A stretch of DNA of 64,000 bases from Armatimonadota bacterium (GTDB taxonomy: Bacteria > Armatimonadota > UBA5829 > DTJY01). The stretch is taken from the NCBI GenBank assembly GCA_017993055.1, contig JAGONM010000006.1, forward strand, positions 64,868 through 128,867, written 5' to 3'. The notes beneath the pieces are model-generated. The model saw only the letters and a program-made list of their open reading frames with translations. It was not told the DNA's origin and did not search any database. How positions within the stretch are numbered: the first letter of the stretch is position 1; each line of letters begins with the position of its first letter. Both the position numbers and the translations under genes were made by a program. Shown piece after piece: positions 1-64,000 of this stretch.

Positions 1-3
1 GTC

Positions 4-891
4 GTGATCCGAACATCCATCACCGTCCTGTTTAGTCTCCTTCTCGGCGCGGGCATCGCTCACGCCACGCCCTCGGAGCTGATCGTCTGCGGCGGGAGCG
101 AGGTCTACATCTTCGACACCTCCTCCACCGACTCGCCGCCGAAGAAGCTCTGGACGTGGAGGGCCGCCGATCACCCCGAGATTCCTGAGGATGCGCGGAA
201 GCGGTTTGGCAGCACCGCCGACTGCAAGCCGGTCCGCGGCGGGCGGAAGATACTGATCACGAGTTCCGGCGGCGGCGTAGCGCTTGTGGATCGTGCCTCA
301 GGCAAATGCGAGTTCTGCGCGGTCGTTCCATATGCGCACTCGGCGGACATCGTTCCCAACGGGCGGATCGTCGTCGCCGCCTCGACGTCCTCCGAGCTGG
401 TCGTGCTCGACGGCAAGTCGCCGGCGAAGATCATTTGTACGGCCGATCTGGTATCTGCTCACGGCGTCGTGTGGGATCGAGCCCGTCGCACGCTCTGGGC
501 GCTGGGGGACAAGGAGATCAGGTCGTACCGGCTCAGGGGCTGGTATTCGGATGCTCCACAGCTCGAGCTCTCCGGCACACATCCGCTTCCCGAGGGCGGT
601 GGGCACGATCTCTACCCGGTCCCCGGCACGTCAATGCTCTCCGTCAGCGCCTGGTCGCGCTGCTTCCTCTTCGACACGGAGACGCACGGGATCAGGCCGC
701 ACGATCTGCTTCTCAAGGCCTACTCGATTAAGAGCCTCGACCTCAGTCCCGACACCGGCCGACTGGCGTACGTCCAGGCCGAGGGTGGCAACTGGTGGTC
801 CGATGACATCCATCTTCTCAACCCATCCGGCACCATCACGCTCCCCGGCGAGCGCATATACAAGGCTCGATGGAGCGCGACTCCTCCGTAG
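4..891 (+). CDS. Secreted DUF6528-like beta-propeller protein
   Basis: This 295-residue protein begins with a clear signal peptide (about residues 1-21, ending AHA), so it is exported. The rest is built of short strand-turn segments like those of PQQ or WD-type propellers, and the pattern around residues 65-115 (STADCKPVRGG, then ITSSGGG) recalls the DUF6528 family of uncharacterised secreted propellers. No catalytic motif was seen. The start is a GTG three bases from the window edge. The frame is open to base 1, so an upstream start cannot be excluded, but the signal peptide fits this one. Family assignment is from memory of the pattern; function is unknown. Confidence 0.75.
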   Translation: MIRTSITVLFSLLLGAGIAHATPSELIVCGGSEVYIFDTSSTDSPPKKLWTWRAADHPEIPEDARKRFGSTADCKPVRGGRKILITSSGGGVALVDRASGKCEFCAVVPYAHSADIVPNGRIVVAASTSSELVVLDGKSPAKIICTADLVSAHGVVWDRARRTLWALGDKEIRSYRLRGWYSDAPQLELSGTHPLPEGGGHDLYPVPGTSMLSVSAWSRCFLFDTETHGIRPHDLLLKAYSIKSLDLSPDTGRLAYVQAEGGNWWSDDIHLLNPSGTITLPGERIYKARWSATPP

Positions 892-990
892 GCGGCCTGT
901 GCTCATCTTGCGCGCAGTCTCTGCAGGATAGTCCGGTATCTGCCGACGAACGTATGTATCGCAGGTAGCAGTTCGTCCCGAGGTATCCGA

Positions 991-2199
991 ATGTTGCTCC
1001 CGTACCGCGTGAAGAACCCGCCGAAGCGCTTTCCGTACGTCACGCTTGGCATCATCTCCGCGAACGTCATCGTCTTCGCGATGACCAGCCGGTACTTCCT
1101 GGTCATCCGCGAGGAGGTCGTAGTGCGGTATGCTTTCCATCTATGGGCGGCCCCGTTCGTCAACTTCATGTCGAGTTCGTTTCTCCACGCCGATCTGCTC
1201 CATCTGCTCGGAAACATGTGGTTCCTCTGGGTATTCGGACCGGCGGTCGAGGATCGGCTCGGCTTGGCGAAGTTCGTCGCGGTCTATGCGGCCACAGGTC
1301 TCGTCGGCGATCTCTCTCAGACGCTGCTGGATGTCGCGTTCAACGGCCAGAACCAACCGATCATCGGCGCGTCGGCATGCATCATGGGAATCGCGGGTGC
1401 CTACTGGTTCGCCTTCCCGTGGAGCAAAGTCTGTGTCTTCTACTGGATATGGTGGTTCTGGCACGGTGTCTTCGAGGTGTCGGCCCACTGGGTCATCACC
1501 GCCTACATACTGCTCGACCTGTGGAGCGGTTTGCTCGGCGGGGTGGAGCACGTGAGCGGCGGAGTGGCGAGCTTCGCCCACGTCGGCGGAGGAATCGCGG
1601 GTGTGCTGCTCTGCGCTCTCATGCGCGTTAGGCGCGATACGGAGGAGGTTTCCGAGGCGAGAGCCGTTCACGCTGACATGAAGGACCTTGCAAACATGCC
1701 CTTCGACGCGCTTCAGAGCATGCTGGAGGCTGAGCCGGACAACACAGATGTGCTGCGGGCGGCCATCGTAGTGGCGATGCGTCAGGGGAAGCAGCAGGTC
1801 GTTGCAGATGCCATCGCCCGATTGGGTTCCTCTCTAGTCCTGAAGGATCGTTACCTCGTCTACAGCTATCTGATGGACCTCCGGGGCGATCCGAGCATCT
1901 ATCAGTCCGTTCATCTGCTTCGGCTCGCCGGGCAGTTCGAGCAGTCGTGCGAGCACGACATGGCCATCAACGTCTACAAGCTGATAACGGACACGCGCCC
2001 GACAGAGATGGAGGCCGAGAATGCGCTCTATCGGATGGCCTACTGCTATTGGGCGGTCTACAAGCATAGGGAGTACGCCGGCGCGTGTCTCGCCCAGCTT
2101 CAGAAGCGCTTTCCCCGCGGCCAGATGATGCCGTTCGCGGTCTCGCTCTGGAAGCAGATCGAGGCGGCCGGCAGCGGTCAGTCGCCCACAGGAGCATAG
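991..2199 (+). CDS. Rhomboid family intramembrane serine protease with C-terminal helical (TPR-like) extension
   Basis: The N-terminal ~210 residues are a rhomboid domain with six or so membrane helices. The HxxxN motif is at H71-N75, the catalytic serine is S128 in GASAC, and the catalytic histidine is H197 in SFAHVGGG. Rhomboids cut transmembrane substrates within the bilayer. The usual GASG is GASA here, but the Ser/His dyad is intact. Residues ~220-400 are soluble, helical and resemble degenerate TPR repeats, a common rhomboid extension that may recruit substrates. The gene is one base upstream of the next ATG and likely co-translated with it. The physiological substrate cannot be inferred. 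Confidence 0.93.
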   Translation: MLLPYRVKNPPKRFPYVTLGIISANVIVFAMTSRYFLVIREEVVVRYAFHLWAAPFVNFMSSSFLHADLLHLLGNMWFLWVFGPAVEDRLGLAKFVAVYAATGLVGDLSQTLLDVAFNGQNQPIIGASACIMGIAGAYWFAFPWSKVCVFYWIWWFWHGVFEVSAHWVITAYILLDLWSGLLGGVEHVSGGVASFAHVGGGIAGVLLCALMRVRRDTEEVSEARAVHADMKDLANMPFDALQSMLEAEPDNTDVLRAAIVVAMRQGKQQVVADAIARLGSSLVLKDRYLVYSYLMDLRGDPSIYQSVHLLRLAGQFEQSCEHDMAINVYKLITDTRPTEMEAENALYRMAYCYWAVYKHREYAGACLAQLQKRFPRGQMMPFAVSLWKQIEAAGSGQSPTGA

Positions 2200-2200
2200 G

Positions 2201-2488
2201 ATGAATCCCGGAGACATGACATGGAGCGACCTCGGCCCCATGGAAATCAGGATGGTCGAGAAGAACGAGAAGTGCCACTACCAGTTCGGCGACGTGTTCC
2301 ACTACGAGCATCCCTACAAGCGTCCTGAGGGAGTATGCCACGCGCTGCTCCACGTTCTCGATCTCTACACTTGGCGCGTCGCGATGGGCGTCCCCTCCTG
2401 GGAGGACGATGACTCGACCGTCTACCGGATCCACTGCCCGGCGAAGAAGGGCACGGTTCGGGAACTCCGGAAGGTCGAGAAGACCTGA
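2201..2488 (+). CDS. TIGR04076 family small protein
   Basis: This 95-residue protein has the spaced pattern of TIGR04076 proteins: an early Cys (KCHYQFGD), a glycine-containing turn, a PEGVCHALLHVL segment and a later Cys. The conserved cysteines suggest metal or redox chemistry, but no activity is established for the family. It starts one base after the rhomboid stop codon. A second in-frame ATG five codons in (2216) also has a purine-rich leader. Its stop overlaps the start of the GH5-like gene by one base (TGATG), so the three genes appear to be one transcription unit. Confidence 0.7.
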   Translation: MNPGDMTWSDLGPMEIRMVEKNEKCHYQFGDVFHYEHPYKRPEGVCHALLHVLDLYTWRVAMGVPSWEDDDSTVYRIHCPAKKGTVRELRKVEKT

Positions 2489-3573
2489 TGAGACTCGGAG
2501 TTGCGGTCGTAGCGTTTTTCGTGCTCCTCGTCGGTGGCGCGGAGTGCAAACAGATGGAGTTGATCAAGATCGGCAGAGACGGGAAGTCGTTCGTTCTGGC
2601 ATCTTCGGGGAAGCCGTTCGTCCCGCGCGGTTTCAACTACGACCGCGATGATAGCGGCCGGCTGCTGGAGGACTACTGGGACACCGAGTGGCCTACCGTA
2701 CATGAAGACCTCGCCGAGATGAAGACGCTCGGCGCGAACGTCGTCCGCATCCACCTGCAGTTCGGGCGGTTCATGCTGAGTCCCGACAAGGCGAATGAGA
2801 AGGCGCTCGATCGGCTCGAACTCTTGGTGTCTGATGCCGAGAGCCTCGGACTGTACCTCGACATCACCGGTCTCGCGTGCTACAAGAAGGAGCACATCCC
2901 CGACTGGTACGACGGCCTCTCCGAGAAGGACCGGTGGCGCGCTCAGGCCGTCTTCTGGGAGGCCGTCGCGAAGAAGTGCGCTGATCACCCCGGTGTCTTC
3001 TGCTACGACATAATGAACGAGCCTGTCGTTCCATCGGGTCGCCGTGAGGACTGGCTCGGAGCGGCATTCGCCGAGGTCTACTACTACGTCCAGTTCATCT
3101 CCCTCGACCGGCGCGATCGGCCGCGGACCGACATCTCGCGCGAGTGGCTGAAGGTCATGGTCTCCGCTATCCGCAAGCATGACAAGCGACACCTCATCAC
3201 CGTCGGTCTGCTCCCCTGCAAACCGGGCGACGATCCCGAGTCCGGTTTCGCACCGAAGACCGTGGCTCCCGAGGTCGACTTCCTCAGCGTCCACATCTAT
3301 CCCGAGAGCACCAAGCTTCATGAGTCGCTCGACATCCTGAAGGCGTTCGACATCGGCAAGCCGGTGGTCATCGAGGAGACCTTCCCGATGCACTGCTCAG
3401 TCATGGAGCTTCAGGAGTTTCTCACCAAGTCCGAGGGCCATGCCGCTGGGTGGATCGGCTTCTACTGGGGCAAGACGATCGAAGAATGTCGCAAGTCCGG
3501 TTCCTGGGGCAATACGGTCATGGTCGCCTGGCTCGAACTCTTGCAGCAGATGACGAAGCCCTCCGCTGATTGA
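2488..3573 (+). CDS. Secreted GH5-like glycoside hydrolase (cellulase-superfamily TIM barrel)
   Basis: A 361-residue protein with an N-terminal hydrophobic export signal (about 1-20). It then shows the GH5/clan A pattern: KPFVPRGFN near residue 42, NVVRIH near 84, the acid/base glutamate E178 in DIMNEPV, a conserved H269 in SVHIYP, and a nucleophile glutamate at E296 or E297 in VVIEETF. Such enzymes are retaining beta-glycosidases such as mannanases or glucanases; the sequence does not settle the substrate. It overlaps the preceding gene by one base and is followed by a sialidase-like gene with its own promoter. Confidence 0.85.
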   Translation: MRLGVAVVAFFVLLVGGAECKQMELIKIGRDGKSFVLASSGKPFVPRGFNYDRDDSGRLLEDYWDTEWPTVHEDLAEMKTLGANVVRIHLQFGRFMLSPDKANEKALDRLELLVSDAESLGLYLDITGLACYKKEHIPDWYDGLSEKDRWRAQAVFWEAVAKKCADHPGVFCYDIMNEPVVPSGRREDWLGAAFAEVYYYVQFISLDRRDRPRTDISREWLKVMVSAIRKHDKRHLITVGLLPCKPGDDPESGFAPKTVAPEVDFLSVHIYPESTKLHESLDILKAFDIGKPVVIEETFPMHCSVMELQEFLTKSEGHAAGWIGFYWGKTIEECRKSGSWGNTVMVAWLELLQQMTKPSAD

Positions 3574-3580
3574 CGCCTGC

Positions 3581-3610
3581 TTGACCATCGGTAGCCGTCA
3601 CTGCTATTCT
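3581..3610 (+). promoter_or_regulatory. Sigma-70-type promoter placed for a leaderless transcript
   Basis: TTGACC at 3581-3586 and TATTCT at 3605-3610 are separated by 18 bases. The expected start point seven bases after the -10 box is the A of the ATG at 3617, so the mRNA would have no 5' leader. No Shine-Dalgarno sequence precedes that ATG. Confidence 0.55.
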
Positions 3611-3616
3611 TACCTT

Positions 3617-4945
3617 ATGGAACACCCGTTGTTCGCCAACAGTCGATGTGCGTGGTCGATCGCGCTATTGGCCGTTATCATCGCGGGCCTCATGGAATCC
3701 GACTGCAACTCGGAGGCGACTATGAACGAGAAGAAGATCGAGGCATACGGCGCACTTTCGACCGAGTACAAGGGCAAGCCTTCAGTGAAGGCGGACTTCG
3801 CCGAGCCGCAGGTCATCGCGGTCGCCGACAAGGAGTACGGCTGGGGATGGTACCAGTTTCCCTCCATCGGCGAGTGGGCGGACGGCACGCTCTGCCTCAC
3901 CTACAGTGCCGCCCCCGATGCCGCCGAGAGCTACGGCACTCCACGCCCCATGATGACCTCGCACGATCGGGGCAAGACCTGGACGCCGCACACTGGCAAG
4001 TGGGGCGTATCGGGCCTGCTCCTCCCGAACGGCGACCGCATTGGCGTCCTGACCCCGAAGCCGTACAAGGTCGCCGATCTCCATCTTCCGGAGCCGGTCG
4101 GCGTGCTGAGCAGTAACTACGGCAACCAGAAGCACGTCATGTACCGCGTGACCGACCTCCCAGCGAAGCTCCAGACGATCCGCATCCGGCGTCTGAAGAA
4201 GGGCGTGGAGAACGCGTTCACCGAGCATGCCGTTGTGGACGATCCACAGTCGCTTAGATACAGCCTCCGGGACGTCTTCCCGATCATCTGGTGGGGCGAT
4301 CTGCACCTGGCATCCGACGGATCGATTCTCGCCGGCATCTATCCCGGCTACCGTCTGCTCGGCGACGGCACGATCGATCCGAAGGGCAACGTCTTCTTCT
4401 ATCGATCGACCGACGATGGGCGCAGTTGGAAGCTCCAGGGACGCATACTGTACCAGCCGGACCCGAAGGCCGATCCGGTCGGGGACAAGCGAGGCGGATT
4501 CACGGAGCCGACTTTCGAGATCCTGGCCGACGGATCGCTCCTCTGCGTCATGCGCACGACCGACGGCGCAGGCATCGGCCCGATGTACTCCAGCCGCTCG
4601 AAGGACATGGGCAAGACCTGGTCGAAGCCCAAAGCGTTCGCTCCGAACGGCGTCCTCCCGAAGCTCCTGCGCCTCGACAACGGCGTACTTGTGCTTGCAT
4701 CCGGCCGCCCTGGCGTCCAAGTGCGCTTCTGCACCGACGGGAATGGTCAGCAATGGACCGACCCGTTTGACTTGGTGCCGGTCACGTCCGACAACGTCAG
4801 CGCCGACACATGCGGCTACACCAGCCTGCTCGCCACCGGCCCGGACAGCTTCCTGATCGCCTACTCGCACTTCAAGCATCAGACGTCCGATGGTCAGCTT
4901 CGAAAAGCGATCCTCCTCCGTGAAATCACGGTGAGACGACCTTAG
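3617..4945 (+). CDS. Exported BNR-repeat sialidase-like protein
   Basis: The protein (442 residues from this ATG) carries four Asp-box motifs of the form S-x-D-x-G-x-T-W: SHDRGKTW, STDDGRSW, SKDMGKTW and a looser CTDGNGQQW. These are hallmarks of six-bladed sialidase-type propellers. Residues ~8-25 form a hydrophobic export signal. Full sialidase catalysis needs an arginine triad and a Tyr/Glu pair that cannot be assigned without alignment, so exo-sialidase activity is only possible; many such proteins act on other sugars. An upstream in-frame TTG (3581) would add 12 residues but coincides with the -35 box, so the ATG at 3617 is preferred. Confidence 0.85.
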   Translation: MEHPLFANSRCAWSIALLAVIIAGLMESDCNSEATMNEKKIEAYGALSTEYKGKPSVKADFAEPQVIAVADKEYGWGWYQFPSIGEWADGTLCLTYSAAPDAAESYGTPRPMMTSHDRGKTWTPHTGKWGVSGLLLPNGDRIGVLTPKPYKVADLHLPEPVGVLSSNYGNQKHVMYRVTDLPAKLQTIRIRRLKKGVENAFTEHAVVDDPQSLRYSLRDVFPIIWWGDLHLASDGSILAGIYPGYRLLGDGTIDPKGNVFFYRSTDDGRSWKLQGRILYQPDPKADPVGDKRGGFTEPTFEILADGSLLCVMRTTDGAGIGPMYSSRSKDMGKTWSKPKAFAPNGVLPKLLRLDNGVLVLASGRPGVQVRFCTDGNGQQWTDPFDLVPVTSDNVSADTCGYTSLLATGPDSFLIAYSHFKHQTSDGQLRKAILLREITVRRP

Positions 4946-4956
4946 GGAGGCCAGTC

Positions 4957-5655
4957 ATGTCAGATCGAACGCCCGAAGAGATCCTGGACGTCAACAAGCG
5001 ATGGCTTCCGCCGTCGCCGCACGTCGAGAAGGTCATCGAGATGGTCGACAAAGGCGCCGCGCACATCGAGAAGCGCGGGCACCACGAGCCGCCTCTGATC
5101 ATGTTCGAGGACGGCGGGGTGATCGAGCTTCCCAAGGCGCGCTACGAGGAGACCTACCGTGGGATGCAGCTCGTCTCGTCCGATGCCGCGGCCGAGGAGG
5201 GCGTCACCAAGTTCCGCGACGTCTGTGGGTGCGTCGATTTCATCAAGGGCACGCTGAAGGACCACCCCGAGTCGGTCGAGGCAGATCCGCATATGTTCGA
5301 CCAACTGCTCGATCACGCGCTCTACATGGTCTCGCGGATGCAGAAGCGGGAGGAGGAGTACCGGCAGTTCCTGGTTGATGTCATCGCCGTCTGCGCGCAG
5401 ATCCCGCAGGGCCCGTCCTGGAAAATGGCATCGAACGCCGCCGAGGAGATCAAGATGCTCCTGCACAATCATCCCGAGGACGTGCGGAGGTACGCCGACC
5501 TCCTGAACCAGCTTGCCGAAGATGTGCGCCACGTCGCGTCCAAGCAGGAGGGCGTCCTCAAGCGGCACAAGGAACTCGCTGTCAAGGTTCTTGGGCTCTA
5601 CAAGGCGATCAGAGGCGCTCGAAACTGGGCACAGGAAGAAGCGGAGTCCGGCTGA
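4957..5655 (+). CDS. Hypothetical helical cytoplasmic protein
   Basis: A 232-residue protein not assigned to any family. It has no signal peptide or membrane segment, is rich in Glu/Lys/Arg, and is predicted mostly helical; residues ~120-225 could form coiled-coil or four-helix bundle structure. A single CGC occurs near residue 90. The start at 4957 has a good Shine-Dalgarno (GGGAGG about 7 bases upstream). It lies between the sialidase-like gene and the mutarotase gene on the same strand, with short gaps, so it may be co-transcribed, but this gives no direct clue to function. Confidence 0.7.
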   Translation: MSDRTPEEILDVNKRWLPPSPHVEKVIEMVDKGAAHIEKRGHHEPPLIMFEDGGVIELPKARYEETYRGMQLVSSDAAAEEGVTKFRDVCGCVDFIKGTLKDHPESVEADPHMFDQLLDHALYMVSRMQKREEEYRQFLVDVIAVCAQIPQGPSWKMASNAAEEIKMLLHNHPEDVRRYADLLNQLAEDVRHVASKQEGVLKRHKELAVKVLGLYKAIRGARNWAQEEAESG

Positions 5656-5677
5656 CAGGATCCGGAGGTATCACACA

Positions 5678-6568
5678 ATGACCAAGCATCTCAATGGTGA
5701 ACTCGGCATCCCCGGGTCCGTACGAATCTCCGCCGGGAACGGCGGTCTGCCGATGGTCATGCTGACCCACGCATCCGGGTCGAGCGCGGAGGTCTATCTC
5801 CACGGTGCGCACATCGCTTCCTGGAAGAACCGCGCTGGCGAGGAACTCCTGTTTCTCAGTCGTGAGTCCCATTGGGCCGAAGACAAGCCAATCCGCGGAG
5901 GCATCCCGGTCATCTTCCCGCAGTTCGGAGGAAGAGGCCCGCTCCCGCAGCACGGGTTCGCCCGCACTTCGGCTTGGCAACTACTCAGCACCGAACTGCT
6001 CGATAGCGGCGTCGTATCCGTCGAGTTGAAGATGAACGAGACCGACGTGTCGCTCGCGATCTGGCCGCATCGGTATGTCCTAAGAATGAATGTCCTGCTT
6101 GACGCGAATGTGCTCGCAGTCGGAGTGCGCGTGACAAATACCGGTGACCAACCCTTCGACTTCCAGACGGCGCTTCACACGTACTTCCGCGTCGCTGATA
6201 TCGGCAGGACTGCCGTCGTCGGCCTTCGTGGTGTCACTTACACGGATTCGTTGCTGGACGATGTGTCCGCAGTCGAGGACCGGGATACCGTCCTGTTCGA
6301 CCAGGAAACCGACAGGGTGTACATCGACGCCCCGGATCTCCTCCGTGTCGAGGACGAATGCGGCGGCCGGACGATCGTCGTCGAGAAGCGGAATATGCCG
6401 GACGTGGTAGTCTGGAATCCCTGGATCGCCAAGTCCCGGCGCATGCCCGACTTCGGCGACGACGAGTATCTGCGAATGGTCTGCGTCGAGACTGGCGCCA
6501 TCGAGACTCGGCCGAGTCTGTTTCCGGGCGAATCCTGGGATGGCGAAACGACGTTCCTGTCCGGTTGA
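5678..6568 (+). CDS. D-hexose-6-phosphate mutarotase (aldose 1-epimerase family, YeaD type)
   Basis: The protein (296 residues from this ATG) matches the galactose-mutarotase fold of the YeaD subgroup. HGAHIASW and GGIPVIFPQFGGR are followed by LPQHGFAR, which carries a catalytic histidine; a conserved glutamate lies in ETGAIETRP near the C-terminus. The reaction is interconversion of alpha and beta anomers of hexose 6-phosphates. The frame is open further upstream, but GGAGG at 5663-5667 lies 10 bases before this ATG and defines the start. It is the last gene before a palindrome and T-rich stretch. Confidence 0.9.
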   Translation: MTKHLNGELGIPGSVRISAGNGGLPMVMLTHASGSSAEVYLHGAHIASWKNRAGEELLFLSRESHWAEDKPIRGGIPVIFPQFGGRGPLPQHGFARTSAWQLLSTELLDSGVVSVELKMNETDVSLAIWPHRYVLRMNVLLDANVLAVGVRVTNTGDQPFDFQTALHTYFRVADIGRTAVVGLRGVTYTDSLLDDVSAVEDRDTVLFDQETDRVYIDAPDLLRVEDECGGRTIVVEKRNMPDVVVWNPWIAKSRRMPDFGDDEYLRMVCVETGAIETRPSLFPGESWDGETTFLSG

Positions 6569-6615
6569 GACCGAGCCGAGGTCGCCTCTCCTTCTACTTG
6601 GCCACGTCCGGAAAG

Positions 6616-6631
6616 CCGGTAATATTACCGG
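6616..6631 (+). promoter_or_regulatory. Perfect 16-bp palindrome just upstream of a strong promoter
   Basis: CCGGTAATATTACCGG is an exact inverted repeat without spacer. It is followed by TTTTT (6632-6636) and ends 15 bases before the -35 box at 6647. It may be an operator for a dimeric regulator of the PEP-CTERM gene, or a terminator hairpin for the mutarotase gene; the zero-length loop favours a protein-binding site. Confidence 0.5.
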
Positions 6632-6646
6632 TTTTTGCGGTTTTGG

Positions 6647-6674
6647 TTGACATCCGGGCTTCTTGTGTTATAAT
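6647..6674 (+). promoter_or_regulatory. Consensus sigma-70 promoter of the PEP-CTERM gene
   Basis: TTGACA at 6647-6652 and TATAAT at 6669-6674 are both perfect hexamers, spaced 16 bases. This is the strongest promoter seen in the window. The predicted transcript begins near 6681, giving about 220 bases of untranslated leader before the ATG at 6901. Confidence 0.8.
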
Positions 6675-6680
6675 CGTAAA

Positions 6681-6900
6681 AGGTAGGTTTCGTCTCCCTG
6701 GTCATCGGACCATGAATACGCCTCATGTCTTGTTCGCGCAAGTTGAGAGGCGAGTTGGGGACAGGGACCGGCGAGTTCCTCGCAGTACTCTCCGTTGTGC
6801 GGGAGGTATGCCTATGGTCTCAGCAGCCGCCAGTCTTCTGCCATGAATCTGTGCCGTTATGAGCCGGAAGCACAGATCTAGGAAAGGAAAGGGGACAAGT
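6681..6900 (+). other. Long structured 5' leader of the PEP-CTERM mRNA
   Basis: This 332-base gene-free interval (6569-6900) holds the palindrome, the promoter and this leader. The leader contains small hairpins (GCGAG TTC CTCGC near 6771-6783) and a strong one at 6847-6877. It also contains an open frame from ATG 6712 of about 44 codons without a good ribosome site. It was compared by eye with GEMM and cobalamin riboswitch motifs, and no convincing match was found. Confidence 0.45.
6847..6877 (+). promoter_or_regulatory. Stem-loop directly upstream of the PEP-CTERM ribosome site
   Basis: ATCTGTGC (6847-6854) and GCACAGAT (6870-6877) form an uninterrupted 8-bp stem around a 15-base loop. The stem ends just before the purine-rich stretch AGGAAAGGAAAGGGG. 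It may protect the 5' end of an abundant mRNA or present the ribosome site. Confidence 0.55.
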
Positions 6901-7560
6901 ATGAAGTACGCTCTTATCGCTTTGGCGCTTGTGGCATTGGTCGCGACCGGCGCGACTGCGGCCACAGTGTCATACGGTCCGTATGCAATCGGACTGAGCA
7001 CGACTAACTGGGCGAACAGCATCGGCCTTCAGATGTTCGATCCCTCTCTGGGCACTCTGAACAGCATCAGTTTCACCCTGAATGGTCATGTTGAGGGAAA
7101 TGCCAAGTTCGAGAGCATGGACGCGAGCCCCGCGACGGTGGGCATGGACCTCTCGGCAATGCTGACTCTCCAGCGCCCGGATCTGAGCACTCTGGTTGTA
7201 ACCATACCGCTGGCGTCAACCACCGACAATGTCACGGCATTCGACGGGACGATTGACTTCGGTGGCACGTCAGGAAAGACCTACAACAACCTGAATGCGA
7301 ACGACTCGGATTCGGCGACGACCTCGACCGCCGCCGACAAAGCCCTGTTTACCGGCCTGGGGTTAATCAACCTGCCGGTCAAGGCACAGGGCGCCTCGAC
7401 GGGTTATGGTGCCGGGAACCTGCTTCTGCAGTTCCAGACACTGGCATCCGCATCTGCCAGCGTGACCTACGATTACACGCCGATCCCTGAGCCGTCCAGC
7501 CTGCTTGCTCTTATGAGCGGCCTGGGTCTGGTCGGTTTCGCAGTCAGACGCAGACGATAA
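6901..7560 (+). CDS. PEP-CTERM surface protein, choice-of-anchor E type
   Basis: A 219-residue exported protein with a signal peptide (about 1-20, ending ATAA), a serine/threonine-rich beta-sandwich body and a classical C-terminal sorting signal: IPEPSS, a hydrophobic helix and a terminal RRRR. PEP-CTERM proteins are cut and anchored by an exosortase, which is not in this window. The body resembles the choice-of-anchor E domain. An upstream in-frame ATG at 6859 lies inside a hairpin stem and would add a basic stretch before the signal, so the ATG at 6901 behind AAAGGGG is used. The strong promoter implies high expression, as expected of a coat or matrix protein. Confidence 0.92.
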   Translation: MKYALIALALVALVATGATAATVSYGPYAIGLSTTNWANSIGLQMFDPSLGTLNSISFTLNGHVEGNAKFESMDASPATVGMDLSAMLTLQRPDLSTLVVTIPLASTTDNVTAFDGTIDFGGTSGKTYNNLNANDSDSATTSTAADKALFTGLGLINLPVKAQGASTGYGAGNLLLQFQTLASASASVTYDYTPIPEPSSLLALMSGLGLVGFAVRRRR

Positions 7561-7582
7561 TTCGCGAAGCGATGCTGGTATA

Positions 7583-7619
7583 AGAGAAGCCTCCACCAAG
7601 GGTGGGGGCTTCTCTTTTT
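7583..7619 (+). terminator. Intrinsic terminator of the PEP-CTERM gene
   Basis: A stem of 15 positions (7583-7597 with 7601-7615) around the loop AAG is followed by a run of five T. It starts 23 bases after the stop codon and isolates the gene as a monocistronic unit. Confidence 0.9.
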
Positions 7620-7728
7620 GTGTTCTTCTGCGCCTCGGTACTGCAGCGGCCTGCGCGCAGACCGTCTGCTGTGGCCGCCTTGCCGTCAAAACCCGCACAT
7701 CGGACAGGGTGTGGAGCAACACCTGCGA

Positions 7729-7737
7729 TGCTATAAT
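7729..7737 (+). promoter_or_regulatory. Extended -10 promoter of the phosphohexomutase gene
   Basis: TGCTATAAT matches the extended -10 consensus (TGnTATAAT). No convincing -35 box is present. The predicted start near 7744 leaves a leader of only about 8 bases before the ATG at 7752. Confidence 0.5.
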
Positions 7738-7751
7738 GGGCTGGGAGCGAT

Positions 7752-9122
7752 ATGGGCATCTTCAAGGCCTGCGACATTCGGGGAGTATACGGCAACGATC
7801 TGACGGATGAGATTGTCTACAGAATTGGCCGCGCGCTGGGAACAATACTGGCAGGCAAGTCCGTCATAGTAGGTGGAGACGTTCGCAGGAGCACTCCGTC
7901 GCTCAAAGCGAAGGTTTCGCAAGGCCTTGTGGAGAGCGGTGCAGAGGTCCTTGACATCGGAATAGTCCCAACTCCAGTGTTCTATTTCGCGAGGCGGTGC
8001 CTCGGATTGGAGCCCGGAGTGATGGTGACGGCCTCCCACAACCCTGCGGAGTTCAACGGTCTCAAGATAGTCCTGGGGCCGCTTCCGATCACGGAAGATG
8101 AACTGAGAAGGGTGGGGGACCTTGCCGAACGGGGAGCGTTCCGTGAGGGTCAGGGCAGCATACGCGCTCTGGAAATCATACCTGAATATCGGCGTTTCAT
8201 ATCATCTGTGCTCCCTGCGGAGCAGCAAGCGCACCTTGTCAAGATCGTTATAGACTGTGGCAATGGCTGCAATTCGGAACTGGCCCCGGATCTGTTCCGG
8301 CGTTTCGGATTCCATATCGAAGAGCTATACTGCACTCCTGATGGCATCTTTCCTAATCGGAATCCGAACTCAGCCGACCCGGGCAACCTGGACGGCTTGA
8401 TCCGGACCGTTCGTAGTGCGAAAGCCGATGTTGGAGTTGCATTCGACGGAGACGGCGATCGCGTTGCGTTCGTAGATGACCGGGGCCGGTTCCTTCCTGG
8501 CGACAAGGCCATCGTGATAATGGCCCGCAGCCTCCTCACCGCTCACCGCGGGGAGAAAGTGGTCTACGATCTCAAGTGTTCATCCATCGTTCCCGAAGCA
8601 GTGGCCGAAGCCGGAGGTATCCCTCTCGCCGAGCGGTCCGGACACACCTTCATCAGAGCCCGAATGATCTCAGAAAATGCGCTGTTCGGCGCAGAGATCA
8701 GCGGCCACTACTTCTATCGAGACCTCGGCGGAGGAGATGACGGCATCTACTCCGCGCTTCTGATGGCCAATATGCTGGCCCGCACCGGCAGGTCGCTCTC
8801 CGACCTGGCCGATGAGGTGCCGGCTTACGAGAACACCCCGGACATCAGGGTGTCGTTCGCAGGCAACCGGGAAGATCTGATCAAGCGCATCGCGTCGGCC
8901 TTCCCCGCCGAGCGAGTATCGAAACTCGACGGCGTCAGAATCGAGTTCAATGGAGGCTGGGCGCTCGCAAGACCTTCCGTGACGGAACCGGCGATCACCT
9001 TTCGGTTTGAGGCCGAGAGTCGCAATCGCCTCGATGCAATAATAGATGAGTTCCTGAGACCGGTTCCGGAGATCGAGTCCGGCGTTCGGCACAACCTGGT
9101 TGACCGTGGCTCCGAAGAGTGA
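7752..9122 (+). CDS. Phosphomannomutase/phosphoglucomutase
   Basis: A 456-residue alpha-D-phosphohexomutase with all four domain signatures: KACDIRGVYG at the N-terminus, the phosphoserine loop TASHNP (S95), the magnesium loop DGDGDR and the sugar-binding RSGHTFIR. The C-terminal phosphate-binding loop is represented by RPSVTEP. It interconverts hexose 1- and 6-phosphates and would supply nucleotide-sugar precursors. The GAEISGHYF region fits the bifunctional ManB/AlgC group, but mannose versus glucose preference cannot be read from sequence alone. GGGAG precedes the ATG. A hairpin without T-run follows the stop. Confidence 0.93.
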   Translation: MGIFKACDIRGVYGNDLTDEIVYRIGRALGTILAGKSVIVGGDVRRSTPSLKAKVSQGLVESGAEVLDIGIVPTPVFYFARRCLGLEPGVMVTASHNPAEFNGLKIVLGPLPITEDELRRVGDLAERGAFREGQGSIRALEIIPEYRRFISSVLPAEQQAHLVKIVIDCGNGCNSELAPDLFRRFGFHIEELYCTPDGIFPNRNPNSADPGNLDGLIRTVRSAKADVGVAFDGDGDRVAFVDDRGRFLPGDKAIVIMARSLLTAHRGEKVVYDLKCSSIVPEAVAEAGGIPLAERSGHTFIRARMISENALFGAEISGHYFYRDLGGGDDGIYSALLMANMLARTGRSLSDLADEVPAYENTPDIRVSFAGNREDLIKRIASAFPAERVSKLDGVRIEFNGGWALARPSVTEPAITFRFEAESRNRLDAIIDEFLRPVPEIESGVRHNLVDRGSEE

Positions 9123-9125
9123 GGG

Positions 9126-9147
9126 TCCTTCCGCACAGTCGGAAGGA
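9126..9147 (+). terminator. Hairpin after the phosphohexomutase gene
   Basis: TCCTTCCG (9126-9133) pairs with CGGAAGGA (9140-9147) around a 6-base loop. It starts 4 bases after the stop codon and lacks a T-run, so it may be a weak terminator or an mRNA 3' end stabiliser. Confidence 0.4.
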
Positions 9148-9254
9148 ATCCGAAAGCCTCGTGCGGAAACTGTGTAAGGCGTTGGCGCCCATCATGTCGG
9201 GACGCTTGCCGGCACAAATCGCACGGGCCACGAGTCGGGGAACCGAGGTCGGAC

Positions 9255-9899
9255 GTGGATGGGGCCGAGGAACTGAGAAGCGGCTTCGTGCAGACGCGTG
9301 GGGACGTCAGGAACGTGCGTCGAGACGAAAGCGCGATAATCCAGAGGTGCAAGCAGGGCGATCTGTCCGCCTTCGACGAACTCGTGCGCTTGTACGAGAA
9401 GCAGGTGTACAGCTTCGCCTACCGCCTGACCGGCAACTATGACGATGCGAACGACATATCTTCCGAGGCCTTCGTCAAGGTCTTCAATTCCATAAACACA
9501 TTCAGAGGTGATGCCAACTTTTCAACTTGGCTCTTCCGCGTCGTGACCAATCTCTACCTGGACGAGCGGAAAAGGTCGAAAGCGCACTTGAATGTTCCCC
9601 TGGACGAGTACATTGATCTGGAAGAAAGCACGGTGACCCGCCAGATCGAAGACTCGTCGCCGGGCCCGGAGCAGCTACTGGAGCAGATGGAGCGTGCTGA
9701 AGCGCTGAATGCCCTGATCCAGCAGCTTCCTGATTATCAACGGGCCATGGTTCTCTTATATCATACCCAGGGGAGATCGTACGAGGATATCGCCGAGATA
9801 ATGGGGTTGCCTATCGGTACCGTCAAGTCGCGGCTCAATCGAGCCAGGCTTTCGCTCAGGGAGAAACTTGGGCCGGTGCTGGAACTTTTCGACCTTTAG
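9255..9899 (+). CDS. ECF-type RNA polymerase sigma factor
   Basis: A 214-residue sigma-70 family protein containing only regions 2 and 4. Region 2 includes the core-binding and -10 recognition helices (DANDISSEAFVKVFNSI, NFSTWLFRVVTNLYLDERKR). Region 4 has the HTH RSYEDIAEIMGLPIGTVKSRLNRAR. It directs RNA polymerase to a dedicated regulon and is presumably held at the membrane by the adjacent zf-HC2 protein. The start is a GTG; another in-frame GTG at 9315 would remove 20 poorly conserved residues and may be the true start. A decayed copy of its 3' end occurs at 11313-11402. Confidence 0.93.
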   Translation: MDGAEELRSGFVQTRGDVRNVRRDESAIIQRCKQGDLSAFDELVRLYEKQVYSFAYRLTGNYDDANDISSEAFVKVFNSINTFRGDANFSTWLFRVVTNLYLDERKRSKAHLNVPLDEYIDLEESTVTRQIEDSSPGPEQLLEQMERAEALNALIQQLPDYQRAMVLLYHTQGRSYEDIAEIMGLPIGTVKSRLNRARLSLREKLGPVLELFDL

Positions 9900-10026
9900 C
9901 GCCGTCGAAGCAAGTGGAAAGAAAACGTGTAGGATGGCGGCATCCGCCGTCAACAGGTCCGAATGCAGCTGCGTTTTTCCTGCCACGGTTTCAACGGCGA
10001 TGCGTCAGGTGGGAAGAGGGATTTCC

Positions 10027-11124
10027 ATGAAGTGCGAGAGAGCCAGAGAGTTGTTTTCGGAGTATCTGGAGGGCAGCATAGACTACGCTCTGACTGCCAC
10101 CGTACGAACTCATGTGGACCAGTGCGATGTGTGCAGAGAGGATCTGCGCGCCTTTCAGTGCACCTGGGACGCAATGTCCGCCCTGCCGGAAATCGAACCC
10201 CCCGCGAGTTTCCGCCACGATGTAGTCATGAGAGCTGCCCGACTTCAGCACGAGCGGAGGTCGGAGCAGCGGCGCGGCCTGTTCGGGCTTGACTGGAACT
10301 ATTCAATCGGCAGGCTCCTTCCCACCAGGGCCTTGGCGGTTGCGGCTGCGGGTGCCGTTCTGGCAGCCGTGCTGATAAACCTGGTCCCGCGCATCGCCCC
10401 GCTTCTTGACGAGAACAACCGCAGGATATCCGGGTTCTCGCCGCTCCTCCCTGCTGGGGCTGAGCAGAGATACGCGAAGGAAGAATGGCAGTCCCGGAAG
10501 ATTCTCAGCAACGCGCTGTGGGCTTCCATAAGGTCTACGGATCTGGGCGAAGGCAGAAGTTACTACGAACTGGTTCTGGAGATCAACAACAAAGCTCTTG
10601 TGCGGCGGGTCACAAACCGGATAGCGGCTGATGTCTACGTTCTTCCTCCCGGCAGGTTCGGTGTGGCGTCTGCCGATCAGCGCGCCCCGGTCTGGTCGGG
10701 CAATGTGCTGGGCAGCAGTCCGGTTCACGTTGCGGTCCCGGGCATCAGCAACTCCAAGGGCGATCCGATGCCGGTAACTCTGCTGATCAACTATCGGTTC
10801 GAGAAGATCAGCTTTGCGAAGATAGTGTTCGTCCCGACCGACAGTTCGCCTGCTGGATGCACTGACCCCTTCGTGAGTTTCACTGGGCCGGTGATCAGAC
10901 CGATGCAGAACGATCTCTATGCCGTGCTCCAGGGCGTATCGCAGAGCAAGGGTCTGGCGATCATCGCCAACGGGACTCTGCATAAACAGCCGACCCCCAT
11001 GAGTATCATCTCTGGGACCACTGAGGATGTTCTGCGCACGATGCTGACCCCGCTCGACCTGACGTGGGCGGTGATAGACGGTGCGGTGTATGTTGACAAG
11101 GAGTTTCGAGTCGAGGCGGAGTAG
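10027..11124 (+). CDS. Membrane anti-sigma-like protein with zf-HC2 and STN-like ectodomain, copy 1
   Basis: The 365-residue product has a zf-HC2 anti-sigma zinc motif at the N-terminus (C3, H29, C33, C36, spacing H-x3-C-x2-C), one membrane helix at about residues 97-118 and a large external region. Residues ~300-360 (LYAVLQGVSQSKGLAII, then EDVLRTMLTPLDLTWAVIDGAVYV) follow the pattern of the STN/FecR C-terminal domain. It probably binds the upstream sigma factor and releases it on an external signal. The frame is open from 9868, but the ATG at 10027 behind GGGAAGAGGGA gives the paralogue-conserved N-terminus. A near-duplicate follows at 11514. Confidence 0.82.
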   Translation: MKCERARELFSEYLEGSIDYALTATVRTHVDQCDVCREDLRAFQCTWDAMSALPEIEPPASFRHDVVMRAARLQHERRSEQRRGLFGLDWNYSIGRLLPTRALAVAAAGAVLAAVLINLVPRIAPLLDENNRRISGFSPLLPAGAEQRYAKEEWQSRKILSNALWASIRSTDLGEGRSYYELVLEINNKALVRRVTNRIAADVYVLPPGRFGVASADQRAPVWSGNVLGSSPVHVAVPGISNSKGDPMPVTLLINYRFEKISFAKIVFVPTDSSPAGCTDPFVSFTGPVIRPMQNDLYAVLQGVSQSKGLAIIANGTLHKQPTPMSIISGTTEDVLRTMLTPLDLTWAVIDGAVYVDKEFRVEAE

Positions 11125-11158
11125 CCGCCAGATCGGGCGAATTGCGTGTGATATTAGA

Positions 11159-11184
11159 GAGCCCCGGAATCGCTTCCGGGGCTC
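11159..11184 (+). terminator. Terminator-like hairpin after anti-sigma copy 1
   Basis: GAGCCCCGGAA (11159-11169) pairs with TTCCGGGGCTC (11174-11184) around TCGC, an 11-bp GC-rich stem. The tail has only scattered T. A related hairpin follows copy 2 at 12644-12667, consistent with duplication of the whole unit. Confidence 0.6.
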
Positions 11185-11245
11185 CTGCATTTGTGCCCCA
11201 CCGAGCCTTGCGCGTGCCCTAAGCTCGCCCGCATGACAGCAGCTT

Positions 11246-11300
11246 CAGAACGCTTGTTCGAGGATGGCAGATGGACTTGCACAAGGTACTCGGGCCCGGA
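11246..11300 (+). pseudogene. Degenerate 5' fragment of the DinG-type helicase gene
   Basis: The segment from 11246 (CAGAACGCTTGTTCGAGGAT) closely matches 12712 onward, which covers the helicase ribosome site, its start codon (the ATG at 11271) and the first codons. The similarity fades by about 11300 and the frame is lost. The promoter -10 box present before the real gene is absent here. This is the left half of a duplication junction. Confidence 0.7.
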
Positions 11301-11312
11301 GTACTGACTGCG

Positions 11313-11402
11313 ATCGGTTGCAGGTATGGGCCTCAACAGATCCAGTGCATGATAACGATTGAGACCGGTGCGGGAACTTCTCGACCTCCAGTGCCGTCGA
11401 AC
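11313..11402 (+). pseudogene. Degenerate 3' fragment of the ECF sigma factor gene
   Basis: Blocks such as ATCGGT, CTCAA..GA.CCAG, CCGGTGC.GGAACTT.TCGACCT and GCCGTCGAA match the last ~90 bases of the sigma gene and its 3' flank (about 9812-9910) in order, with gaps and substitutions. No open frame remains. It sits directly upstream of anti-sigma copy 2, exactly as the real sigma gene sits upstream of copy 1 (offset about 1.49 kb). Confidence 0.7.
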
Positions 11403-11513
11403 ACAATGTAGACTGTCTGGAGTTCACCGCATGTTCGGTTGCAGGGATTCAGATGTGTGCGCAAGTGCCGCGCTTGCGATGGCGCTATCCTGGTAGTAGG
11501 GAGTGGGCTTTCC

Positions 11514-12608
11514 ATGAAGTGTGAAAGAGCAAGAGAGTTGTTCTCGGAGTATGTGGAAGGCAGTATAGACTACGCTTTGACCGTCACCGTGCGATCACAC
11601 ATCGATCAGTGCCGTGCCTGCAGGACGGATCTCAAGTCGTTTCTGAAAACCTGGGATGCGATCGGTGCACTGCCCGAGGTCCAGCCTCCCTCGAGTTTCC
11701 GCCACGACGTGGTGATGAGGGCGGCCCGACTTCAGCATGAGCAGAGGAAGCCTGCTGGATACGGCTTCGCCGGTGCTGCCAGGGACTTGCTGTTCCGTCG
11801 CCTCATCCCGGTCCGCGCAGTCGCGATTGCGGCTGCGGGGGCGGTACTGGCCGTCATGGCGCTAAGCATCTCGAGTGTCGTGGACGGGAAGAATCCGTTG
11901 CTGAGCGTCTTGGGCCAGCTGAACTTCGCTTGGACCGAACGGGTCAATGACAAGGAAGAGTGGCTGTCTCGAAGGACTTGGGGCAACAAACTGTGGGTCT
12001 CGCTCGAAGCCAGGGAGTTCGGCCCGGGTAGCGTCTACTACGAAGTGGTGCTTGAGATCAACAACAAGGCGTTGCCCGAGATCGAGAACAAGGTTGATAG
12101 GATTGCCTGTACGGTCTACGTGCTTCCGCCCGATAACTTCGGATTGGATGACGGTGATCTTCGCGGGGCGGTCTGGGCCGGCGATGTTCGCGGGCAGAGC
12201 CCGGTGCATATCGCAGTCCCGGGCATCAGCAGTTCCAGCGTTTATCCTGCGCCCGTTACTCTGCTGATTCGCTACCGGGTGAAGAATAGGCCGCTTTCGA
12301 AACTCGTCTTCATACCGACGGAAAACTCGAACGGGAGATCGAGCGATGCGATGAGCCTGTATACCGGTTCGGCGGCGAAATCTGCTGCCGAGAACCTGTA
12401 TTCCAGTCTTCAGTCCCTGTCGCAGAGGAATGGCGTGGCTGTCATAGCGAACGTTCTTCATGTCGTACCGCCGACCCCGGCGAATCTGAGGCCCGGCAAG
12501 ACTGAGAATGTCATGCGGGTGCTCTGTCCGGATCGCGGTCGCCTAGCTTGGGCGTTCATGGACGGAGCCGTCTATGTGGATCGGCAGTTTGGCAATACAG
12601 GAGACTAA
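11514..12608 (+). CDS. Membrane anti-sigma-like protein with zf-HC2 and STN-like ectodomain, copy 2
   Basis: A 364-residue paralogue of the gene at 10027, similar over its whole length. It keeps the zinc motif (C3, H29, C33, C36), the single membrane helix (~100-118), the EINNKAL and VPGIS blocks of the external domain and the STN-like end (LYSSLQSLSQRNGVAVIANVL, FMDGAVYVDRQF). It no longer has its own sigma gene, only the remnant upstream. It may compete for the single remaining sigma factor, respond to a different signal, or act without a sigma partner. The start is set by homology with copy 1 and the shared TTTCCATGAAGTG context. Confidence 0.8.
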   Translation: MKCERARELFSEYVEGSIDYALTVTVRSHIDQCRACRTDLKSFLKTWDAIGALPEVQPPSSFRHDVVMRAARLQHEQRKPAGYGFAGAARDLLFRRLIPVRAVAIAAAGAVLAVMALSISSVVDGKNPLLSVLGQLNFAWTERVNDKEEWLSRRTWGNKLWVSLEAREFGPGSVYYEVVLEINNKALPEIENKVDRIACTVYVLPPDNFGLDDGDLRGAVWAGDVRGQSPVHIAVPGISSSSVYPAPVTLLIRYRVKNRPLSKLVFIPTENSNGRSSDAMSLYTGSAAKSAAENLYSSLQSLSQRNGVAVIANVLHVVPPTPANLRPGKTENVMRVLCPDRGRLAWAFMDGAVYVDRQFGNTGD

Positions 12609-12643
12609 CCCGGGTCGCAGACCCGAATACGTCTGGATGGCAG

Positions 12644-12667
12644 GCCCCGGAGCGCTCGCTTCGGGGC
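12644..12667 (+). terminator. Terminator-like hairpin after anti-sigma copy 2
   Basis: GCCCCG (12644-12649) pairs with CGGGGC (12662-12667), extended inwards by a G-T pair and AGC/GCT around the loop GCTC. The tail TTATTCCTT is T-rich. It is the counterpart of the hairpin at 11159-11184 and separates the gene from the helicase promoter. Confidence 0.6.
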
Positions 12668-12674
12668 TTATTCC

Positions 12675-12703
12675 TTGCGCCGGATCGCCTGTTTCCGTAT
12701 AAT
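12675..12703 (+). promoter_or_regulatory. Promoter of the helicase gene
   Basis: TTGCGC (12675-12680) and a perfect TATAAT (12698-12703) are spaced 17 bases. The same TTGCGC-17-TATAAT combination occurs on the minus strand before the DUF2007 gene at 40763. The leader to the ATG at 12737 is about 27 bases and includes GAGGA. Confidence 0.65.
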
Positions 12704-12736
12704 GATGCGGTCAGAACACTTGTTCGAGGATGTCGG

Positions 12737-14671
12737 ATGGACCTGGAACGGGCGCTTGGCCCTCGCGGACAGATTGCCGAACAGATGCCGGGGTACGAGT
12801 TCCGGCCGCAGCAGATCGAGGTGGCGCTCGCTATAGCCCGCGCCCTCGGCTCGAAGCGCCACTGCCTTGCCGAGGCTGGAACCGGCGTCGGCAAGAGCAT
12901 GGCCTATCTGCTCCCTGCTATCGAGTATGCCCTCTCCGGCAAAAAAGTGATCGTCTCGACGCATACGATCTATCTTCAGAGCCAGCTCCTCACCAAGGAC
13001 ATTCCGTTTCTGCACAGCGTCTTCCCCGACCGCAAGTTCAGGGCTGTCGTCGCAAAGGGCAGGGGCAACTACCTCTGTCTGAACAACCTCGACGCCGAAC
13101 TGGGCCAGCTATCTCTGATCGGCGACCCGAATCTGCCGAAGCTTCAGAAGTGGGCGAACGAGACCGATACCGGCGATGTGGCCGAACTCGATTTCAGCTT
13201 CTCGGACTGGTCGGACATCTGCTCGAACCAGGATACCTGCCACAACCAGCAGTGCCGCTTCGTCGGCAAGTGCTTCTACTACAGGATGCGACGTGAGGCG
13301 CAGGACGCCGACATCGTCGTTACCAACCACTCGCTGTTCTTCTCCGACCTGGCCATTCGGATCTCGGACCCGAACTCCGGCGTACTGCCGAGCTACGATG
13401 CCGTGATCTTCGACGAGGCACACCACCTGGAGGATGTCGCGACGAAGGCGTTCGGCATCGAGTGTGGGAGTTTCCGGGTTCCCAGCCTGCTCAGGAGGAT
13501 TCGTCGCGTAAAGGGGATCGGCCTTGATGCCGGCAGGATTCAGATGCTCGACGAGATGAACTCCGCGCTATTCGAGACATTCGCCCACAGCCCCAAGCAG
13601 GAGTTCTTTCTGCACGAGGTCTGCCGGGGAAATACCGCGTCGCAGGTCGAAGAGACCGTGAAGATGATGTGCGCGATGCTCGACGGACTCAACCGTGAGT
13701 TATCGGAGCAGGACACGACGGGCAAGCCCGAACTCGAGGACCGGCTCTCAGGCCTGCGCCGGATGGCGATGCGGCTCAAGGAGGAGATGACCACGCTCTT
13801 CTTCGGCACCGAGGCAGGGTACTTCAAATGGGGCGAGCGGACGAACGGCAAGACCCAGCTCTGCTTCCTGCGATACTCCCCGCTATCGGTCGCAGACATC
13901 CTGCGCCGGACCCTGTGGAAGGAGATTGACAGCGTCGTCCTGACTTCGGCGACGCTCACCAACTCCGGGACGTTCAGCTACCTCCGCGGACGTCTCGGTG
14001 TGCCTGAGTGCGTCGAGGCCGCACAGGACTCGCCGTTCGACTTCCAGACGCAGTGCATGCTCTACGTCCCGAGGCACCTGGACTTCCCTTCCGAGAACTC
14101 GTACTATACCGAGGCTGTCGCCGGTGAGATCGAGGAACTCGTGAAGGCGTCCGGCGGGCGGGCGTTCCTGCTCTTCACCTCGTACCGCATGATGAATGCC
14201 GTCTACGACGTGCTCTTCGGTCGCCTGCCGTATACGACGATGAAACAGGGTGACATGTCCAACGAGGCGCTGGTTCAGGCGTTCCTGGAGCAGGAACAGG
14301 CCTGTCTGTTTGGCGTACACAGCTTCTGGGAGGGCGTGGACATCCGGGGTGAGGCGCTCAGCATCGTCGTGATAGACAAGCTCCCGTTCGCCGTGCCGGA
14401 TAGCCCGGTAAACAAGGCGCGCACCGACGCTATCACCGCATCAGGGGGAGATTGGTTCCGCGACTACTCGATGCCTCAGGCGCAGATCCGGTTGAAGCAG
14501 GGCTTCGGACGCCTCATCCGCACGAAGACCGACCGCGGTGTCGTCGCGATCCTCGACTCGCGCTTGGTGAAGAAGCCTTACGGCCGGGAGTTCATCCGCT
14601 TCCTCCCCCAGTGCCCGGTGACGGTGCGGATAGAGGATGTGCAGAGGTTCTTCGGCGTCCGACAGGTCTGA
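12737..14671 (+). CDS. dinG: DinG/XPD-family ATP-dependent DNA helicase
   Basis: A 644-residue superfamily 2 helicase. The Walker A box is AEAGTGVGKS near residue 50, and the DEAH box is FDEAHHLEDVA near residue 227. Between them lies a cysteine-rich stretch (GNYLC, DICSNQDTC, QQC, GKC) that fits the 4Fe-4S cluster of XPD/DinG enzymes. C-terminal motifs include SFWEGVDIRGEAL and RLKQGFGRLIRT. These enzymes unwind DNA 5'-3' and resolve R-loops and G-quadruplexes. The frame is open into the previous gene, but the ATG at 12737 behind GAGGA and a good promoter is the likely start. Its first codons are duplicated as a remnant at 11246. Confidence 0.9.
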   Translation: MDLERALGPRGQIAEQMPGYEFRPQQIEVALAIARALGSKRHCLAEAGTGVGKSMAYLLPAIEYALSGKKVIVSTHTIYLQSQLLTKDIPFLHSVFPDRKFRAVVAKGRGNYLCLNNLDAELGQLSLIGDPNLPKLQKWANETDTGDVAELDFSFSDWSDICSNQDTCHNQQCRFVGKCFYYRMRREAQDADIVVTNHSLFFSDLAIRISDPNSGVLPSYDAVIFDEAHHLEDVATKAFGIECGSFRVPSLLRRIRRVKGIGLDAGRIQMLDEMNSALFETFAHSPKQEFFLHEVCRGNTASQVEETVKMMCAMLDGLNRELSEQDTTGKPELEDRLSGLRRMAMRLKEEMTTLFFGTEAGYFKWGERTNGKTQLCFLRYSPLSVADILRRTLWKEIDSVVLTSATLTNSGTFSYLRGRLGVPECVEAAQDSPFDFQTQCMLYVPRHLDFPSENSYYTEAVAGEIEELVKASGGRAFLLFTSYRMMNAVYDVLFGRLPYTTMKQGDMSNEALVQAFLEQEQACLFGVHSFWEGVDIRGEALSIVVIDKLPFAVPDSPVNKARTDAITASGGDWFRDYSMPQAQIRLKQGFGRLIRTKTDRGVVAILDSRLVKKPYGREFIRFLPQCPVTVRIEDVQRFFGVRQV

Positions 14672-14704
14672 CCCGTCCGACCATTTGGGAAAGGATGATA
14701 GCCC

Positions 14705-15907
14705 ATGACCTCACGTGAACGCATACTCACCACCCTCGCCCACAAGGAGCCTGACCGCGTGCCGATTGATTTTGGCGGGATGCGCTCGACAGGCATCATG
14801 GCGATCGCGTACAACAAGCTGAAGGCACACCTCGGCATCACCGGCGGCGAGACCCGCGTCTACGATACCATGCAGCAGCTCGCGCTCCCCGAGCAGCCGG
14901 TCCTCGACCGTTTCCACGTCGACGTGCTCGACACGCTCAACATGCTCGGGCGCTTCCCGCAGGAGTGGAAGGACTGGACACTCCCCGACGGCTCACCGGC
15001 GAAGGTGCCCGTCTGGTTCAGCCCGGAGCCGGTCGAGGGCGGCCTAGTGATCCGGAATGCCATGGGCAACGCGATCCAGCGCATGCCGGAGGGATGCCTC
15101 TACTTCGAGCCGTGCCACAATCCGCTCGCGGAGGCGGTGACTCTCGCGGACGTAGATCGCTTACTGGATGTACGGCCCGCCGATCCGAAGAGCCTGACGG
15201 CGCTCATCGAGCGGACGAAGTGGCTCTATGAGAACACCGACTATGCGATCATGTTCGGCTTCGGCGGAAACATCCTGGAGGGCGGTCAGAACGCCTTCGG
15301 ATGGGAGCGGTTCATGATGGAGATGGCGCTCAACACGCCACTCGTCGAGTACGCGCTCGACAAGATGGTGGAGGTCTATATGGAGGACCTGCGCATCTAC
15401 CTGCGGGCGATCGGGCCGTACGTCCAGCTCATCCAGATGGGCGACGATCTCGGCACGCAGACTGCGACCATGCTCTCGCCCGACCTCTATCGGCGGGTCG
15501 TGAAGCCCCGGCACGCGGTCCAATACCACTACATCCGCGAGCAATCGGACGTGCACGTCTTCCTCCACGCATGCGGGTCGTGCTACGACATCATGGGCGA
15601 CCTGGTGGATGAGGGGGTCGAGGCTCTCAACCCGGTCCAGACCTCCGCCGCTGGGATGGACCCTCGCCGCCTGAAGCAGGAGTTCGGCGACAAGCTGACG
15701 TTCTGGGGTGGGGGATGCGACACCCAGTCGGTGCTTCCGAACGCGACTCCGGAGGAGATCGACCGGCACGTCAGGGAGCGCATCGAGATCTTCGCGCCCG
15801 GCGGCGGGTTCGTCTTCAACCAGATCCACAACGTCCAGTCGAACGTCCCGCCCGCGAACATCGTCGCCTGCTACGACGCGGCTTGGAAGTACGGCATCTA
15901 CGAGTAG
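14705..15907 (+). CDS. Uroporphyrinogen decarboxylase (URO-D) family protein
   Basis: A 400-residue TIM-barrel protein starting MTSRERILTTLAHKEPDRVP, the standard opening of URO-D family proteins outside haem synthesis (MtaA/CmuA-like methyltransferases and many sugar-cluster homologues). Further matches are the central GDDLGTQ and the late HACGSCYDIMGDLVDEGVEALNPVQ. It lacks the N-terminal RQAGRY motif of HemE, so haem synthesis is unlikely. Related genes are often next to sugar ABC transporters, as here. Possible roles are methyl transfer or an unknown sugar-acid reaction; the substrate is not determinable. Confidence 0.88.
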   Translation: MTSRERILTTLAHKEPDRVPIDFGGMRSTGIMAIAYNKLKAHLGITGGETRVYDTMQQLALPEQPVLDRFHVDVLDTLNMLGRFPQEWKDWTLPDGSPAKVPVWFSPEPVEGGLVIRNAMGNAIQRMPEGCLYFEPCHNPLAEAVTLADVDRLLDVRPADPKSLTALIERTKWLYENTDYAIMFGFGGNILEGGQNAFGWERFMMEMALNTPLVEYALDKMVEVYMEDLRIYLRAIGPYVQLIQMGDDLGTQTATMLSPDLYRRVVKPRHAVQYHYIREQSDVHVFLHACGSCYDIMGDLVDEGVEALNPVQTSAAGMDPRRLKQEFGDKLTFWGGGCDTQSVLPNATPEEIDRHVRERIEIFAPGGGFVFNQIHNVQSNVPPANIVACYDAAWKYGIYE

Positions 15908-16112
15908 GACGAGTCGCCGGCGGGGTCCTCTCAGAGATACCGCCAGCCAACTATCTGATCGCGGAGTGCGAGCGTCGGCAGGCTGGACCGGCTGCCGAGT
16001 CCCGAGTCAGTGCGCTTCGAGCCGATCAACTCGAAAGAGCAGCGGCAGGAGACATACGAAGGAAAAGGCTCGGGCGGTGAGTAATACTTCCTCACGTCCT
16101 CGCAAGGGGCAG

Positions 16113-16163
16113 TCCGAAATCCGGAATCCGGCGCCCGGAATCGAGTATCCGGCGTCCAGTTTC
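16113..16163. repeat. Low-complexity intergenic repeat (ATCCGGA-type units)
   Basis: Irregular repeats of about 7 bases built on TCCGGAAT and CCCGGAATC fill the end of the 270-base gap before the ABC transporter genes. The rest of that gap shows no gene or clear signal. Confidence 0.45.
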
Positions 16164-16177
16164 CGCCAGAGGGTAAG

Positions 16178-17455
16178 TTGACCCGCGCACGAATCCATCT
16201 TCTGATTGCTGTCGTTCTAGCCGTACTCCTGAGTGGATGCGCGCGCCGTGAGAAGGGGCCAGTCACCATCACCTACATGGCATGGGGGAACGCCCAGCAC
16301 CTCAAGGTCGAGCAGCAGATCATCGACGAGTTCGAGAAGCAGAACCCGAGCATCAAGGTGAAGCTGTTCGCTGTGCCGGACTCAGCCTACCATCAGAAGC
16401 AGCAGATCATGCTCGCCAGTCGGACCGCGCCCGACGTCATGAAGGTCGAGCTGCACTACTTCCCGGCGCTCGTCCGCAAAGGCTACTTCCGGCCGATAGA
16501 CGAGTTCTACAAGAACGACCCGACGTTTGACATCAACGATTTCTTCCCGCAGGCGATTGACGAGTGCTCCTACGACGGCAAGCTCTATGGGCTGAACATC
16601 GCGTTCGGCGGCCAGATACTCTACTACAACAAGACCCTTTTCGACGACGCAGGCATCCCCGATCCCTATGAGCAGTACAAGTCCGGCAAGTGGACCTGGA
16701 CCGAGTACCTCGACGCCGCGAAGAAGCTCACGAAGCGGGATGCGAACGGCCGGACCATCCAGTACGGCACTCTGATGCCGCATCACTGGACCGTCATCTG
16801 GTCGTTCGGCGGCGAACTGGTCAGCCCGGACTACAAGCGCTGCGTCCTCGACTCGCCGGAGTCTATCCGCGCGCTCCAGTTCATGAAGGACCTCCGCTGG
16901 AAGTGGCGCGTCAACCCGACGCCCGCCGAGGGTGCGATGTCGGCGTTCAACTTCAACTCCGGCCGCGTCGCCATGTACTTCGGCTGGTCGGGTCAGACGC
17001 CGGTCATTCTGAAGAACGCGAAGGGTTTCAGGTGGGATATCGCCCCGGTCCCCGCGGGTCCCGCCGGGCGGTTCACACCGCTCAAGGGCAATGTGATGAC
17101 CACCTACGTCGAGTGCAAGCATCCCCGCGAGGCATACGAGTTCATCAAGTACGTGACATCGGCGAAGTCAGAGATGTTCATCTGCGGAAAGCTCCGCCGC
17201 TGGATCACGACCCATAGGAGCGTCTACGACGATCCCGAATACCTGAAGGCGTACACGCCGCCTTACCACACCGACGTTTTCCGTGGCGAGATGGATTACG
17301 GGAAGCGCCCGCCGATCAACGAGAAGTTCATTCAGTGGACGACCGAGCTGAATGTCGGCCTGAGCCGGATGTGGACCGGCGAACTCGACGCCAAGGAAGC
17401 GGTTGCCTTCATGAAACCGAGAATTGAGCGGGCGCTGAATGAAGAAGACTGGTGA
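16178..17455 (+). CDS. Sugar ABC transporter substrate-binding lipoprotein
   Basis: A 425-residue family 1 solute-binding protein. The N-terminus has a lipoprotein signal with lipobox LLSGC (Cys21), so the mature protein is a lipid-anchored receptor. Typical blocks follow: ITYMAWGN, IIDEFEKQNPSIKVK, PDVMKVELHYF, YDGKLYGLNI and YYNKTLFDDAGIPDPY. It captures an oligosaccharide and delivers it to the two permeases downstream. The start is a TTG five bases after AGAGGG; no ATG or GTG lies between it and the signal. The ligand cannot be inferred beyond carbohydrate. Confidence 0.92.
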   Translation: MTRARIHLLIAVVLAVLLSGCARREKGPVTITYMAWGNAQHLKVEQQIIDEFEKQNPSIKVKLFAVPDSAYHQKQQIMLASRTAPDVMKVELHYFPALVRKGYFRPIDEFYKNDPTFDINDFFPQAIDECSYDGKLYGLNIAFGGQILYYNKTLFDDAGIPDPYEQYKSGKWTWTEYLDAAKKLTKRDANGRTIQYGTLMPHHWTVIWSFGGELVSPDYKRCVLDSPESIRALQFMKDLRWKWRVNPTPAEGAMSAFNFNSGRVAMYFGWSGQTPVILKNAKGFRWDIAPVPAGPAGRFTPLKGNVMTTYVECKHPREAYEFIKYVTSAKSEMFICGKLRRWITTHRSVYDDPEYLKAYTPPYHTDVFRGEMDYGKRPPINEKFIQWTTELNVGLSRMWTGELDAKEAVAFMKPRIERALNEEDW

Positions 17456-17467
17456 GGGGAAGGCACG

Positions 17468-17596
17468 AAACTCGAGGCTCGAAGTTCGATACGGATTCGA
17501 ATGTCCAAGAAGCGGAAATGATGTAGACGAGTTTGCCGCTTGCCTTTCTGCCTCATTGACTTATGTTCCGTGCTTCGGATTTCGAGTCTCGGATTT
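17468..17596 (+). repeat. Imperfect long inverted repeat between binding-protein and permease genes
   Basis: The arm at 17468-17490 is largely complementary to 17574-17596 (17 Watson-Crick plus about four G-U pairs in 23 positions). Both arms consist of low-complexity TCGAA/CTCGA units. As RNA it would close a large hairpin between the stop at 17455 and the ATG at 17606. Confidence 0.45.
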
Positions 17597-17605
17597 GGCA
17601 CCGAC

Positions 17606-18565
17606 ATGATCAACCGCAAGCCGCTAACTCATCGTGCTTCCTTCTGGGGGTTCCTGTTCATCTGCCCTTGGCTTCTAGGGTTCGTCATCTTCACGGGCGG
17701 CCCGATGCTCGCGTCGCTGGTGCTCAGCTTCTGCAAGTACGACCTTCAGCGGGTGGCCTTCGTCGGTCTGGGCAACTATAACCGTATGTTCCTCGGCAGC
17801 GAGCAGGAGGTCTTCTTCAAGTCGCTGACCAACACTGCGCTCTACGTCCTGTTCTCCGTGCCGATGGGACTGACGGGCTCCCTGCTCCTGGCCGTGCTGC
17901 TCAATCAGAAAGTGAGAGGAGTCGCGATCTTCAGGACGCTGTTCTACCTCCCGGCGTTGACGCCGGCAGTGGCGTCGGCTCTGGTCTGGATGTGGGTCTT
18001 TCACCCCGAGTGCGGCATCCTGAACAACTTCCTGACGATGAACGTACCGATGCCCACGTTCGGCGCCGATGGGATCGGCGTGGCGTTTCGTCCGATGATC
18101 GCGAACCCGCCCGGGTGGCTTCAGTCCAGTGAGTGGGCGCTTCCGGCGTTCATCATAATGAGCCTCTGGGGGATCGGCGGCGGGAGGATGATCATCTTCC
18201 TGGCAGGGCTCCAGGGCATCGCGGATGAGTTCTACGAGGCCGCGCGGATCGACGGGGCTGGGGCCATTGCTCAGTTCCGGCACGTGACGCTTCCGCTCCT
18301 GACGCCGACGATCTTCTTCAACATGGTGCTCGGCGTCATCGGCGCGTTCCAGGTCTTTACGGCGGCGTACGTCATGACGGGCGGTGGACCGAACAATGCC
18401 ACGCTGTTCTACGTGCTCTATCTCTACCGGCACGCTTTCGAGCAGTTCCACATGGGCTACGCAGCCGCGCTCGCCTGGGTGCTGTTCGTCATTCTCTTTA
18501 CGTTCACGCTGATCCAGTTCAGGCACTCGACGAAATGGGTTCACTACGAGGGAGATGCCAAGTGA
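17606..18565 (+). CDS. Sugar ABC transporter permease, first subunit (CUT1, MalF-like)
   Basis: The 319-residue product has about six membrane helices and the permease-ATPase contact motif EAARIDGAGAIAQFRHVTLPLLTP (EAA loop). The N-terminal helix region WGFLFICPWLLGFVIF and GLGNYNRMF are typical of CUT1 permeases. It forms the channel with the next gene. The frame is open from 17540, but the ATG at 17606 starts just before the first helix. No ATPase gene is nearby; CUT1 systems often share an MsmK-type ATPase encoded elsewhere. Confidence 0.92.
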   Translation: MINRKPLTHRASFWGFLFICPWLLGFVIFTGGPMLASLVLSFCKYDLQRVAFVGLGNYNRMFLGSEQEVFFKSLTNTALYVLFSVPMGLTGSLLLAVLLNQKVRGVAIFRTLFYLPALTPAVASALVWMWVFHPECGILNNFLTMNVPMPTFGADGIGVAFRPMIANPPGWLQSSEWALPAFIIMSLWGIGGGRMIIFLAGLQGIADEFYEAARIDGAGAIAQFRHVTLPLLTPTIFFNMVLGVIGAFQVFTAAYVMTGGGPNNATLFYVLYLYRHAFEQFHMGYAAALAWVLFVILFTFTLIQFRHSTKWVHYEGDAK

Positions 18566-18613
18566 AATCCTACCCCTGCTCGCACTCAGTGTTGGCGATA
18601 CCGCGGAGAGAAG

Positions 18614-19447
18614 ATGCCGACAAGTAGACTCGCTGGAAAAGCATTCACATATGTGCTTCTGATCGTCGGCGCCGCGATCGTCAGCATCCCGTTCCTGTGG
18701 ACCGTCAGCACTGCGCTGAAGGCTCCAGCGCAGGTCTATGCCGTACCGGTCGAGTGGATACCGAAACCGATCATGTGGGAGAACTTCGCACAGGCGTGGA
18801 CCGTCCTGCCGTTCTTTCGGTTCCTGAGAAACACCGTCTTCGTCACGTTGATGTGCCTTGTCGGCCAACTCTTCTCCGCCTCGCTCGTCGCATACGGGTT
18901 CGCGCGGTTCGACTTCAGGGGCCGGACGGCACTGTTCTACTTGCTTCTGGGAACAATGATGCTTCCCGGCCAGGTGACGATGATCCCGACGTTCCTGATC
19001 TGGCGTGAGTTCCGGCTGGTGGATACCTTCGCCCCGCTCATCGTGCCTGCCTACTTCGGCGGAGGGGCGTTCACCATCTTCCTGCTGCGCCAGTTCTTCA
19101 TGACAATCCCTCGCGACCTTGATGAGGCGGCGATGATTGACGGCTGCTCGTACTTCGGCATATGGTGGCGCATCATCCTGCCGCTCTCGAAGCCGGCCCT
19201 CACGACCGTCGTGATCTTCTCGTTCATCAGTCACTGGGACGAGTTCATGGGGCCGCTGATCTATCTTCACACTATGGATAAGTACACCGTCTCGATCGGA
19301 CTGCGAATGTTCCAGGACATGTACGGTGGTCAGTTGGAGCTCTTGATGGCCGCATCGCTGATTCACATCACTCCGTGCATAATCCTGTTCATCGCCGCGC
19401 AGAGGTACTTCATCAAGGGCATAGTGATGAGCGGAATCAAAGCCTGA
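18614..19447 (+). CDS. Sugar ABC transporter permease, second subunit (CUT1, MalG-like)
   Basis: A 277-residue CUT1 permease with six membrane helices. The EAA motif is EAAMIDGCSYFGIWWRIILPL, and the N-terminal pattern IVSIPFLWTVSTALKAPAQV is typical of MalG-type subunits. It pairs with the upstream permease; the gap is 48 bases. Together with the lipoprotein at 16178 it makes a complete importer apart from the ATPase. Confidence 0.92.
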   Translation: MPTSRLAGKAFTYVLLIVGAAIVSIPFLWTVSTALKAPAQVYAVPVEWIPKPIMWENFAQAWTVLPFFRFLRNTVFVTLMCLVGQLFSASLVAYGFARFDFRGRTALFYLLLGTMMLPGQVTMIPTFLIWREFRLVDTFAPLIVPAYFGGGAFTIFLLRQFFMTIPRDLDEAAMIDGCSYFGIWWRIILPLSKPALTTVVIFSFISHWDEFMGPLIYLHTMDKYTVSIGLRMFQDMYGGQLELLMAASLIHITPCIILFIAAQRYFIKGIVMSGIKA

Positions 19448-19452
19448 GCCCC

Positions 19453-19481
19453 TTGCCTCTGGGAGCTCGTTCTGGCATAAT
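19453..19481 (+). promoter_or_regulatory. Candidate promoter of the FGE-like gene
   Basis: TTGCCT (19453-19458) and CATAAT (19476-19481) are spaced 17 bases. Transcription would start near 19488, about 80 bases before the ATG at 19570. Confidence 0.4.
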
Positions 19482-19569
19482 GGAAGCATTCGGAAGGCAA
19501 CAATCCAACCGTTTCCAGCGTATGAATACGTGTGCAGACGCGCTCAGACCGCGCATCTCTGGAGGCATC

Positions 19570-20394
19570 ATGACACTCAGATTGAGCCATATCGCCGCAC
19601 TGACCGTTCTTGTTATCTCCTCGCTCTCCGCCGCTTCCGAGACAGTCCAGCCGACCCCGCCGAAGAAACCCGCTCCGTTCTCAGAGCAGATATCCGGCAC
19701 CCTCGTGAAGTTCGACATGATCCCGATTCCGGCTGGTGTAATAGCCGTGGCGGACCCTGCGAAGGAAGGCGCGACGAAGAAGGTCAAGATCAAGCCGCTC
19801 TACGTCGGCAGGACCGAGGTGACCTGGGACGAGTACGATGTGTTCGTCTTCAAGTTCGACGAGCCGCAATCGCCCGCGCCCGGCGGCTCGGATGCGGTGT
19901 CTCATCCCAGCAAACCCTACGGCGCGGCGGATCGAGGTTACGGTCACAAGGGGTATCCGGCGATCAACATGTCGTACTACGGCGCTGAACAGTACTGCAA
20001 GTGGCTGTCGCTCAAGACGGGCAAGAAGTATCGCTTGCCGACCGAAGCTGAGTGGGAGTATGCCTGCACGGCCTGCAAGCCTCTGCCGGGTGAGAAGGAA
20101 CTCGCCCAGTACGCCTGGTTCTGGCAGGAAAAGACCCAACCTGTGGGGAAGAAGAAACCGAATGCGTGGGGAATCTTCGATATGCTTGGGAACGTCGCCG
20201 AGTGGTGCGTCGGACTCGATGGGAAGCCGGTAGTGTGTGGAGGGAGTTTCGAAGACTTCGCGAAGGATACGGTTCCCTCGAAGAGGAGGTATCAAGAGCC
20301 TTCCTGGTCCGCAAATGACCCGCAGGACCCCAAGAGCAGATGGTGGCTCTCCGACGCGCAGTTCGTAGGTTTCCGCGTGATCTGTGAGCAGTAG
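19570..20394 (+). CDS. Exported FGE/SUMF1-fold protein, probably not a formylglycine-generating enzyme
   Basis: The 274-residue product has a signal peptide (about 1-22) and the FGE-sulfatase domain: YVGRTEVTWDEYDVFV, PAINMSYYGAEQYCKWLS, YRLPTEAEWEYAC, GIFDMLGNVAEWC and a C-terminal GFRVICE. Real formylglycine-generating enzymes have two cysteines after the GGS block; here the segment after CGGSFEDF has none. Export and the missing cysteines argue for a binding or structural role. The start is fixed by GGAGG at 19561-19565, four bases before the ATG. No sulfatase gene occurs in the window. Confidence 0.85.
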   Translation: MTLRLSHIAALTVLVISSLSAASETVQPTPPKKPAPFSEQISGTLVKFDMIPIPAGVIAVADPAKEGATKKVKIKPLYVGRTEVTWDEYDVFVFKFDEPQSPAPGGSDAVSHPSKPYGAADRGYGHKGYPAINMSYYGAEQYCKWLSLKTGKKYRLPTEAEWEYACTACKPLPGEKELAQYAWFWQEKTQPVGKKKPNAWGIFDMLGNVAEWCVGLDGKPVVCGGSFEDFAKDTVPSKRRYQEPSWSANDPQDPKSRWWLSDAQFVGFRVICEQ

Positions 20395-20510
20395 CCTCTC
20401 CGGTGCAACCGGCTGCAGTATGTGTCCGGAAGCGCGGAAGGCCGGTTCCCAAGTGCTGGAAGCCTTCTGTGTTCGTCATGTATCGATCGCAAATGCGAAA
20501 GGATGTTGAT

Positions 20511-21791
20511 ATGGCAGAGAATGATTCAATTTTGTCGCGCGGGGACTTCCTGAAGACCTCCGCTGCATCGGCGGCGGTTCTGGGGGCGGCAAGCTTGTCG
20601 TCCGTGAGTGGGGTCTTTGCGGCGGGCTCAGACGAGATCAAGGTCGGACTGATCGGATGCGGAGGGCGAGGCACGGGCGCAGCGGGCGACGCGATACGTA
20701 GCGCCCCCGGTATCAAGATCGTCGCGCTGGGGGATGCCTTTGGCGATCGGTTGGAGAGCTGCCTCGAGAGGCTCAAGGGCAACGACGAACTCAAGGCAAA
20801 TGTTGATGTTGCCCCGAACCGTTGCTTCACAGGGTTCGACAACTACAAGGGCGTGATCGAGAGCGGCGTTGACATGGTGATCCTGGCCACACCGCCGGGA
20901 TTCCGACCCGCGCACTTCAAGGCTGCTGTCGAGGCCGGCAAACACGTGTTCATGGAGAAGCCAGTCGCGGTCGATGCGCCGGGAGTCAGGGCCATCCTGC
21001 AAGCCGGCGAGCTGGCTGCGAAGAAGAAGCTCGGAGTAGTCACCGGCACGATCAAGCGCCACCAAGCGAACTACGTTGCTACGGTAAAGCGGATTCACGA
21101 GGGAGCCGTGGGCGACATCCTGTCCGCGCAGTGTTACTACAACACCGGTGAGCTGTGGAATCACGGTCGGAAGCCGGAGTGGACCGATATGGAGTGGCAG
21201 TGCAGGAACTGGCTCTACTTCACGTGGCTCTCCGGCGATCATATCGTCGAGCAGCACGTCCACAACCTTGATGTGATGAACTGGGTGCTGCGGGGTCATC
21301 CGGTGAGGTGCCTGGCTCTGGGTGGACGACAGGTCCGCACAGACCCGGCTTACGGGCACATATACGATCACTTCACGGTGGAGTACGAGTACCCTGAAGG
21401 TATCCGCATGATGAGTATGTGCAGGCAGACAGACGGTTGCGCGAACAACGTGTCGGAGCGAGTCGTCGGCACGAAGGGTTCTTCGAACTGCTGCGGGCTC
21501 ATCCAGGGTGCCAACGAATGGAAGTTCGATGGCGACGTTCCGAGCCCGTACGTTCAGGAGCATACCGATCTCATCAACAGTATCCGCGAGGGCAGACCTC
21601 TGAACGAGGCCCGGCAGATCGCGGAGAGCAGCCTGACCGCCATCATGGGCCGCATGTCGGCATATACCGGTCAGGAGATAACCTGGGATCAGGCGATGAA
21701 CTCACAAGAGAACCTCCTCCCGGAGAAGCTCGAGTTCGGTTCACTTCCAACGGCGCCGGTGGCGATTCCCGGGAAGACACCGTTTGTCTAG
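20511..21791 (+). CDS. Exported Gfo/Idh/MocA family oxidoreductase, copy 1
   Basis: A 426-residue NAD(P)-dependent oxidoreductase. The N-terminus resembles a Tat signal (SRGDFLKTSAASAAVLGAASL, ending AAGSDEI), but the twin arginine is RG, not RR. The Rossmann motif is GLIGCGGRGTG, and the conserved sugar-binding motif is HVFMEKPVAVDAPG. Such proteins oxidise, reduce or eliminate on sugars or cyclitols using a bound nicotinamide cofactor. It is a tandem paralogue of the next gene, with near-identical blocks such as RKPEWTDMEWQ.RNWLYFTWLSGDH. The start is set by AAAGGAT before ATG 20511. Confidence 0.9.
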   Translation: MAENDSILSRGDFLKTSAASAAVLGAASLSSVSGVFAAGSDEIKVGLIGCGGRGTGAAGDAIRSAPGIKIVALGDAFGDRLESCLERLKGNDELKANVDVAPNRCFTGFDNYKGVIESGVDMVILATPPGFRPAHFKAAVEAGKHVFMEKPVAVDAPGVRAILQAGELAAKKKLGVVTGTIKRHQANYVATVKRIHEGAVGDILSAQCYYNTGELWNHGRKPEWTDMEWQCRNWLYFTWLSGDHIVEQHVHNLDVMNWVLRGHPVRCLALGGRQVRTDPAYGHIYDHFTVEYEYPEGIRMMSMCRQTDGCANNVSERVVGTKGSSNCCGLIQGANEWKFDGDVPSPYVQEHTDLINSIREGRPLNEARQIAESSLTAIMGRMSAYTGQEITWDQAMNSQENLLPEKLEFGSLPTAPVAIPGKTPFV

Positions 21792-21792
21792 C

Positions 21793-21860
21793 TATGAGTA
21801 CTCGGTCGTCGGTTGTCCGTTCGCGGAGCGGGACCTGCAGACCGATAACTGAGAGCCGAG
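21793..21860. repeat. Low-complexity intergenic stretch
   Basis: The gap between the paired oxidoreductase genes has quasi-periodic units such as ACCGATAACTGAGAGCCGAG. No promoter or hairpin with good scores was seen; a purine-rich ribosome site (AAAGGAT) precedes the next ATG. Confidence 0.3.
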
Positions 21861-21891
21861 ATCTGAAAACCGTTTGCGAAAGGATAGGTAG

Positions 21892-23172
21892 ATGGAGAGA
21901 CAAGACAAGGTAGTATCTCGCAGGGATTTCCTCAAGTCGTCGGTCGCTTCGGCGGCGCTTCTGACGGCGGGCGCGCTTCCGATCGGTCAGGGAGCATGGG
22001 CCGCCGGATCGGACGTCATCAAGGTCGGGGTGATCGGCTGCGGCGGACGAGGATCGGGTGCCGCCCGTGACTGCATTGCAAGCTCCCAAGGCGTCAAGAT
22101 TTACGCGCTGGGAGACCTCTTTCAGGATCGGCTTGATGGCTGCTACAATGGTCTCACCGGTGACGCGAACCTCAAGGACAAGGTCGATCTCAGCCGTGAG
22201 CGGTGCTTCACTGGCTTCAGTGCCTATCAGAAGGTCATCGACAGCGGCGTGGATATGGTGATTCTGGCCACCCCGCCTGGCTTCCGGCCGACACACTTCG
22301 AGGCCGCCGTCAAGGCCGGCAAGCACGTCTTCATGGAGAAGCCGGTCGCGGTCGATGCGCCCGGTGTTCGCAAAGTGATCAAGTACGGAATGCTGGCCCG
22401 AGCGAAGAAGCTCGGCATCGTGGCCGGCACTCAGCGCCGACACCAGTTCCCCTACGTCGAGACGATGAAACGAATCCATGGTGGGGCAATCGGGGATATC
22501 GTGGCCGCGCAGTGCTACTGGAGCCAGGGCGGGCTGTGGAATCACGGGCGCAAGCCCGAATGGACGGACATGGAGTGGCAGATTCGCAACTGGCTGTACT
22601 TCACATGGCTCTCGGGGGATCATATCTGTGAGCAGCACGTGCACAACATTGACGTTATCAACTGGGCGGTCGGAGACCATCCGGTCAAATGCGTAGGTAT
22701 GGGAGGGCGCCAGGTTCGAACCGATCCGGCTTACGGGCACATATTTGATCATTTCGCCGTCGAGTACTTCTACGACAAGGGCGCGCGTCTGATGAGCATG
22801 TGCCGCCAGATCGACGGATGCGCCACTAACGTCTCCGAGCGAGTTGTCGGCACAAAGGGTACGTCGAACTGCGCCGGGTGGATCGACGGCGAGACCAAAT
22901 GGAAGTACGACGGCCCCAGTCCCAGCGCGGGGGTCCAGGAGCACGCAGATCTCATAGCGAGCATTCGCGCCGGCAGGCCGCTGAACGAGGCCAAGCGGAT
23001 CGCTGAGAGCGTGCTCACCGCCATCATGGGCCGAATGTCGGCGTATACAGGGCAGGAGATCACCTGGGAGCAGGCGCTGAACTCACAGGAGAATCTGATG
23101 CCGGTGAACCTGGAGTTCGGGCCGATTGCGGTGCCGCCGGTGGCTGTTCCCGGCAAGACGCCGTTCATCTAG
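21892..23172 (+). CDS. Tat-exported Gfo/Idh/MocA family oxidoreductase, copy 2
   Basis: A 426-residue paralogue of the gene at 20511. It has a complete Tat signal (SRRDFLKSSVASAALL, ending AWAAGSD), so it should be exported folded with its cofactor, as in glucose-fructose oxidoreductase. The Rossmann motif is GVIGCGGRGSG, and the active-site motif is HVFMEKPVAVDAPG, with a later HVHNIDVINW. The two copies end with the same GKTPF(V/I) tail. The gene pair lies between an ABC importer and a TIM-barrel isomerase, which fits conversion of an imported or periplasmic sugar. Confidence 0.92.
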   Translation: MERQDKVVSRRDFLKSSVASAALLTAGALPIGQGAWAAGSDVIKVGVIGCGGRGSGAARDCIASSQGVKIYALGDLFQDRLDGCYNGLTGDANLKDKVDLSRERCFTGFSAYQKVIDSGVDMVILATPPGFRPTHFEAAVKAGKHVFMEKPVAVDAPGVRKVIKYGMLARAKKLGIVAGTQRRHQFPYVETMKRIHGGAIGDIVAAQCYWSQGGLWNHGRKPEWTDMEWQIRNWLYFTWLSGDHICEQHVHNIDVINWAVGDHPVKCVGMGGRQVRTDPAYGHIFDHFAVEYFYDKGARLMSMCRQIDGCATNVSERVVGTKGTSNCAGWIDGETKWKYDGPSPSAGVQEHADLIASIRAGRPLNEAKRIAESVLTAIMGRMSAYTGQEITWEQALNSQENLMPVNLEFGPIAVPPVAVPGKTPFI

Positions 23173-23182
23173 TTCTGTCTGT

Positions 23183-23271
23183 GTAGGAGGGGGTTGCCGG
23201 ACGGGCTTTTCGTCCGGTAACCCCGACTTCGGGATTAGCGCCGTCATTCGCCGACGCAGAATCCCTCCTAC
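23183..23271. repeat. REP-like nested inverted repeat
   Basis: An outer perfect 9-bp arm pair GTAGGAGGG (23183-23191) and CCCTCCTAC (23263-23271) encloses an 11-position stem at 23192-23202/23212-23222 and an alternative GGGATT/AATCCC pairing (23231-23236/23260-23265). The element fills the gap between two genes and ends 18 bases before the next ATG. Confidence 0.6.
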
Positions 23272-23289
23272 GTTTCCAAGGAGTAGATC

Positions 23290-24171
23290 ATGAAAATGAG
23301 CCGTCGCGAACTGCTTATCACAGGTACGCTAGGGGGAGTTGCGCTCTCGTCCGGACTGCCGGCCGGTGCAGCCAAGGAGAGGAAACCTTCTGCTAAGCTC
23401 CGCATATCCAGCCAGGAGCGGATCATCCCCGGCGAAAGCCTGCCCGAGCGTCTTGCAAAGATGGACAAGTGGGGGATAGAGGGCCTCGAACTCGGCGGAC
23501 GAGGCCTTGCAGAGCGGGTGCCGGAGATCAAGGCCGCGCTCGCGAACTCGAGGGTGACTGTCAGCGCGATCTGCGCCGGGTTCGACGGAGCCCTTTCGAG
23601 CGATGACGAGTCCGTTCGGCGAACGTGCGTGTCCTCGATGAAGGACATCCTGATCGCCGCCGGCGAACTCGGCTCGACCGGCCTGATCTTCGTCCCGGCG
23701 TTCAACGGCCAGACGAAGCTGAACCATGTTGACGCGCGCAAGGTCCTGCTCGATCAGCTTCCTGAGCTGGGGGAATACGCCGTCAAGTGCGGTACGCGGG
23801 TGCTGCTCGAGCCGTTGAATCGCAATGAGACGTGGCTCGTCCGAATGCTCGCGGACGCGGCCTCGATCTGCCGCGATGCGAACCATCCGGGCGTGTGCGC
23901 TATGGGGGACTTCTACCACATGTACATAGAGGAGACGAGCGACATGGGCGCGTTCATCTCCGCCGAGAACTATCTCCATCATGTGCACCTGGCCTCGATC
24001 AAGCGCAACCTTCCCGGTCAGGACGAGCGCGACTACACCAACGGCTTCAGGGGTCTTAAGATGATCGGCTACCAGGACTTCTGCAGCTTTGAGTGCGGAG
24101 TCATCGGCGACCGTGACGTCGAGATTCCGAAGTGCGTTAGATTCCTGCGCGACCAGTGGAAGAGGGTGTAG
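23290..24171 (+). CDS. Tat-signal sugar phosphate isomerase/epimerase-like TIM-barrel protein
   Basis: A 293-residue AP-endonuclease-2/xylose-isomerase-like protein with an N-terminal Tat signal (MSRRELLITGTLGG). Candidate metal ligands line up as E in LLEPLNR, D and H in GDFYHMYIEE, H in HHVHLAS and E in FECGV, the usual Glu-Asp-His-Glu set. It probably isomerises, epimerises or dehydrates a sugar or inositol derivative made by the Gfo/Idh/MocA enzymes upstream. ATGs at 23290 and 23296 are both possible; AAGGAG precedes the first. Confidence 0.88.
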   Translation: MKMSRRELLITGTLGGVALSSGLPAGAAKERKPSAKLRISSQERIIPGESLPERLAKMDKWGIEGLELGGRGLAERVPEIKAALANSRVTVSAICAGFDGALSSDDESVRRTCVSSMKDILIAAGELGSTGLIFVPAFNGQTKLNHVDARKVLLDQLPELGEYAVKCGTRVLLEPLNRNETWLVRMLADAASICRDANHPGVCAMGDFYHMYIEETSDMGAFISAENYLHHVHLASIKRNLPGQDERDYTNGFRGLKMIGYQDFCSFECGVIGDRDVEIPKCVRFLRDQWKRV

Positions 24172-24207
24172 CGAGAAGTGAAGGGCAGACAGTGAGCAGT
24201 AGTGGAT

Positions 24208-24238
24208 GCTGGGGAGGGAGTTCAACTCCCTCCCCAGC
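24208..24238. repeat. 31-base near-perfect palindrome
   Basis: GCTGGGGAGGGAGTT (24208-24222) is exactly complementary to 24224-24238, with a one-base centre. There is no T-run on either side, so it may be a strong mRNA hairpin, a protein-binding site, or a terminator that needs a factor. It lies 36 bases after a stop codon and 32 before the next start. Confidence 0.6.
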
Positions 24239-24270
24239 AGTCTGTGAGTCATTAGCACAGGCGGGGGGAC

Positions 24271-25068
24271 ATGATTATTCAGTCGCACAGGGGAGCGGGC
24301 AACCTGGGCCCGGAAAACACGCTGGAGTCGTTCAAGCTCGGCTGGGAGATGGGATTCATTCCTGAAGCCGACGTCCGTGTGACAAAGGACGGCGTGCTGG
24401 TTGCCTTCCACGATAACGACTTCACCAGGTTAGCGCCTGGAGCCCCCGCGGAGATGCGCGAACTCAGCATTGGGAACTTCACCTGGGAACAGATTCGCGG
24501 ACTCGATGTCGGCTCGTACAAGGGACCGGAGTTCGCGGGACAGCGGATACCGAAGATCACAGATGTCTTCGAAGCGCTGCGGGAGCGTCCAGGTTGTCAG
24601 CTCATTCTCGACTTCAAGGATCTGTCGCTCTCTGATCTGGCGTCACTTGCGCGACAGCACGGCATCATCGGTCAGACGATACTCGCATCCACTGTCTACG
24701 CGCATCACGTCGAGTGGAAAGAGCTTGCTCCGGAGAGCGAGACCCTGCTCTGGATGGGTGGCACAGAGGAACGTCTGCGCGAGCGGCTTCAGGAGCTGAG
24801 GGCTGTGGAGTTCAAGTCCATCACGCAGCTTCAGATACACGTGAACCTGATTGACGACCTCAGCGCGGACGAGCCGTTCAGCCCGTCGTCGCCATTCCTG
24901 CGTGACGCCTGCGCGGAGATCAAGTCACGGGGGATCGTCTTCCAGTCGCTCCCGTGGAGAGTCGCGGATGTGGCGGTCTACCACCGGCTGATGGACCTGG
25001 GGATTGACTCGTTTGCATCGGACGATCCGCAGGTTGTGCTGGAGGCGGCACGAACCTACAAGGGATAG
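24271..25068 (+). CDS. Glycerophosphodiester phosphodiesterase
   Basis: A 265-residue GDPD-family protein. The active-site signature is present: SHRGAGNLGPENT at residues 5-17, EADVRVTKDG near 33 and AFHDNDFTR near 45. These residues bind metal and act in hydrolysis of glycerophosphodiesters to glycerol 3-phosphate and an alcohol. There is no export signal, so it is likely cytoplasmic and acts on deacylated phospholipid head groups or similar diesters. The ApbE gene starts two bases after its stop. Confidence 0.92.
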   Translation: MIIQSHRGAGNLGPENTLESFKLGWEMGFIPEADVRVTKDGVLVAFHDNDFTRLAPGAPAEMRELSIGNFTWEQIRGLDVGSYKGPEFAGQRIPKITDVFEALRERPGCQLILDFKDLSLSDLASLARQHGIIGQTILASTVYAHHVEWKELAPESETLLWMGGTEERLRERLQELRAVEFKSITQLQIHVNLIDDLSADEPFSPSSPFLRDACAEIKSRGIVFQSLPWRVADVAVYHRLMDLGIDSFASDDPQVVLEAARTYKG

Positions 25069-25069
25069 C

Positions 25070-25990
25070 TTGTTGATAGCGCGCGCGCTTCTCGTGATGC
25101 TGATCCTGGCCTCAGCGGTTGACTCCGCCCCTCAACGCTTCGAGTACTCCGAGATGGCGATGGGCGTTCGGGCTCGGATCGTCATGTATGCGCCTGATGA
25201 GCAGCATGCCCTGGATGCCGCACGGGCCGCGTTCGATCGGATCGCCTGCCTCGAACAAGTCATGAGCGACTACCGCCTGGACAGTGAGATCAATCGGCTC
25301 TCCCCCCAGCCGGTTCGAGTCAGCCCCGAGTTGTACTACATCCTCCGCAAGTCGCAGGACCTCTCCCGCCGCTCGGACGGTGCTTTCGACATCACCGTCG
25401 GCCTGCTCGTCAAGCTCTGGAGGACGGCACGCAAGTCGGGCAAGCTTCCTGAGCAGTCGGAGATCGACGCCGGTCGGGAGCTGGTCGGCTGGCGGAAGGT
25501 GATCATCGATCCGAAGGCCAGAACGGTCCGGCTGGAAACCCCGGGGATGCAACTCGATCTCGGTGGCATCGCCAAGGGATATGCGTGCGAAGAGGCAGTC
25601 CGCGTTCTCAAGGAGCACGGTATCACGAGCGCGCTCGTCGAGATGGGCGGCGACATTGTGGCCAGTGGCTCTCCGCCCGGCAAGTCTGGCTGGGAGATCA
25701 TTGTAGGACCTGATTCAGATCGGCGATTAGTGTTGTCGAATCTCGCCGTCTCATCATCCGGCGATACTGAGCAGTTCGTGGAGATCGGTGGAAAGCGGTA
25801 CTCCCATATCGTCGATCCGCGGACCGGCCTCGGGCTGACCGACCGCATCGCGGTGACGATCATCGCCCCGACCGGCATGCTGTCCGACGGCCTCTCGACT
25901 GCCGTGAGCGTCCTGGGTGAGGAGAAGGGCAGGGCGCTCGTCAAGCAGTACCCGCGGGTGAAGGCTCTCATCCGCCGAGCAGCCGACTAG
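25070..25990 (+). CDS. apbE: FAD:protein FMN transferase
   Basis: The 306-residue product has an N-terminal export signal and the ApbE signatures: the MAMGVRARIVMYA start of the domain, SDGAFDITVGLLVKLW, DLGGIAKGYACE, the VEMGGDIVASG flavin-binding block and MLSDGLSTAVSVLG. ApbE attaches FMN covalently to threonine in target proteins such as Rnf/Nqr subunits; no such target is in the window. The start chosen is a TTG directly after the upstream stop with AAGGG before it; the GTG at 25094 or ATG at 25097 are alternatives that still leave a short signal. Confidence 0.9.
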   Translation: MLIARALLVMLILASAVDSAPQRFEYSEMAMGVRARIVMYAPDEQHALDAARAAFDRIACLEQVMSDYRLDSEINRLSPQPVRVSPELYYILRKSQDLSRRSDGAFDITVGLLVKLWRTARKSGKLPEQSEIDAGRELVGWRKVIIDPKARTVRLETPGMQLDLGGIAKGYACEEAVRVLKEHGITSALVEMGGDIVASGSPPGKSGWEIIVGPDSDRRLVLSNLAVSSSGDTEQFVEIGGKRYSHIVDPRTGLGLTDRIAVTIIAPTGMLSDGLSTAVSVLGEEKGRALVKQYPRVKALIRRAAD

Positions 25991-26895
25991 CCGACCGCCA
26001 CTAGCACCAGGCCGACGAACATCGCCGCGACGCCGAGCATCTTCGCCGGATAGTGCGGCTCCTTCAGCAGCAGGACTCCGAACATGGCGCCCAACGGAAT
26101 GCTCAACTGCCGGAACGCGACCACGTAGCTCACGTTCGCGACGAAACCCATCGCGATCAGTACCATCGAGTAGGCGAGGTAGATGCCGATGCCCGCGAGC
26201 AGGGAGTCGCGCGCCTGGAATCTGACCGTGTCTGCGAATGATGCCCGGCCGCTCCTGGTGGTCAGGACGAAGACTACAAGCCAGAACGTCGCGGAGAGTC
26301 CCTCGATGAGCGCGTAGTTGAGGGTAAGCATCGTTCTCCCCGCGGAGATATCCGACATCGAGCGCAGAATCCTGAGAGCATGGTCGTCCACCATCGAATA
26401 GCCGCATGTGCCGATCGCAGCTACCATCGCCATCAGCCCGGAGAGGTGCAGCAGGTCCCGCGGCTTCCACTCGCTCATGCTCCGTATGGGAAGAACCAGT
26501 CCACCGGTAGCGATGAGCATCATGCCCACTACGGAGAGGAGAGTCAGCTCGTGTCCCCGGCCGATGAGGAGGTTGATGCCCGCGACCATCAGCACCGGGG
26601 CCGATCGCGCGAGCGGGTAGGCGATGGACATGTCGCCGGTCCGATACGCGCCCGCAAGTCCCACGTAGTAGATGGCCTGGAAGAAACCTGTGATCACCAG
26701 GAGCGCCCACACCTCGGGCGAGAAGGCGGCCACGATCCCCGGACTGAGGATCGCTACCGGTGAGAGGCATGCGCACCCGAGGATCGTTGCCAGCAGGAAC
26801 GAAGCGGGCGAGCAGTTGCCCTTCTTTCCGACAAAGTTCCACGCGGCGTGTACAGTGGCTGAGATACAGAGGATGATGACGGCGGTGAGCGTCAT
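25987..26895 (-). CDS. DMT superfamily (EamA-type) transporter
   Basis: A 302-residue protein with about ten hydrophobic helices arranged as two EamA repeats (AAWNFVGKKG near the start; PLGAMFGVLLLKEP near the end). Such proteins export or import small metabolites. Its stop codon overlaps that of apbE in a shared CTAG, so the two genes converge with no room for a terminator. Its ATG overlaps the stop of the upstream PHP gene (ATGA), so the pair is translationally coupled. Substrate unknown. Confidence 0.88.
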   Translation of the reverse strand: MTLTAVIILCISATVHAAWNFVGKKGNCSPASFLLATILGCACLSPVAILSPGIVAAFSPEVWALLVITGFFQAIYYVGLAGAYRTGDMSIAYPLARSAPVLMVAGINLLIGRGHELTLLSVVGMMLIATGGLVLPIRSMSEWKPRDLLHLSGLMAMVAAIGTCGYSMVDDHALRILRSMSDISAGRTMLTLNYALIEGLSATFWLVVFVLTTRSGRASFADTVRFQARDSLLAGIGIYLAYSMVLIAMGFVANVSYVVAFRQLSIPLGAMFGVLLLKEPHYPAKMLGVAAMFVGLVLVAVG

Positions 26896-28175
26896 TTGAC
26901 GCCCCAGATATCATCGTACAGCCGCCGGACGCGCCCCTGAAGCCTGCCCAGCATCTCGGTTGCGTCCAAGTCTCCGGCGGCGTGAGCCAGCATCAAACGC
27001 CCCTCCTCCACGCAGAGTTCGTCGTGGATGGGAAAGACCTCGCGCAGCAGGTACTGCACGCACTTCACGAGCCGGAACGGACCGAACGCGCGGGGCGATT
27101 CGCCTGTAATAGCTTCGACAGCGACCGAGTTAAGTCCCTTGATCCCGCCGATGATGTCGGGCAGATCGGGTGTCGGAGAGAATACGATCGTGTAGTACCA
27201 GCCGAAGAGGTCGGACTGCTCCGTGCCGTGGGAGTCGCTCGACCCGACGATAGGGATGCGTTTCCCTTGTGCACGTTCCTCCTCATAGCGGGCGACCTGC
27301 AGCTTGTTAGACTCATACTCGCCTCTGAAGAACCCGCCGATGATCTCGAAGGCGTCGTAGGGCTGCCTAGCGAAGATCATGTCGGTCAGATGGAGCGGCA
27401 CATCGTACCGATGCTGCGTGATCCAATACGGGTGGCAGAAGATGCCGAGTCCGTCCGCCTCGCGGATCTTGTCGAAGCACCAGACGCATGAGGCGTACTG
27501 ATATGGCACGCCGCGCTCCTTCTCGATGGCGCCCACCTCGGAGCGATACTCGTCGGTGTCGAACAGCTCGTTGATGCTGAACCGTCCGCCGAAGTTCACG
27601 ATGTGGACCGGATTATCCGGCGGATGGACCTCCTCGCCGGGGTAGATCCCCAAATCAATCGGGACGCCATCGTATGCCTGTATTGCATCCAGGGATGGAG
27701 CGTACTTGCGATGGTCCGTGACCGCCATGAAGTCGAACCCCGCCCTGCGGTACTTGCCAGCAACATAAGCGGGCGACTCCTTGCCGTCGGAGTGGTGCGT
27801 GTGAACGTGCAAGTCGCCTTTCCACGGCCTGCAGCGGAAGAGGTCTTCGTCTACGGCACAAAGCCGGAACTCAGCAATCAGCTTCGGTTTGCGGTCATCG
27901 ATCCGCTCGATCAGGACGGTATATTCCTGTTCGCTGAAGGGCGTGATCGGTACCGATATTGCGCCGCCGACGGGTGTTGCTGCCTGCCGGGGTATCTCTC
28001 CCCAGGTCGTCTGTCCGGCAATGCCCTCGGTGGGGATGATCGCCACTTGGTGCTGCGATCCATGTGTGAACCGAACATGGTCATACAGCGGCCGAAACGT
28101 CACCACCGACGTGCGCCCGACGGGCAGTACCTTCGGTGACACGCCAAAGAACTTCGATTCGATGCGCAACCGCAC
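26892..28175 (-). CDS. PHP-domain metal-dependent hydrolase with N-terminal beta domain
   Basis: A 427-residue protein. The first ~115 residues are a beta-rich domain of unknown role, followed by a PHP domain: GDLHVHTHHSDG (H123, H125), VTDHRKY, YPGEEVH, FCHPYW and SDSHG, which supply the trinuclear metal site. PHP proteins are phosphoesterases. No signal peptide is evident. The start is GTG behind AAGGAGAGA, 12 bases after the stop of the GHL10 gene, so it belongs to the same leftward unit. The target phosphoester is unknown. Confidence 0.85.
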   Translation of the reverse strand: MRLRIESKFFGVSPKVLPVGRTSVVTFRPLYDHVRFTHGSQHQVAIIPTEGIAGQTTWGEIPRQAATPVGGAISVPITPFSEQEYTVLIERIDDRKPKLIAEFRLCAVDEDLFRCRPWKGDLHVHTHHSDGKESPAYVAGKYRRAGFDFMAVTDHRKYAPSLDAIQAYDGVPIDLGIYPGEEVHPPDNPVHIVNFGGRFSINELFDTDEYRSEVGAIEKERGVPYQYASCVWCFDKIREADGLGIFCHPYWITQHRYDVPLHLTDMIFARQPYDAFEIIGGFFRGEYESNKLQVARYEEERAQGKRIPIVGSSDSHGTEQSDLFGWYYTIVFSPTPDLPDIIGGIKGLNSVAVEAITGESPRAFGPFRLVKCVQYLLREVFPIHDELCVEEGRLMLAHAAGDLDATEMLGRLQGRVRRLYDDIWGVK

Positions 28176-28187
28176 TCTCTCCTTAGG

Positions 28188-30902
28188 TTATCTAAGTATC
28201 ATGGTCAGATCGTCGAGGTATGTTCGGACCCAATACCCGTGCCATGGCTGCAGGGTCTCGCATGAAGCGAAGTTCTCCGGCAAACCGATATCCATCAACC
28301 CCTGATTCGCCGCATCCCACCAATACCCGCCGGTGTCCATCCACGCGTTCGATCCCGCCGAGCCGATCGGCACCGTCTCCGATCCATGCCTGACCAAGAC
28401 GTTCGGCCACTGCTTATCGGTCGGGAACGGGCAGCCGATGATCGCCCATCCCGCGGACTGCAGATGGATATCGCTGGTGGCCGGAGCGCCTGCTCGAGCC
28501 TGATAGCTTATTGTACCAGCAGAACTCGACTGCAGCCAGTAGCCGCTCTTCGTGTCTAGGTTGCCGAACTGCTCCGGACTCCACGAGTCATATATGCTCA
28601 ATCCCTGAGTCGGATTGTCCCAACGGTAGAGCCTACCGTCGATGTTGACGCCGTCCAGGACGGAGGCGGGATCGGGATTCACGGGTTCGAGCGGCAGGCT
28701 GAACAGGCTCCAGCCGTTCACCGCCACGTCGGACGATGAGGCAGTCGTGTAACCGAGTTCGAAGTTCTCTCGCAGCACGTCTCCCGCTTCGATCCGCTGA
28801 TCGCCGTAGGTTCGGGTCGGGAAGCCGGCCTTCGAGCAGGTGATCACGTATGCGCCGGGCGGGAGATCGATGAACCCGTAGGTTCCGGTGGCATCCGTGA
28901 GAGTAGTCCTGGTGACCGGACCAATGGCAGTGACCGTTGCCTTGTAGACCCAGTCGCGGTAGATGGGATCGTTCGGGTGCGACGCGTCGGTCACGGTGCC
29001 GAAGATGATGCCGGTCGTTGGCGCTGTCTTCCACGGCATGTCGGGAGTCGGCACGGGCGAGGTGTAGATGCTGGACCCGACAGCGCTGAACAGTTCCGTC
29101 GATGGCAGGCCGTCCTTGGTGTCGTTGGAGTAGTTGTACGTCGAAACGCCGTCTGCGCCCATGCTCATAGCTGCGTAGATCTGCCCGATGCTGTTGCCGA
29201 TCGTGTTCCTGTAGGTCGACATGCCGACGTAAGAGTGCCGACCGTATCGGCTGTCCACCGAGAACTGCGCCCAGTCGCGGAAGGCCTTCGCCTCCGCCGG
29301 TACCGAATCGTCTCTGTAGTCCATGGGGATCGACGCGTCGAGGATATGGTCTTCCATCCACTTGTGCCAGTCCTGCAGGACGGAGGAGTAAGGGGATGAG
29401 ATCGTGAAGTCCGTGACAGAACCTCCTGTTATCGTGTCCGCAGTCATCTTTACGTGCGGTTTGAGCGCCATCACTTCGAGATAGCATTTCTTCACGAGGT
29501 CGGTCACCTGTTGGCGGCGGTAGTCGCACCAGGTGGTCCAGCCGGTCTCACTGCTCGAGTTCGGCGGCCAGAAACCGTATTCGTCGTAGAAGCGCTGTCT
29601 TGTGATCTCATTGTAGCCCCATGTGTTGCCCTGGTAGCGGATGTAGTCGAAGTTGACGCCGTCCACGTCGTACTTGCTCGCGATGTCCAGCACAATCTTG
29701 CAGACGTAGTCCTGCACCCCGGGCACGCCCTGATCGAGGAGGTAGAAGTCCTTGTTCAGGTACGCGCCCGACGAGTCTCGCGTGAGCCACTCGGGATGCT
29801 CGTAGTACACCGGCGGCGCGTTTGTGGCCGAGCTGTTCGCGATTCGATATGCGACCAGCCACGCGTGGACTTCCATCCCTACCGCGTGGGCCTTCGTGAT
29901 CATTTCCGCGAGCGGGTCGAAAGGAAGGGGATCGGTAATCGCGGTCGCCCTGTTCTCATACGCCGAGTCGTAGAACGCGTCCCCGCACTTGCGTACCTCG
30001 GGGATGACGACGTTGTAGTTCGCCTGATGGAGTGTGTCTACCAGCTCAGTGACTTCGGCCGCGCTCCGAAAACCGGGGCTCCATCCATCGGCCCACGCCG
30101 AGCGGAATGCCGGCGTCTGTGGGATCTCGCTCGAGGCGGTGAAGGTGAGATCGGCCGAGGCCGCTGCGTTGTCGTACAGGTCCTCGGACTTCACGCGGAA
30201 ATGGTAGGTCGTCGGGAAAGACAGCCCCGTGATGGTCACAGAGTGGTCCAGAACCAGCGCCGTCTGCTTCGGTGTCTCGCTGCCGTATGAAACGCTGTCG
30301 CCGAACTCCACCTGGGAGGTCGCCGGTTCATCGGTGGTCCAGGTAACTGTCGCGCGGGTGGGTTCAGGCCTCGAGGTGACGGAGGAGATGATCGGCGGAC
30401 TCGTGTCCGGCTCTGACGAAGTCGTCGGGGAGTAGAAGCGCACCGCGTCCGCCATTACGACCTTGTCGGTCTCAGGGCCCTGATTGGTGATGCGCACCCA
30501 GTTCCCCACACCTGAGTCCACTGCGTAGGTGCCGATGCAGAACCACTGCTGGCCGTTGATCTGCTGGTTGACATAGACCGTGTTGTCGCCTGAAGTCGTA
30601 TGAATGATGTACCGGGCCTGAGTCGGCCGGTTCGATCCCGCCGGATACCAGGCGTAGATGCTCCAATCACTCGCCGCAACCGGGATGTACGGCAGGTACG
30701 TGGCGCTGTTCGTGCCGGTAAGGCTCTGGGAGCAGTAGTAGTAGTCGTCGCCGTATTTCGTCAGTGTGACCGTGCCTGTGGTCCACGCGCCGACGACCTC
30801 CGCGTTCGGGTTGTCAATGATGATCTCCGACTCGGCGGCGACTCTCGACGCGCATAGCACAGAGATCAGCACCATGAATCCCCGAATCAGTTGTGGCCGC
30901 AT
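28188..30902 (-). CDS. Secreted multidomain GHL10 glycoside hydrolase, copy 2
   Basis: The 904-residue product has a signal peptide (~1-24), a golvesin C-terminal-like beta domain (~25-160), one fibronectin type III domain, a GHL10 (GH10-like, formerly DUF187) TIM barrel with NVVIPEVRKCGDAFYDS and VDGVNFDYIRY, a carboxypeptidase regulatory-like domain (GTYGFIDLPPGAY) and a C-terminal duplicated GW...GYW module. It probably acts on extracellular polysaccharide; no specificity is known. The frame is open upstream, but the ATG at 30902 lies 9 bases after GAGGAG, giving the start. It is the second of two tandem paralogues. Confidence 0.87.
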   Translation of the reverse strand: MRPQLIRGFMVLISVLCASRVAAESEIIIDNPNAEVVGAWTTGTVTLTKYGDDYYYCSQSLTGTNSATYLPYIPVAASDWSIYAWYPAGSNRPTQARYIIHTTSGDNTVYVNQQINGQQWFCIGTYAVDSGVGNWVRITNQGPETDKVVMADAVRFYSPTTSSEPDTSPPIISSVTSRPEPTRATVTWTTDEPATSQVEFGDSVSYGSETPKQTALVLDHSVTITGLSFPTTYHFRVKSEDLYDNAAASADLTFTASSEIPQTPAFRSAWADGWSPGFRSAAEVTELVDTLHQANYNVVIPEVRKCGDAFYDSAYENRATAITDPLPFDPLAEMITKAHAVGMEVHAWLVAYRIANSSATNAPPVYYEHPEWLTRDSSGAYLNKDFYLLDQGVPGVQDYVCKIVLDIASKYDVDGVNFDYIRYQGNTWGYNEITRQRFYDEYGFWPPNSSSETGWTTWCDYRRQQVTDLVKKCYLEVMALKPHVKMTADTITGGSVTDFTISSPYSSVLQDWHKWMEDHILDASIPMDYRDDSVPAEAKAFRDWAQFSVDSRYGRHSYVGMSTYRNTIGNSIGQIYAAMSMGADGVSTYNYSNDTKDGLPSTELFSAVGSSIYTSPVPTPDMPWKTAPTTGIIFGTVTDASHPNDPIYRDWVYKATVTAIGPVTRTTLTDATGTYGFIDLPPGAYVITCSKAGFPTRTYGDQRIEAGDVLRENFELGYTTASSSDVAVNGWSLFSLPLEPVNPDPASVLDGVNIDGRLYRWDNPTQGLSIYDSWSPEQFGNLDTKSGYWLQSSSAGTISYQARAGAPATSDIHLQSAGWAIIGCPFPTDKQWPNVLVRHGSETVPIGSAGSNAWMDTGGYWWDAANQGLMDIGLPENFASCETLQPWHGYWVRTYLDDLTMILR

Positions 30903-30952
30903 GGCAGTCATCTCCTCGACGCATATGTCGTTGTCTCGAGTATTGTCCGGGC

Positions 30953-33952
30953 CTACTGCAGGGTGAGAGTCACGTCGTCCACATAGGTCTGGACCCAGTA
31001 CCCATGCCACGGTTGGAGGGTCTCCCAAGGAGCGAAGTCCTCGGGAAGGCCGATCTCCATCAGGCCCTGAACCGACGCGTCCCACCAGTAGCCGGTCGAG
31101 CTCAGCCAGCTGTAGGTGTGCGACGCGTCGAAGATCGATGCAGTCGCCGCGCCGTGCTTTGCCGTAGTGTTCGGCCACTGCTTGTCCACCGTGAACGGGC
31201 AGCCGATGATCGCCCAGCCGCCCGTCGGGAGCACGATGTCGTGGGTCGTGGCGCTGCTCGGGATGCCCTGGTACGAGACCGTCCCGGCCGATGCTGACTC
31301 GAGCCAGTAGCCGTTCTCGATGTCCACATCGCCGAACGCTTCCGGACTCCATGAGTCGTAGATGCCGAGTCCCTGGGTCGAGTTATGCCACTTGTAGAGC
31401 TTGCCGTCGATATCTATCCCACTGAATACCGCGGCAGGGCTGGGGTCCTCCGGCTGAACCGGAAGGCTCAGCAGACTCCAGCCGTCGACTACCACGCCAG
31501 CGGGTGAGGTCACGGTAGTCGCTTGACCGAGTGCCGCATCTCTCTTCGCGACTTGTCCGGCAGTGATAGTCACACCCGTGATGACCTGGGGAGCGAAGCG
31601 CGACTTGGACACCGTTACGCTGTATGTCCCGACGGGGAGATCGAGGAACCCATAGGTGCCGGTCGCATCCGTCGTCGTGCTCCGGGTCACTGGGCCGTTC
31701 ACGGAAACATCGGCTTTGTATATCCAGTCCTGATAGATCGGATCCTTCGGGTGCGAGGCATCCGTCACATTGCCGAAGATGATGCCGGTCGTGGGGGCGG
31801 TCTTCCAGGGCATGTCCGGCGTCGGCACCTTGGTCGTGAACAAGTTTGTCTGGATACCGCTGAAGAAGTTGGCAGCCGGCTCGGCATCCTTGTTCGTGAC
31901 TGCATAGCTGTAGTTGACGAGTCCGAGTCCCACCTCCCGCGCAACCTGCATCTGGTGAACGCTGTTTGTTATGGAGTTGAGATAGTTGGCCTGTCCCTCC
32001 ATGCCCGTTCTGCCCGTGTCATCCTGCTGAATGGCAAGCCAGTCCGTCAATAGATCGTAGTCGAGTGCCTGCGCCGTATCGTGTTCGCGCTTGTAGTTCA
32101 TAAGCCTGTTGGAGTCCACAACGTGCTCCTGCATCCATCTCCTTGCGTCCTGGAAGACTCCGCTGTACTGCTGAGTGGACTCATAATCGGTATGAGGGTC
32201 TCCGCCCATCCAGGCTACGGAGTCGATGGCCACGTTGACGTGAGGCTTGCTAGCCAGAATGTTCAGATAGCACTTCTTCACCAGATCGGTCACCTGCTGT
32301 CGCCGATAGTCGCACCAGGCGTCCCAGTTGGGGTCTGACGACGATGTCGGCGGGGCAAAACCGAATTCGTCGGTGAACCGCTGTACCGTGATGGGGTTAT
32401 AGCCCCACTCGGTTCCGGGATAGCGGATGTAGTCGAACTCGAATCCGTCGATGTCGTACTTGCCGACGATGTCCATGACGAGATCGCAGATGTAGTCCTG
32501 CGCGCCGGGAACCCCTGGATCTAGGTTGTAGTACCCGCTCTCCGAGGTAGCTCCCGAACTGCTCGTCAGTGCCCACTCGGGATGCAGCGTCCAGACATGG
32601 TTCGCCGGTGCGGCTCCCCATGAGGTGTTCCAGATGCGGTAGGTGACGATCCAGGGATGGACCTCCACGCCCGCGGCATGTGCCTTGGCAATCAGGTCCG
32701 CGAGTGGATCGAACGTCGAGCCGACGATGTTGGTCGCGCGCGGCTCGTATGCCGAGTTGTAGTATGCGTCGCCGCACTTCCGAACCTCGGGGATGATCGC
32801 GTTGTAGTTGGCGCCGCCGACCGTGTTCACGAGAGTCGTCACCTGCGCTGCGCTCAGGATGCCCTGGTGCCAGGTGTCGACCCAGATTCCTCTGAACTCC
32901 CCGGCGATCGGGGCTGTCGTAGTGAAAGAGCCGTCATCGGATACCACCGCGTTACCGAGCGCGTCTTCCGACTTCACCCGGTAGTGGTACGTCGTCAAGG
33001 GCGAGAGTCCTGCCACCGTTACGCTGTGGTTCTGAACGAGTCCCGAGTTCTTGGCCGTCTCATTGCCGTAAGATGCTGTAAGACCGTATTCTACCTGCGA
33101 GGTCGCCGGCTCGTTGGTGACCCATGACACCGCAGCCGAGTTGAACGCCGGCACTGCTGAGAGCTGAGAGATCACTGGCGGCTCGCTGGCCGTGGTGGTG
33201 AATGTCAGGTCGCCCGATAAGCTCGGGTTGCCGGCGGCGTCCACCGATCTGACCCGGTAGTGGTAGAGAGTTTGCGGAGTCAGCCCCGAGAGACTGACGG
33301 TATGATTGACAACGAGCGAATTGTCAAAGCTGCTGAGCGTGCCGTAGGACGTCGTCGGGCCGTACTCCACCTGAGAGGTGGCCGGCTCGTTTGTCGTCCA
33401 GGTCGTCATCGCTGAGGTTTCGCCGGGTGATGTGCCTATCCCGCTCATGACCGGCGGATCGGTGTCGCCGGAACCCGCTTCGGAGTAGAACCGAATGGCG
33501 TCCGCCATGACGACCTTTGTTGTGTCCGTTCCGTAGTTGGTGATCCTCGCGTAGCCGTCCGTCCCGGCGGCAAATGAGCAGTTTGCGAGGAAACTCCATT
33601 TCCCGCCGTTAGTCTGCTGGTTCACGTAGAGGGTGGTGTCGCCGGTAGACGCATGTATGATGTACTGAGCGTTGATGGGCCTGCCCGAGCCCTGCGGGTA
33701 CCACGTGTAGACGCCCCACACGCCATCGGTCGGAATGGCCGGCGTGTACGTAGCCGTCTTGAGGGTGGTCGTGTTCTGACCGGCGAACCTGTAGTCAGCG
33801 CCGTATTTGTCCGAGGACGATGTGCCAGTCTGCCAGCTTCCGACGAATACCGCGGAGGGATTATCAACGATGATCTCGGTGGCCGCGAGTACCAACGATT
33901 GTACAACCAGAGCGATCAGCACGACGAGGAGTGTGGTGAGGGTCTTGCGCAT
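30953..33952 (-). CDS. Secreted multidomain GHL10 glycoside hydrolase, copy 1
   Basis: A 999-residue protein with the same layout as its downstream paralogue but two fibronectin type III domains. Order: signal peptide (~1-23), golvesin-like domain (~25-158), FN3 (~165-255), FN3 (~258-350), GHL10 barrel (~352-690) with NAIIPEVRKCGDAYYNS and IDGFEFDYIRYPG, a regulatory-like beta domain (GTYGFLDLPVGTY), and the two-repeat C-terminal module. There is no PEP-CTERM or other known sorting signal. It begins the leftward unit containing the second GHL10 gene, the PHP gene and the DMT transporter, and is divergent from the rhamnosidase gene. Confidence 0.88.
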   Translation of the reverse strand: MRKTLTTLLVVLIALVVQSLVLAATEIIVDNPSAVFVGSWQTGTSSSDKYGADYRFAGQNTTTLKTATYTPAIPTDGVWGVYTWYPQGSGRPINAQYIIHASTGDTTLYVNQQTNGGKWSFLANCSFAAGTDGYARITNYGTDTTKVVMADAIRFYSEAGSGDTDPPVMSGIGTSPGETSAMTTWTTNEPATSQVEYGPTTSYGTLSSFDNSLVVNHTVSLSGLTPQTLYHYRVRSVDAAGNPSLSGDLTFTTTASEPPVISQLSAVPAFNSAAVSWVTNEPATSQVEYGLTASYGNETAKNSGLVQNHSVTVAGLSPLTTYHYRVKSEDALGNAVVSDDGSFTTTAPIAGEFRGIWVDTWHQGILSAAQVTTLVNTVGGANYNAIIPEVRKCGDAYYNSAYEPRATNIVGSTFDPLADLIAKAHAAGVEVHPWIVTYRIWNTSWGAAPANHVWTLHPEWALTSSSGATSESGYYNLDPGVPGAQDYICDLVMDIVGKYDIDGFEFDYIRYPGTEWGYNPITVQRFTDEFGFAPPTSSSDPNWDAWCDYRRQQVTDLVKKCYLNILASKPHVNVAIDSVAWMGGDPHTDYESTQQYSGVFQDARRWMQEHVVDSNRLMNYKREHDTAQALDYDLLTDWLAIQQDDTGRTGMEGQANYLNSITNSVHQMQVAREVGLGLVNYSYAVTNKDAEPAANFFSGIQTNLFTTKVPTPDMPWKTAPTTGIIFGNVTDASHPKDPIYQDWIYKADVSVNGPVTRSTTTDATGTYGFLDLPVGTYSVTVSKSRFAPQVITGVTITAGQVAKRDAALGQATTVTSPAGVVVDGWSLLSLPVQPEDPSPAAVFSGIDIDGKLYKWHNSTQGLGIYDSWSPEAFGDVDIENGYWLESASAGTVSYQGIPSSATTHDIVLPTGGWAIIGCPFTVDKQWPNTTAKHGAATASIFDASHTYSWLSSTGYWWDASVQGLMEIGLPEDFAPWETLQPWHGYWVQTYVDDVTLTLQ

Positions 33953-34178
33953 TGCTGATTGTCACTTCCTTTGCCGGACTGCCATTCGGGGGGAAAGAGG
34001 CTAATCCATGGTAACATACGACGCTGATCGGGTCAAGCCGATCCCAGGAAACTGGTAGAACTACCGGGTTGGATTGCAGGGCGCCTGACAGAGGGATTCG
34101 CACCTGCTCTCAGGAACACTACATGCGGCGAGCGCAGATCGTTTTGCCAGGTAATGCACAAGGAGAACAAGCCCCGAA

Positions 34179-37100
34179 ATGCCCAATAGAGCCATCATCC
34201 TGCTCTGCGTATCTATGCTGATGTCCTCGGCCTGTGGATCACAGTCGAAACCTTCTGCTGAGCTCCTGAGGACGGAGTATCTGGCGAACCCCCTCGGCAT
34301 CGACACTCCTGAGCCTCGAGTCGCGTGGCACTTCGTTCAGGAAGGACGAGCCTGCCGGCAGACCGCCTATGAGATCCAGGTTGCGGAGACCCCGTCTGCC
34401 CTCGGCAAGTCGAACGTCTGGTCCAGCGGACGCGTATCTTCCTCCGAGAGTGTGAACGTGCCCCTGCAGGGAATCAGGCTGTCGAGCAGCACGCGCTACT
34501 ACTGGCGAGTCAAGGTCTGGGATGCGGCAGGCGTGGGGAGCAAGTGGTCCGACGTGGCCTGGTTCGAGACTGCGCTTCTCGAACCGGGGGAATGGCAGGG
34601 CGAGTGGCTGACTGTGCCTATGGGCGGCAATGGCTACCATTCGAGTCTTGCCAGGAGCGCCGGCTCTGCCAAGTGGGTGCAGATCGATCTGGGCGCGCGG
34701 CGGACGATCGCCGGCGTATCGCTCTACCCGGCGAGGCCGTACAACTGGCAGGAGGACGCGCCGGGCTTCGGCTTCCCGGTTCGCTACAGGATAGAGGCGT
34801 CGGACGATCCGGAGTTCAAGACCCCGACCGTATTGGTGGATAGGACGGACGGCGACCAGCCGAATCCTAAGGAAGAGACGGTGAAGCTGGACTTCCCCGC
34901 CGTCGATGCCAGGTACGTGCGCCTGACCGCCACCACTCTCTACAGGCGCTTCGACGGAGACTTCCTGCTCGCGTTCGCCGAGATGGACGTTCTGGACGGC
35001 TCCGGCCGGACAGTCTCCCGCAGTGCCGCCGTAAGTTCGCTCGACAGCGTCGAGGAGCACGGCTGGAACAGGACGCAGCTCACGGACGGCCAACTTCACT
35101 CGGTGAAGCCTCTGTCGTCAGCTCCCATGTTTCGCCATGAGTTCGACCTCGGTAAGCCGGTCAAGCGCGCGAGAGCGTACGTGACCGGTCTGGGATACTA
35201 CGAGCTTCATCTCAACGGGCAGAAGGTCGGCGATCACGTGCTCGATCCGGCCTACACCGGTTTCAGCAAACGGGTGCTCTACAGCACATACGACGTGACC
35301 GACATGCTCAAGACCGGGCGTAATGCCGTCGGGGCGATGTTGGGCAGTGGATGGTTCAAGGAGTCGCCGAGGCTACTCCTGCAGATGAACGTGGAGTTCA
35401 AGGATGGTACCCGGACCAGGGTAACAACGGACTCCTATTGGAAGCGGAGCGAGGGGCCGATCCTTGAAAACTCGCTGTACCACGGTGAGACATACGATGC
35501 GCGCGCGGAGCAGGTCGGATGGGATATGCCCGGCTTCGATGACTCCGGCTGGCAGGAGGTTCTGCTCTCAACCACGCCGACACACACCCTGTCGGCGCAG
35601 ATGATCCAGCCGATCCGCGTGACCGAGACCATGAAGCCGAAGAGCGTCACGAGCCCCAGGGAGGGTACCTGGGTCTACGACTTCGGCCAGAACTTCTCGG
35701 GTTGGTGCCGGCTCAAGGTATCCGGTCCTGCGGGGACTGAGGTCACGATGAAACACGCGGAGTGGCTCTATGACGATGGCACAGCGAACCAGGAGAACCT
35801 CCGGAGCGCGCGTGCGACAGACAAGTACATCCTGAAGGGGCAGGGGACCGAGACCTGGGAGCCAAGGTTCACCTACCACGGCTTCAGATATGTGCAGATC
35901 GAGGGCTTCCCGGGCAAGCCGGACCTCGACACGATCAAGGGGCGCGTGGTGAACACGAGTTTCACTGCGCACGGCGGCTTCGAGTGCTCGAATCCGCTGA
36001 TCAACCGGATCCACAGCAATTCGTGGTGGGGATACCGCACCAACTGGCACAGCATCCCGACCGACTGCCCCCAGCGCGACGAGCGTCAAGGCTGGATGGC
36101 TGACGGACACATGACCGCCGACATGGGTCTGTACAACTTCGATGTCGCGCCGGCGTACACGAAGTGGCTGCAGGACATGCAGGACGCCCAGGGCGACGAC
36201 GGCCGTATCCCTGATACCGTCCCGCACGTCTGGGGGTCGAATCCCGGCGACCCGATGTGGGCTTCCGCGTACCACTTCGTTACATGGGATATGTACCGCC
36301 ACACGGGGGACCGTCAGCTTCTGGCCAGGCACTACGATGGGCTCAAGCGTTACGTGGACATGCTCGAACGGGAGGCAGGCGACGGGCATATCATCAGCAG
36401 GAACAACTACGGCGACTGGGTCGGTGTTGTCGAGACGCCGAGGGACCTGATCTCGACCGGCGGCTTCTACCGCTGCTCGTGGCTCACCGCGCGAATGGCG
36501 GAGATACTCGGGCACCCAGAGGATGTCCGGGTCTACGATCGTCTCTGCAGGCGCATCGCCGAGGCGTTCCATGCGAAGTTCTTCAACGCGGAGACGAACA
36601 ACTACGGCAACGGCAGCCAGTACTCCAACGCCTGGCCGCTCTACCTCGGGATCGTCCCGGCCGACAGGCATGATGCGGTCGTGCAGAACCTGGTGAACGA
36701 TATAGAGGTCAACCGCAAGGGTCACCTCAGCACCGGATTCCTAGGCGCGCGCTACCTGCTCGAGGTCCTCTGCCAGGAGGGGCACGCCGATGTGGCATAC
36801 ACGATCGTGACGCAGAAGGACTATCCCGGCTGGGGCTACATGATCGCTAACGGCGCGACCACCGTCTGGGAACTCTGGGTGAAGGCGACCGGCAACGGTA
36901 TGAACTCGGCCAACCACCCGGCGTTCGGCTTCGTGGACGGCTGGTTCTACCGTGCCTTGGCGGGGATCAAGCCGGACGATATGGTCGGCGGTTTCGAGCG
37001 GTTCGACATCAAGCCGTTCGTCGTCGGCGACCTGAATGAGGCGAAGGCGGAGATCAACACGGTCCGCGGGCCGGTAGCCTCCCACTGGAAGCGCTCGAAG

Positions 37101-37325
37101 GACGGCCTGACGCTCGATGTGACGATCCCGGCAAACTCCCATGCCTCCGTCTGGGTCCCGAAGGTCGGGATCGCGGATCCCGAGGTGCGGATCGGCAGGA
37201 CGCCGGTCTGGCGGAAGGGCAAGCTCGTCCCCGGCACGCCCGGGATCCATGCGGCTTCCGATGCTGGAGGGTGGGTGCGGTTCGAAGTAGGGTCTGGAGA
37301 GTATTCGTTCCTAGTCGGCAAGTAG
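34179..37325 (+). CDS. Alpha-L-rhamnosidase (GH78) with inserted discoidin-like domain
   Basis: A 1048-residue GH78 enzyme. The N-terminus is a lipoprotein-like signal (MSSAC), so it may be lipid-anchored. Beta domains with TEYLANPLGIDTPEPRVAW open the protein. A segment at ~150-275 (AKWVQIDLGARRTIAGVSLYP to AEMDVLDG) reads as an F5/8 discoidin-like carbohydrate-binding insertion. The catalytic (alpha/alpha)6 barrel has DCPQRDERQGW (D629-W639, general acid probably E635), NYGDWV and a general base E898 in TTVWELW. It removes terminal rhamnose from pectic or ulvan-type glycans. AAGGAG precedes the start. Confidence 0.92.
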   Translation: MPNRAIILLCVSMLMSSACGSQSKPSAELLRTEYLANPLGIDTPEPRVAWHFVQEGRACRQTAYEIQVAETPSALGKSNVWSSGRVSSSESVNVPLQGIRLSSSTRYYWRVKVWDAAGVGSKWSDVAWFETALLEPGEWQGEWLTVPMGGNGYHSSLARSAGSAKWVQIDLGARRTIAGVSLYPARPYNWQEDAPGFGFPVRYRIEASDDPEFKTPTVLVDRTDGDQPNPKEETVKLDFPAVDARYVRLTATTLYRRFDGDFLLAFAEMDVLDGSGRTVSRSAAVSSLDSVEEHGWNRTQLTDGQLHSVKPLSSAPMFRHEFDLGKPVKRARAYVTGLGYYELHLNGQKVGDHVLDPAYTGFSKRVLYSTYDVTDMLKTGRNAVGAMLGSGWFKESPRLLLQMNVEFKDGTRTRVTTDSYWKRSEGPILENSLYHGETYDARAEQVGWDMPGFDDSGWQEVLLSTTPTHTLSAQMIQPIRVTETMKPKSVTSPREGTWVYDFGQNFSGWCRLKVSGPAGTEVTMKHAEWLYDDGTANQENLRSARATDKYILKGQGTETWEPRFTYHGFRYVQIEGFPGKPDLDTIKGRVVNTSFTAHGGFECSNPLINRIHSNSWWGYRTNWHSIPTDCPQRDERQGWMADGHMTADMGLYNFDVAPAYTKWLQDMQDAQGDDGRIPDTVPHVWGSNPGDPMWASAYHFVTWDMYRHTGDRQLLARHYDGLKRYVDMLEREAGDGHIISRNNYGDWVGVVETPRDLISTGGFYRCSWLTARMAEILGHPEDVRVYDRLCRRIAEAFHAKFFNAETNNYGNGSQYSNAWPLYLGIVPADRHDAVVQNLVNDIEVNRKGHLSTGFLGARYLLEVLCQEGHADVAYTIVTQKDYPGWGYMIANGATTVWELWVKATGNGMNSANHPAFGFVDGWFYRALAGIKPDDMVGGFERFDIKPFVVGDLNEAKAEINTVRGPVASHWKRSKDGLTLDVTIPANSHASVWVPKVGIADPEVRIGRTPVWRKGKLVPGTPGIHAASDAGGWVRFEVGSGEYSFLVGK

Positions 37326-37352
37326 TCACACATTCATAGGGGGAAGAATGAC

Positions 37353-37655
37353 GTGTCATTCGATCTGAGCATAGGTGCCAACGATCATCCGATCTACAAG
37401 CGCGTGCACGAGATGGAGGCCGTGAAGGCGCACCATTGGCCCTCGGTTGCCTTCTACTTGTTTGTCTGCGCTGACGTTGTATGGCCCAATGACCCCGACA
37501 GGGTATTGCGAGAGAGGATCTCCACAATACTGATGCAGTACTCAGAAACCTTGGGGGAACAGGTGGAGAACTATCCGGCTCATATCGTGCAAGAGGATAT
37601 GGAGAGCGTGTTGCCGGCGTTTCTAGGCTCTGTTCTGAGAAACCGGGGGCAGTAG
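37353..37655 (+). CDS. Small hypothetical protein
   Basis: A 100-residue cytoplasmic protein with no recognised family. It is moderately acidic, with a hydrophobic SVAFYLFVCADVVW stretch and helical C-terminal half. GTG start behind GGGGGAAG. It sits between the rhamnosidase gene and a secreted toroid-like protein on the same strand with short gaps, so it could be co-transcribed, but its length and composition only moderately support it being a real gene. Confidence 0.5.
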   Translation: MSFDLSIGANDHPIYKRVHEMEAVKAHHWPSVAFYLFVCADVVWPNDPDRVLRERISTILMQYSETLGEQVENYPAHIVQEDMESVLPAFLGSVLRNRGQ

Positions 37656-37677
37656 TACTGGGTTCCTGGGAAAGAGA

Positions 37678-39612
37678 GTGAGAAAAATGCCTGGATGCGG
37701 CACGGCTGTTGCTTTCCTGATCGTCGTCACGTGTCTCGCCGCGTCGGCCGACTCGGTGCGTCGCCCGACAGCCGACATCCTCCCGCCGTGCGCGCTTCGG
37801 AGTGACATCGGCCATCCGCTCGACGCGAAGATATCGGCCTTCCTCCGGCGACAGAAGGAGTTCGCCGGCTTCGAGGACAGCGGGATCGCCAGCCGTGACT
37901 ACCTGCGCATCATCGCCGGCGAGGTCGGTTTCTTCCGCAAGTGCCAAGACGAAACCGGCGCGATCGTCGACCCGATCGAGAAGATCGAGTGGCAGTACTC
38001 GACGCCGTGTTACGCCCTCTCGGTGGCGCTCCTCCATGCGACCGGCTTCAACACCGACCGGAAGCTCCTGGAGAGCGGCCTCAGGGCGATGGACCACTCG
38101 GTGGATGACATGCACAGATACGAGGCCCACGCCCATGGCGAGTTCTTCATACAACCGGTGATGCTTGCCCTTGACCTCTTTGAGGATGCCGCCTCATCCG
38201 ACCGGGTCAGAGAATGGAAGCGCAAGATCGGCGACCTCGACCCGTACAAGCTCTACCCGGACAACCTCAAGCGCAAGACGAAGTGCTACAACCACAACGT
38301 CGTCGCGCTTGCGGGCGAGTACCTGCGCGCCAGGAAGGGGATCAAGTCCGATGCCGAGTTCTTTGAGACGCACCTCGCGCACCACGTCCAGTACATGACC
38401 CCGCACGGCATGTATCTCGACGCCTCGGAGGACCCGCCTCTCGCCTACGACGAGTTCACTCGGCAGAACTTCTCCAGCATCCTCTTGGAGGGCTACGTGG
38501 GCGCGTCGTACCGCCCGTTCAGGGAGTCGCTCTGGAGGGGCGCCTGGACCGCGCTCTTCATGCTCTCACCGTTCGGCGAGATCCCGACCGGCGGCCGGAG
38601 CGCCCAGCACATCTGGAACGAGGCGTCGGCGGTCGTGACCCACGAGACCTACGCCGCCCAGTACGCTCGCAACGGACGGATGCAAGAGGCCGGCGCGTTC
38701 AAGCGTGCTGCGCACCTGGCGACTATGAGCATCATGCGGTGGCTGAAGCCGAACGGGACTGGTTACGTCGTCAAGAACCGCTTCCCGATTGAGGCGCACC
38801 ACGGCTACGAGCGCTACTCTGCCCAGTCGCAGTACAACCTGCTCGCCTGCTGGTTCCTCGCCGCGGCCTATCTCTATGCGGACGACTCGATCCCCGAGAG
38901 GCCGTGCCCGGCCGATGTCGGCGGCTATGTGGTCCCGGTCACCGATCAGTTCCACATGATCTTCGCCAACGCAGGAGGCAACTACGTGCAATACAACACC
39001 CAGGGCGACCTCCGCTACAATCCCACCGGCCTGATCCGCGTCCACCTGAGGGGATCGAACCCGCAGCTCGGCCCGTCCGACGGCACGGTGCAGAGATGGG
39101 ACTCGAAGAAGAAGGAGTTTCTGCCCGAGGGTGAGCCGCTCTGCACCGGACCGGCCTGGCAGGACGCATCGGGTCGTTGGCATCGGCTGGCGGAATACGA
39201 TACCGAAACGCCGCCAAGTGTAGAGGTGTTGGATGAAAACCATGACAGAGTTCGATTCCGCGTAACCTATACCGGCGACTTCGACGGTGCGGCCCGCATC
39301 ACGGAGACGATCACCGTTGAGCACGGCGGCGTCACCGTGGAAGATGAGATGGCGGGCGACCTGAAGGCGATGCGAGTGTACTACCCGATGCTCGTCACCG
39401 ACGGCATGGAGGAGACGAAGATCGCCCTCGCAAGGGACTCGGTCACTTTCTCACTCTGGGATGGGAAGATCCGGTATCGGCTGCTCGAGCCCTCTGGAAT
39501 CGAACTGAAGCGCGGCGGAACTCGTCTTAACCACCGCAACGGCATCGTCGAGCCGCTGTACGGCGATATCCATGACCTCCGCGCAGTCTATCGAGTCGAG
39601 ACCGTGCAGTAG
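37678..39612 (+). CDS. Secreted putative carbohydrate-active protein with alpha-toroid and beta-sandwich parts
   Basis: A 644-residue protein with a signal peptide (~1-25). Residues ~45-410 are helical with paired-helix spacing and conserved-looking aromatic/His blocks (HGEFFIQPVMLALD, YNHNVVALAGEYLRAR, GGRSAQHIWNEAS), suggesting an (alpha/alpha)n toroid as in polysaccharide lyases. Residues ~420-644 are beta-rich, as in lyase C-terminal sandwiches. I cannot name a CAZy family, and catalytic residues are not assignable. Starts at GTG 37678 or ATG 37687 are equally possible. The rhamnosidase upstream suggests action on the same glycan. Confidence 0.72.
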   Translation: MRKMPGCGTAVAFLIVVTCLAASADSVRRPTADILPPCALRSDIGHPLDAKISAFLRRQKEFAGFEDSGIASRDYLRIIAGEVGFFRKCQDETGAIVDPIEKIEWQYSTPCYALSVALLHATGFNTDRKLLESGLRAMDHSVDDMHRYEAHAHGEFFIQPVMLALDLFEDAASSDRVREWKRKIGDLDPYKLYPDNLKRKTKCYNHNVVALAGEYLRARKGIKSDAEFFETHLAHHVQYMTPHGMYLDASEDPPLAYDEFTRQNFSSILLEGYVGASYRPFRESLWRGAWTALFMLSPFGEIPTGGRSAQHIWNEASAVVTHETYAAQYARNGRMQEAGAFKRAAHLATMSIMRWLKPNGTGYVVKNRFPIEAHHGYERYSAQSQYNLLACWFLAAAYLYADDSIPERPCPADVGGYVVPVTDQFHMIFANAGGNYVQYNTQGDLRYNPTGLIRVHLRGSNPQLGPSDGTVQRWDSKKKEFLPEGEPLCTGPAWQDASGRWHRLAEYDTETPPSVEVLDENHDRVRFRVTYTGDFDGAARITETITVEHGGVTVEDEMAGDLKAMRVYYPMLVTDGMEETKIALARDSVTFSLWDGKIRYRLLEPSGIELKRGGTRLNHRNGIVEPLYGDIHDLRAVYRVETVQ

Positions 39613-39615
39613 AGC

Positions 39616-39966
39616 CTAGTTCTGAAGCGCGTAGAGGATCGCCAGGATGATCGGGATCGCCACGATCCCCAGCGCGATGAGCAGGCGGAGGCCGAACGGC
39701 TGGTCCTGTGGGGGCGCGCCGTCATCCTGTCTCGTCTCATCTGTGCGCATCAGGCCTCGGAGGATGAACTGCGCCGCGCCGGCATCCTTTGGCTTGACGA
39801 TAATCTCCATCGCGCTCAGTTGTCCTGCAACCATCACGTTCTGGCTGAACTCGTTCGTGACCGTGTACTCGATCCCCGCCCCGTCGAGCAGCGACTTTGC
39901 CGTCGCGACGAGTCCATGATCGCGAGTCTCCATGATCTTGATCGGCTCTCCCGCATCTTGGTTCAT
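39616..39966 (-). CDS. DUF2007-type small membrane protein, copy A
   Basis: A 116-residue protein. The N-terminal ~80 residues match the DUF2007 putative signal-transducing domain (KIMETRDHGLVATAKSLLDGAGIEYTV, then MEIIVKPKDAGAAQFIL). The C-terminus is one membrane helix (LLIALGIVAIPIILAILYAL). The role of the family is unknown. A paralogue of identical length lies at 40413-40763, on the far side of ppnP. The frame extends upstream, but the ATG at 39966 has GGGGG and a promoter with TATAAT 23 bases before it. Confidence 0.82.
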   Translation of the reverse strand: MNQDAGEPIKIMETRDHGLVATAKSLLDGAGIEYTVTNEFSQNVMVAGQLSAMEIIVKPKDAGAAQFILRGLMRTDETRQDDGAPPQDQPFGLRLLIALGIVAIPIILAILYALQN

Positions 39967-39988
39967 ATCGTGATCCCCCGTTGTCACG

Positions 39989-40017
39989 ATTATACCACGG
40001 TATTCTGCACTTGTCCT
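39989..40017 (-). promoter_or_regulatory. Promoter of DUF2007 gene copy A
   Basis: On the minus strand a perfect TATAAT (39994 to 39989) is preceded at 17 bases by AGGACA (40017 to 40012), four of six matches to the -35 consensus. The leader is about 16 bases. Confidence 0.5.
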
Positions 40018-40091
40018 GCGGCGAGTGCGGCAGGAATGCGGGCCATGCCCCTCGAAACTACTTGTACTCAAGCACCCAGGAGAGCATTTCG

Positions 40092-40409
40092 ATGGACAAC
40101 ATCCAGTTCGAGAACGTCACCGTGACGGCCAAGGCGAACGTGTACTTCGACGGAGGTGTCGTGAGCCATTCGATCGTCTTCCATGACGGAAGCAGAAAGA
40201 CCCTCGGGATCATCTATCCGGGCCGATACACGTTCAACACCGCCGCGCCGGAGAGGATGGAGATCATCGCGGGCGAGTGCGTGGCACGAATAGCAGGGGA
40301 CGAGTTGTGGACCCGGTACCCTGCCGGGAGCGAGTTTGCTGTGCCGGGGGATTCCTCGTTCGACGTCGAAGTGGACGATATCACGGAGTACATCTGTTCG
40401 TTCGATTAG
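40092..40409 (+). CDS. ppnP: Pyrimidine/purine nucleoside phosphorylase
   Basis: A 105-residue cupin-fold protein closely matching the PpnP (DUF1255, YaiE) family in length and motifs: ANVYFDGGVVSHSIVFHDGSRKTLGIIYPGRYTF, then PERMEIIAGE and the PAGSEFAVPGDSSFDV cupin strand. The enzyme splits nucleosides with phosphate into base and ribose 1-phosphate. The frame is open upstream, but homology begins at this ATG. It lies between two leftward DUF2007 genes, transcribed against both. Confidence 0.92.
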   Translation: MDNIQFENVTVTAKANVYFDGGVVSHSIVFHDGSRKTLGIIYPGRYTFNTAAPERMEIIAGECVARIAGDELWTRYPAGSEFAVPGDSSFDVEVDDITEYICSFD

Positions 40410-40412
40410 TCC

Positions 40413-40763
40413 TCAGCGGATCATGTCGCTGATCAGTATCGCAAGGAAACCGACTAGCGGTACGATAATCAGGAACACCCAGACGAGCAATCGGACGGTC
40501 CGTGAGTACGGGCGCGGTCGTTCCCCCGCGAGATCGCCGATGATGTGTCGGGCCGCATCCGCATCCTCAGCTCGAACCTTCACCTGCATTAGGCCCAGCG
40601 CTGGGTTATAGCCGATCCGCCCGTAGCCGAGGATGTCCTGCGGGAAGACATTGCAGACCATGAACTCGATGCCCGCTCCCGAGAGAAGCGACTTCGCGAG
40701 AGCAACCCTGCCTTCATCGCGCGTTTCCAGCACGTTGATGAACTCGTCGGATTCGTCCGCCAT
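40413..40763 (-). CDS. DUF2007-type small membrane protein, copy B
   Basis: A 116-residue paralogue of the protein at 39616-39966, with the same DUF2007 domain (NVLETRDEGRVALAKSLLSGAGIEFMV, then MQVKVRAEDADAARHII) and one C-terminal membrane helix (VRLLVWVFLIIVPLVGFLAI). Its ATG has GGAGA upstream and a well-formed promoter with TATAAT 31-36 bases before it. Its stop is three bases from that of the convergent ppnP gene. Confidence 0.82.
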   Translation of the reverse strand: MADESDEFINVLETRDEGRVALAKSLLSGAGIEFMVCNVFPQDILGYGRIGYNPALGLMQVKVRAEDADAARHIIGDLAGERPRPYSRTVRLLVWVFLIIVPLVGFLAILISDMIR

Positions 40764-40793
40764 GACGTGTCTCCATCGGTAGCAGATTGTACG

Positions 40794-40822
40794 ATTATAG
40801 ACCGACGCATATCCTCGCGCAA
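40794..40822 (-). promoter_or_regulatory. Promoter of DUF2007 gene copy B
   Basis: On the minus strand TTGCGC (40822 to 40817) and TATAAT (40799 to 40794) are spaced 17 bases, the same combination as the helicase promoter at 12675-12703. Confidence 0.65.
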
Positions 40823-40838
40823 GCGAAAGACCGGGGGT

Positions 40839-40867
40839 TTGACAATGCACGCTGCTAGTGCCATACT
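40839..40867 (+). promoter_or_regulatory. Promoter of the DUF5060/DUF4038 gene
   Basis: TTGACA (40839-40844) and CATACT (40862-40867) are spaced 17 bases. Start near 40874, about 34 bases before the ATG at 40908. It is back to back with the DUF2007 copy B promoter. Confidence 0.55.
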
Positions 40868-40907
40868 AAACCCTAAGACTGGCGTCACAGCTCTCTGGCG
40901 GTGTGCA

Positions 40908-42515
40908 ATGAACAACATCCTGCTCTCCATTGTGCTCTGCGGGGCTGTTTGTGCAGCCTCCAGCGCCGCGGTTTCCCTGAACGGTGTTTTCGAGACATCC
41001 CTTCAGAGCGGTCGCGAGTACTCCAATCCTTCCGCTGACGTCGCGGTTTCCATAGATTTCACCTCGCCCTCCGGACTGCGTTCCTCAGTCGCTGCTTTCT
41101 GGGACGGCGGTGACGTCTGGAAAGTGCGGTTCAGCCCGACGGAGATTGGCAAGTGGCGTTGGAAGTCGAACTGCTCCGACGTGACTAATGCGGGCCTTCA
41201 CGCCCGTACCGGCACATTCGACTGCGCGCTTTACAGGGGGAAGAGCACGCTCCTGAAGCACGGCCCGCTCAAGCTCTCGTCCGACCGACGATACCTGGTC
41301 CACTCGGACGGGACTCCCTTCTTCTGGCTCGCGGACACCGCATGGAACGGGGTCCTCAAGGCCCGTCCCCAGGACTGGGAGAAGTATCTCTCTATTCGCA
41401 AGGAACAGGGCTTCACCACCGTGCAGTTCCTCTCGACGCCATGGCGTTCGTTCGACAAGGATGAGCACGGAGACACGGCCTTCACGGGCTCGAGCGACGT
41501 CCGTATCAACCCCGATTTCTTCAAGCGCCTCGATGCGAAGGTAGCAGCGATCAACGAACACGGCATGGCGGCCGCGCCTGTAATCCTCTGGGCGGTGAGC
41601 AAAGAGGAACTGGGACAGAGGCTGAGCGAGGCCGATGCGATCCGCCTCTCGAACTACATCGTGGCAAGGTGGGGCGCGTACAACGTAGTCTGGATGCTCG
41701 GAGGCGACGGGCCGTACACTGGCGATCGGGCGGAGAGATGGCGTAGGATCGGCCGTGCGGTCTTCGGCGACAAGCCGGCGCGTCCGGTTACAATGCACCC
41801 TGGTGGTCAATCGTGGGTGGCGGACGAGTTCCGCCGCGAGGCCTGGTATTCATTCATCGGTTACCAGAGCGGCCACGGCGATTCTGAAGGCGCGATCAGG
41901 TGGCTCGTCCAGGGTCCTCCCGCGACCGATTGGGACAAGTCGCCCGTGCTCCCGGTGATCAACCTCGAGCCGAACTACGAGACGATACTTGCGTATGGGA
42001 CGAAGCAACCTTTCGACGCCCGTGCGGTCCGGACGGCGCTCTACCGCAGTCTGCTCATATCGCCGACCGCCGGGGTCACTTACGGTCACCACGGCATCTG
42101 GTTCTGGACCGACAAGCCTCAGGTGCCGACGGCTCACCCCAATACCGGAGTCGCTGTCCCCTGGGAACAGGCGGTCAAGAGCGAGGGTGCGGAGTCGGTG
42201 AAGCACCTCGCGAAGCTCTTCGGCTCTATAAAGTGGTGGACGCTTCGCCCCGACCCATCGCTGGTCGCCAATAAGCCTTCCGATCCACGACGGTTCATCG
42301 GCTCGGCCCGCAGCGACAGCGGGGATCTTGCCGTCATCTACCTGCCGCAGGGCCTCGAGATCGAACTCAACGTTCAGTACCTGAGGCGCACGACGGTCAT
42401 CCGATGGTTCAACCCGTCCACCGGGGAGTTTGCCCCGGTCGGGAGGGTCACTGCCGCGCCCGTGAGACTGCGAACCCCAAGCGAAGCCGACTGGGTGCTG
42501 CTCGTCGGCAGGTAA
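40908..42515 (+). CDS. Secreted DUF5060/DUF4038 glycoside hydrolase (GH140-like)
   Basis: The 535-residue product has a signal peptide (~1-21), a DUF5060 beta domain (NPSADVAVSIDFTSPSG, WKVRFSPTEIGKWRW) and a DUF4038 TIM barrel beginning DGTPFFWLADTAWNGVLKA. Barrel motifs NYIVARWGAYNVVWMLGGDG and VINLEPNYE contain candidate catalytic acids. A small C-terminal beta domain follows. Related enzymes include apiosidases of GH140 that debranch pectin; the exact specificity is not readable. Convergent with the next gene, with only two bases between stop codons. Confidence 0.87.
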   Translation: MNNILLSIVLCGAVCAASSAAVSLNGVFETSLQSGREYSNPSADVAVSIDFTSPSGLRSSVAAFWDGGDVWKVRFSPTEIGKWRWKSNCSDVTNAGLHARTGTFDCALYRGKSTLLKHGPLKLSSDRRYLVHSDGTPFFWLADTAWNGVLKARPQDWEKYLSIRKEQGFTTVQFLSTPWRSFDKDEHGDTAFTGSSDVRINPDFFKRLDAKVAAINEHGMAAAPVILWAVSKEELGQRLSEADAIRLSNYIVARWGAYNVVWMLGGDGPYTGDRAERWRRIGRAVFGDKPARPVTMHPGGQSWVADEFRREAWYSFIGYQSGHGDSEGAIRWLVQGPPATDWDKSPVLPVINLEPNYETILAYGTKQPFDARAVRTALYRSLLISPTAGVTYGHHGIWFWTDKPQVPTAHPNTGVAVPWEQAVKSEGAESVKHLAKLFGSIKWWTLRPDPSLVANKPSDPRRFIGSARSDSGDLAVIYLPQGLEIELNVQYLRRTTVIRWFNPSTGEFAPVGRVTAAPVRLRTPSEADWVLLVGR

Positions 42516-42517
42516 CT

Positions 42518-43795
42518 CTACCCGTCGATCGGCACCACTACATGCTCGACCCTGGATCGGTCGGCGGCGAACCCGATCAGATGCCCGTAGACCGAATCCT
42601 CGAGGCTCGTGGTCGAGATCGACGCCGGCTCGCCTCGAAGCGCGCGCACGAAGTCCGCGACCAGCCGATGATCGCCGCCGCCGTGGCCGTCGCCCCTGAC
42701 ATCGAGTTCGATCCGCGCCTCGGAGTACTCGTGGCCCGCCCGGGCATCGGGGTGGCGCACGACGAACGTTCCCTCGTCCATCACGCCCTGGATTTCGCCC
42801 TCAGTGCCAATCAGGTGGATGCTTCTGCACGGTCTAGATGTACCGCCGACCATGTTGTGCGAGGCCGTGCACCCGTCGGCGAACTCCACTATCACCGACT
42901 GATGATCGACGACATCGTTGTCGCAGGCCCAGACACAGCGCCCGTAGGGGTTGTCCTCGGCGAGCGACTGCAGCTTCCCCTCTGTATCGAGTCCGAGGTG
43001 CTCGACCGGCTGCCAGGCGTAGAATCCCCAGAGTCCCTGCTCGATGTAGTGCTTCCTGGCCGAGTATGGGCAGTCCGTTTCGATCGCGCAGTCCATGAGG
43101 CAGCGGGTTCCGGAGCCCGCGGGCGCGTTCTCCGGGCGGAAGTACATCCGGCTGCCGAAGCTGCTGACGGCTTTCGGAGCGACTCCGCTCATCATCCAGG
43201 TCAGGATGTCCATGTCGTGGCAGCACTTAGACATCAGCATCGACGTGCTCTCGCTCTCGCGGCTCCACTTGCCACGCACGAATCCGACCGCCATGTGGTG
43301 ATAGCTGACGTTCTCCTGGGTCTGGACGCTCAGCAGTTGGCCGATCTCTCCGTCCGCGACCCTCTGCCTCACCGCCGCGTAGAACGGGGCGTAGCGCAGG
43401 ACGTGGCAGATCATGACCTTGTTGCCGTACTTCCGAGCCGTGTCCCTGAGCTGCAGGACCTCCGCCGCACTCGGCGCGATCGGCTTTTCGAGGAGCAGGT
43501 CGTAGCCCTTCTCCAGCAGCGGGAGCGAGGTCGGGATGTGATCCCGGTCCATGGTGCCGTTGATCGCGGCATTAGCGAGTCGGGGCCGATTCGCGAGTTC
43601 TTCGGCCGACCCGAAGCACATGCCGTCCGGGATGCCGAACTCCTTGGCCGTCTGCTTCCGGCGGAACTCGTTTGGCTCGGCGACGGCGACGACCTTCAGT
43701 TCGTCCGGATGCGCGAGCCCGTATCGGCCGTAGCACACGCTTCGATGCCCAGCCCCGACGATGGCCGCGGTGATTGGCTTGCTGGTGGAAGACAC
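42518..43795 (-). CDS. Gfo/Idh/MocA family oxidoreductase
   Basis: A 425-residue cytoplasmic oxidoreductase with the NAD-binding start ITAAIVGAGHRSVCYG and the family lysine motif LLLEKPIAPSAAEV. The sugar-binding half includes SKCCHDMDILTWMMSG. No export signal, unlike the pair at 20.5-23.2 kb. It starts at GTG behind AGGAGAG. It is the last gene of a leftward cluster with another oxidoreductase, an IolE-like isomerase and a secreted protein, which reads as a pathway for an inositol-like or deoxy sugar. Confidence 0.92.
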   Translation of the reverse strand: MSSTSKPITAAIVGAGHRSVCYGRYGLAHPDELKVVAVAEPNEFRRKQTAKEFGIPDGMCFGSAEELANRPRLANAAINGTMDRDHIPTSLPLLEKGYDLLLEKPIAPSAAEVLQLRDTARKYGNKVMICHVLRYAPFYAAVRQRVADGEIGQLLSVQTQENVSYHHMAVGFVRGKWSRESESTSMLMSKCCHDMDILTWMMSGVAPKAVSSFGSRMYFRPENAPAGSGTRCLMDCAIETDCPYSARKHYIEQGLWGFYAWQPVEHLGLDTEGKLQSLAEDNPYGRCVWACDNDVVDHQSVIVEFADGCTASHNMVGGTSRPCRSIHLIGTEGEIQGVMDEGTFVVRHPDARAGHEYSEARIELDVRGDGHGGGDHRLVADFVRALRGEPASISTTSLEDSVYGHLIGFAADRSRVEHVVVPIDG

Positions 43796-43813
43796 TGCTG
43801 AAACTCTCCTGGA

Positions 43814-44809
43814 TTACAGACAAACGATCTCGCCGGTCTCGATTGATCGGAGTGCGGCGAGGCTGACGCTGAGCGCGATTCGGCCGTCTTCGCCAGTGAC
43901 CTCGGGTCGGCGGCCCTCATGGATCGCCTCCGCGAAGTCGTTGATTCGAACCGATGATCCCGGCGGGTTCCCTTCGGACGCCTCCCAGGACTCCGTCTCA
44001 GAGCGGGTCTTCATGATGACCTTCCCGCCGACGGTCTGGATCGAGAGCGCCGGGCCGACGATCAGTTCCTCGCCCAGCGAGCCGAACCCCTCGGGCATCC
44101 CCCAGTTCACCAGCACGTTCAGCACGTGGCCGCCGGTCATCTCGACCGTTATGTCCGCGGCGTCAATGGCGAAGTCCTCTACCGACGCAAGGCTCGGCTT
44201 CCCTCGACCGAAGATGTGACCGCGCGCGAAGGCCCTGACCGGTTCGCAGCCGGTCAGCCAGCGCATCAGGTCGAAGTAGTGCCCTGCCATGTCGATCACC
44301 GGGCCGCCGTTCTCCGATTGCCGATGCATGGCCAGCTTGGGCCGGACCTCCCGGATGTCGGTGAACCGTGCGATGAGAGGCCCGCCGAAGCACCCCTCAC
44401 GAATCAGTTCCCGAGTCCTGACATGCCGGGCAAATCCTCTGCACTGGAACGAGGTCGAGAGGACCACGCTGTTCCGCCGAGCCGCCTCGATCATCGTGTC
44501 GGCCTGCTCGACGGTCAGCGCGATCGGTTTCTCGCAGAGCACGTGCCGGCCGTTTTCTGCGGCGAAGACGGAGACCTTGGAGTGGTCGCAGACGGGGATG
44601 CATACCGAGACGGCATTGATTCCCTCGTGCATGATCGCGTCCCGGTAGTCGAGGTAGGGGGTTGCGCCGGTGTTCTCTGCCATCTTCATGCGGCGCTCCT
44701 CGATCAGGTCACAGACCGCGACGATCTGCGAATCGTCCCTGCGCTTCCAGCAGTTGGCATGGTTGCCCCCCATATCGCCGCAGCCGACTATGCAAACCCT
44801 CAGTTCCAT
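43814..44809 (-). CDS. Gfo/Idh/MocA family oxidoreductase
   Basis: A 331-residue oxidoreductase of the compact type: LRVCIVGCGDMGGNHANCW nucleotide-binding motif, HVLCEKPIALTVEQ with the conserved lysine, and GGPVIDMAGHYFDLMRWLTG where His and Asp face the substrate. Cytoplasmic. AGGAG precedes the ATG. It is 18 bases upstream of the other oxidoreductase gene on the minus strand, so both are likely made from one mRNA and may act on successive steps. Confidence 0.92.
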   Translation of the reverse strand: MELRVCIVGCGDMGGNHANCWKRRDDSQIVAVCDLIEERRMKMAENTGATPYLDYRDAIMHEGINAVSVCIPVCDHSKVSVFAAENGRHVLCEKPIALTVEQADTMIEAARRNSVVLSTSFQCRGFARHVRTRELIREGCFGGPLIARFTDIREVRPKLAMHRQSENGGPVIDMAGHYFDLMRWLTGCEPVRAFARGHIFGRGKPSLASVEDFAIDAADITVEMTGGHVLNVLVNWGMPEGFGSLGEELIVGPALSIQTVGGKVIMKTRSETESWEASEGNPPGSSVRINDFAEAIHEGRRPEVTGEDGRIALSVSLAALRSIETGEIVCL

Positions 44810-44917
44810 CTCGTGCTCCTACTTGTAGGTCCTGCTCGTACTCGACCGTCGGGGCTAGCGGTCTCACCGACCTGAACCCCCCCTGCATCTTGTCGGGCCG
44901 GGACAGAGCCGCGGCCC

Positions 44918-45688
44918 CTAGAACAGGCTCTTGAGGAACGCCGCGTTCCTGGATGCGGCCTCGGCCGCCGGGAGATCGGCGTTGTCCTGTTCGGCGATCA
45001 CCCACATGCCGTCCGTGTTTTGCTTGACCCATTCGGCTGCCTCGACGAGCGGAGCGACTCCTGTACCGAGGACGACTGTATCGCAACCCGGGCCGTCGGT
45101 CGCAAAATCCTTGAAGTGGATCGCCCCGATGCGCCCCTTGACCTCGTTCATGAAGCCGATGATCCTCCGGCGACCCTTCATCACCCAGCCGATGTCCGGG
45201 CAGAAGCCGAGGTGTCGGTTGCCCTTCGAGGTGAGAGCGGCTATTACCTCTCCGCCGCGCTCGAACTCCCAGTTGTGGTTGTGGTAGAGTAGCCGTCTGC
45301 CGGTCTCATGGCACTTCTCGGCTGCTGTGTTTAGAGCCATGAAGTCGCGGGCGAACTGCTCCTCATCATGAAACCTCAGTCCGGAGTACATGAGGAACTC
45401 CGTCTGCATTGCATCGAGATACTCGAATGCGAGCTCGAGGGCCGTGCGTTCCTGATCGGCTTGCGTCGCATCGAAGAGGTTGCCCCCGATGTGAAGGGCC
45501 GCGAGCACGAGTCCGCGATCGTCGAGCATCTTCTTGACGCCGGCAGGGGGGTGCTGCCGGATGTGCCGAAACCCGATCTCGACTCCGGCGTACCCGGCGG
45601 CCTTCACCTCATCGAACACCTTCGGAAAGAACGTGCTCTGCTCGTCGCCCCACGTGATCGTCTGGCATGCGATGGGGAATCTGCTCAT
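44918..45688 (-). CDS. Sugar phosphate isomerase/epimerase-like TIM-barrel protein (IolE-like)
   Basis: A 256-residue AP-endonuclease-2-like protein. MSRFPIACQTITWGDEQ, AGVEIGFRHI, LLYHNHNWEFE, GFCPDIGWVMKGR, IGAIHFKDF and MWVIAEQD match the inosose dehydratase/xylose-isomerase-like pattern, with metal ligands probably in HNHNWE, PDIGW, IHFKD and AEQD. It likely dehydrates or epimerises a keto-sugar made by the neighbouring oxidoreductases. Its ATG overlaps the upstream stop (ATGA). Confidence 0.87.
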   Translation of the reverse strand: MSRFPIACQTITWGDEQSTFFPKVFDEVKAAGYAGVEIGFRHIRQHPPAGVKKMLDDRGLVLAALHIGGNLFDATQADQERTALELAFEYLDAMQTEFLMYSGLRFHDEEQFARDFMALNTAAEKCHETGRRLLYHNHNWEFERGGEVIAALTSKGNRHLGFCPDIGWVMKGRRRIIGFMNEVKGRIGAIHFKDFATDGPGCDTVVLGTGVAPLVEAAEWVKQNTDGMWVIAEQDNADLPAAEAASRNAAFLKSLF

Positions 45689-47286
45689 TTCTCGGTCACC
45701 TCCACCTTCACTTCATTGTCCGTCACGCGGCGGAGGATCACCTCCGAGCCGCCGAACCGGTATCTGATCTCGTCGGGACGGCCGAGGAGTCCGACGACCT
45801 GCTGATAGACCTCCCGAACCTGGAAGTCGTCGGTGAGCACGAACTTGCCCTTGCCCTTGGGGATGATACTGACTCCCGAATCCCACTCGGGGAAGCCGTG
45901 CTTCTTCGCGAGCGGACCCCAAGCTACGCACACCGCGCCCTCCTTCACGCATCGCCGGATCGCGTCCATCGTCGGCTCACTGACCCGCGTTCCTGTGAGG
46001 AAGAGGAGCGGGACTCCCTTGAGCAGATCGTACCCGGCCTTGTGATCGTAGACCACGACGCCGTTCAGCGGCACGAAGAACCGATGCTGGTCTGCCATCA
46101 CGGGAGCGGTTGTGTAGGATTGGAACTCGGCCTTGTCGCTCCGCCACTGGTATCCGGACGGGGCGATATATGACTTGAAGTGCGAGAGACCATCGCGCCC
46201 GGTCTTGCCGAATGTGAGCAGGTTCCATAGTGCCAGCCATGCCTCGGTGTCGGGGGTGCTTCTCAGGTGTGGCGACCCGTATAGCCTGTCCTCGAAATCG
46301 GCGGTGAACCGCTGGCCGTGGCAGGTATCCTCGAAACGCACGATCGCGATGCTTGGCCTCACATCGCGAAATGTCCAGGTCCGGGGGTGAGCCGGGAGAT
46401 ACTCTCTGCAGAACCACCGGAGCGATTCCCCGTGCTGAGTAAGCTGGAAGGTTTCGTTCGAGACCTGATTGACAAGGGAGAAGGGTGTGCCCTGTCTGCC
46501 GGCGGGCTTGAGATTGTGGCCGGCGCCCTCGACGTACAGAAGATCGACGCCGAGCCAGTAGGCCTGAAGCAGGTTGCTCTTCAGCTCCTCCGGGCCGTGC
46601 CCCGGGATGAGCCCCCAGAACCAGAGATCGCAGTCTGCCCAAAGCCCCGTCCCGTACTGCTTTGCCGCGCCCATCCCTATTGCGAGGCTGACGGACGAGT
46701 ATGACTCCTTGCAGATCTTCGGGCAGACGGTGAACCCGGCCTCTCCCGCGAGATGATGCATCACCGGCCAGACGTGCGTCGCGGTCACGGGCGACCCCAT
46801 CCCGGCGAAACGGGTTCGCAGCGCTTTGTAGGCATCCAGGGTCTCGACGTATGCTTGGTCGAGAGTCTCGAACTTGCCGGAATCGGCCAGCGGAACGGGG
46901 CTGTAGTTCCACATCAGGCGGCAGTGCTCCAGTTCATTGAAGAGGACCCCGCGGAATCGAGACTTGCCGCTCTCGACGGCCGCTCTGACGCATTCATCCG
47001 GCGGGTCAATCGCATGGCATGAGATGGAGAAGTCGAGGTTCAGGCGTCGGCAGAGGCCGAGCATCGCCTCGTTGATTTGGTTTGCGGGGAGGTCGCCGGC
47101 GTGGGCGGACGTACTGACGCTGTAGTTGACGTAGCCGATCCCCATCTCTCGCAGGGCATCCTCGACCGCTTGCGTCACAGGAAGTTGCACGGGCATCTCG
47201 ATTCCCACCCTGAACGGGGGTGGGGCGGCGACCGCACGGAGCATCAGCACCAACGACCAGAGCGTCACGAGCATCAGTGTCTTCAT
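45685..47286 (-). CDS. Secreted protein of unknown function, possible TIM-barrel hydrolase
   Basis: A 533-residue protein with a signal peptide (~1-20). The first ~330 residues read like a beta/alpha barrel: early PFRVGIEMPVQL, LDFSISCHAIDP, GVLFNELEHCRLMW and DLLYVEGAGHNLKP carry acidic residues at strand ends as in clan A glycosidases. The last ~150 residues (YDHKAGYDLLKGVPLLFLTG, CVKEGAVCVAWGPLA) resemble the class I glutamine-amidotransferase-like domain found after some beta-galactosidase-type barrels. I do not recognise the family. It is coupled to the isomerase gene downstream. Confidence 0.65.
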   Translation of the reverse strand: MKTLMLVTLWSLVLMLRAVAAPPPFRVGIEMPVQLPVTQAVEDALREMGIGYVNYSVSTSAHAGDLPANQINEAMLGLCRRLNLDFSISCHAIDPPDECVRAAVESGKSRFRGVLFNELEHCRLMWNYSPVPLADSGKFETLDQAYVETLDAYKALRTRFAGMGSPVTATHVWPVMHHLAGEAGFTVCPKICKESYSSVSLAIGMGAAKQYGTGLWADCDLWFWGLIPGHGPEELKSNLLQAYWLGVDLLYVEGAGHNLKPAGRQGTPFSLVNQVSNETFQLTQHGESLRWFCREYLPAHPRTWTFRDVRPSIAIVRFEDTCHGQRFTADFEDRLYGSPHLRSTPDTEAWLALWNLLTFGKTGRDGLSHFKSYIAPSGYQWRSDKAEFQSYTTAPVMADQHRFFVPLNGVVVYDHKAGYDLLKGVPLLFLTGTRVSEPTMDAIRRCVKEGAVCVAWGPLAKKHGFPEWDSGVSIIPKGKGKFVLTDDFQVREVYQQVVGLLGRPDEIRYRFGGSEVILRRVTDNEVKVEVTEK

Positions 47287-47331
47287 AGTGAACCTGTTGG
47301 CGCTGAGGTCGCGTTTATCCTGTACGCCCTC

Positions 47332-47922
47332 TCATCCGTTGTCGCCTCCGACGGCCGCTTCATTAGCTTCGAACTCATCCCTCGTCAGGCCGTACAGGAT
47401 CTCATCGAAGTACCGCCCATCAGTATAGACCATCTGCGTGCGTCTGCCCTCCTGTCGGCAGCCGAGCTTCTCCAGCATCCTGGCCGATGCGATGTTTCCC
47501 TCCAGGACGTGTCCGTAGTACTTGTTCAGCCTCCGCTCGAAGAAGGCGTACCTGAGCAGTAGCCCCATCGCCGATGTACCGTAACCCTTGCCCCGGTGAT
47601 CCCGGTCGATCTGCATCCCTATGCTGAACGTGCCGTTCTTCTCGTCTATGCTGTTGAGGTTGACGCCCCCGATTACTTCGCCGTCGTTGTTCAGGAGTGT
47701 GAACATGATGCGGCCATCCTCGGGCGCGAAAGCGGCGAAGCGCTCGGAGAATGCCCTGGCTTCCGCTTCTGTCGGCGGCAGTTCCACCTCATGCTGGAGG
47801 AGACGGCGCGCGGGCGTATCGAACCGGTTGTAGTATCCGAGCTCCCAATCGCCCTCTTCGACAGCGCGAAGGGTCACCAGCTCGGTTCGCCAGTAGTAAT
47901 CGTCATACCGAATCGGTTTCAT
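47332..47922 (-). CDS. GNAT family N-acetyltransferase (RimJ/RimL type)
   Basis: A 196-residue acetyltransferase of the RimJ/RimL group: LVTLRAVEEGDWELGYY opening, FSIGMQIDRDHRGKGYGTSAM with the acetyl-CoA loop (RGKGYG), RLNKYYGHVLEGNIASARMLEKLGCRQEGRR. It transfers acetyl groups to an amine of unknown identity. Its ATG overlaps the stop of the upstream GNAT gene, so both are coupled. Confidence 0.9.
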   Translation of the reverse strand: MKPIRYDDYYWRTELVTLRAVEEGDWELGYYNRFDTPARRLLQHEVELPPTEAEARAFSERFAAFAPEDGRIMFTLLNNDGEVIGGVNLNSIDEKNGTFSIGMQIDRDHRGKGYGTSAMGLLLRYAFFERRLNKYYGHVLEGNIASARMLEKLGCRQEGRRTQMVYTDGRYFDEILYGLTRDEFEANEAAVGGDNG

Positions 47923-48386
47923 AGAACCATCTCCATTTCTCTGAGGCCCTTGCTGTTTCTGTAGGCAAAACCCGTCGGGGTGAAGCCGAGCCGCTCATAC
48001 GTCCTGATCGCCGGGGTGTTCCCTTCAACGACGGTTAGCCTGTAACTCGGGGCGCCCGCCTCCGCCATGGTCTTCTCCACGAGAAGCCGGCCGATGCCGC
48101 TCCCTCGGTATTGCGGATCGACCCACACCATGATGATCTTCCCGAAGTCGTCAGGCCGGATACATGCGGACATGCCCACCGGTCTCGTCTGATCGAAGGC
48201 GAGTATCACGTAGAACTCGTCCGACTCGGCGGCCCTGGCGGTGTATTCCTGCCACTTCTCGTCACTGAGCAGGCTGACTTCCGCACACGACTGGCCGAAC
48301 TGCTCCCCGTCCTGCTCCAACGCTGCCAGGCGAAGCGACTTGAACACCTCCCACTCGTCGGTTCGTATCCGTCTGAGTTCGATCAT
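47919..48386 (-). CDS. GNAT family N-acetyltransferase
   Basis: The 155-residue product has the GNAT core: MIELRRIRTDEWEVFKSLRL, IIMVWVDPQYRGSGIGRLLVE with the RGSGIG acetyl-CoA loop, and LTVVEGNTPAIRTYERLGFTPTG. The frame continues upstream, but the ATG at 48386 follows AAGAGGAA and starts at the conserved domain edge. It is only distantly similar to the adjacent GNAT gene, so the pair is not a recent duplication. Substrate unknown. Confidence 0.88.
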   Translation of the reverse strand: MIELRRIRTDEWEVFKSLRLAALEQDGEQFGQSCAEVSLLSDEKWQEYTARAAESDEFYVILAFDQTRPVGMSACIRPDDFGKIIMVWVDPQYRGSGIGRLLVEKTMAEAGAPSYRLTVVEGNTPAIRTYERLGFTPTGFAYRNSKGLREMEMVL

Positions 48387-48495
48387 GTTCCTCTTCGCCT
48401 GAGCCCTCCTCAATGGCAAACAAGAGGCCCTGAAAGCATCTACTCCCAGAGCCTCTGTATCGTCTGCGTCCATCCGCGCTCATCGGTGGTTCGAA

Positions 48496-49563
48496 CTACG
48501 CCATCTCCATCACGAACTGGGCGACCATGTCGCCGACCTCGGTGGTCGAGTAGCCCATTTTGCCGGCGGACATTGACTTCATCTTCTCGCCGGTCATCTT
48601 CGCGATCGCCTTGTCGACGATGTCGGCGGCCTTCTGCTCGCCGAGCGTCTCCAGCATCATCTGGAGCGCGCCGATCGCCGCCATCGGGTTGATCACGTTC
48701 ATGCCCGTGTACTTCGGCGCGGACCCGCCGATCGGCTCGAACATCGAGACGCCCTCGGGGTTGATGTTTCCGCCCGCCGCGATCCCCATGCCGCCCTGAG
48801 TCATCGCGCCCAGGTCGGTAATGATGTCGCCGAACATGTTGTCCGTCACGATGACGTCGAACCACTCCGGGTTCTTGACCATCCACATCGTGGTAGCGTC
48901 CACGTGCGCGTAGTCGGTCTTGATGTCGGGGTAGTCCTTCGCGACCTCGTAGAACGCGCGCTCCCACAGGTCGAACGCCCAGGTGAGGACGTTCGTCTTG
49001 CCGCAGAGGGTGAGCATCTTCTTCCGATTCCGCTTCCGGCAGTACTCGAACGCGTATCGAAGGCAGCGCTCGACGCCCTTGCGGGTGTTGATCGACTCCT
49101 GGACCGCGACCTCGTCCGGCGTGCCCTTCTTGAGGACGCCGCCCGCGCCGGTGTAGAGCCCCTCGGTGTTCTCGCGGACGACCACGTAGTCGATCTCCGC
49201 CGGACCCTTGTCCCTGAGCGGGGTCTCGACGCCCGGGTAGAGCTTTACGGGGCGGAGGTTGATATACTGATCGAGATCGAATCTCAGCTTCAGGAGAATG
49301 CCCTTCTCCAGGATGCCCGGCTTCACGTCGGGATGTCCGATCGCGCCAAGGTAGATCGCGTCATACTGGCGCATCTGATCCGCCGCGTCGTCAGGCAGGA
49401 CGTTGCCTGTCTTGAGATATCGATCGCCGCCCCAGTCGTAGTCCGTCGTCTCATACTGGAATCCGGTGGCCTTCGATGCCGCCGCCAGTACCTTCAGTCC
49501 TTCGCGGACTACCTCTGGTCCGGTGCCGTCGCCGCCGATAACGGCTATCTTGTAAGTCTTCAA
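48496..49563 (-). CDS. leuB: 3-isopropylmalate dehydrogenase-like beta-decarboxylating dehydrogenase
   Basis: The 355-residue product is an isocitrate/isopropylmalate dehydrogenase: [35 protein letters not shown] (substrate arginines), [47 protein letters not shown] and [13 protein letters not shown]. The layout fits leucine-pathway LeuB, but the ENTEGLY loop also occurs in homoisocitrate and tartrate/malate dehydrogenases, so the substrate needs testing. The start is a TTG seven bases after GGAGG; the longer frame to 49629 has no such site. No other leucine genes are nearby. Confidence 0.85.
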
Positions 49564-49628
49564 TGTGAACCTCCTCGGTCTATGGTCACCCTGCGACGAT
49601 ACGAGTGGATGATCGCAATGGTCGAACA

Positions 49629-49690
49629 TGTCGTTTTGAGCGAAGCGAAGAATCCGGCATGACGGACTCTCCGCCTCGCTCAGAATGACA
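49629..49690. repeat. REP-like inverted repeat with GAGCGAAGCGAAG core
   Basis: TGTCGTTTTGAGCGAAGCG (49629-49647) and CGCCTCGCTCAGAATGACA (49672-49690) are imperfectly complementary arms around a 24-base loop. It resembles the TGTCATTCTGAGCGAAGCG intergenic repeats seen in several environmental phyla. Only one copy was noticed here. Confidence 0.6.
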
Positions 49691-49765
49691 GAACTGACCC
49701 CGCACAGTATAGGCGATTATGCCACCTACTGCAACCCGTCGAGCGAAAGGCGCGAGATCATGCCG

Positions 49766-49794
49766 TTGACCCCGCGGGGTCCGCGTACTACAAT
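49766..49794 (+). promoter_or_regulatory. Strong promoter placed for a leaderless transcript
   Basis: TTGACC (49766-49771) and TACAAT (49789-49794) are spaced exactly 17 bases. Transcription is expected at 49800-49801, and the start codon ATG is at 49800, so there is no room for a Shine-Dalgarno sequence. Confidence 0.65.
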
Positions 49795-49799
49795 GGGCC

Positions 49800-51287
49800 A
49801 TGCGTACACTCCTGTCGATTCTGCTGCTGCTGATTTCCGCATCCGCGTTCGGTGCAGTCTCCATCACCCGCGAGAAGGCTGACGAACTGCTGGCCCAACT
49901 CGGGAAAGACCCCTGGTTCGCGAACAGGGATGCCAGTCAGCTCGCCTGGGGCGAAGCCGCGACTCTCAACGCCATCGTGGATATGTACGAGGCGACCGGC
50001 GACCCGAAGTACCTGCGTGCCGTGGTGCAGCGAGGCGACCGGATGCTCTCACATCGCGACGACCGGCGCGGCGTCAAGGACTGGAGCGGGACCGTACGGA
50101 AGGCCTGGTCGATGGGCTACAACTACACGGTGGCCGAAGGAGTGTTGAAGGATTCCGACGGGCGACCCTCGATCCGCATCCGCTCCACCCCCTATGCCTA
50201 CAACAACCGGACGCAGGTCGAGGTCACGCTCACAGCCGATACGCTCACGCTCAGGGTCGTCAACCCGTTCTGGAATCGATCGGAGACCTTCAGCGGGCTG
50301 AGCCTGGAACCGGACAGCCCCCGCTACATCGAGAAGATCATCAACAGTCCGGCCCCCAGTCCCAACGCCTCCGCGGGCGAGTGTACGGAGATATCACAGT
50401 TGGTCCGGGTATTCCCCGTGGGCGCGAAACCGGACGTGCCGGCGACGCAAGCAGTTGCGCTGAAACCTCTGCCGCTGGCGTACGTAGGGTACCTTGGGAT
50501 TATCTACTACCCGCTGCTCCGGTTCGCTGAGATCGTGAAGGACGGTCCCGGACTAGCGGAGTTCTTGCCCGCGGCCGACTGGTTCGTCAAGGCGGCCGAT
50601 GAGTCGTACGAGGAGGCGAGGGATCACTGGCGCGATGGCCCTGGGATGGATGAGGGGTACTACATTACGTGCAAGCGGGGCGGGCCGTTCCCATACGACA
50701 ACCTGCCCGAGCCGTTCAACTACCTCGGTATGCACGTCAGCTCCGAGTTGGCGCTCCATCGGCTCACCGGCAAGGCGTTCTACATGGATCACGCCCGCAG
50801 AATGGCCAACCTGTTCAAGAACAGGCTGAACCTGGTAGATGATAGATACGTCTGGTACTACTGGTACGAGCCGCTCAACACCGGCTATTCGCGGGAGGAT
50901 GATGTCTCGGATAACTACCCGGTCATGCCGCCGAAGCCGTCGATCGAGGACGTCTCGCATGCCACGCTGAGCATCCAGTTGGTGCTGAATGCGCGTCGTG
51001 CAGGGGTCGTGTTCGACAAGACGGACGTGCGGCGTGTGGCGAATACCTTCCTGAAGAACGTCTACGTTCCTGGCGAGGCCAGGTTCAATGGGCGGGTAGA
51101 TGGCAGTCGGACCAGCGAGAAGTTCGAGATGGCGGCGGTGACAGGCTGGCTGCCCCTCGCGGAAGCTGATCCGGCGGTGTATGAAGCGTGCAGGGCAGTC
51201 TATATCGCCCGTGACAAGGACAGCTTCCCGGCGCTCGCCCGCCTGCTCAAGTGGGAGAAGCTTCTGTCGCAACGTTCAGCCAGGTGA
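49800..51287 (+). CDS. Secreted alpha-toroid-like protein
   Basis: A 495-residue protein with a signal peptide (~1-19, ending AFGAV). Helical blocks at ~25-75 (LNAIVDMYEATGDPKYLRAVV) and ~215-470 (PLLRFAEIV, SELALHRLTGKAFYMDHARRMANLFKNRL, VTGWLPLAEADPAVYEACRAVY) resemble the (alpha/alpha)n toroids of glucuronyl epimerase C-terminal domains and unsaturated glycuronidases, with a beta-rich insert between. No family is named with confidence and catalytic residues are not identified. A carbohydrate role is inferred from fold and neighbourhood. The promoter position fixes the start. Confidence 0.75.
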   Translation: MRTLLSILLLLISASAFGAVSITREKADELLAQLGKDPWFANRDASQLAWGEAATLNAIVDMYEATGDPKYLRAVVQRGDRMLSHRDDRRGVKDWSGTVRKAWSMGYNYTVAEGVLKDSDGRPSIRIRSTPYAYNNRTQVEVTLTADTLTLRVVNPFWNRSETFSGLSLEPDSPRYIEKIINSPAPSPNASAGECTEISQLVRVFPVGAKPDVPATQAVALKPLPLAYVGYLGIIYYPLLRFAEIVKDGPGLAEFLPAADWFVKAADESYEEARDHWRDGPGMDEGYYITCKRGGPFPYDNLPEPFNYLGMHVSSELALHRLTGKAFYMDHARRMANLFKNRLNLVDDRYVWYYWYEPLNTGYSREDDVSDNYPVMPPKPSIEDVSHATLSIQLVLNARRAGVVFDKTDVRRVANTFLKNVYVPGEARFNGRVDGSRTSEKFEMAAVTGWLPLAEADPAVYEACRAVYIARDKDSFPALARLLKWEKLLSQRSAR

Positions 51288-51374
51288 CGCTCGCAATGAA
51301 GGATGGTTGGTCGCCCCGGGCGAACAAGTGACTTGAGATTGTGCGGTGAACCGGCCGCAGGAGGTTTTACAGTA

Positions 51375-53522
51375 ATGCGTAGTTGTCGCAATCTGCCGGC
51401 AGTGTTATTGACCGGCGCTCTGGTCTGCCTCGCCCTCAGTGCGGCGGGCGCGGCGGACATCCCCGATTTCACGTTCATCCACGCTTCTGACGTTCACGCA
51501 CCGATGACGATCAGCCAGGAAGTCTGCGCGGCGATGGCCAAACAGGGGCCGATCGAGATCAAGCCCGGGATCATGACCGAGGCTCCGTCGTTTGTCGTCG
51601 TCAGCGGCGATCTGACTGAGTTCGGCGGTGGAGGTGGCGTGTGGGACACGTATCTGTCCTACTGGAAGGACTTCACCGTTCCCGTGTATCACACGCTTGG
51701 CAACCACGACGGCCCATGGTGGTGCATCAGAGGCAAGCTCCACGAACTCTACGGAGGCACCAGTTGGTCCTTCGACAAGTTCGGGTGCCATTTCATCGGC
51801 CTCGACAACTGCTCGCCCCAGGACCCGAGGGCCTCGATCAGCCGCGACCAGCTCACATGGTTGAGAGCCGACCTCAAGAAGGTCGACGACGTCACTCCCG
51901 TCTTCGTGATCATGCATCACATGCTGAACGACGACTACTTCGGCAGTCCCTACGCGACCGCCCAGCTTCTGGATCTTCTCCGTCCGCATAATCTGGTCAT
52001 GTTCCTCGGCGGACACGGCCACAATGCGAAGCTCCTGAACTTCTTCGGGGTGGATGGCACGGACGGCGGTGCGGTCTGCGGGCCTTTGCCCAGAGTCAAG
52101 GCGGGGTACAGCATCGTCTCCGTAAAAGATGGGATCGTGCGTATCGGTTTCAGGGAACACGGCAAAGACGGCTTTGACAAGGTCTACGTCGAGAAACCGC
52201 TTCCCACCAAGGCGAACTACCCCACGATCGAGATCCTGAACGTCAAAGAGGACCAGTCGCTCGACCCGTCCGGCTCGTTCTTCGTTAAGGCGAGGATCTC
52301 GGGGAGCGATCAGCTCTTCAAGCAGGCGAGCCTCAGTGTTGACAGGAAGTCCTTTGCCGAGGATGAGAAAGGCGAAGATCCGCTGGTGCTGACGACGGAG
52401 GGTGTCTACGTCGGTCAGCTCTATTACCAGGACCTTCCTCCCGGCGCGCACAGTCTGCGGGTCAGGTTCATCGATGATACCGGCAAGAAGTACTACAAGA
52501 GCGTCCGCTTCAACCTCGATCCGTCAGGGAGCAGACTGGTGTGGCGCTCGTTTATCGAGGGCTCGTGCAGAGCCGCACCCGCTGTCACCAGGGACGCAGT
52601 CTACGTCGGCGGCACGGATCGTAAGCTCTACGCGTTCGACAGGGCGACCGGGAAGCAGAAGTGGACGTTTCCCACCAAGGGCGACACGGCGACGACTCCG
52701 GTGGTTGTCGGCGACACGATCTACCTGGGCTGCGGTGACGGCAAGCTCTACGCGCTCGATCTGAAAGGCAAGGAGAAGTGGAGCTTCCAGGCCAGGGAGG
52801 CCATCTACAGTTCGCCCGTATACGCCGACGGTCTGATCCTCTTCGGCTGCAACGACTCCGACTTCTACGCTGTAGATGCGAAGACAGGTAGTCAGAAGTG
52901 GGTTCTCACCGAACCGGGCTATACCATCGAGGTGCGGCCGTTCGTCTACGACGGCGTAGTCTATTTCGGTGCCTGGGATACCTTTGTCTACGCGGTGGAC
53001 GTGCAGACCGGTCAACTGAAGTGGCAGAAACCCGGCTACGCCTGCACGCAGAGAACCGCGGCCGTGAGGTACTACAGTCCAGCGGACAACGGCCCTGTAG
53101 TCGCAGGCGGGAAGGTGTTCATCGCCGACCGTGACTCGAAGCTCGGGATCATGGATGCCGTTACCGGCGAGATGCTGGGGAACGCGTCCGGTCCCGTTGC
53201 CGTGGGGATCGCCGAGGACGCCAAGGCGGTCTACGTCCGCAAGGCCAACGCCGTCGGTAAGCTCGACCTCGACGGCAAGGAAATATGGAGCGTCGAGGCG
53301 GCCGCCGATTCCGTGCCGGCGTCTCCGGTCGAGAAGGACGGCGTCGTGTACGTCGTTTCGCGGCTCGGGCTCGTTCAGGCGCTCGATGCTAAGGATGGTA
53401 ACCTTCTGTGGATGTATCAGGCCACCCCGCTGCTCTACGTCTTGGACCAGGTGACGGTCGTGGATGGCGTCGTTTATGTAAGCGGCATGGACGGCAGCGT
53501 CACGGCAATCAAGGCCAAATAA
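51375..53522 (+). CDS. Secreted metallophosphoesterase fused to a PQQ-type beta-propeller
   Basis: The 715-residue product has a signal peptide (~1-27). Residues ~32-280 form a calcineurin-like phosphoesterase: D39-x-H41, GD79LTE, GN110H111D, VIMHHM and GGHGHN supply the two-metal site. A beta spacer (~285-395) follows, then at least six propeller repeats (~400-715) such as DRKLYAFDRATGKQKWTF, DGKLYALDLKGKEKWSF and DGVVYVVSRLGLVQALDAKDG. The esterase should cleave extracellular phosphoesters; the propeller may bind substrate or surface rather than hold PQQ. AGGAGG lies ahead of the ATG. Confidence 0.9.
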   Translation: MRSCRNLPAVLLTGALVCLALSAAGAADIPDFTFIHASDVHAPMTISQEVCAAMAKQGPIEIKPGIMTEAPSFVVVSGDLTEFGGGGGVWDTYLSYWKDFTVPVYHTLGNHDGPWWCIRGKLHELYGGTSWSFDKFGCHFIGLDNCSPQDPRASISRDQLTWLRADLKKVDDVTPVFVIMHHMLNDDYFGSPYATAQLLDLLRPHNLVMFLGGHGHNAKLLNFFGVDGTDGGAVCGPLPRVKAGYSIVSVKDGIVRIGFREHGKDGFDKVYVEKPLPTKANYPTIEILNVKEDQSLDPSGSFFVKARISGSDQLFKQASLSVDRKSFAEDEKGEDPLVLTTEGVYVGQLYYQDLPPGAHSLRVRFIDDTGKKYYKSVRFNLDPSGSRLVWRSFIEGSCRAAPAVTRDAVYVGGTDRKLYAFDRATGKQKWTFPTKGDTATTPVVVGDTIYLGCGDGKLYALDLKGKEKWSFQAREAIYSSPVYADGLILFGCNDSDFYAVDAKTGSQKWVLTEPGYTIEVRPFVYDGVVYFGAWDTFVYAVDVQTGQLKWQKPGYACTQRTAAVRYYSPADNGPVVAGGKVFIADRDSKLGIMDAVTGEMLGNASGPVAVGIAEDAKAVYVRKANAVGKLDLDGKEIWSVEAAADSVPASPVEKDGVVYVVSRLGLVQALDAKDGNLLWMYQATPLLYVLDQVTVVDGVVYVSGMDGSVTAIKAK

Positions 53523-53535
53523 TCACTCGTCCTAT

Positions 53536-53578
53536 GGGTCCCATGATTCACATGGGACCCGTGGGACCCACGCGACCC
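53536..53578. repeat. GGGACCC-type hairpin and short tandem repeats
   Basis: GGGTCCCATG (53536-53545) pairs perfectly with CATGGGACCC (53551-53560) around ATTCA. It is followed by GTGGGACCCACGCGACCCATGACCC, a decaying 9-base repeat. The element ends at the ATG of the ROK gene. Confidence 0.6.
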
Positions 53579-54538
53579 ATGACCCACCAAACCCACGCAC
53601 TTGGAATCGAGATCGGCGGCAGTGCACTCCGCATGGGGGTGATTGATCGGGAGGGCAGTGTCGGACACTCCAAGCGCACGTCATCGAGCCACCTTCGCGA
53701 CCAGTCGTGCGCAATGACACAACTTCTTTGCGAGGTCGAACGGTTTCTGACCGAGGCTGAGGTGCAAGTGATCGACCTTGCGGGCATCGGGATCGCCGCC
53801 GCCGGGCTGGTAGACAACGAGAGGCGTGCGATGGTGTCGGCGTCGAATCTGGGCTGGCGGGATTTGGAGATAGGGTCTCCGGTCGAGGAACACACTGGCG
53901 TCCGAACGGTCGTCGACAAGGACACGAACATGGCGGCGCTGGGCGAGCTTATGGTGGGCGCCGGACGAGGGTTCGACTCGTTCATCTACGCCGCCATCGG
54001 CACCGGGGTCGGTGGCAGCGTGATCTACGGCGGGCAGCTCGTTCGAGGCATCGGAAACAGGGCAGGAGAGTTCGGCCATCTGATCGCCGGTAGCGAGGAG
54101 ATCTGCGGATGTGGGGCACGTGGTTGTCTAGAGACTCTCGCAGGTGGAGCATGGCTCGCGCGTCGCGCAAGGGAGGCCATTGCGGACGGCTCAAGGTCGA
54201 TAATCGCTGAGCTTGCCGGGAACAGCGTCGATGAGATAACCGCTCGGACGGTCGTCGAGGCCGCGAAACAGGGTGATGGACTCGCTGTGTCGGTGCTCGC
54301 CACCGCCGCCGACGCGTTAGGCGCGGCGCTGATCAACACGATCAGAATGATCTATCCGGAAGCCGTGATCATCGGCGGCACTGTCGGTTCGGTGCGCAGA
54401 TTCGTGTTCGAGCCTGTGAAGGCATTCGTCGAGTCGAACAGCGTGCTTCCCGGCACCAACCTTCCGCCGGTGCACGTGCTCCCCGCGGGTCTTGGTGACT
54501 CGGCGGCAATCATCGGGGCGGCGCTGTCGGTCTTCTGA
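53579..54538 (+). CDS. ROK family sugar kinase (glucokinase-like)
   Basis: The 319-residue product has the ROK signatures: LGIEIGGSALRMGVIDREG phosphate-binding turn, DKDTNMAALGE with the catalytic Asp region, and the zinc motif CGCGARGCLETLAGG following EFGHLIAG. It phosphorylates glucose or a similar hexose/N-acetylhexosamine with ATP. The C-terminal MIYPEAVIIGGTVG closes the ATP site. The frame is open through the upstream repeat (which would encode a Met-Gly-Pro-rich tail), so the ATG at 53579 after the repeat is taken as the start; the Shine-Dalgarno is weak. Confidence 0.88.
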   Translation: MTHQTHALGIEIGGSALRMGVIDREGSVGHSKRTSSSHLRDQSCAMTQLLCEVERFLTEAEVQVIDLAGIGIAAAGLVDNERRAMVSASNLGWRDLEIGSPVEEHTGVRTVVDKDTNMAALGELMVGAGRGFDSFIYAAIGTGVGGSVIYGGQLVRGIGNRAGEFGHLIAGSEEICGCGARGCLETLAGGAWLARRAREAIADGSRSIIAELAGNSVDEITARTVVEAAKQGDGLAVSVLATAADALGAALINTIRMIYPEAVIIGGTVGSVRRFVFEPVKAFVESNSVLPGTNLPPVHVLPAGLGDSAAIIGAALSVF

Positions 54539-54562
54539 CGGCTGCTGCGCGCAGAGGGTGTG

Positions 54563-55027
54563 TCAGCGGTTCCCTGCGCGGAAGGACTCCTTCTCCAGTG
54601 CTCTCATCTGCTCGACTTTGGCGGCGGATCCTCCGCCCTGGAACTCCGACTCACACCACGCGTCGACTATCTTCTTCGCCAGCTCATGGCCGATCACCCG
54701 CTCTCCCATCGTCAGGATCTGGGCGTTGTTACTCTTGACCAGGCGCTCGGCTGAGAAGACGTCGTGGCAGACTCCCGCATAGACCCCTTCGACCTTGTTG
54801 GCGACCATCGCCATTCCGAGACCGGTCCCGCAGATGAGGATTCCGCGATCGTATTCGCCGCGCTGGATCTTGAGCGCAAGGTTGTAGCCTATCTCGGGGT
54901 AGAAGGCGCCCTCGTTCGCCGCCAGGTAGTCCAGGTCGGTGACATCGAAGCCCTTCGTCCTCAGGTGACCGAGAACGGTCGCTTTGAGACTTACCGCTGC
55001 GTCGTCACAGTCTATCGCAATCTTCAT
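54563..55027 (-). CDS. rpiB: Ribose-5-phosphate isomerase B/galactose-6-phosphate isomerase family
   Basis: The 154-residue product matches RpiB/LacAB: KIAIDCDDAAVSLKATV, GYNLALKIQRGEYDRGILICGTGLGMAMVANK (active-site loop CGTGLG) and GVCHDVFSAERLVKSNNAQILTMGERVIG. It interconverts an aldose and ketose phosphate. The N-terminal DCDDAA differs from the usual GSDHAA/GCDHAA, replacing the His by Asp, so a substrate other than ribose 5-phosphate is possible. It overlaps the end of the upstream dehydrogenase gene by 23 bases, indicating coupling. Confidence 0.85.
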   Translation of the reverse strand: MKIAIDCDDAAVSLKATVLGHLRTKGFDVTDLDYLAANEGAFYPEIGYNLALKIQRGEYDRGILICGTGLGMAMVANKVEGVYAGVCHDVFSAERLVKSNNAQILTMGERVIGHELAKKIVDAWCESEFQGGGSAAKVEQMRALEKESFRAGNR

Positions 55028-56396
55028 CCTGTGCATTCCTCCAGAATCCATTCGGGCCGAACAACGATCCTACGCTCTCATCCCATACGCCCATCTCGAG
55101 CGCAAGGTCGAGCACCGTGTAGCGCTGTCTGAGGAGTTGAGCGGGCCTGAACGAGTCGTGCAAGCGAGTGTAGCCGATCCCGATCTCGGTTGGGAGTGAC
55201 GCTGCGCCGGCCCGGCTGATCATGTCTTGGATCGCTCCCGCGCCGAGCAGCTGCCCCCGCAGTCTCACCCGGAGGTCCTCCCACATCGAGTGCAAACGCT
55301 TCAACCTGGCGGACAGCGCATCGGCATTGATGTACTTGCCCTTGCACTGAGCCGTAGCCTGCTCGGCGAGCTGAGGGTCTCGGAAGTGCTCCGCGACCTG
55401 AGCCTCTACATCACTCCACGTCGGCCATCGCCTGCTGATCAAGTCGGCATCGTATCGTATATCGTCAGCGTTCAGGCTGAGAATGTACTCGTAGAGCGCC
55501 TCGGAGCATATCGAGCCGATACCGACCTTGATCCCGTGCGAAGGCGCGATGCCGTTGTAGACGTGGTGCTCGTTGTCCCACAGATGGCTGAACAAGTGGT
55601 CCGCCCCGGACGCCGGTCGGGACGACTGCGCGACCTGCATCGCCAGACCGCTCATGGTGAGCCCCTCCATCAGCATGATCAGGGCATCGCGATCCTTGTT
55701 TCTGATTCCCTCAGGGTTGTCCACCCACTTGCGCAGATTCGGCTGGACGAGCGACCAGGCCGCCTCATGTATCGGTTCGATGCCGAGCGCATCCGCTAAC
55801 ATCCAGTCTGCGCCGGCCGGGATTTTGGCGATGAGATCCGCGTAGCCTGAGGCATTCATCCCCTCGGGTGCGTTCTCGAGGACACCGATATCGGCTATCA
55901 GCGCGACAGGGGCAGGGCAGAAGATAGTCTGCTTGTAGTTGTCCTTCGCGATAGACGCGCCGAAGGCCGTATAGCCGTCCATCGACGCGGCCGTGGCGAC
56001 CACCATATACGGCTTGCCGCACTGATGCGAGGCAAGCTTCACGAGATCGTTGATCGTTCCGGAGCCGACCGCGACGGGGATTGCGTCGGTCCCGCTCAGA
56101 AACTCCGTCAGCATCTCGACGAACCGGTATTCTGCGTGCAGGTCGTCATCCTCGATCACGAGCAGCTCGCGCGTCCGGAAACCGCCGGCTGCGAAGGCAT
56201 CGACTACCGCCTGGCCGGCGGCCCGATACGTGTTTCTATCGGCAATGACGACCGATGGCCGGCTGCCGAGGCACTCCGCAAAACAGGCGGGCGTCTGCGC
56301 CAGAGCATCTGGGCCGATGATCACTCTCTTGGTAGTGCTGACGCCCTTGATCGCCTCATGAAGCCTCTGTTCAGTCTCCTTCATCTGCCCGCACAT
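55005..56396 (-). CDS. egsA: sn-Glycerol-1-phosphate dehydrogenase (AraM/EgsA type)
   Basis: A 463-residue iron-alcohol-dehydrogenase-like protein. AVGSGTINDLVKLAS is the NAD(P)-binding loop. PYMVVATAASMDGYTAFGASI and ASGYADLIAKIPAGADW (metal-ligand Asp) match AraM/EgsA, while DNEHHVYNGIAPSHGIKVGIGS carries metal-ligand histidines. The enzyme reduces dihydroxyacetone phosphate to sn-glycerol 1-phosphate, the archaeal-type lipid backbone also made by some bacteria for heptaprenyl-glycerol lipids. ATG 56396 coincides with the predicted transcription start; an alternative ATG at 56384 follows a poor ribosome site. The product's sugar-phosphate partner may be supplied by rpiB. Confidence 0.87.
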   Translation of the reverse strand: MCGQMKETEQRLHEAIKGVSTTKRVIIGPDALAQTPACFAECLGSRPSVVIADRNTYRAAGQAVVDAFAAGGFRTRELLVIEDDDLHAEYRFVEMLTEFLSGTDAIPVAVGSGTINDLVKLASHQCGKPYMVVATAASMDGYTAFGASIAKDNYKQTIFCPAPVALIADIGVLENAPEGMNASGYADLIAKIPAGADWMLADALGIEPIHEAAWSLVQPNLRKWVDNPEGIRNKDRDALIMLMEGLTMSGLAMQVAQSSRPASGADHLFSHLWDNEHHVYNGIAPSHGIKVGIGSICSEALYEYILSLNADDIRYDADLISRRWPTWSDVEAQVAEHFRDPQLAEQATAQCKGKYINADALSARLKRLHSMWEDLRVRLRGQLLGAGAIQDMISRAGAASLPTEIGIGYTRLHDSFRPAQLLRQRYTVLDLALEMGVWDESVGSLFGPNGFWRNAQDEDCDRL

Positions 56397-56402
56397 GGCA
56401 TC

Positions 56403-56411
56403 AGTATAGCA
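56403..56411 (-). promoter_or_regulatory. Extended -10 promoter placed for a leaderless egsA transcript
   Basis: On the minus strand TGCTATACT (56411 to 56403) is an extended -10 element. Seven bases downstream is 56396, the A of the egsA start codon. No good -35 box is present, which is usual for extended -10 promoters. Confidence 0.5.
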
Positions 56412-56436
56412 TATCCTCTCTGCGAACGGAGGTTCT

Positions 56437-57771
56437 GTGTGTCACCAAGGTTATGCGCCGACAACTGTGGAAAACTACCGCATGACTCGCGCGAACCCGC
56501 AGCCTGAACGCGATGGCCGCGCTAACGACAACGCCTTGAGTGCGTACTACTTCTTCTCCCTGGCAGCGCTAGGGTTTGTCGTGGGCTTCATGCCGCTATA
56601 CCTGAGAGCGCGGGGCATCACGCTCAGCCAATACGGAATCCTGAGCGCGCTCTACGCGATCGCCGGAGCCGCAACGCAGATTCCGCTCGGGGTGCTGTCC
56701 GACCGACTGCGCCGGCGCAGGCCGCTTGTGGTGCTGGGTACGGCGGCCCTGGGCGGATCGTATCTTCTCTACGGGATGGCGACGACGTTCGCGGAGTTCT
56801 GCGCGCTCTACACACTTTCGGGGGTTGTGTTCTTTGCTGTCTCGACTCTCACCAGCGCGCTGATCCACGACTGGACGGCGGGCACAGGCGGCACCGCGGC
56901 GATGTACGGGCGGACGAGGATTTGGGGTTCGATAGGGTTCATCGCCTCGCTGCTCGTCGTGAGCGCTGTGCCGAGCCTTGTGTCAGGGAAGAACCTGTTG
57001 CCGTTTATCGCGGGGCTGTTCCTTGCCAGCGGGGTTACTATCCTCTTTACGGTGGAGTCGGACACCTCGACGCCGAGGGAACATGCGCGCCTGACAGGCA
57101 TCCGACGGTTGCTCGGCAACCGAAATCTGGTTCTGTTCCTCGCCGCGTTTCTCCTCTATAGGACGGCCGAGTCGAGCACTATGAGTTACCTCAGCCTCTA
57201 CCTGCAATTGCTCGGCGGATCGAAGTCACTGATCGCGCTGGCGCTGGTGGTCAACGCGGTCGTCGAGATTCCCTTCATGATATGGGTCGGTCGCGCGTCC
57301 GACAGGATCGGACGCCGTCCGCCGCTCGTGATAGCCTTCCTCACGCTTCCCCTGAGGCTCTTTCTGTACTCGCAGCTTCGGACCCCCTACGATGTATTCC
57401 TGGTCCAGATGTTCCACGGTCTCACGTTCAGCTTCATGCTGGTCTCCTCGATGGCGTTCGTCGCCGATTCGTCAGCAGGGGACAGGGCGACCGGCCAGGG
57501 GTTGCTGACGATGGTGATGGCGACCTCGATGGCCGTCGGGCCGTTCGTCGGGGGGTTCGTGGCGGACCGCACATCGCTGGCCGCTATGTACGGCCTGTTC
57601 GCGATAGTCGCGCTGGTCGGCGGGTTGATCTTCGTCACGTTTGTGAGAGAGTCGCATCCCGATTTGGCCGCCAACAAGTCCCGGATCCTGTTGACATCCG
57701 GGTCTTTGCCCGCCCGCATGATATGCCGGACACTCCGGGCTCCGATCGTGATGATCGTCGGCAAGGACTAG
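56437..57771 (+). CDS. Major facilitator superfamily transporter
   Basis: A 444-residue protein with 12 hydrophobic helices. Motif A appears as GVLSDRLRRRRP after helix 2 and again as GRASDRIGRRPP in the second half. It moves an unknown small solute across the inner membrane. GGAGG at 56428-56432 supports the GTG at 56437; an ATG at 56482 would remove 15 polar residues and is also possible. Divergent from egsA with a shared promoter region, convergent with the envelope operon. Confidence 0.88.
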   Translation: MCHQGYAPTTVENYRMTRANPQPERDGRANDNALSAYYFFSLAALGFVVGFMPLYLRARGITLSQYGILSALYAIAGAATQIPLGVLSDRLRRRRPLVVLGTAALGGSYLLYGMATTFAEFCALYTLSGVVFFAVSTLTSALIHDWTAGTGGTAAMYGRTRIWGSIGFIASLLVVSAVPSLVSGKNLLPFIAGLFLASGVTILFTVESDTSTPREHARLTGIRRLLGNRNLVLFLAAFLLYRTAESSTMSYLSLYLQLLGGSKSLIALALVVNAVVEIPFMIWVGRASDRIGRRPPLVIAFLTLPLRLFLYSQLRTPYDVFLVQMFHGLTFSFMLVSSMAFVADSSAGDRATGQGLLTMVMATSMAVGPFVGGFVADRTSLAAMYGLFAIVALVGGLIFVTFVRESHPDLAANKSRILLTSGSLPARMICRTLRAPIVMIVGKD

Positions 57772-57772
57772 C

Positions 57773-57818
57773 AGCCCCTGGATAGGTCCAGTAGCCTGGC
57801 CCGGTGTGTAGGGGCTTT
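57773..57818. terminator. Terminator between converging MFS gene and envelope operon
   Basis: AGCCCCT (57773-57779) pairs with AGGGGCT (57810-57816) and is followed by TT. The intervening 30 bases can add smaller helices. It starts one base after the MFS stop codon and may serve the rightward transcript. Confidence 0.4.
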
Positions 57819-57846
57819 GATCTCGCATATACCAACCTTTCGTCTG

Positions 57847-58776
57847 CTAGCGGCTCTTCGATGATGGCTTGTCCCAGGCGGTCATGACCCGGGTGACGTC
57901 GCGCCGGGCCTCTATGCCGTTCTCGTAGGTGACGACCATCCACGTCTGACGCCTGCCGATCTTGGAGGGGATGCCGCGCATCGGGGGTGATTTGATCGGG
58001 GTGACGGTGGTGACGAGAGCCTTTGTCACGACGGTCAACGGTGGCTTGGGCATGCTGACGAGCAACCTGTCGCCCACGGTCAGCCGCTCGATGTCAAGGG
58101 CCGGATTCAGCCTCTCGAGTTCAGCCAGAGATGTCCGGTATTGAGCAACGAGCTTGTATGCGCGGTCGCCCGGTTCTACGGTGTGATAGACCGGCCTACC
58201 ATGTGGCTTGCTCAGGTAGTCGGCGGCCTCCTCCGATGTCGCCAGAATCCTGTCGACGTCCAGGTAGCACCTGTCCAGCGCGACGACTTCCATGAACTTC
58301 GGCTGCGCATACAGGTTCCTTATGTTCTGTGAGTGTTTCTTGAGCAGCAAGTCAAGCGCGCGCTGCGCCTCGTCGCGCTTCTGAAGGGCCGCAACCGGTT
58401 CGCCGTCCACTAGAATCGCATAGGCATGGGCTTTCAACGTTAGAATCCTGTCGAGAATCGCGGCGGCGTCTTGCGTCAAAGAGACTCCTGCATCCCTGGA
58501 AGCGCGCTTCAGAACGATATGCTGTTCGAATGACGGCGATGTGACGGTCTTTCCGGATAGCTTGCGGGCTAAAGTGACGTCCAGTACCGACCGAGCCGCG
58601 CGGACCGATTCGAGCGTGACGACGGGCTTTGCGTCTACAACTACACTGCATGGGGCATTAATGATGTGGTCGTACGCCGCCCATCCGACCAGGAGGGCGA
58701 TGATGAACAGAAACACGCTCCGTTCCAGCAGGCGGTTGCGCTCATGCCGTTGGACGTTCTGCTCCTGCATCTGCAC
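57847..58776 (-). CDS. Membrane-anchored LysM and G5 domain protein
   Basis: A 309-residue protein. One N-terminal membrane helix (FLFIIALLVGWAAYDHII) anchors it. The central region has AYAILVDGEPVAALQKRDEAQRALDLLLKK, as in Firmicutes-type LysM/G5/M23 proteins. A LysM domain (VYHTVEPGDRAYKLVAQYRTSLAELERLNPALDIERLTVGDRLLV) follows, then a G5-like domain (VTTVTPIKSPPMRG). It probably binds peptidoglycan through LysM and G5. Relatives usually continue into an M23 peptidase, which is absent here. It is the last gene of the envelope operon, 18 bases after the deacetylase. Confidence 0.8.
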   Translation of the reverse strand: MQMQEQNVQRHERNRLLERSVFLFIIALLVGWAAYDHIINAPCSVVVDAKPVVTLESVRAARSVLDVTLARKLSGKTVTSPSFEQHIVLKRASRDAGVSLTQDAAAILDRILTLKAHAYAILVDGEPVAALQKRDEAQRALDLLLKKHSQNIRNLYAQPKFMEVVALDRCYLDVDRILATSEEAADYLSKPHGRPVYHTVEPGDRAYKLVAQYRTSLAELERLNPALDIERLTVGDRLLVSMPKPPLTVVTKALVTTVTPIKSPPMRGIPSKIGRRQTWMVVTYENGIEARRDVTRVMTAWDKPSSKSR

Positions 58777-58794
58777 GCTCCGGGCGACGCGAGA

Positions 58795-59784
58795 TCAACG
58801 GTATCTCAGCAATTCGCTCACGGTAACGGGCTGGTATCCGCGGGACTTCAACTCTGCCAGCAAGCCGTCGAGGGCGTCGGCAGTCGGCTGGCTTCCACAG
58901 TGCATCAGTATGATTGATCCGTTGCGGACGCGATCCAGCACTCGCTCGGTTATCTGCTCGGACGTGATTCCGCGCTTGAAGGCATCCCATGAATCTACGT
59001 CCCAGTAGATCGAGCTGTAGCCTTCCCCGCCAACCAGGCCGAGGACGCGCTTGTCGCGCGCGCCACTCGGTGCCCGGAAGAGGGGTTTGGTGCTCCGGCC
59101 GATCAAGCGCAGTGACAGCTCCTCTGTCCTGCTCAACTGCTTCACGATCTCGGTGTCCGAGATCCGAGTGAAGTCTGGGTGGGAGTAGGAGTGGTTGCCT
59201 ATCTCATGTCCCTGATCGGCGATGCGCCTCGCCAGAGCCGGGTTCTGCTCAATCCACCTGCCGGTGAGGAAGAAGGTGCATCGGACACCGTGTTTCGTCA
59301 GCGCCCGGAGTATCTTCTCAACCGGGGCGCTGGCCGCCCCTGCATCAAGGGTGATGGCGATTCTCGGACTGTCGGCGCTGCCTCTGGAAACCTCACCCGC
59401 CGAAGCCAGCGGCGCGGAATGCGTGTGTTTCGTGGAGGCATCTGGCCCTGCCATCTGGTGCGAAGGCTCCTTCTGCATCTGCCCTTCTTCCTTCGACGCC
59501 TCGCCCTGAGAGGTCGGCGGCTGGTCCTCGGAGTAGCGTTTGGTGGTCGCCGATTCAGGTCTCGGCGCCCGGGTGGGTTTTCGAGAGTCGTCGTCCGGTT
59601 GCCGGTGAGGCTGAACTGCGGGTGGCTGAGATTGGCCGCGGTATCCGCTACTCCCGGGTAGACACCCCTGGTTGGCCGTGAGCACGAATACTGCGCCCAC
59701 GACCAGCCCGACAATCGCGAGTGCTGACAGGCCGTTCATTGCCCTCGCGACGAGGCTTCTTCCTGCGGATCTTCGGGGAGACAT
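58795..59784 (-). CDS. Membrane-anchored polysaccharide deacetylase (NodB/CE4)
   Basis: A 329-residue protein with an N-terminal membrane helix (~18-38), a Ser/Pro/Gln-rich linker to ~135 and a NodB domain. The TFDDG motif is TLDAGA (catalytic base D147 kept, metal-ligand Asp replaced by A148). The metal histidines are H198 and H202 in HSYSHPDF, and later motifs are LFRAPSGARD, WDVDSWD and ILMHCG. It should remove acetyl groups from peptidoglycan or another glycan outside the membrane, as the linker and neighbours suggest. It follows the S41 peptidase gene by two bases. Confidence 0.88.
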   Translation of the reverse strand: MSPRRSAGRSLVARAMNGLSALAIVGLVVGAVFVLTANQGCLPGSSGYRGQSQPPAVQPHRQPDDDSRKPTRAPRPESATTKRYSEDQPPTSQGEASKEEGQMQKEPSHQMAGPDASTKHTHSAPLASAGEVSRGSADSPRIAITLDAGAASAPVEKILRALTKHGVRCTFFLTGRWIEQNPALARRIADQGHEIGNHSYSHPDFTRISDTEIVKQLSRTEELSLRLIGRSTKPLFRAPSGARDKRVLGLVGGEGYSSIYWDVDSWDAFKRGITSEQITERVLDRVRNGSIILMHCGSQPTADALDGLLAELKSRGYQPVTVSELLRYR

Positions 59785-59786
59785 CT

Positions 59787-61079
59787 CTAGCTCTTTTCAC
59801 CTGCGCCGTTCCCGGCAAGCGCTTTGTCGCCGCTGAGCCGGGTCTTAAGTATCTCCACTGCCTTGTTAAGCTGCGAATCTACATCGTTCTTGATGTCATC
59901 GTCCGAAGGCTCCACGACGACATCGGGGTGAATCTTGAGTTTGTCAACGTCTCGGAGGCTCGGTGTGAAGTATTTCGCGGTAGTGATAACCACCGCGCAG
60001 CCATCGGGAAGGCTCATTATCGTCTGCACCTTTCCCTTGCCGAAGCTGTCCGTACCGACGAGAGTCCCCGCCTTGTGGTCCTGTATCGCCCCCGCGATGA
60101 TCTCCGAAGCGCTCGCGCTCGAGCCGTCAATAAGCACTACTAAGGGATACAGCCTGTGATTCTGCTGCTGGGACTGTACGCCGTATCTGCTCTGTCGCCC
60201 ACCCTTGTCCTGAATCACAACAATGTCGCCCTTGTCAATGAGGCGACTCCCGATTTCGATGGCGACATCGAGGAGTCCGCCCGGGTTGCCTCGCAGATCG
60301 AGAATCAGTCCGCGCATTCCCTTGCTCTCCAGGTCCGTCAGTGCCTTGTCGAAAAGCAGGTCGCTCTTCTCGTTGAACTGGCTGAGCTGAATGTAGCCGA
60401 TCTTGCTCGATTCGTCCTCGACCCGCCACTCGACTATCGGCGAGGTTATCACCTTTCGGACGATCGTAACCTCGAAGGTGTCCGCAGCGTCAATGCGTTT
60501 AATCGTCAGTGTTACCGAAGTCCCGCGAGGCCCGCGGATCATCTTGACGACGTCTTCGAGTTCCAAGCCCTGTGTGGGCTTGCCGTCTACCTTGATTATG
60601 ACGTCACCCTTCCTGATGCCGGCCGCCTTCGCGGGGCTGTCCTCCAGGGGCTGGGCGATCCGGACCTGGCTCTCCTTCATTTCCAGTTTGGCCCCGATTC
60701 CCTCGAAGTCGCCCCGGTTATCCTCCTGCATCTGCTTGTTCTGGTCAGGATCAAGGAAGCGCGTATAGCGGTCTCCGAGCGCGCCCAGCATTCCGCTGAT
60801 GGCGGCGTAGCAGAGTTCGTCGGACTTCTTCCTGCCGTCGCCGTAGTAGTTTGCCTCCACATAGGAGAAAACATCCCAGAAAGTCTGGACGGGGGGCAGA
60901 TCGGCGCTCGATTCAGTGAGTTCGCTGCCGATTGCGGTCTGAAGCCGGGAAGGGAGTGCGCTCAGGCTGCCGATCAGCGTGCCCGCATCGCGAGAGGCGG
61001 AAACATCCTGGTAGGCGAAGCCGCTTATGAACGAGAAGGCTATGAGCAGAACCATCGCGGTCAGATGTAATCTCTTCAT
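59787..61079 (-). CDS. ctpA: C-terminal processing peptidase (S41), intact active site
   Basis: A 430-residue exported protease. Signal peptide ~1-22; PDZ domain ~125-210 with GIGAKLEM and SPAKAAGIRKGDVIIKVDG; S41 domain with the catalytic serine S323 in SSASASE, lysine K348 in FGKG and Q352, at the standard 25- and 4-residue spacings. CtpA enzymes trim envelope proteins, often cell-wall hydrolases, from the C-terminus. It lies five bases after a second S41 gene and in an operon with an EnvC-like activator, so hydrolase control is a plausible job. Confidence 0.93.
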   Translation of the reverse strand: MKRLHLTAMVLLIAFSFISGFAYQDVSASRDAGTLIGSLSALPSRLQTAIGSELTESSADLPPVQTFWDVFSYVEANYYGDGRKKSDELCYAAISGMLGALGDRYTRFLDPDQNKQMQEDNRGDFEGIGAKLEMKESQVRIAQPLEDSPAKAAGIRKGDVIIKVDGKPTQGLELEDVVKMIRGPRGTSVTLTIKRIDAADTFEVTIVRKVITSPIVEWRVEDESSKIGYIQLSQFNEKSDLLFDKALTDLESKGMRGLILDLRGNPGGLLDVAIEIGSRLIDKGDIVVIQDKGGRQSRYGVQSQQQNHRLYPLVVLIDGSSASASEIIAGAIQDHKAGTLVGTDSFGKGKVQTIMSLPDGCAVVITTAKYFTPSLRDVDKLKIHPDVVVEPSDDDIKNDVDSQLNKAVEILKTRLSGDKALAGNGAGEKS

Positions 61080-61084
61080 CGGTC

Positions 61085-62482
61085 TTATGCCCTCCCTCTG
61101 CTCAGCTTCGATTCGACCAGCCTACGCGCTTCATTGAGTTGCGCATCGGAGCCGCTGTCGCCGGGGCGGACCTCCTTGTCGGGCTTCAGCCCTACTCCGG
61201 TAAAATCAACGCCTTTCGGAGTCAGCATCTTGCCCGTGGTGACCAGGGCTGCAGATTTGTCTCTCAGGACCAGCGGCGTCTGGACGAGCCCATCGCCGAA
61301 TGTCTGGGTGCCGACGAGCGTAGCCGATCTTGATTCTCTGAGGGTGCCGGCGACCAACTCCGCCACGCTAGCGGTGCCGCCGTTTACGAGAATCGCGACC
61401 GGCATCGAGAACGCTTTGGTGGGTGTGACGCGGATGGGACGGCGGCCGTTCTGCTCACGGATTATCGCGACCGTGCCTCCGCCGGTGAACTGCGCGGCTA
61501 TGCTTGTGGCCACGTCGAGCAGGCCGCCCGGGCAGTTGCGTAGATCGAGGACCAGCGCTTTGGCGCCCTCGCTACGAACCTTGGCGACTTCGGCGGCGAA
61601 CTTGCTCGCTGCCTGCTGATTGAACTGTGCGATCCGGAGGTAGCCGACGTTCTTGGTCAGCATGCTCGAGGTGACCGGGTCCACCCTGGTCTCGTGGAAC
61701 AGCAGCTTCACTTCGATTGGGTCCTTGACTCCCGTGCGTTCTACTGTGAGGGTGGTCTCGCCCGACGTCTTGGTCGTCAGTTCCTCCAAGGCGTCCGTGA
61801 TGCTGAGTCCGCCTTTCAACTTGCTCTCGGCGGCCTCCCAGGACTTCTTGAACTCCAGCCGGTCAATGTCCTGGTGTTGGATCGCCCTGCGGAGCTTCGC
61901 GAAGCCCGGATCGTATGCAATTACCCATTTTCCGCCGACGTCGGTGATAGTGTCGCCGCAAAGGAGCCCGGACTTCTCCGCTGGACTCCCCGGCATCGGC
62001 GCGACCACGACCACCTTCTGGGTCGCCTCATCGTCCTGGCCCTCGCGCTTCAATGCCAGGATGGCGCCGATACCGTGAAACCTTCCTGTGGCGGCATCGT
62101 CGAGCAGCTTCGTCTCTTTCGGGTCGACGAATCGCGTATCGGGATCGCCAATGACATCGAGCATCCCCTGGACCGCGCCCCGGGCGAGTTTGGTCTCTAC
62201 CTCCGGAGTGATCTTCTCGACGTAGTGAGCCTGTATGAGTTTCAGGACGCTGTTCAGCAGGTCGCGGTACTTGGTGTCGCCCTTCGCGGTCCCCATCGAG
62301 TCTATCTTGACGGGGGGCTGCTCCGGCGTGAGCTTCAACAGGGCGCTGGCCTGCACCGGAAGGGTGCCTGCGAGCGCCACAAACTCCTGCCTTGAACGCA
62401 GTTCCTTGCCTCCCAGGAACGCGCCGGCGGTCACACCGGCGATCACTGTCCATAATGCGATTCTGCCGTAAGTCTTCTTCAA
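61085..62482 (-). CDS. S41 peptidase homologue lacking the catalytic lysine
   Basis: A 465-residue exported or membrane-anchored (helix ~8-26) S41 protein. PDZ region ~135-265 is enlarged by about 50 residues relative to its neighbour. The candidate catalytic serine S372 (GTASVAE) and Q401 are kept, but position 397, exactly 25 residues after the serine, is Asp in FGDG where FGKG is expected. Without the lysine base the Ser-Lys dyad cannot work as usual, so it may be a pseudo-protease, perhaps an adaptor or regulator of the intact CtpA encoded next. Start is TTG with GAGGAA upstream. Confidence 0.88.
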   Translation of the reverse strand: MKKTYGRIALWTVIAGVTAGAFLGGKELRSRQEFVALAGTLPVQASALLKLTPEQPPVKIDSMGTAKGDTKYRDLLNSVLKLIQAHYVEKITPEVETKLARGAVQGMLDVIGDPDTRFVDPKETKLLDDAATGRFHGIGAILALKREGQDDEATQKVVVVAPMPGSPAEKSGLLCGDTITDVGGKWVIAYDPGFAKLRRAIQHQDIDRLEFKKSWEAAESKLKGGLSITDALEELTTKTSGETTLTVERTGVKDPIEVKLLFHETRVDPVTSSMLTKNVGYLRIAQFNQQAASKFAAEVAKVRSEGAKALVLDLRNCPGGLLDVATSIAAQFTGGGTVAIIREQNGRRPIRVTPTKAFSMPVAILVNGGTASVAELVAGTLRESRSATLVGTQTFGDGLVQTPLVLRDKSAALVTTGKMLTPKGVDFTGVGLKPDKEVRPGDSGSDAQLNEARRLVESKLSRGRA

Positions 62483-62533
62483 ATCAGACTATTCCTCGTC
62501 ACCGGGCCGACGCCCGGGTATTTCTCATCGAAT

Positions 62534-63679
62534 CTAGAGCGGGTTCTGCGGAGTCCCGTTCTTTCTCAACTCGTAGTGCAGGTGCGGACCCGTGCTGAGG
62601 CCGGTGCTGCCTACACCCGCGATCGTCTGCCCCTGCTTGACGGACGCGCCTGCAGAGACCCGGAGAGATGAACAATGCGCGTAGACGGTGCTGACCCCAC
62701 CTCCGTGGTCAATAATCACGGTGTTTCCGTAGACTCCGTACCATCCCGAATGGATCACCACTCCGCCCGCCGCGGCTCTGATCCCCGTCCCGCCCGGACA
62801 AGCGAGATCCACGCCCGTGTGAAAGCTGCGCCCTCCGTGAACGGGATGCGTTCTCCATCCGAACCGCGAACTGATCCGATAGCTCGCACTGATCGGGCAC
62901 GCATATGATCCACGCCAGGGATTCGCAACCCTCTTTCGGCCGGCCGGAGTCGCCTGCATCCGGCGTATCATCCTCTCCAGTCCGGCCGACGCCTTCTGGA
63001 ACTCGGCCAACGCCTGCTCGTATGCTGCGCGGTCCTTTTCAATCTGCTGCAGCAGGTACTGCTTCTGCCTTGCGTCCCGCAGAGTAGCCTGCGTGGCCGC
63101 AGTCTGCTGGCGCTCCAGTTCGACACGCTGCTGTTCTTTGTGTGCGAGCGTCCTCTCGTAGGCCTCTACAGTTACCTTGTCTTCCTTTATCGCCTGCACG
63201 AGTTGGACGTCGCTGTCGAGTATCCTCCGCAGCACGTATCCGCGGCTCAGCAGGTCCCAGAAATCCTCCGATCCCAGAAGCACCCCCGCGTAGCTTACGG
63301 TCCCATGCTTGTAAGTGTCCACCAGCCGAACAGACAGCAGGTCTCTCCGCTTCTTCAGCCTGGCTTCCACCAGCGCCAGCTCGGTTCTCGCCCTTGCGAG
63401 TTCCGCTCTCGTCACGGAGAGCTGCCCGCGTATATCTGAGAGCCTGGCCCGGTGGACTCCCAGCCTGCGTTGAGCCAGGATCACCTGACTGGAAGCGACG
63501 TGTTGGCGTCTCTTGGTCGCTCTCAGCTTGGTCTGATACTCCTTGATGTTCCTGGAGTTCGCCTGTAGCCGCTGCTGAAGCTCGCGAAGTGACGCGGCAG
63601 TGGCTGACGTGTCCGAGAACGCGGCCGCCATGCTGATCAGCGCAATCGCCGCCAGCGCAGATCTCAGATACCTGTGCAT
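62534..63679 (-). CDS. EnvC-like murein hydrolase activator/M23 peptidase
   Basis: A 381-residue exported protein: signal peptide (~1-28), long coiled coil (~30-250, with a Leu/Glu/Arg-rich heptad pattern) and a C-terminal LytM (M23) domain. Zinc-site residues H287 and D291 in HTGVD, H335 in YAHC and H366-x-H368 in HLHYE are all present, so unlike EnvC it may cleave peptidoglycan itself. Coiled coil plus LytM next to ftsX fits the FtsEX-EnvC/PcsB group, whose activity is gated by FtsEX at the division site. AGGAGG precedes the ATG. Confidence 0.92.
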   Translation of the reverse strand: MHRYLRSALAAIALISMAAAFSDTSATAASLRELQQRLQANSRNIKEYQTKLRATKRRQHVASSQVILAQRRLGVHRARLSDIRGQLSVTRAELARARTELALVEARLKKRRDLLSVRLVDTYKHGTVSYAGVLLGSEDFWDLLSRGYVLRRILDSDVQLVQAIKEDKVTVEAYERTLAHKEQQRVELERQQTAATQATLRDARQKQYLLQQIEKDRAAYEQALAEFQKASAGLERMIRRMQATPAGRKRVANPWRGSYACPISASYRISSRFGWRTHPVHGGRSFHTGVDLACPGGTGIRAAAGGVVIHSGWYGVYGNTVIIDHGGGVSTVYAHCSSLRVSAGASVKQGQTIAGVGSTGLSTGPHLHYELRKNGTPQNPL

Positions 63680-63716
63680 CGGCTCGCTCCTCCTGAACTC
63701 GCGCCCATAGCCTTCC

Positions 63717-64000
63717 CTAGGCCTTGAGGAATCGGCGCATCGAGATCATGCTTCCGATAGCTCCGACGAGGCAGCCCATTAGTATTAGACCGCCAATGAA
63801 CTGGATTGGTTCCAGACACAGTGAAAACTGGCACAGAAGAGGCATGATTCTTGTCGCCGCCTTCACGACGTGGGTCGTCGCGAACCAGATCAGGCCGCAT
63901 GCGAGAGCCCCTCCGATGGCTCCGAGGACCATGCCCTCGAGCATCAGCGGAAGTCGGATGAACCAGTTCGTTGCGCCGACCATCTGCATTATCTTGATCT
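63717..64000 (-). CDS. ftsX: Cell division protein FtsX, C-terminal part (runs off the window)
   Basis: The last ~94 residues of an FtsX permease. MQMVGATNWFIRLPLMLEGMVLGAIGGALAC is the strongly conserved third helix region, and GAIGSMISMRRFLKA is the usual FtsX end. The gene continues past base 64000, so its start and probably ftsE lie outside. FtsX with FtsE is an ABC-type complex that activates peptidoglycan hydrolases at the septum. It heads the leftward operon seen here, 37 bases before the EnvC-like gene. Confidence 0.9.
   Translation of the reverse strand, partial: IKIMQMVGATNWFIRLPLMLEGMVLGAIGGALACGLIWFATTHVVKAATRIMPLLCQFSLCLEPIQFIGGLILMGCLVGAIGSMISMRRFLKA

Follow-up and report, generated by a model that had tools for sequence, protein, structure and literature searches.

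A lineage-specific tandem duplication beside an ECF sigma gene in Armatimonadota, and the regulatory DNA that appears to be kept at its junction

Two anti-sigma genes stand one after the other in the genome of an Armatimonadota bacterium (assembly GCA_017993055.1), between the gene for an ECF sigma factor and that for a DNA repair helicase, and the DNA that separates them carries pieces of both neighbours. The question raised by this arrangement is whether the intervening DNA is simply the worn seam of an old duplication, or whether parts of it have been kept for what they do. The window analysed here is a stretch of 64,000 nucleotides of contig JAGONM010000006.1 (positions 64,868 to 128,867, forward strand), and coordinates are those of the window unless stated otherwise. 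The genes concerned are the following.

9255-9899, + strand: ECF sigma factor, 214 aa, nearest to SigW/RpoE (Pfam Sigma70_r2 and Sigma70_r4_2; SigW 5wuq, E 9.9e-32)
10027-11124, + strand: anti-sigma copy A, 365 aa (Pfam zf-HC2, E 3.2e-6)
11514-12608, + strand: anti-sigma copy B, 364 aa (Pfam zf-HC2, E 9.4e-7)
12737-14671, + strand: YoaA/DinG-type DNA repair helicase, 644 aa (NCBIfam YoaA NF053712, E 3.5e-180, DinG models next)

The sigma factor consists of regions 2 and 4 only, joined by a short linker (r2 at 43-109 and r4_2 at 149-201, over the Pfam cut-off), and exceeds the cut-off of the superfamily model TIGR02937, with the NCBIfam SigW models scoring best but below their cut-off. The helicase reaches 600.8 bits against the YoaA model NF053712 (cut-off 680), and Helicase_C_2 and DEAD_2 are over their Pfam cut-offs. 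Copy A is laid out as a zinc-type anti-sigma domain, one transmembrane stretch, an outer beta domain and a C-terminal N0/STN-like domain. The HxxxCxxC zinc motif of the N-terminal domain (C3, H29, C33 and C36, the ligands expected in an anti-sigma factor of this type) is invariant in A, B and their relatives, zf-HC2 is over its cut-off in both copies, and a profile comparison matches the domain to RsiW of B. subtilis (5wuq_C, E 8.7e-5). The C-terminal domain shows a weak likeness to InvG N0, a lead only (E 0.49), and a FecR domain was found in neither copy with Pfam or NCBIfam. Structure models of the copies are of low confidence (mean pLDDT 64 for A and 57 for the other), and comparison of the copy A model, at that pLDDT, with PDB folds returned nothing at E <= 0.001, the best matches being meaningless.

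An earlier sequence-only reading of the gap between the copies, 11125-11513, had described a helicase 5' fragment starting at 11246 and followed by a sigma 3' fragment, left behind by a tandem duplication of about 1.5 kb that ran from the sigma 3' end to the helicase 5' end. Self-blastn, in which genes A and B also match each other, likewise shows that the gap joins a duplicate of the helicase 5' end to one of the sigma 3' end. The helicase-side core, 11246-11280, is identical to 12712-12746 at 31 of 35 positions (89%, E 2.7e-7), and the sigma-side core, 11366-11402, to 9874-9910 at 32 of 37 (86%, E 9.5e-7). In local alignment the helicase side scores 37.8 and the sigma side 28.8, against maxima of 19.7 and 17.8 among 1000 dinucleotide-preserving shuffles, which confirms the earlier observation. 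A breakpoint scan places the joint best at about 11342, where helicase position 12817 meets sigma position 9857, with near-equal scores across 11340-11359, and the repeat unit is about 1.49 kb. The pieces of the junction, and the hairpins that follow the two copies, are these.

11159-11184, + strand: hairpin after copy A, terminator-like (-24.2 kcal/mol, z -3.9)
11246-11342, + strand: retained helicase 5' fragment with putative operator, ribosome site, start codon at 11271 and about 70 bp of degraded coding DNA (31/35 over 11246-11280, and the breakpoint scan)
11343-11402, + strand: retained sigma 3' fragment, secure from 11359 (self-blastn, shuffles and breakpoint scan)
12642-12669, + strand: hairpin after copy B (-25.5 kcal/mol, z -2.6)

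Some details of the first description have to be redrawn. The sigma fragment had been given as 11313-11402, of which 11366-11402 stands (32/37) and 11313-11358 does not: segment 11286-11360 scores against sigma positions 9780-9873 as shuffled sequence does (fraction of shuffles at or above the observed score, 0.35), whereas against the helicase that fraction is 0.004, and weak helicase-like similarity continues to 11345. What was copied whole is the anti-sigma gene alone, the sigma gene contributing only about its last 43 bp, and the description as a duplication of a sigma/anti-sigma unit is thus withdrawn. The hairpins that had been noticed after both copies are present and strong; since neither has a clear U-tract and a terminator scan called neither, the term terminator expresses a likeness only. 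An Rfam scan of 9000-13000 gave no match.

The direction of the change can be read from the comparison set, which comprised four other genomes of the same family (G001-G004), the window's genome making five. In all four the order is sigma, anti-sigma, helicase, with one full-length anti-sigma gene, which is the single-copy ancestral state that the sequence-only reading had proposed to look for. A and B group as sisters, with support of 100/99, in a phylogeny of 17 proteins. With just 51% identity between the copies, B might be thought to have come from another lineage by horizontal transfer or recombination, rather than by local duplication; the tree speaks against this, the genome has no other close copy, and the order of the flanking fragments is exactly that of a local tandem duplication, all of which make a foreign origin extremely improbable. 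A lineage-specific tandem duplication of about 1.49 kb is therefore established. It was found in one genome only, and for that reason the junction is not open to footprinting among relatives.

The copies are old. Their proteins are 51% identical, with dN 0.41, dS 1.30 (a value of about 1.3 being near saturation) and dN/dS 0.31 overall, so that the divergence has been mainly under purifying selection. Constraint is unevenly spread: residues 1-78, which form the anti-sigma domain, are 78% identical (dN/dS 0.12, dS about 1.2), the linker/transmembrane segment has dN/dS 0.83, the outer domain is 46% identical with dN/dS 0.29, and the C-terminal domain is 40% identical with dN/dS 0.39. Since both copies keep the zinc anti-sigma domain, the same sigma factor is probably held by both, and one sigma probably now answers to two anti-sigmas; given the divergence of the outer domains, the module is probably one sigma under two sensors. 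The branch to B is about twice that to A in the tree (0.65 vs 0.32), and relative-rate comparisons with three of four outgroups point the same way, with unique changes numbering 16 in A vs 34 in B, 18 vs 31, and 18 vs 33; measured against the most distant outgroup, A and B do not differ (20 vs 16). The longer branch of B could reflect partly relaxed constraint.

The two best-kept stretches of the gap hold regulatory motifs, a point that the sequence-only reading missed. The motif on the sigma side is of ECF type and occurs twice.

9881-9906, + strand: ECF-type promoter A, GGAACTT-N16-GTC, proposed for copy A and spanning the stop codon of sigma (the same in all 22 class orthologues)
11373-11398, + strand: ECF-type promoter B, GGAACTT-N16-GTC, before copy B (all 10 invariant positions retained, sigma frame lost)

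Throughout the class, in 22 of 22 sigma orthologues, the gene ends in GGAACTT, followed after exactly 16 bases by GTC just past the stop codon, so that the promoter-like pattern has the same place and spacing in every one. GGAACTT is the -35 box bound by RpoE of E. coli, and AAC and CGT boxes are typical of ECF promoters (PMC8103513). The -35 element overlaps the Glu-Leu-Phe codons at the end of the sigma protein, and its conservation in sigma genes could in part be coding; that of GTC is not, because it follows the stop codon. At the junction, promoter B keeps the spacing and all ten positions, while the adjoining coding-linked T, present in 22 of 22 genes, has changed there.

Positive autoregulation of ECF sigma genes through their own promoter motif is common, though not required. 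Here, GGAAC-N17-19-GTC was found within 350 bp upstream of the sigma gene in none of the five family genomes, and in 2 of 21 cases in the class. With no motif upstream of its own gene, the sigma factor therefore seems to drive its anti-sigma and not itself, which would constitute negative feedback. A scan of the junction for sigma-70 promoters gave nothing, and a wider regulon scan of the window's genome with GGAACTT-N14-16-CGTC found 21 sites vs 14 for the reversed-pattern control, barely above it. A separate observation, made outside the window, is an intergenic GGAACTTTT-N14-GTC site (L116 1501-1675; G000:C1:28560 onward) followed about 130 nt on by a strong GC hairpin and T-run (fold z -4.4), with no evident gene between; no Rfam family was over threshold in that region, and the site with its hairpin is a candidate for a sigma-dependent small RNA.

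The helicase side of the junction carries motifs of another kind, which can be set beside those of the intact helicase gene.

11208-11237, + strand: decayed copy of the helicase promoter, TTGCGC-18-CATGAC, the parent being TTGCGC-17-TATAAT (direct reading)
11248-11259, + strand: perfect LexA-type box GAACGCTTGTTC in the junction (the same kind of box precedes the helicase in five family genomes)
12675-12703, + strand: intact sigma-70-like helicase promoter, TTGCGC-17-TATAAT (direct reading; similar layout in relatives)
12714-12725, + strand: LexA-type box GAACACTTGTTC of the intact helicase (motif match, relatives)

In Gram-positive bacteria the LexA motif is GAAC-N4-GTTC (PMC3323433). Each of the five family genomes has a perfect match 23-28 bp before the helicase start codon, the central tetranucleotide taking four different forms among them; four of five Y-family polymerase loci also carry the motif, and lexA is present in all five genomes. 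Genome-wide counts of GAAC-N4-GTTCG were not above a reversed control in four relatives, so that it is the location of the boxes and the genes they precede, rather than their frequency, that argues for an operator, and on these grounds the box is a probable LexA operator. No perfect box was found in the 350 bp upstream of lexA or recA; a one-mismatch version, GAACATCCTTTC, lies about 130 bp upstream of lexA and is common to two genera (L037, L038). In many members of another family (f3; L182-L193) the helicase has CGAAY-N4-GTTCG between TTGAC -35 and -10 boxes; in the window's family the operator-like box follows the -10 box, the motif being the same and its position having moved. Three genes of the window's genome encode a LexA DNA-binding domain (contigs C1, C6 and C23), one of them on the window's contig.

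How much of this would survive if nothing had held it in place? Four-fold degenerate sites agree at 44% between A and B, and neutral DNA in the gap is therefore expected to be about 44% identical to its parents. Simulated neutral descendants (400 trials each) never reached 31/35 or 32/37 at 44, 50 or 55% identity, and did so in 0.5-3% of trials at 60-65%. Outside the two cores, gapped identity is 67% vs 63% for shuffled sequence. With motif positions defined from the relatives only (eight in the LexA box, seven in the -35 and three in the -10 element), 18 of 18 are kept in the gap, compared with 196 of 282 positions elsewhere (Fisher p = 0.0018). Gapped alignment inflates the background, which makes the test conservative in that respect; it is not fully blind, because the cores had been noticed before testing, though the motif positions came from relatives. 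That the gap is a plain neutral fossil, in which both fragments have been decaying equally and the motifs have survived by chance, would agree with the near-chance identity outside the cores, with the weak helicase similarity that extends to 11345 and with the decay of the helicase -10 box; it is nevertheless quite unlikely, such well-kept cores being out of reach for neutral descendants at four-fold-site identity and every motif position having been retained. The earlier terms fossil and decayed thus suit the gap outside the cores and not the cores themselves, and 'pared down to regulatory DNA' is a better description than 'decayed'. What seems to have preserved the two fragments is a promoter in the one from sigma and possibly an operator in the one from the helicase.

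A different way of keeping the cores alike, following the same local duplication, would be short gene conversion with the parents 1.5 kb away, with no part for selection. The conserved run 11246-11280 does extend past the LexA box to cover the ribosome site and start codon, a region with little similarity among relatives; however, conversion would have no reason to single out, twice, motifs that were defined independently from relatives, and the anti-sigma copies show synonymous divergence even in the domain that they have kept best, which leaves conversion quite unlikely.

The explanation that we consider likely is that the duplication brought with it a sigma-dependent promoter lying within the sigma tail, that this promoter was then selected for upstream of B, and that one sigma factor came to be restrained by two sensors. 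On the motifs and rates described above, events would have run as follows. A tandem duplication of about 1.49 kb copied the anti-sigma gene together with the sigma tail before it and the helicase head after it. The anti-sigma promoter would lie inside that tail, its -35 box (GGAACTT) falling within the final codons of sigma and its -10 box (GTC) directly after the stop codon, and because it was embedded there copy B would have been born with a sigma-responsive promoter of its own, expressible at once. Selection would have kept promoter B while the coding DNA around it was randomised, and in the protein the presumed sigma-binding domain was kept (78%, dN/dS 0.12) as the outer sensor diverged (40-46%). 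Each anti-sigma would be raised when sigma is free, a negative feedback, although part of the transcription of both copies may instead come from read-through that starts at sigma.

Selection for promoter B can be true together with a second reading, possible though doubtful, in which SOS control has been preserved at the junction as well, the LexA box and a weak sigma-70 promoter giving damage-dependent transcription of B or of a leader frame at 11271-11411. The perfection of the junction box would fit this, as would its counterparts before the helicase in all five family genomes, the similar boxes between -35 and -10 in many class members, the boxes at four of the family's five Y-family polymerase loci, the presence of lexA in all five genomes, and the ribosome site and start codon beside the junction box, which are largely kept (17/21); set against these are the degraded -10 box, a distance of about 114 bp from the box to the ECF promoter of B, the fact that B has its own promoter, the restriction to one genome, and lexA and recA promoters without a perfect box. 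It would be a less likely step further for the stress sigma to be wired to the SOS response, with damage raising the differently sensing second anti-sigma, B, and so damping sigma. The open frame 11271-11411, of 46 codons, starts at the retained helicase start codon, by the kept ribosome site and LexA-type box, and is either a leader peptide or due to chance.

Among known systems the module is closest to SigW-RsiW and RpoE-RseA (class I, ASDI), with which it shares a sigma factor nearest to SigW and RpoE, an anti-sigma domain that matches the RsiW profile, a membrane anti-sigma gene directly after sigma, and the -35 GGAACTT of RpoE. It differs in having two adjacent anti-sigma genes, a C-terminal N0/STN-like domain, and a promoter across the sigma stop codon and not before sigma. 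Modules of the FecI-FecR type have an STN-like C-terminal domain on the anti-sigma factor, which the weak N0/STN (InvG) likeness recalls, whereas here the anti-sigma domain is of zinc type, FecR is without a match in Pfam or NCBIfam, and no TonB receptor gene is among the neighbours read. The Gram-positive LexA regulon (PMC3323433) offers the same box before helicase and Y-family polymerase genes along with lexA; here, the host belongs to the Armatimonadota, lexA and recA are without a perfect box, and one box is stranded upstream of an anti-sigma gene.

Tandem duplication of a gene together with its own promoter is a general mode of gene birth, and here too the regulatory region was copied with the gene; the difference is that the promoter sits inside the neighbouring gene, and a truncated piece of that neighbour would for this reason have been kept as promoter DNA. 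A search of the open literature found no precedent for duplicated anti-sigma genes or for an anti-sigma promoter inside a sigma gene, which does not prove their absence, and no work on ECF sigma control in Armatimonadota. If the promoter is indeed contained in the 3' end of sigma, one tandem duplication would be enough to place a second anti-sigma under the control of the sigma that it restrains, and a feedback circuit could thereby gain a second sensor in one step. The supposed fossil can be viewed as a natural footprint, most of the gap having been erased over a span of about 1.3 synonymous changes per site and the likely working parts spared, and the stop-codon-straddling promoter, invariant in 22 class members, yields a direct prediction for start-site mapping. 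Elsewhere in the window, 6859-7560 encodes a predicted secreted protein that ends in IPEPSSLLALMSGLGLVGFAVRRRR, resembling a PEP-CTERM sorting tail.
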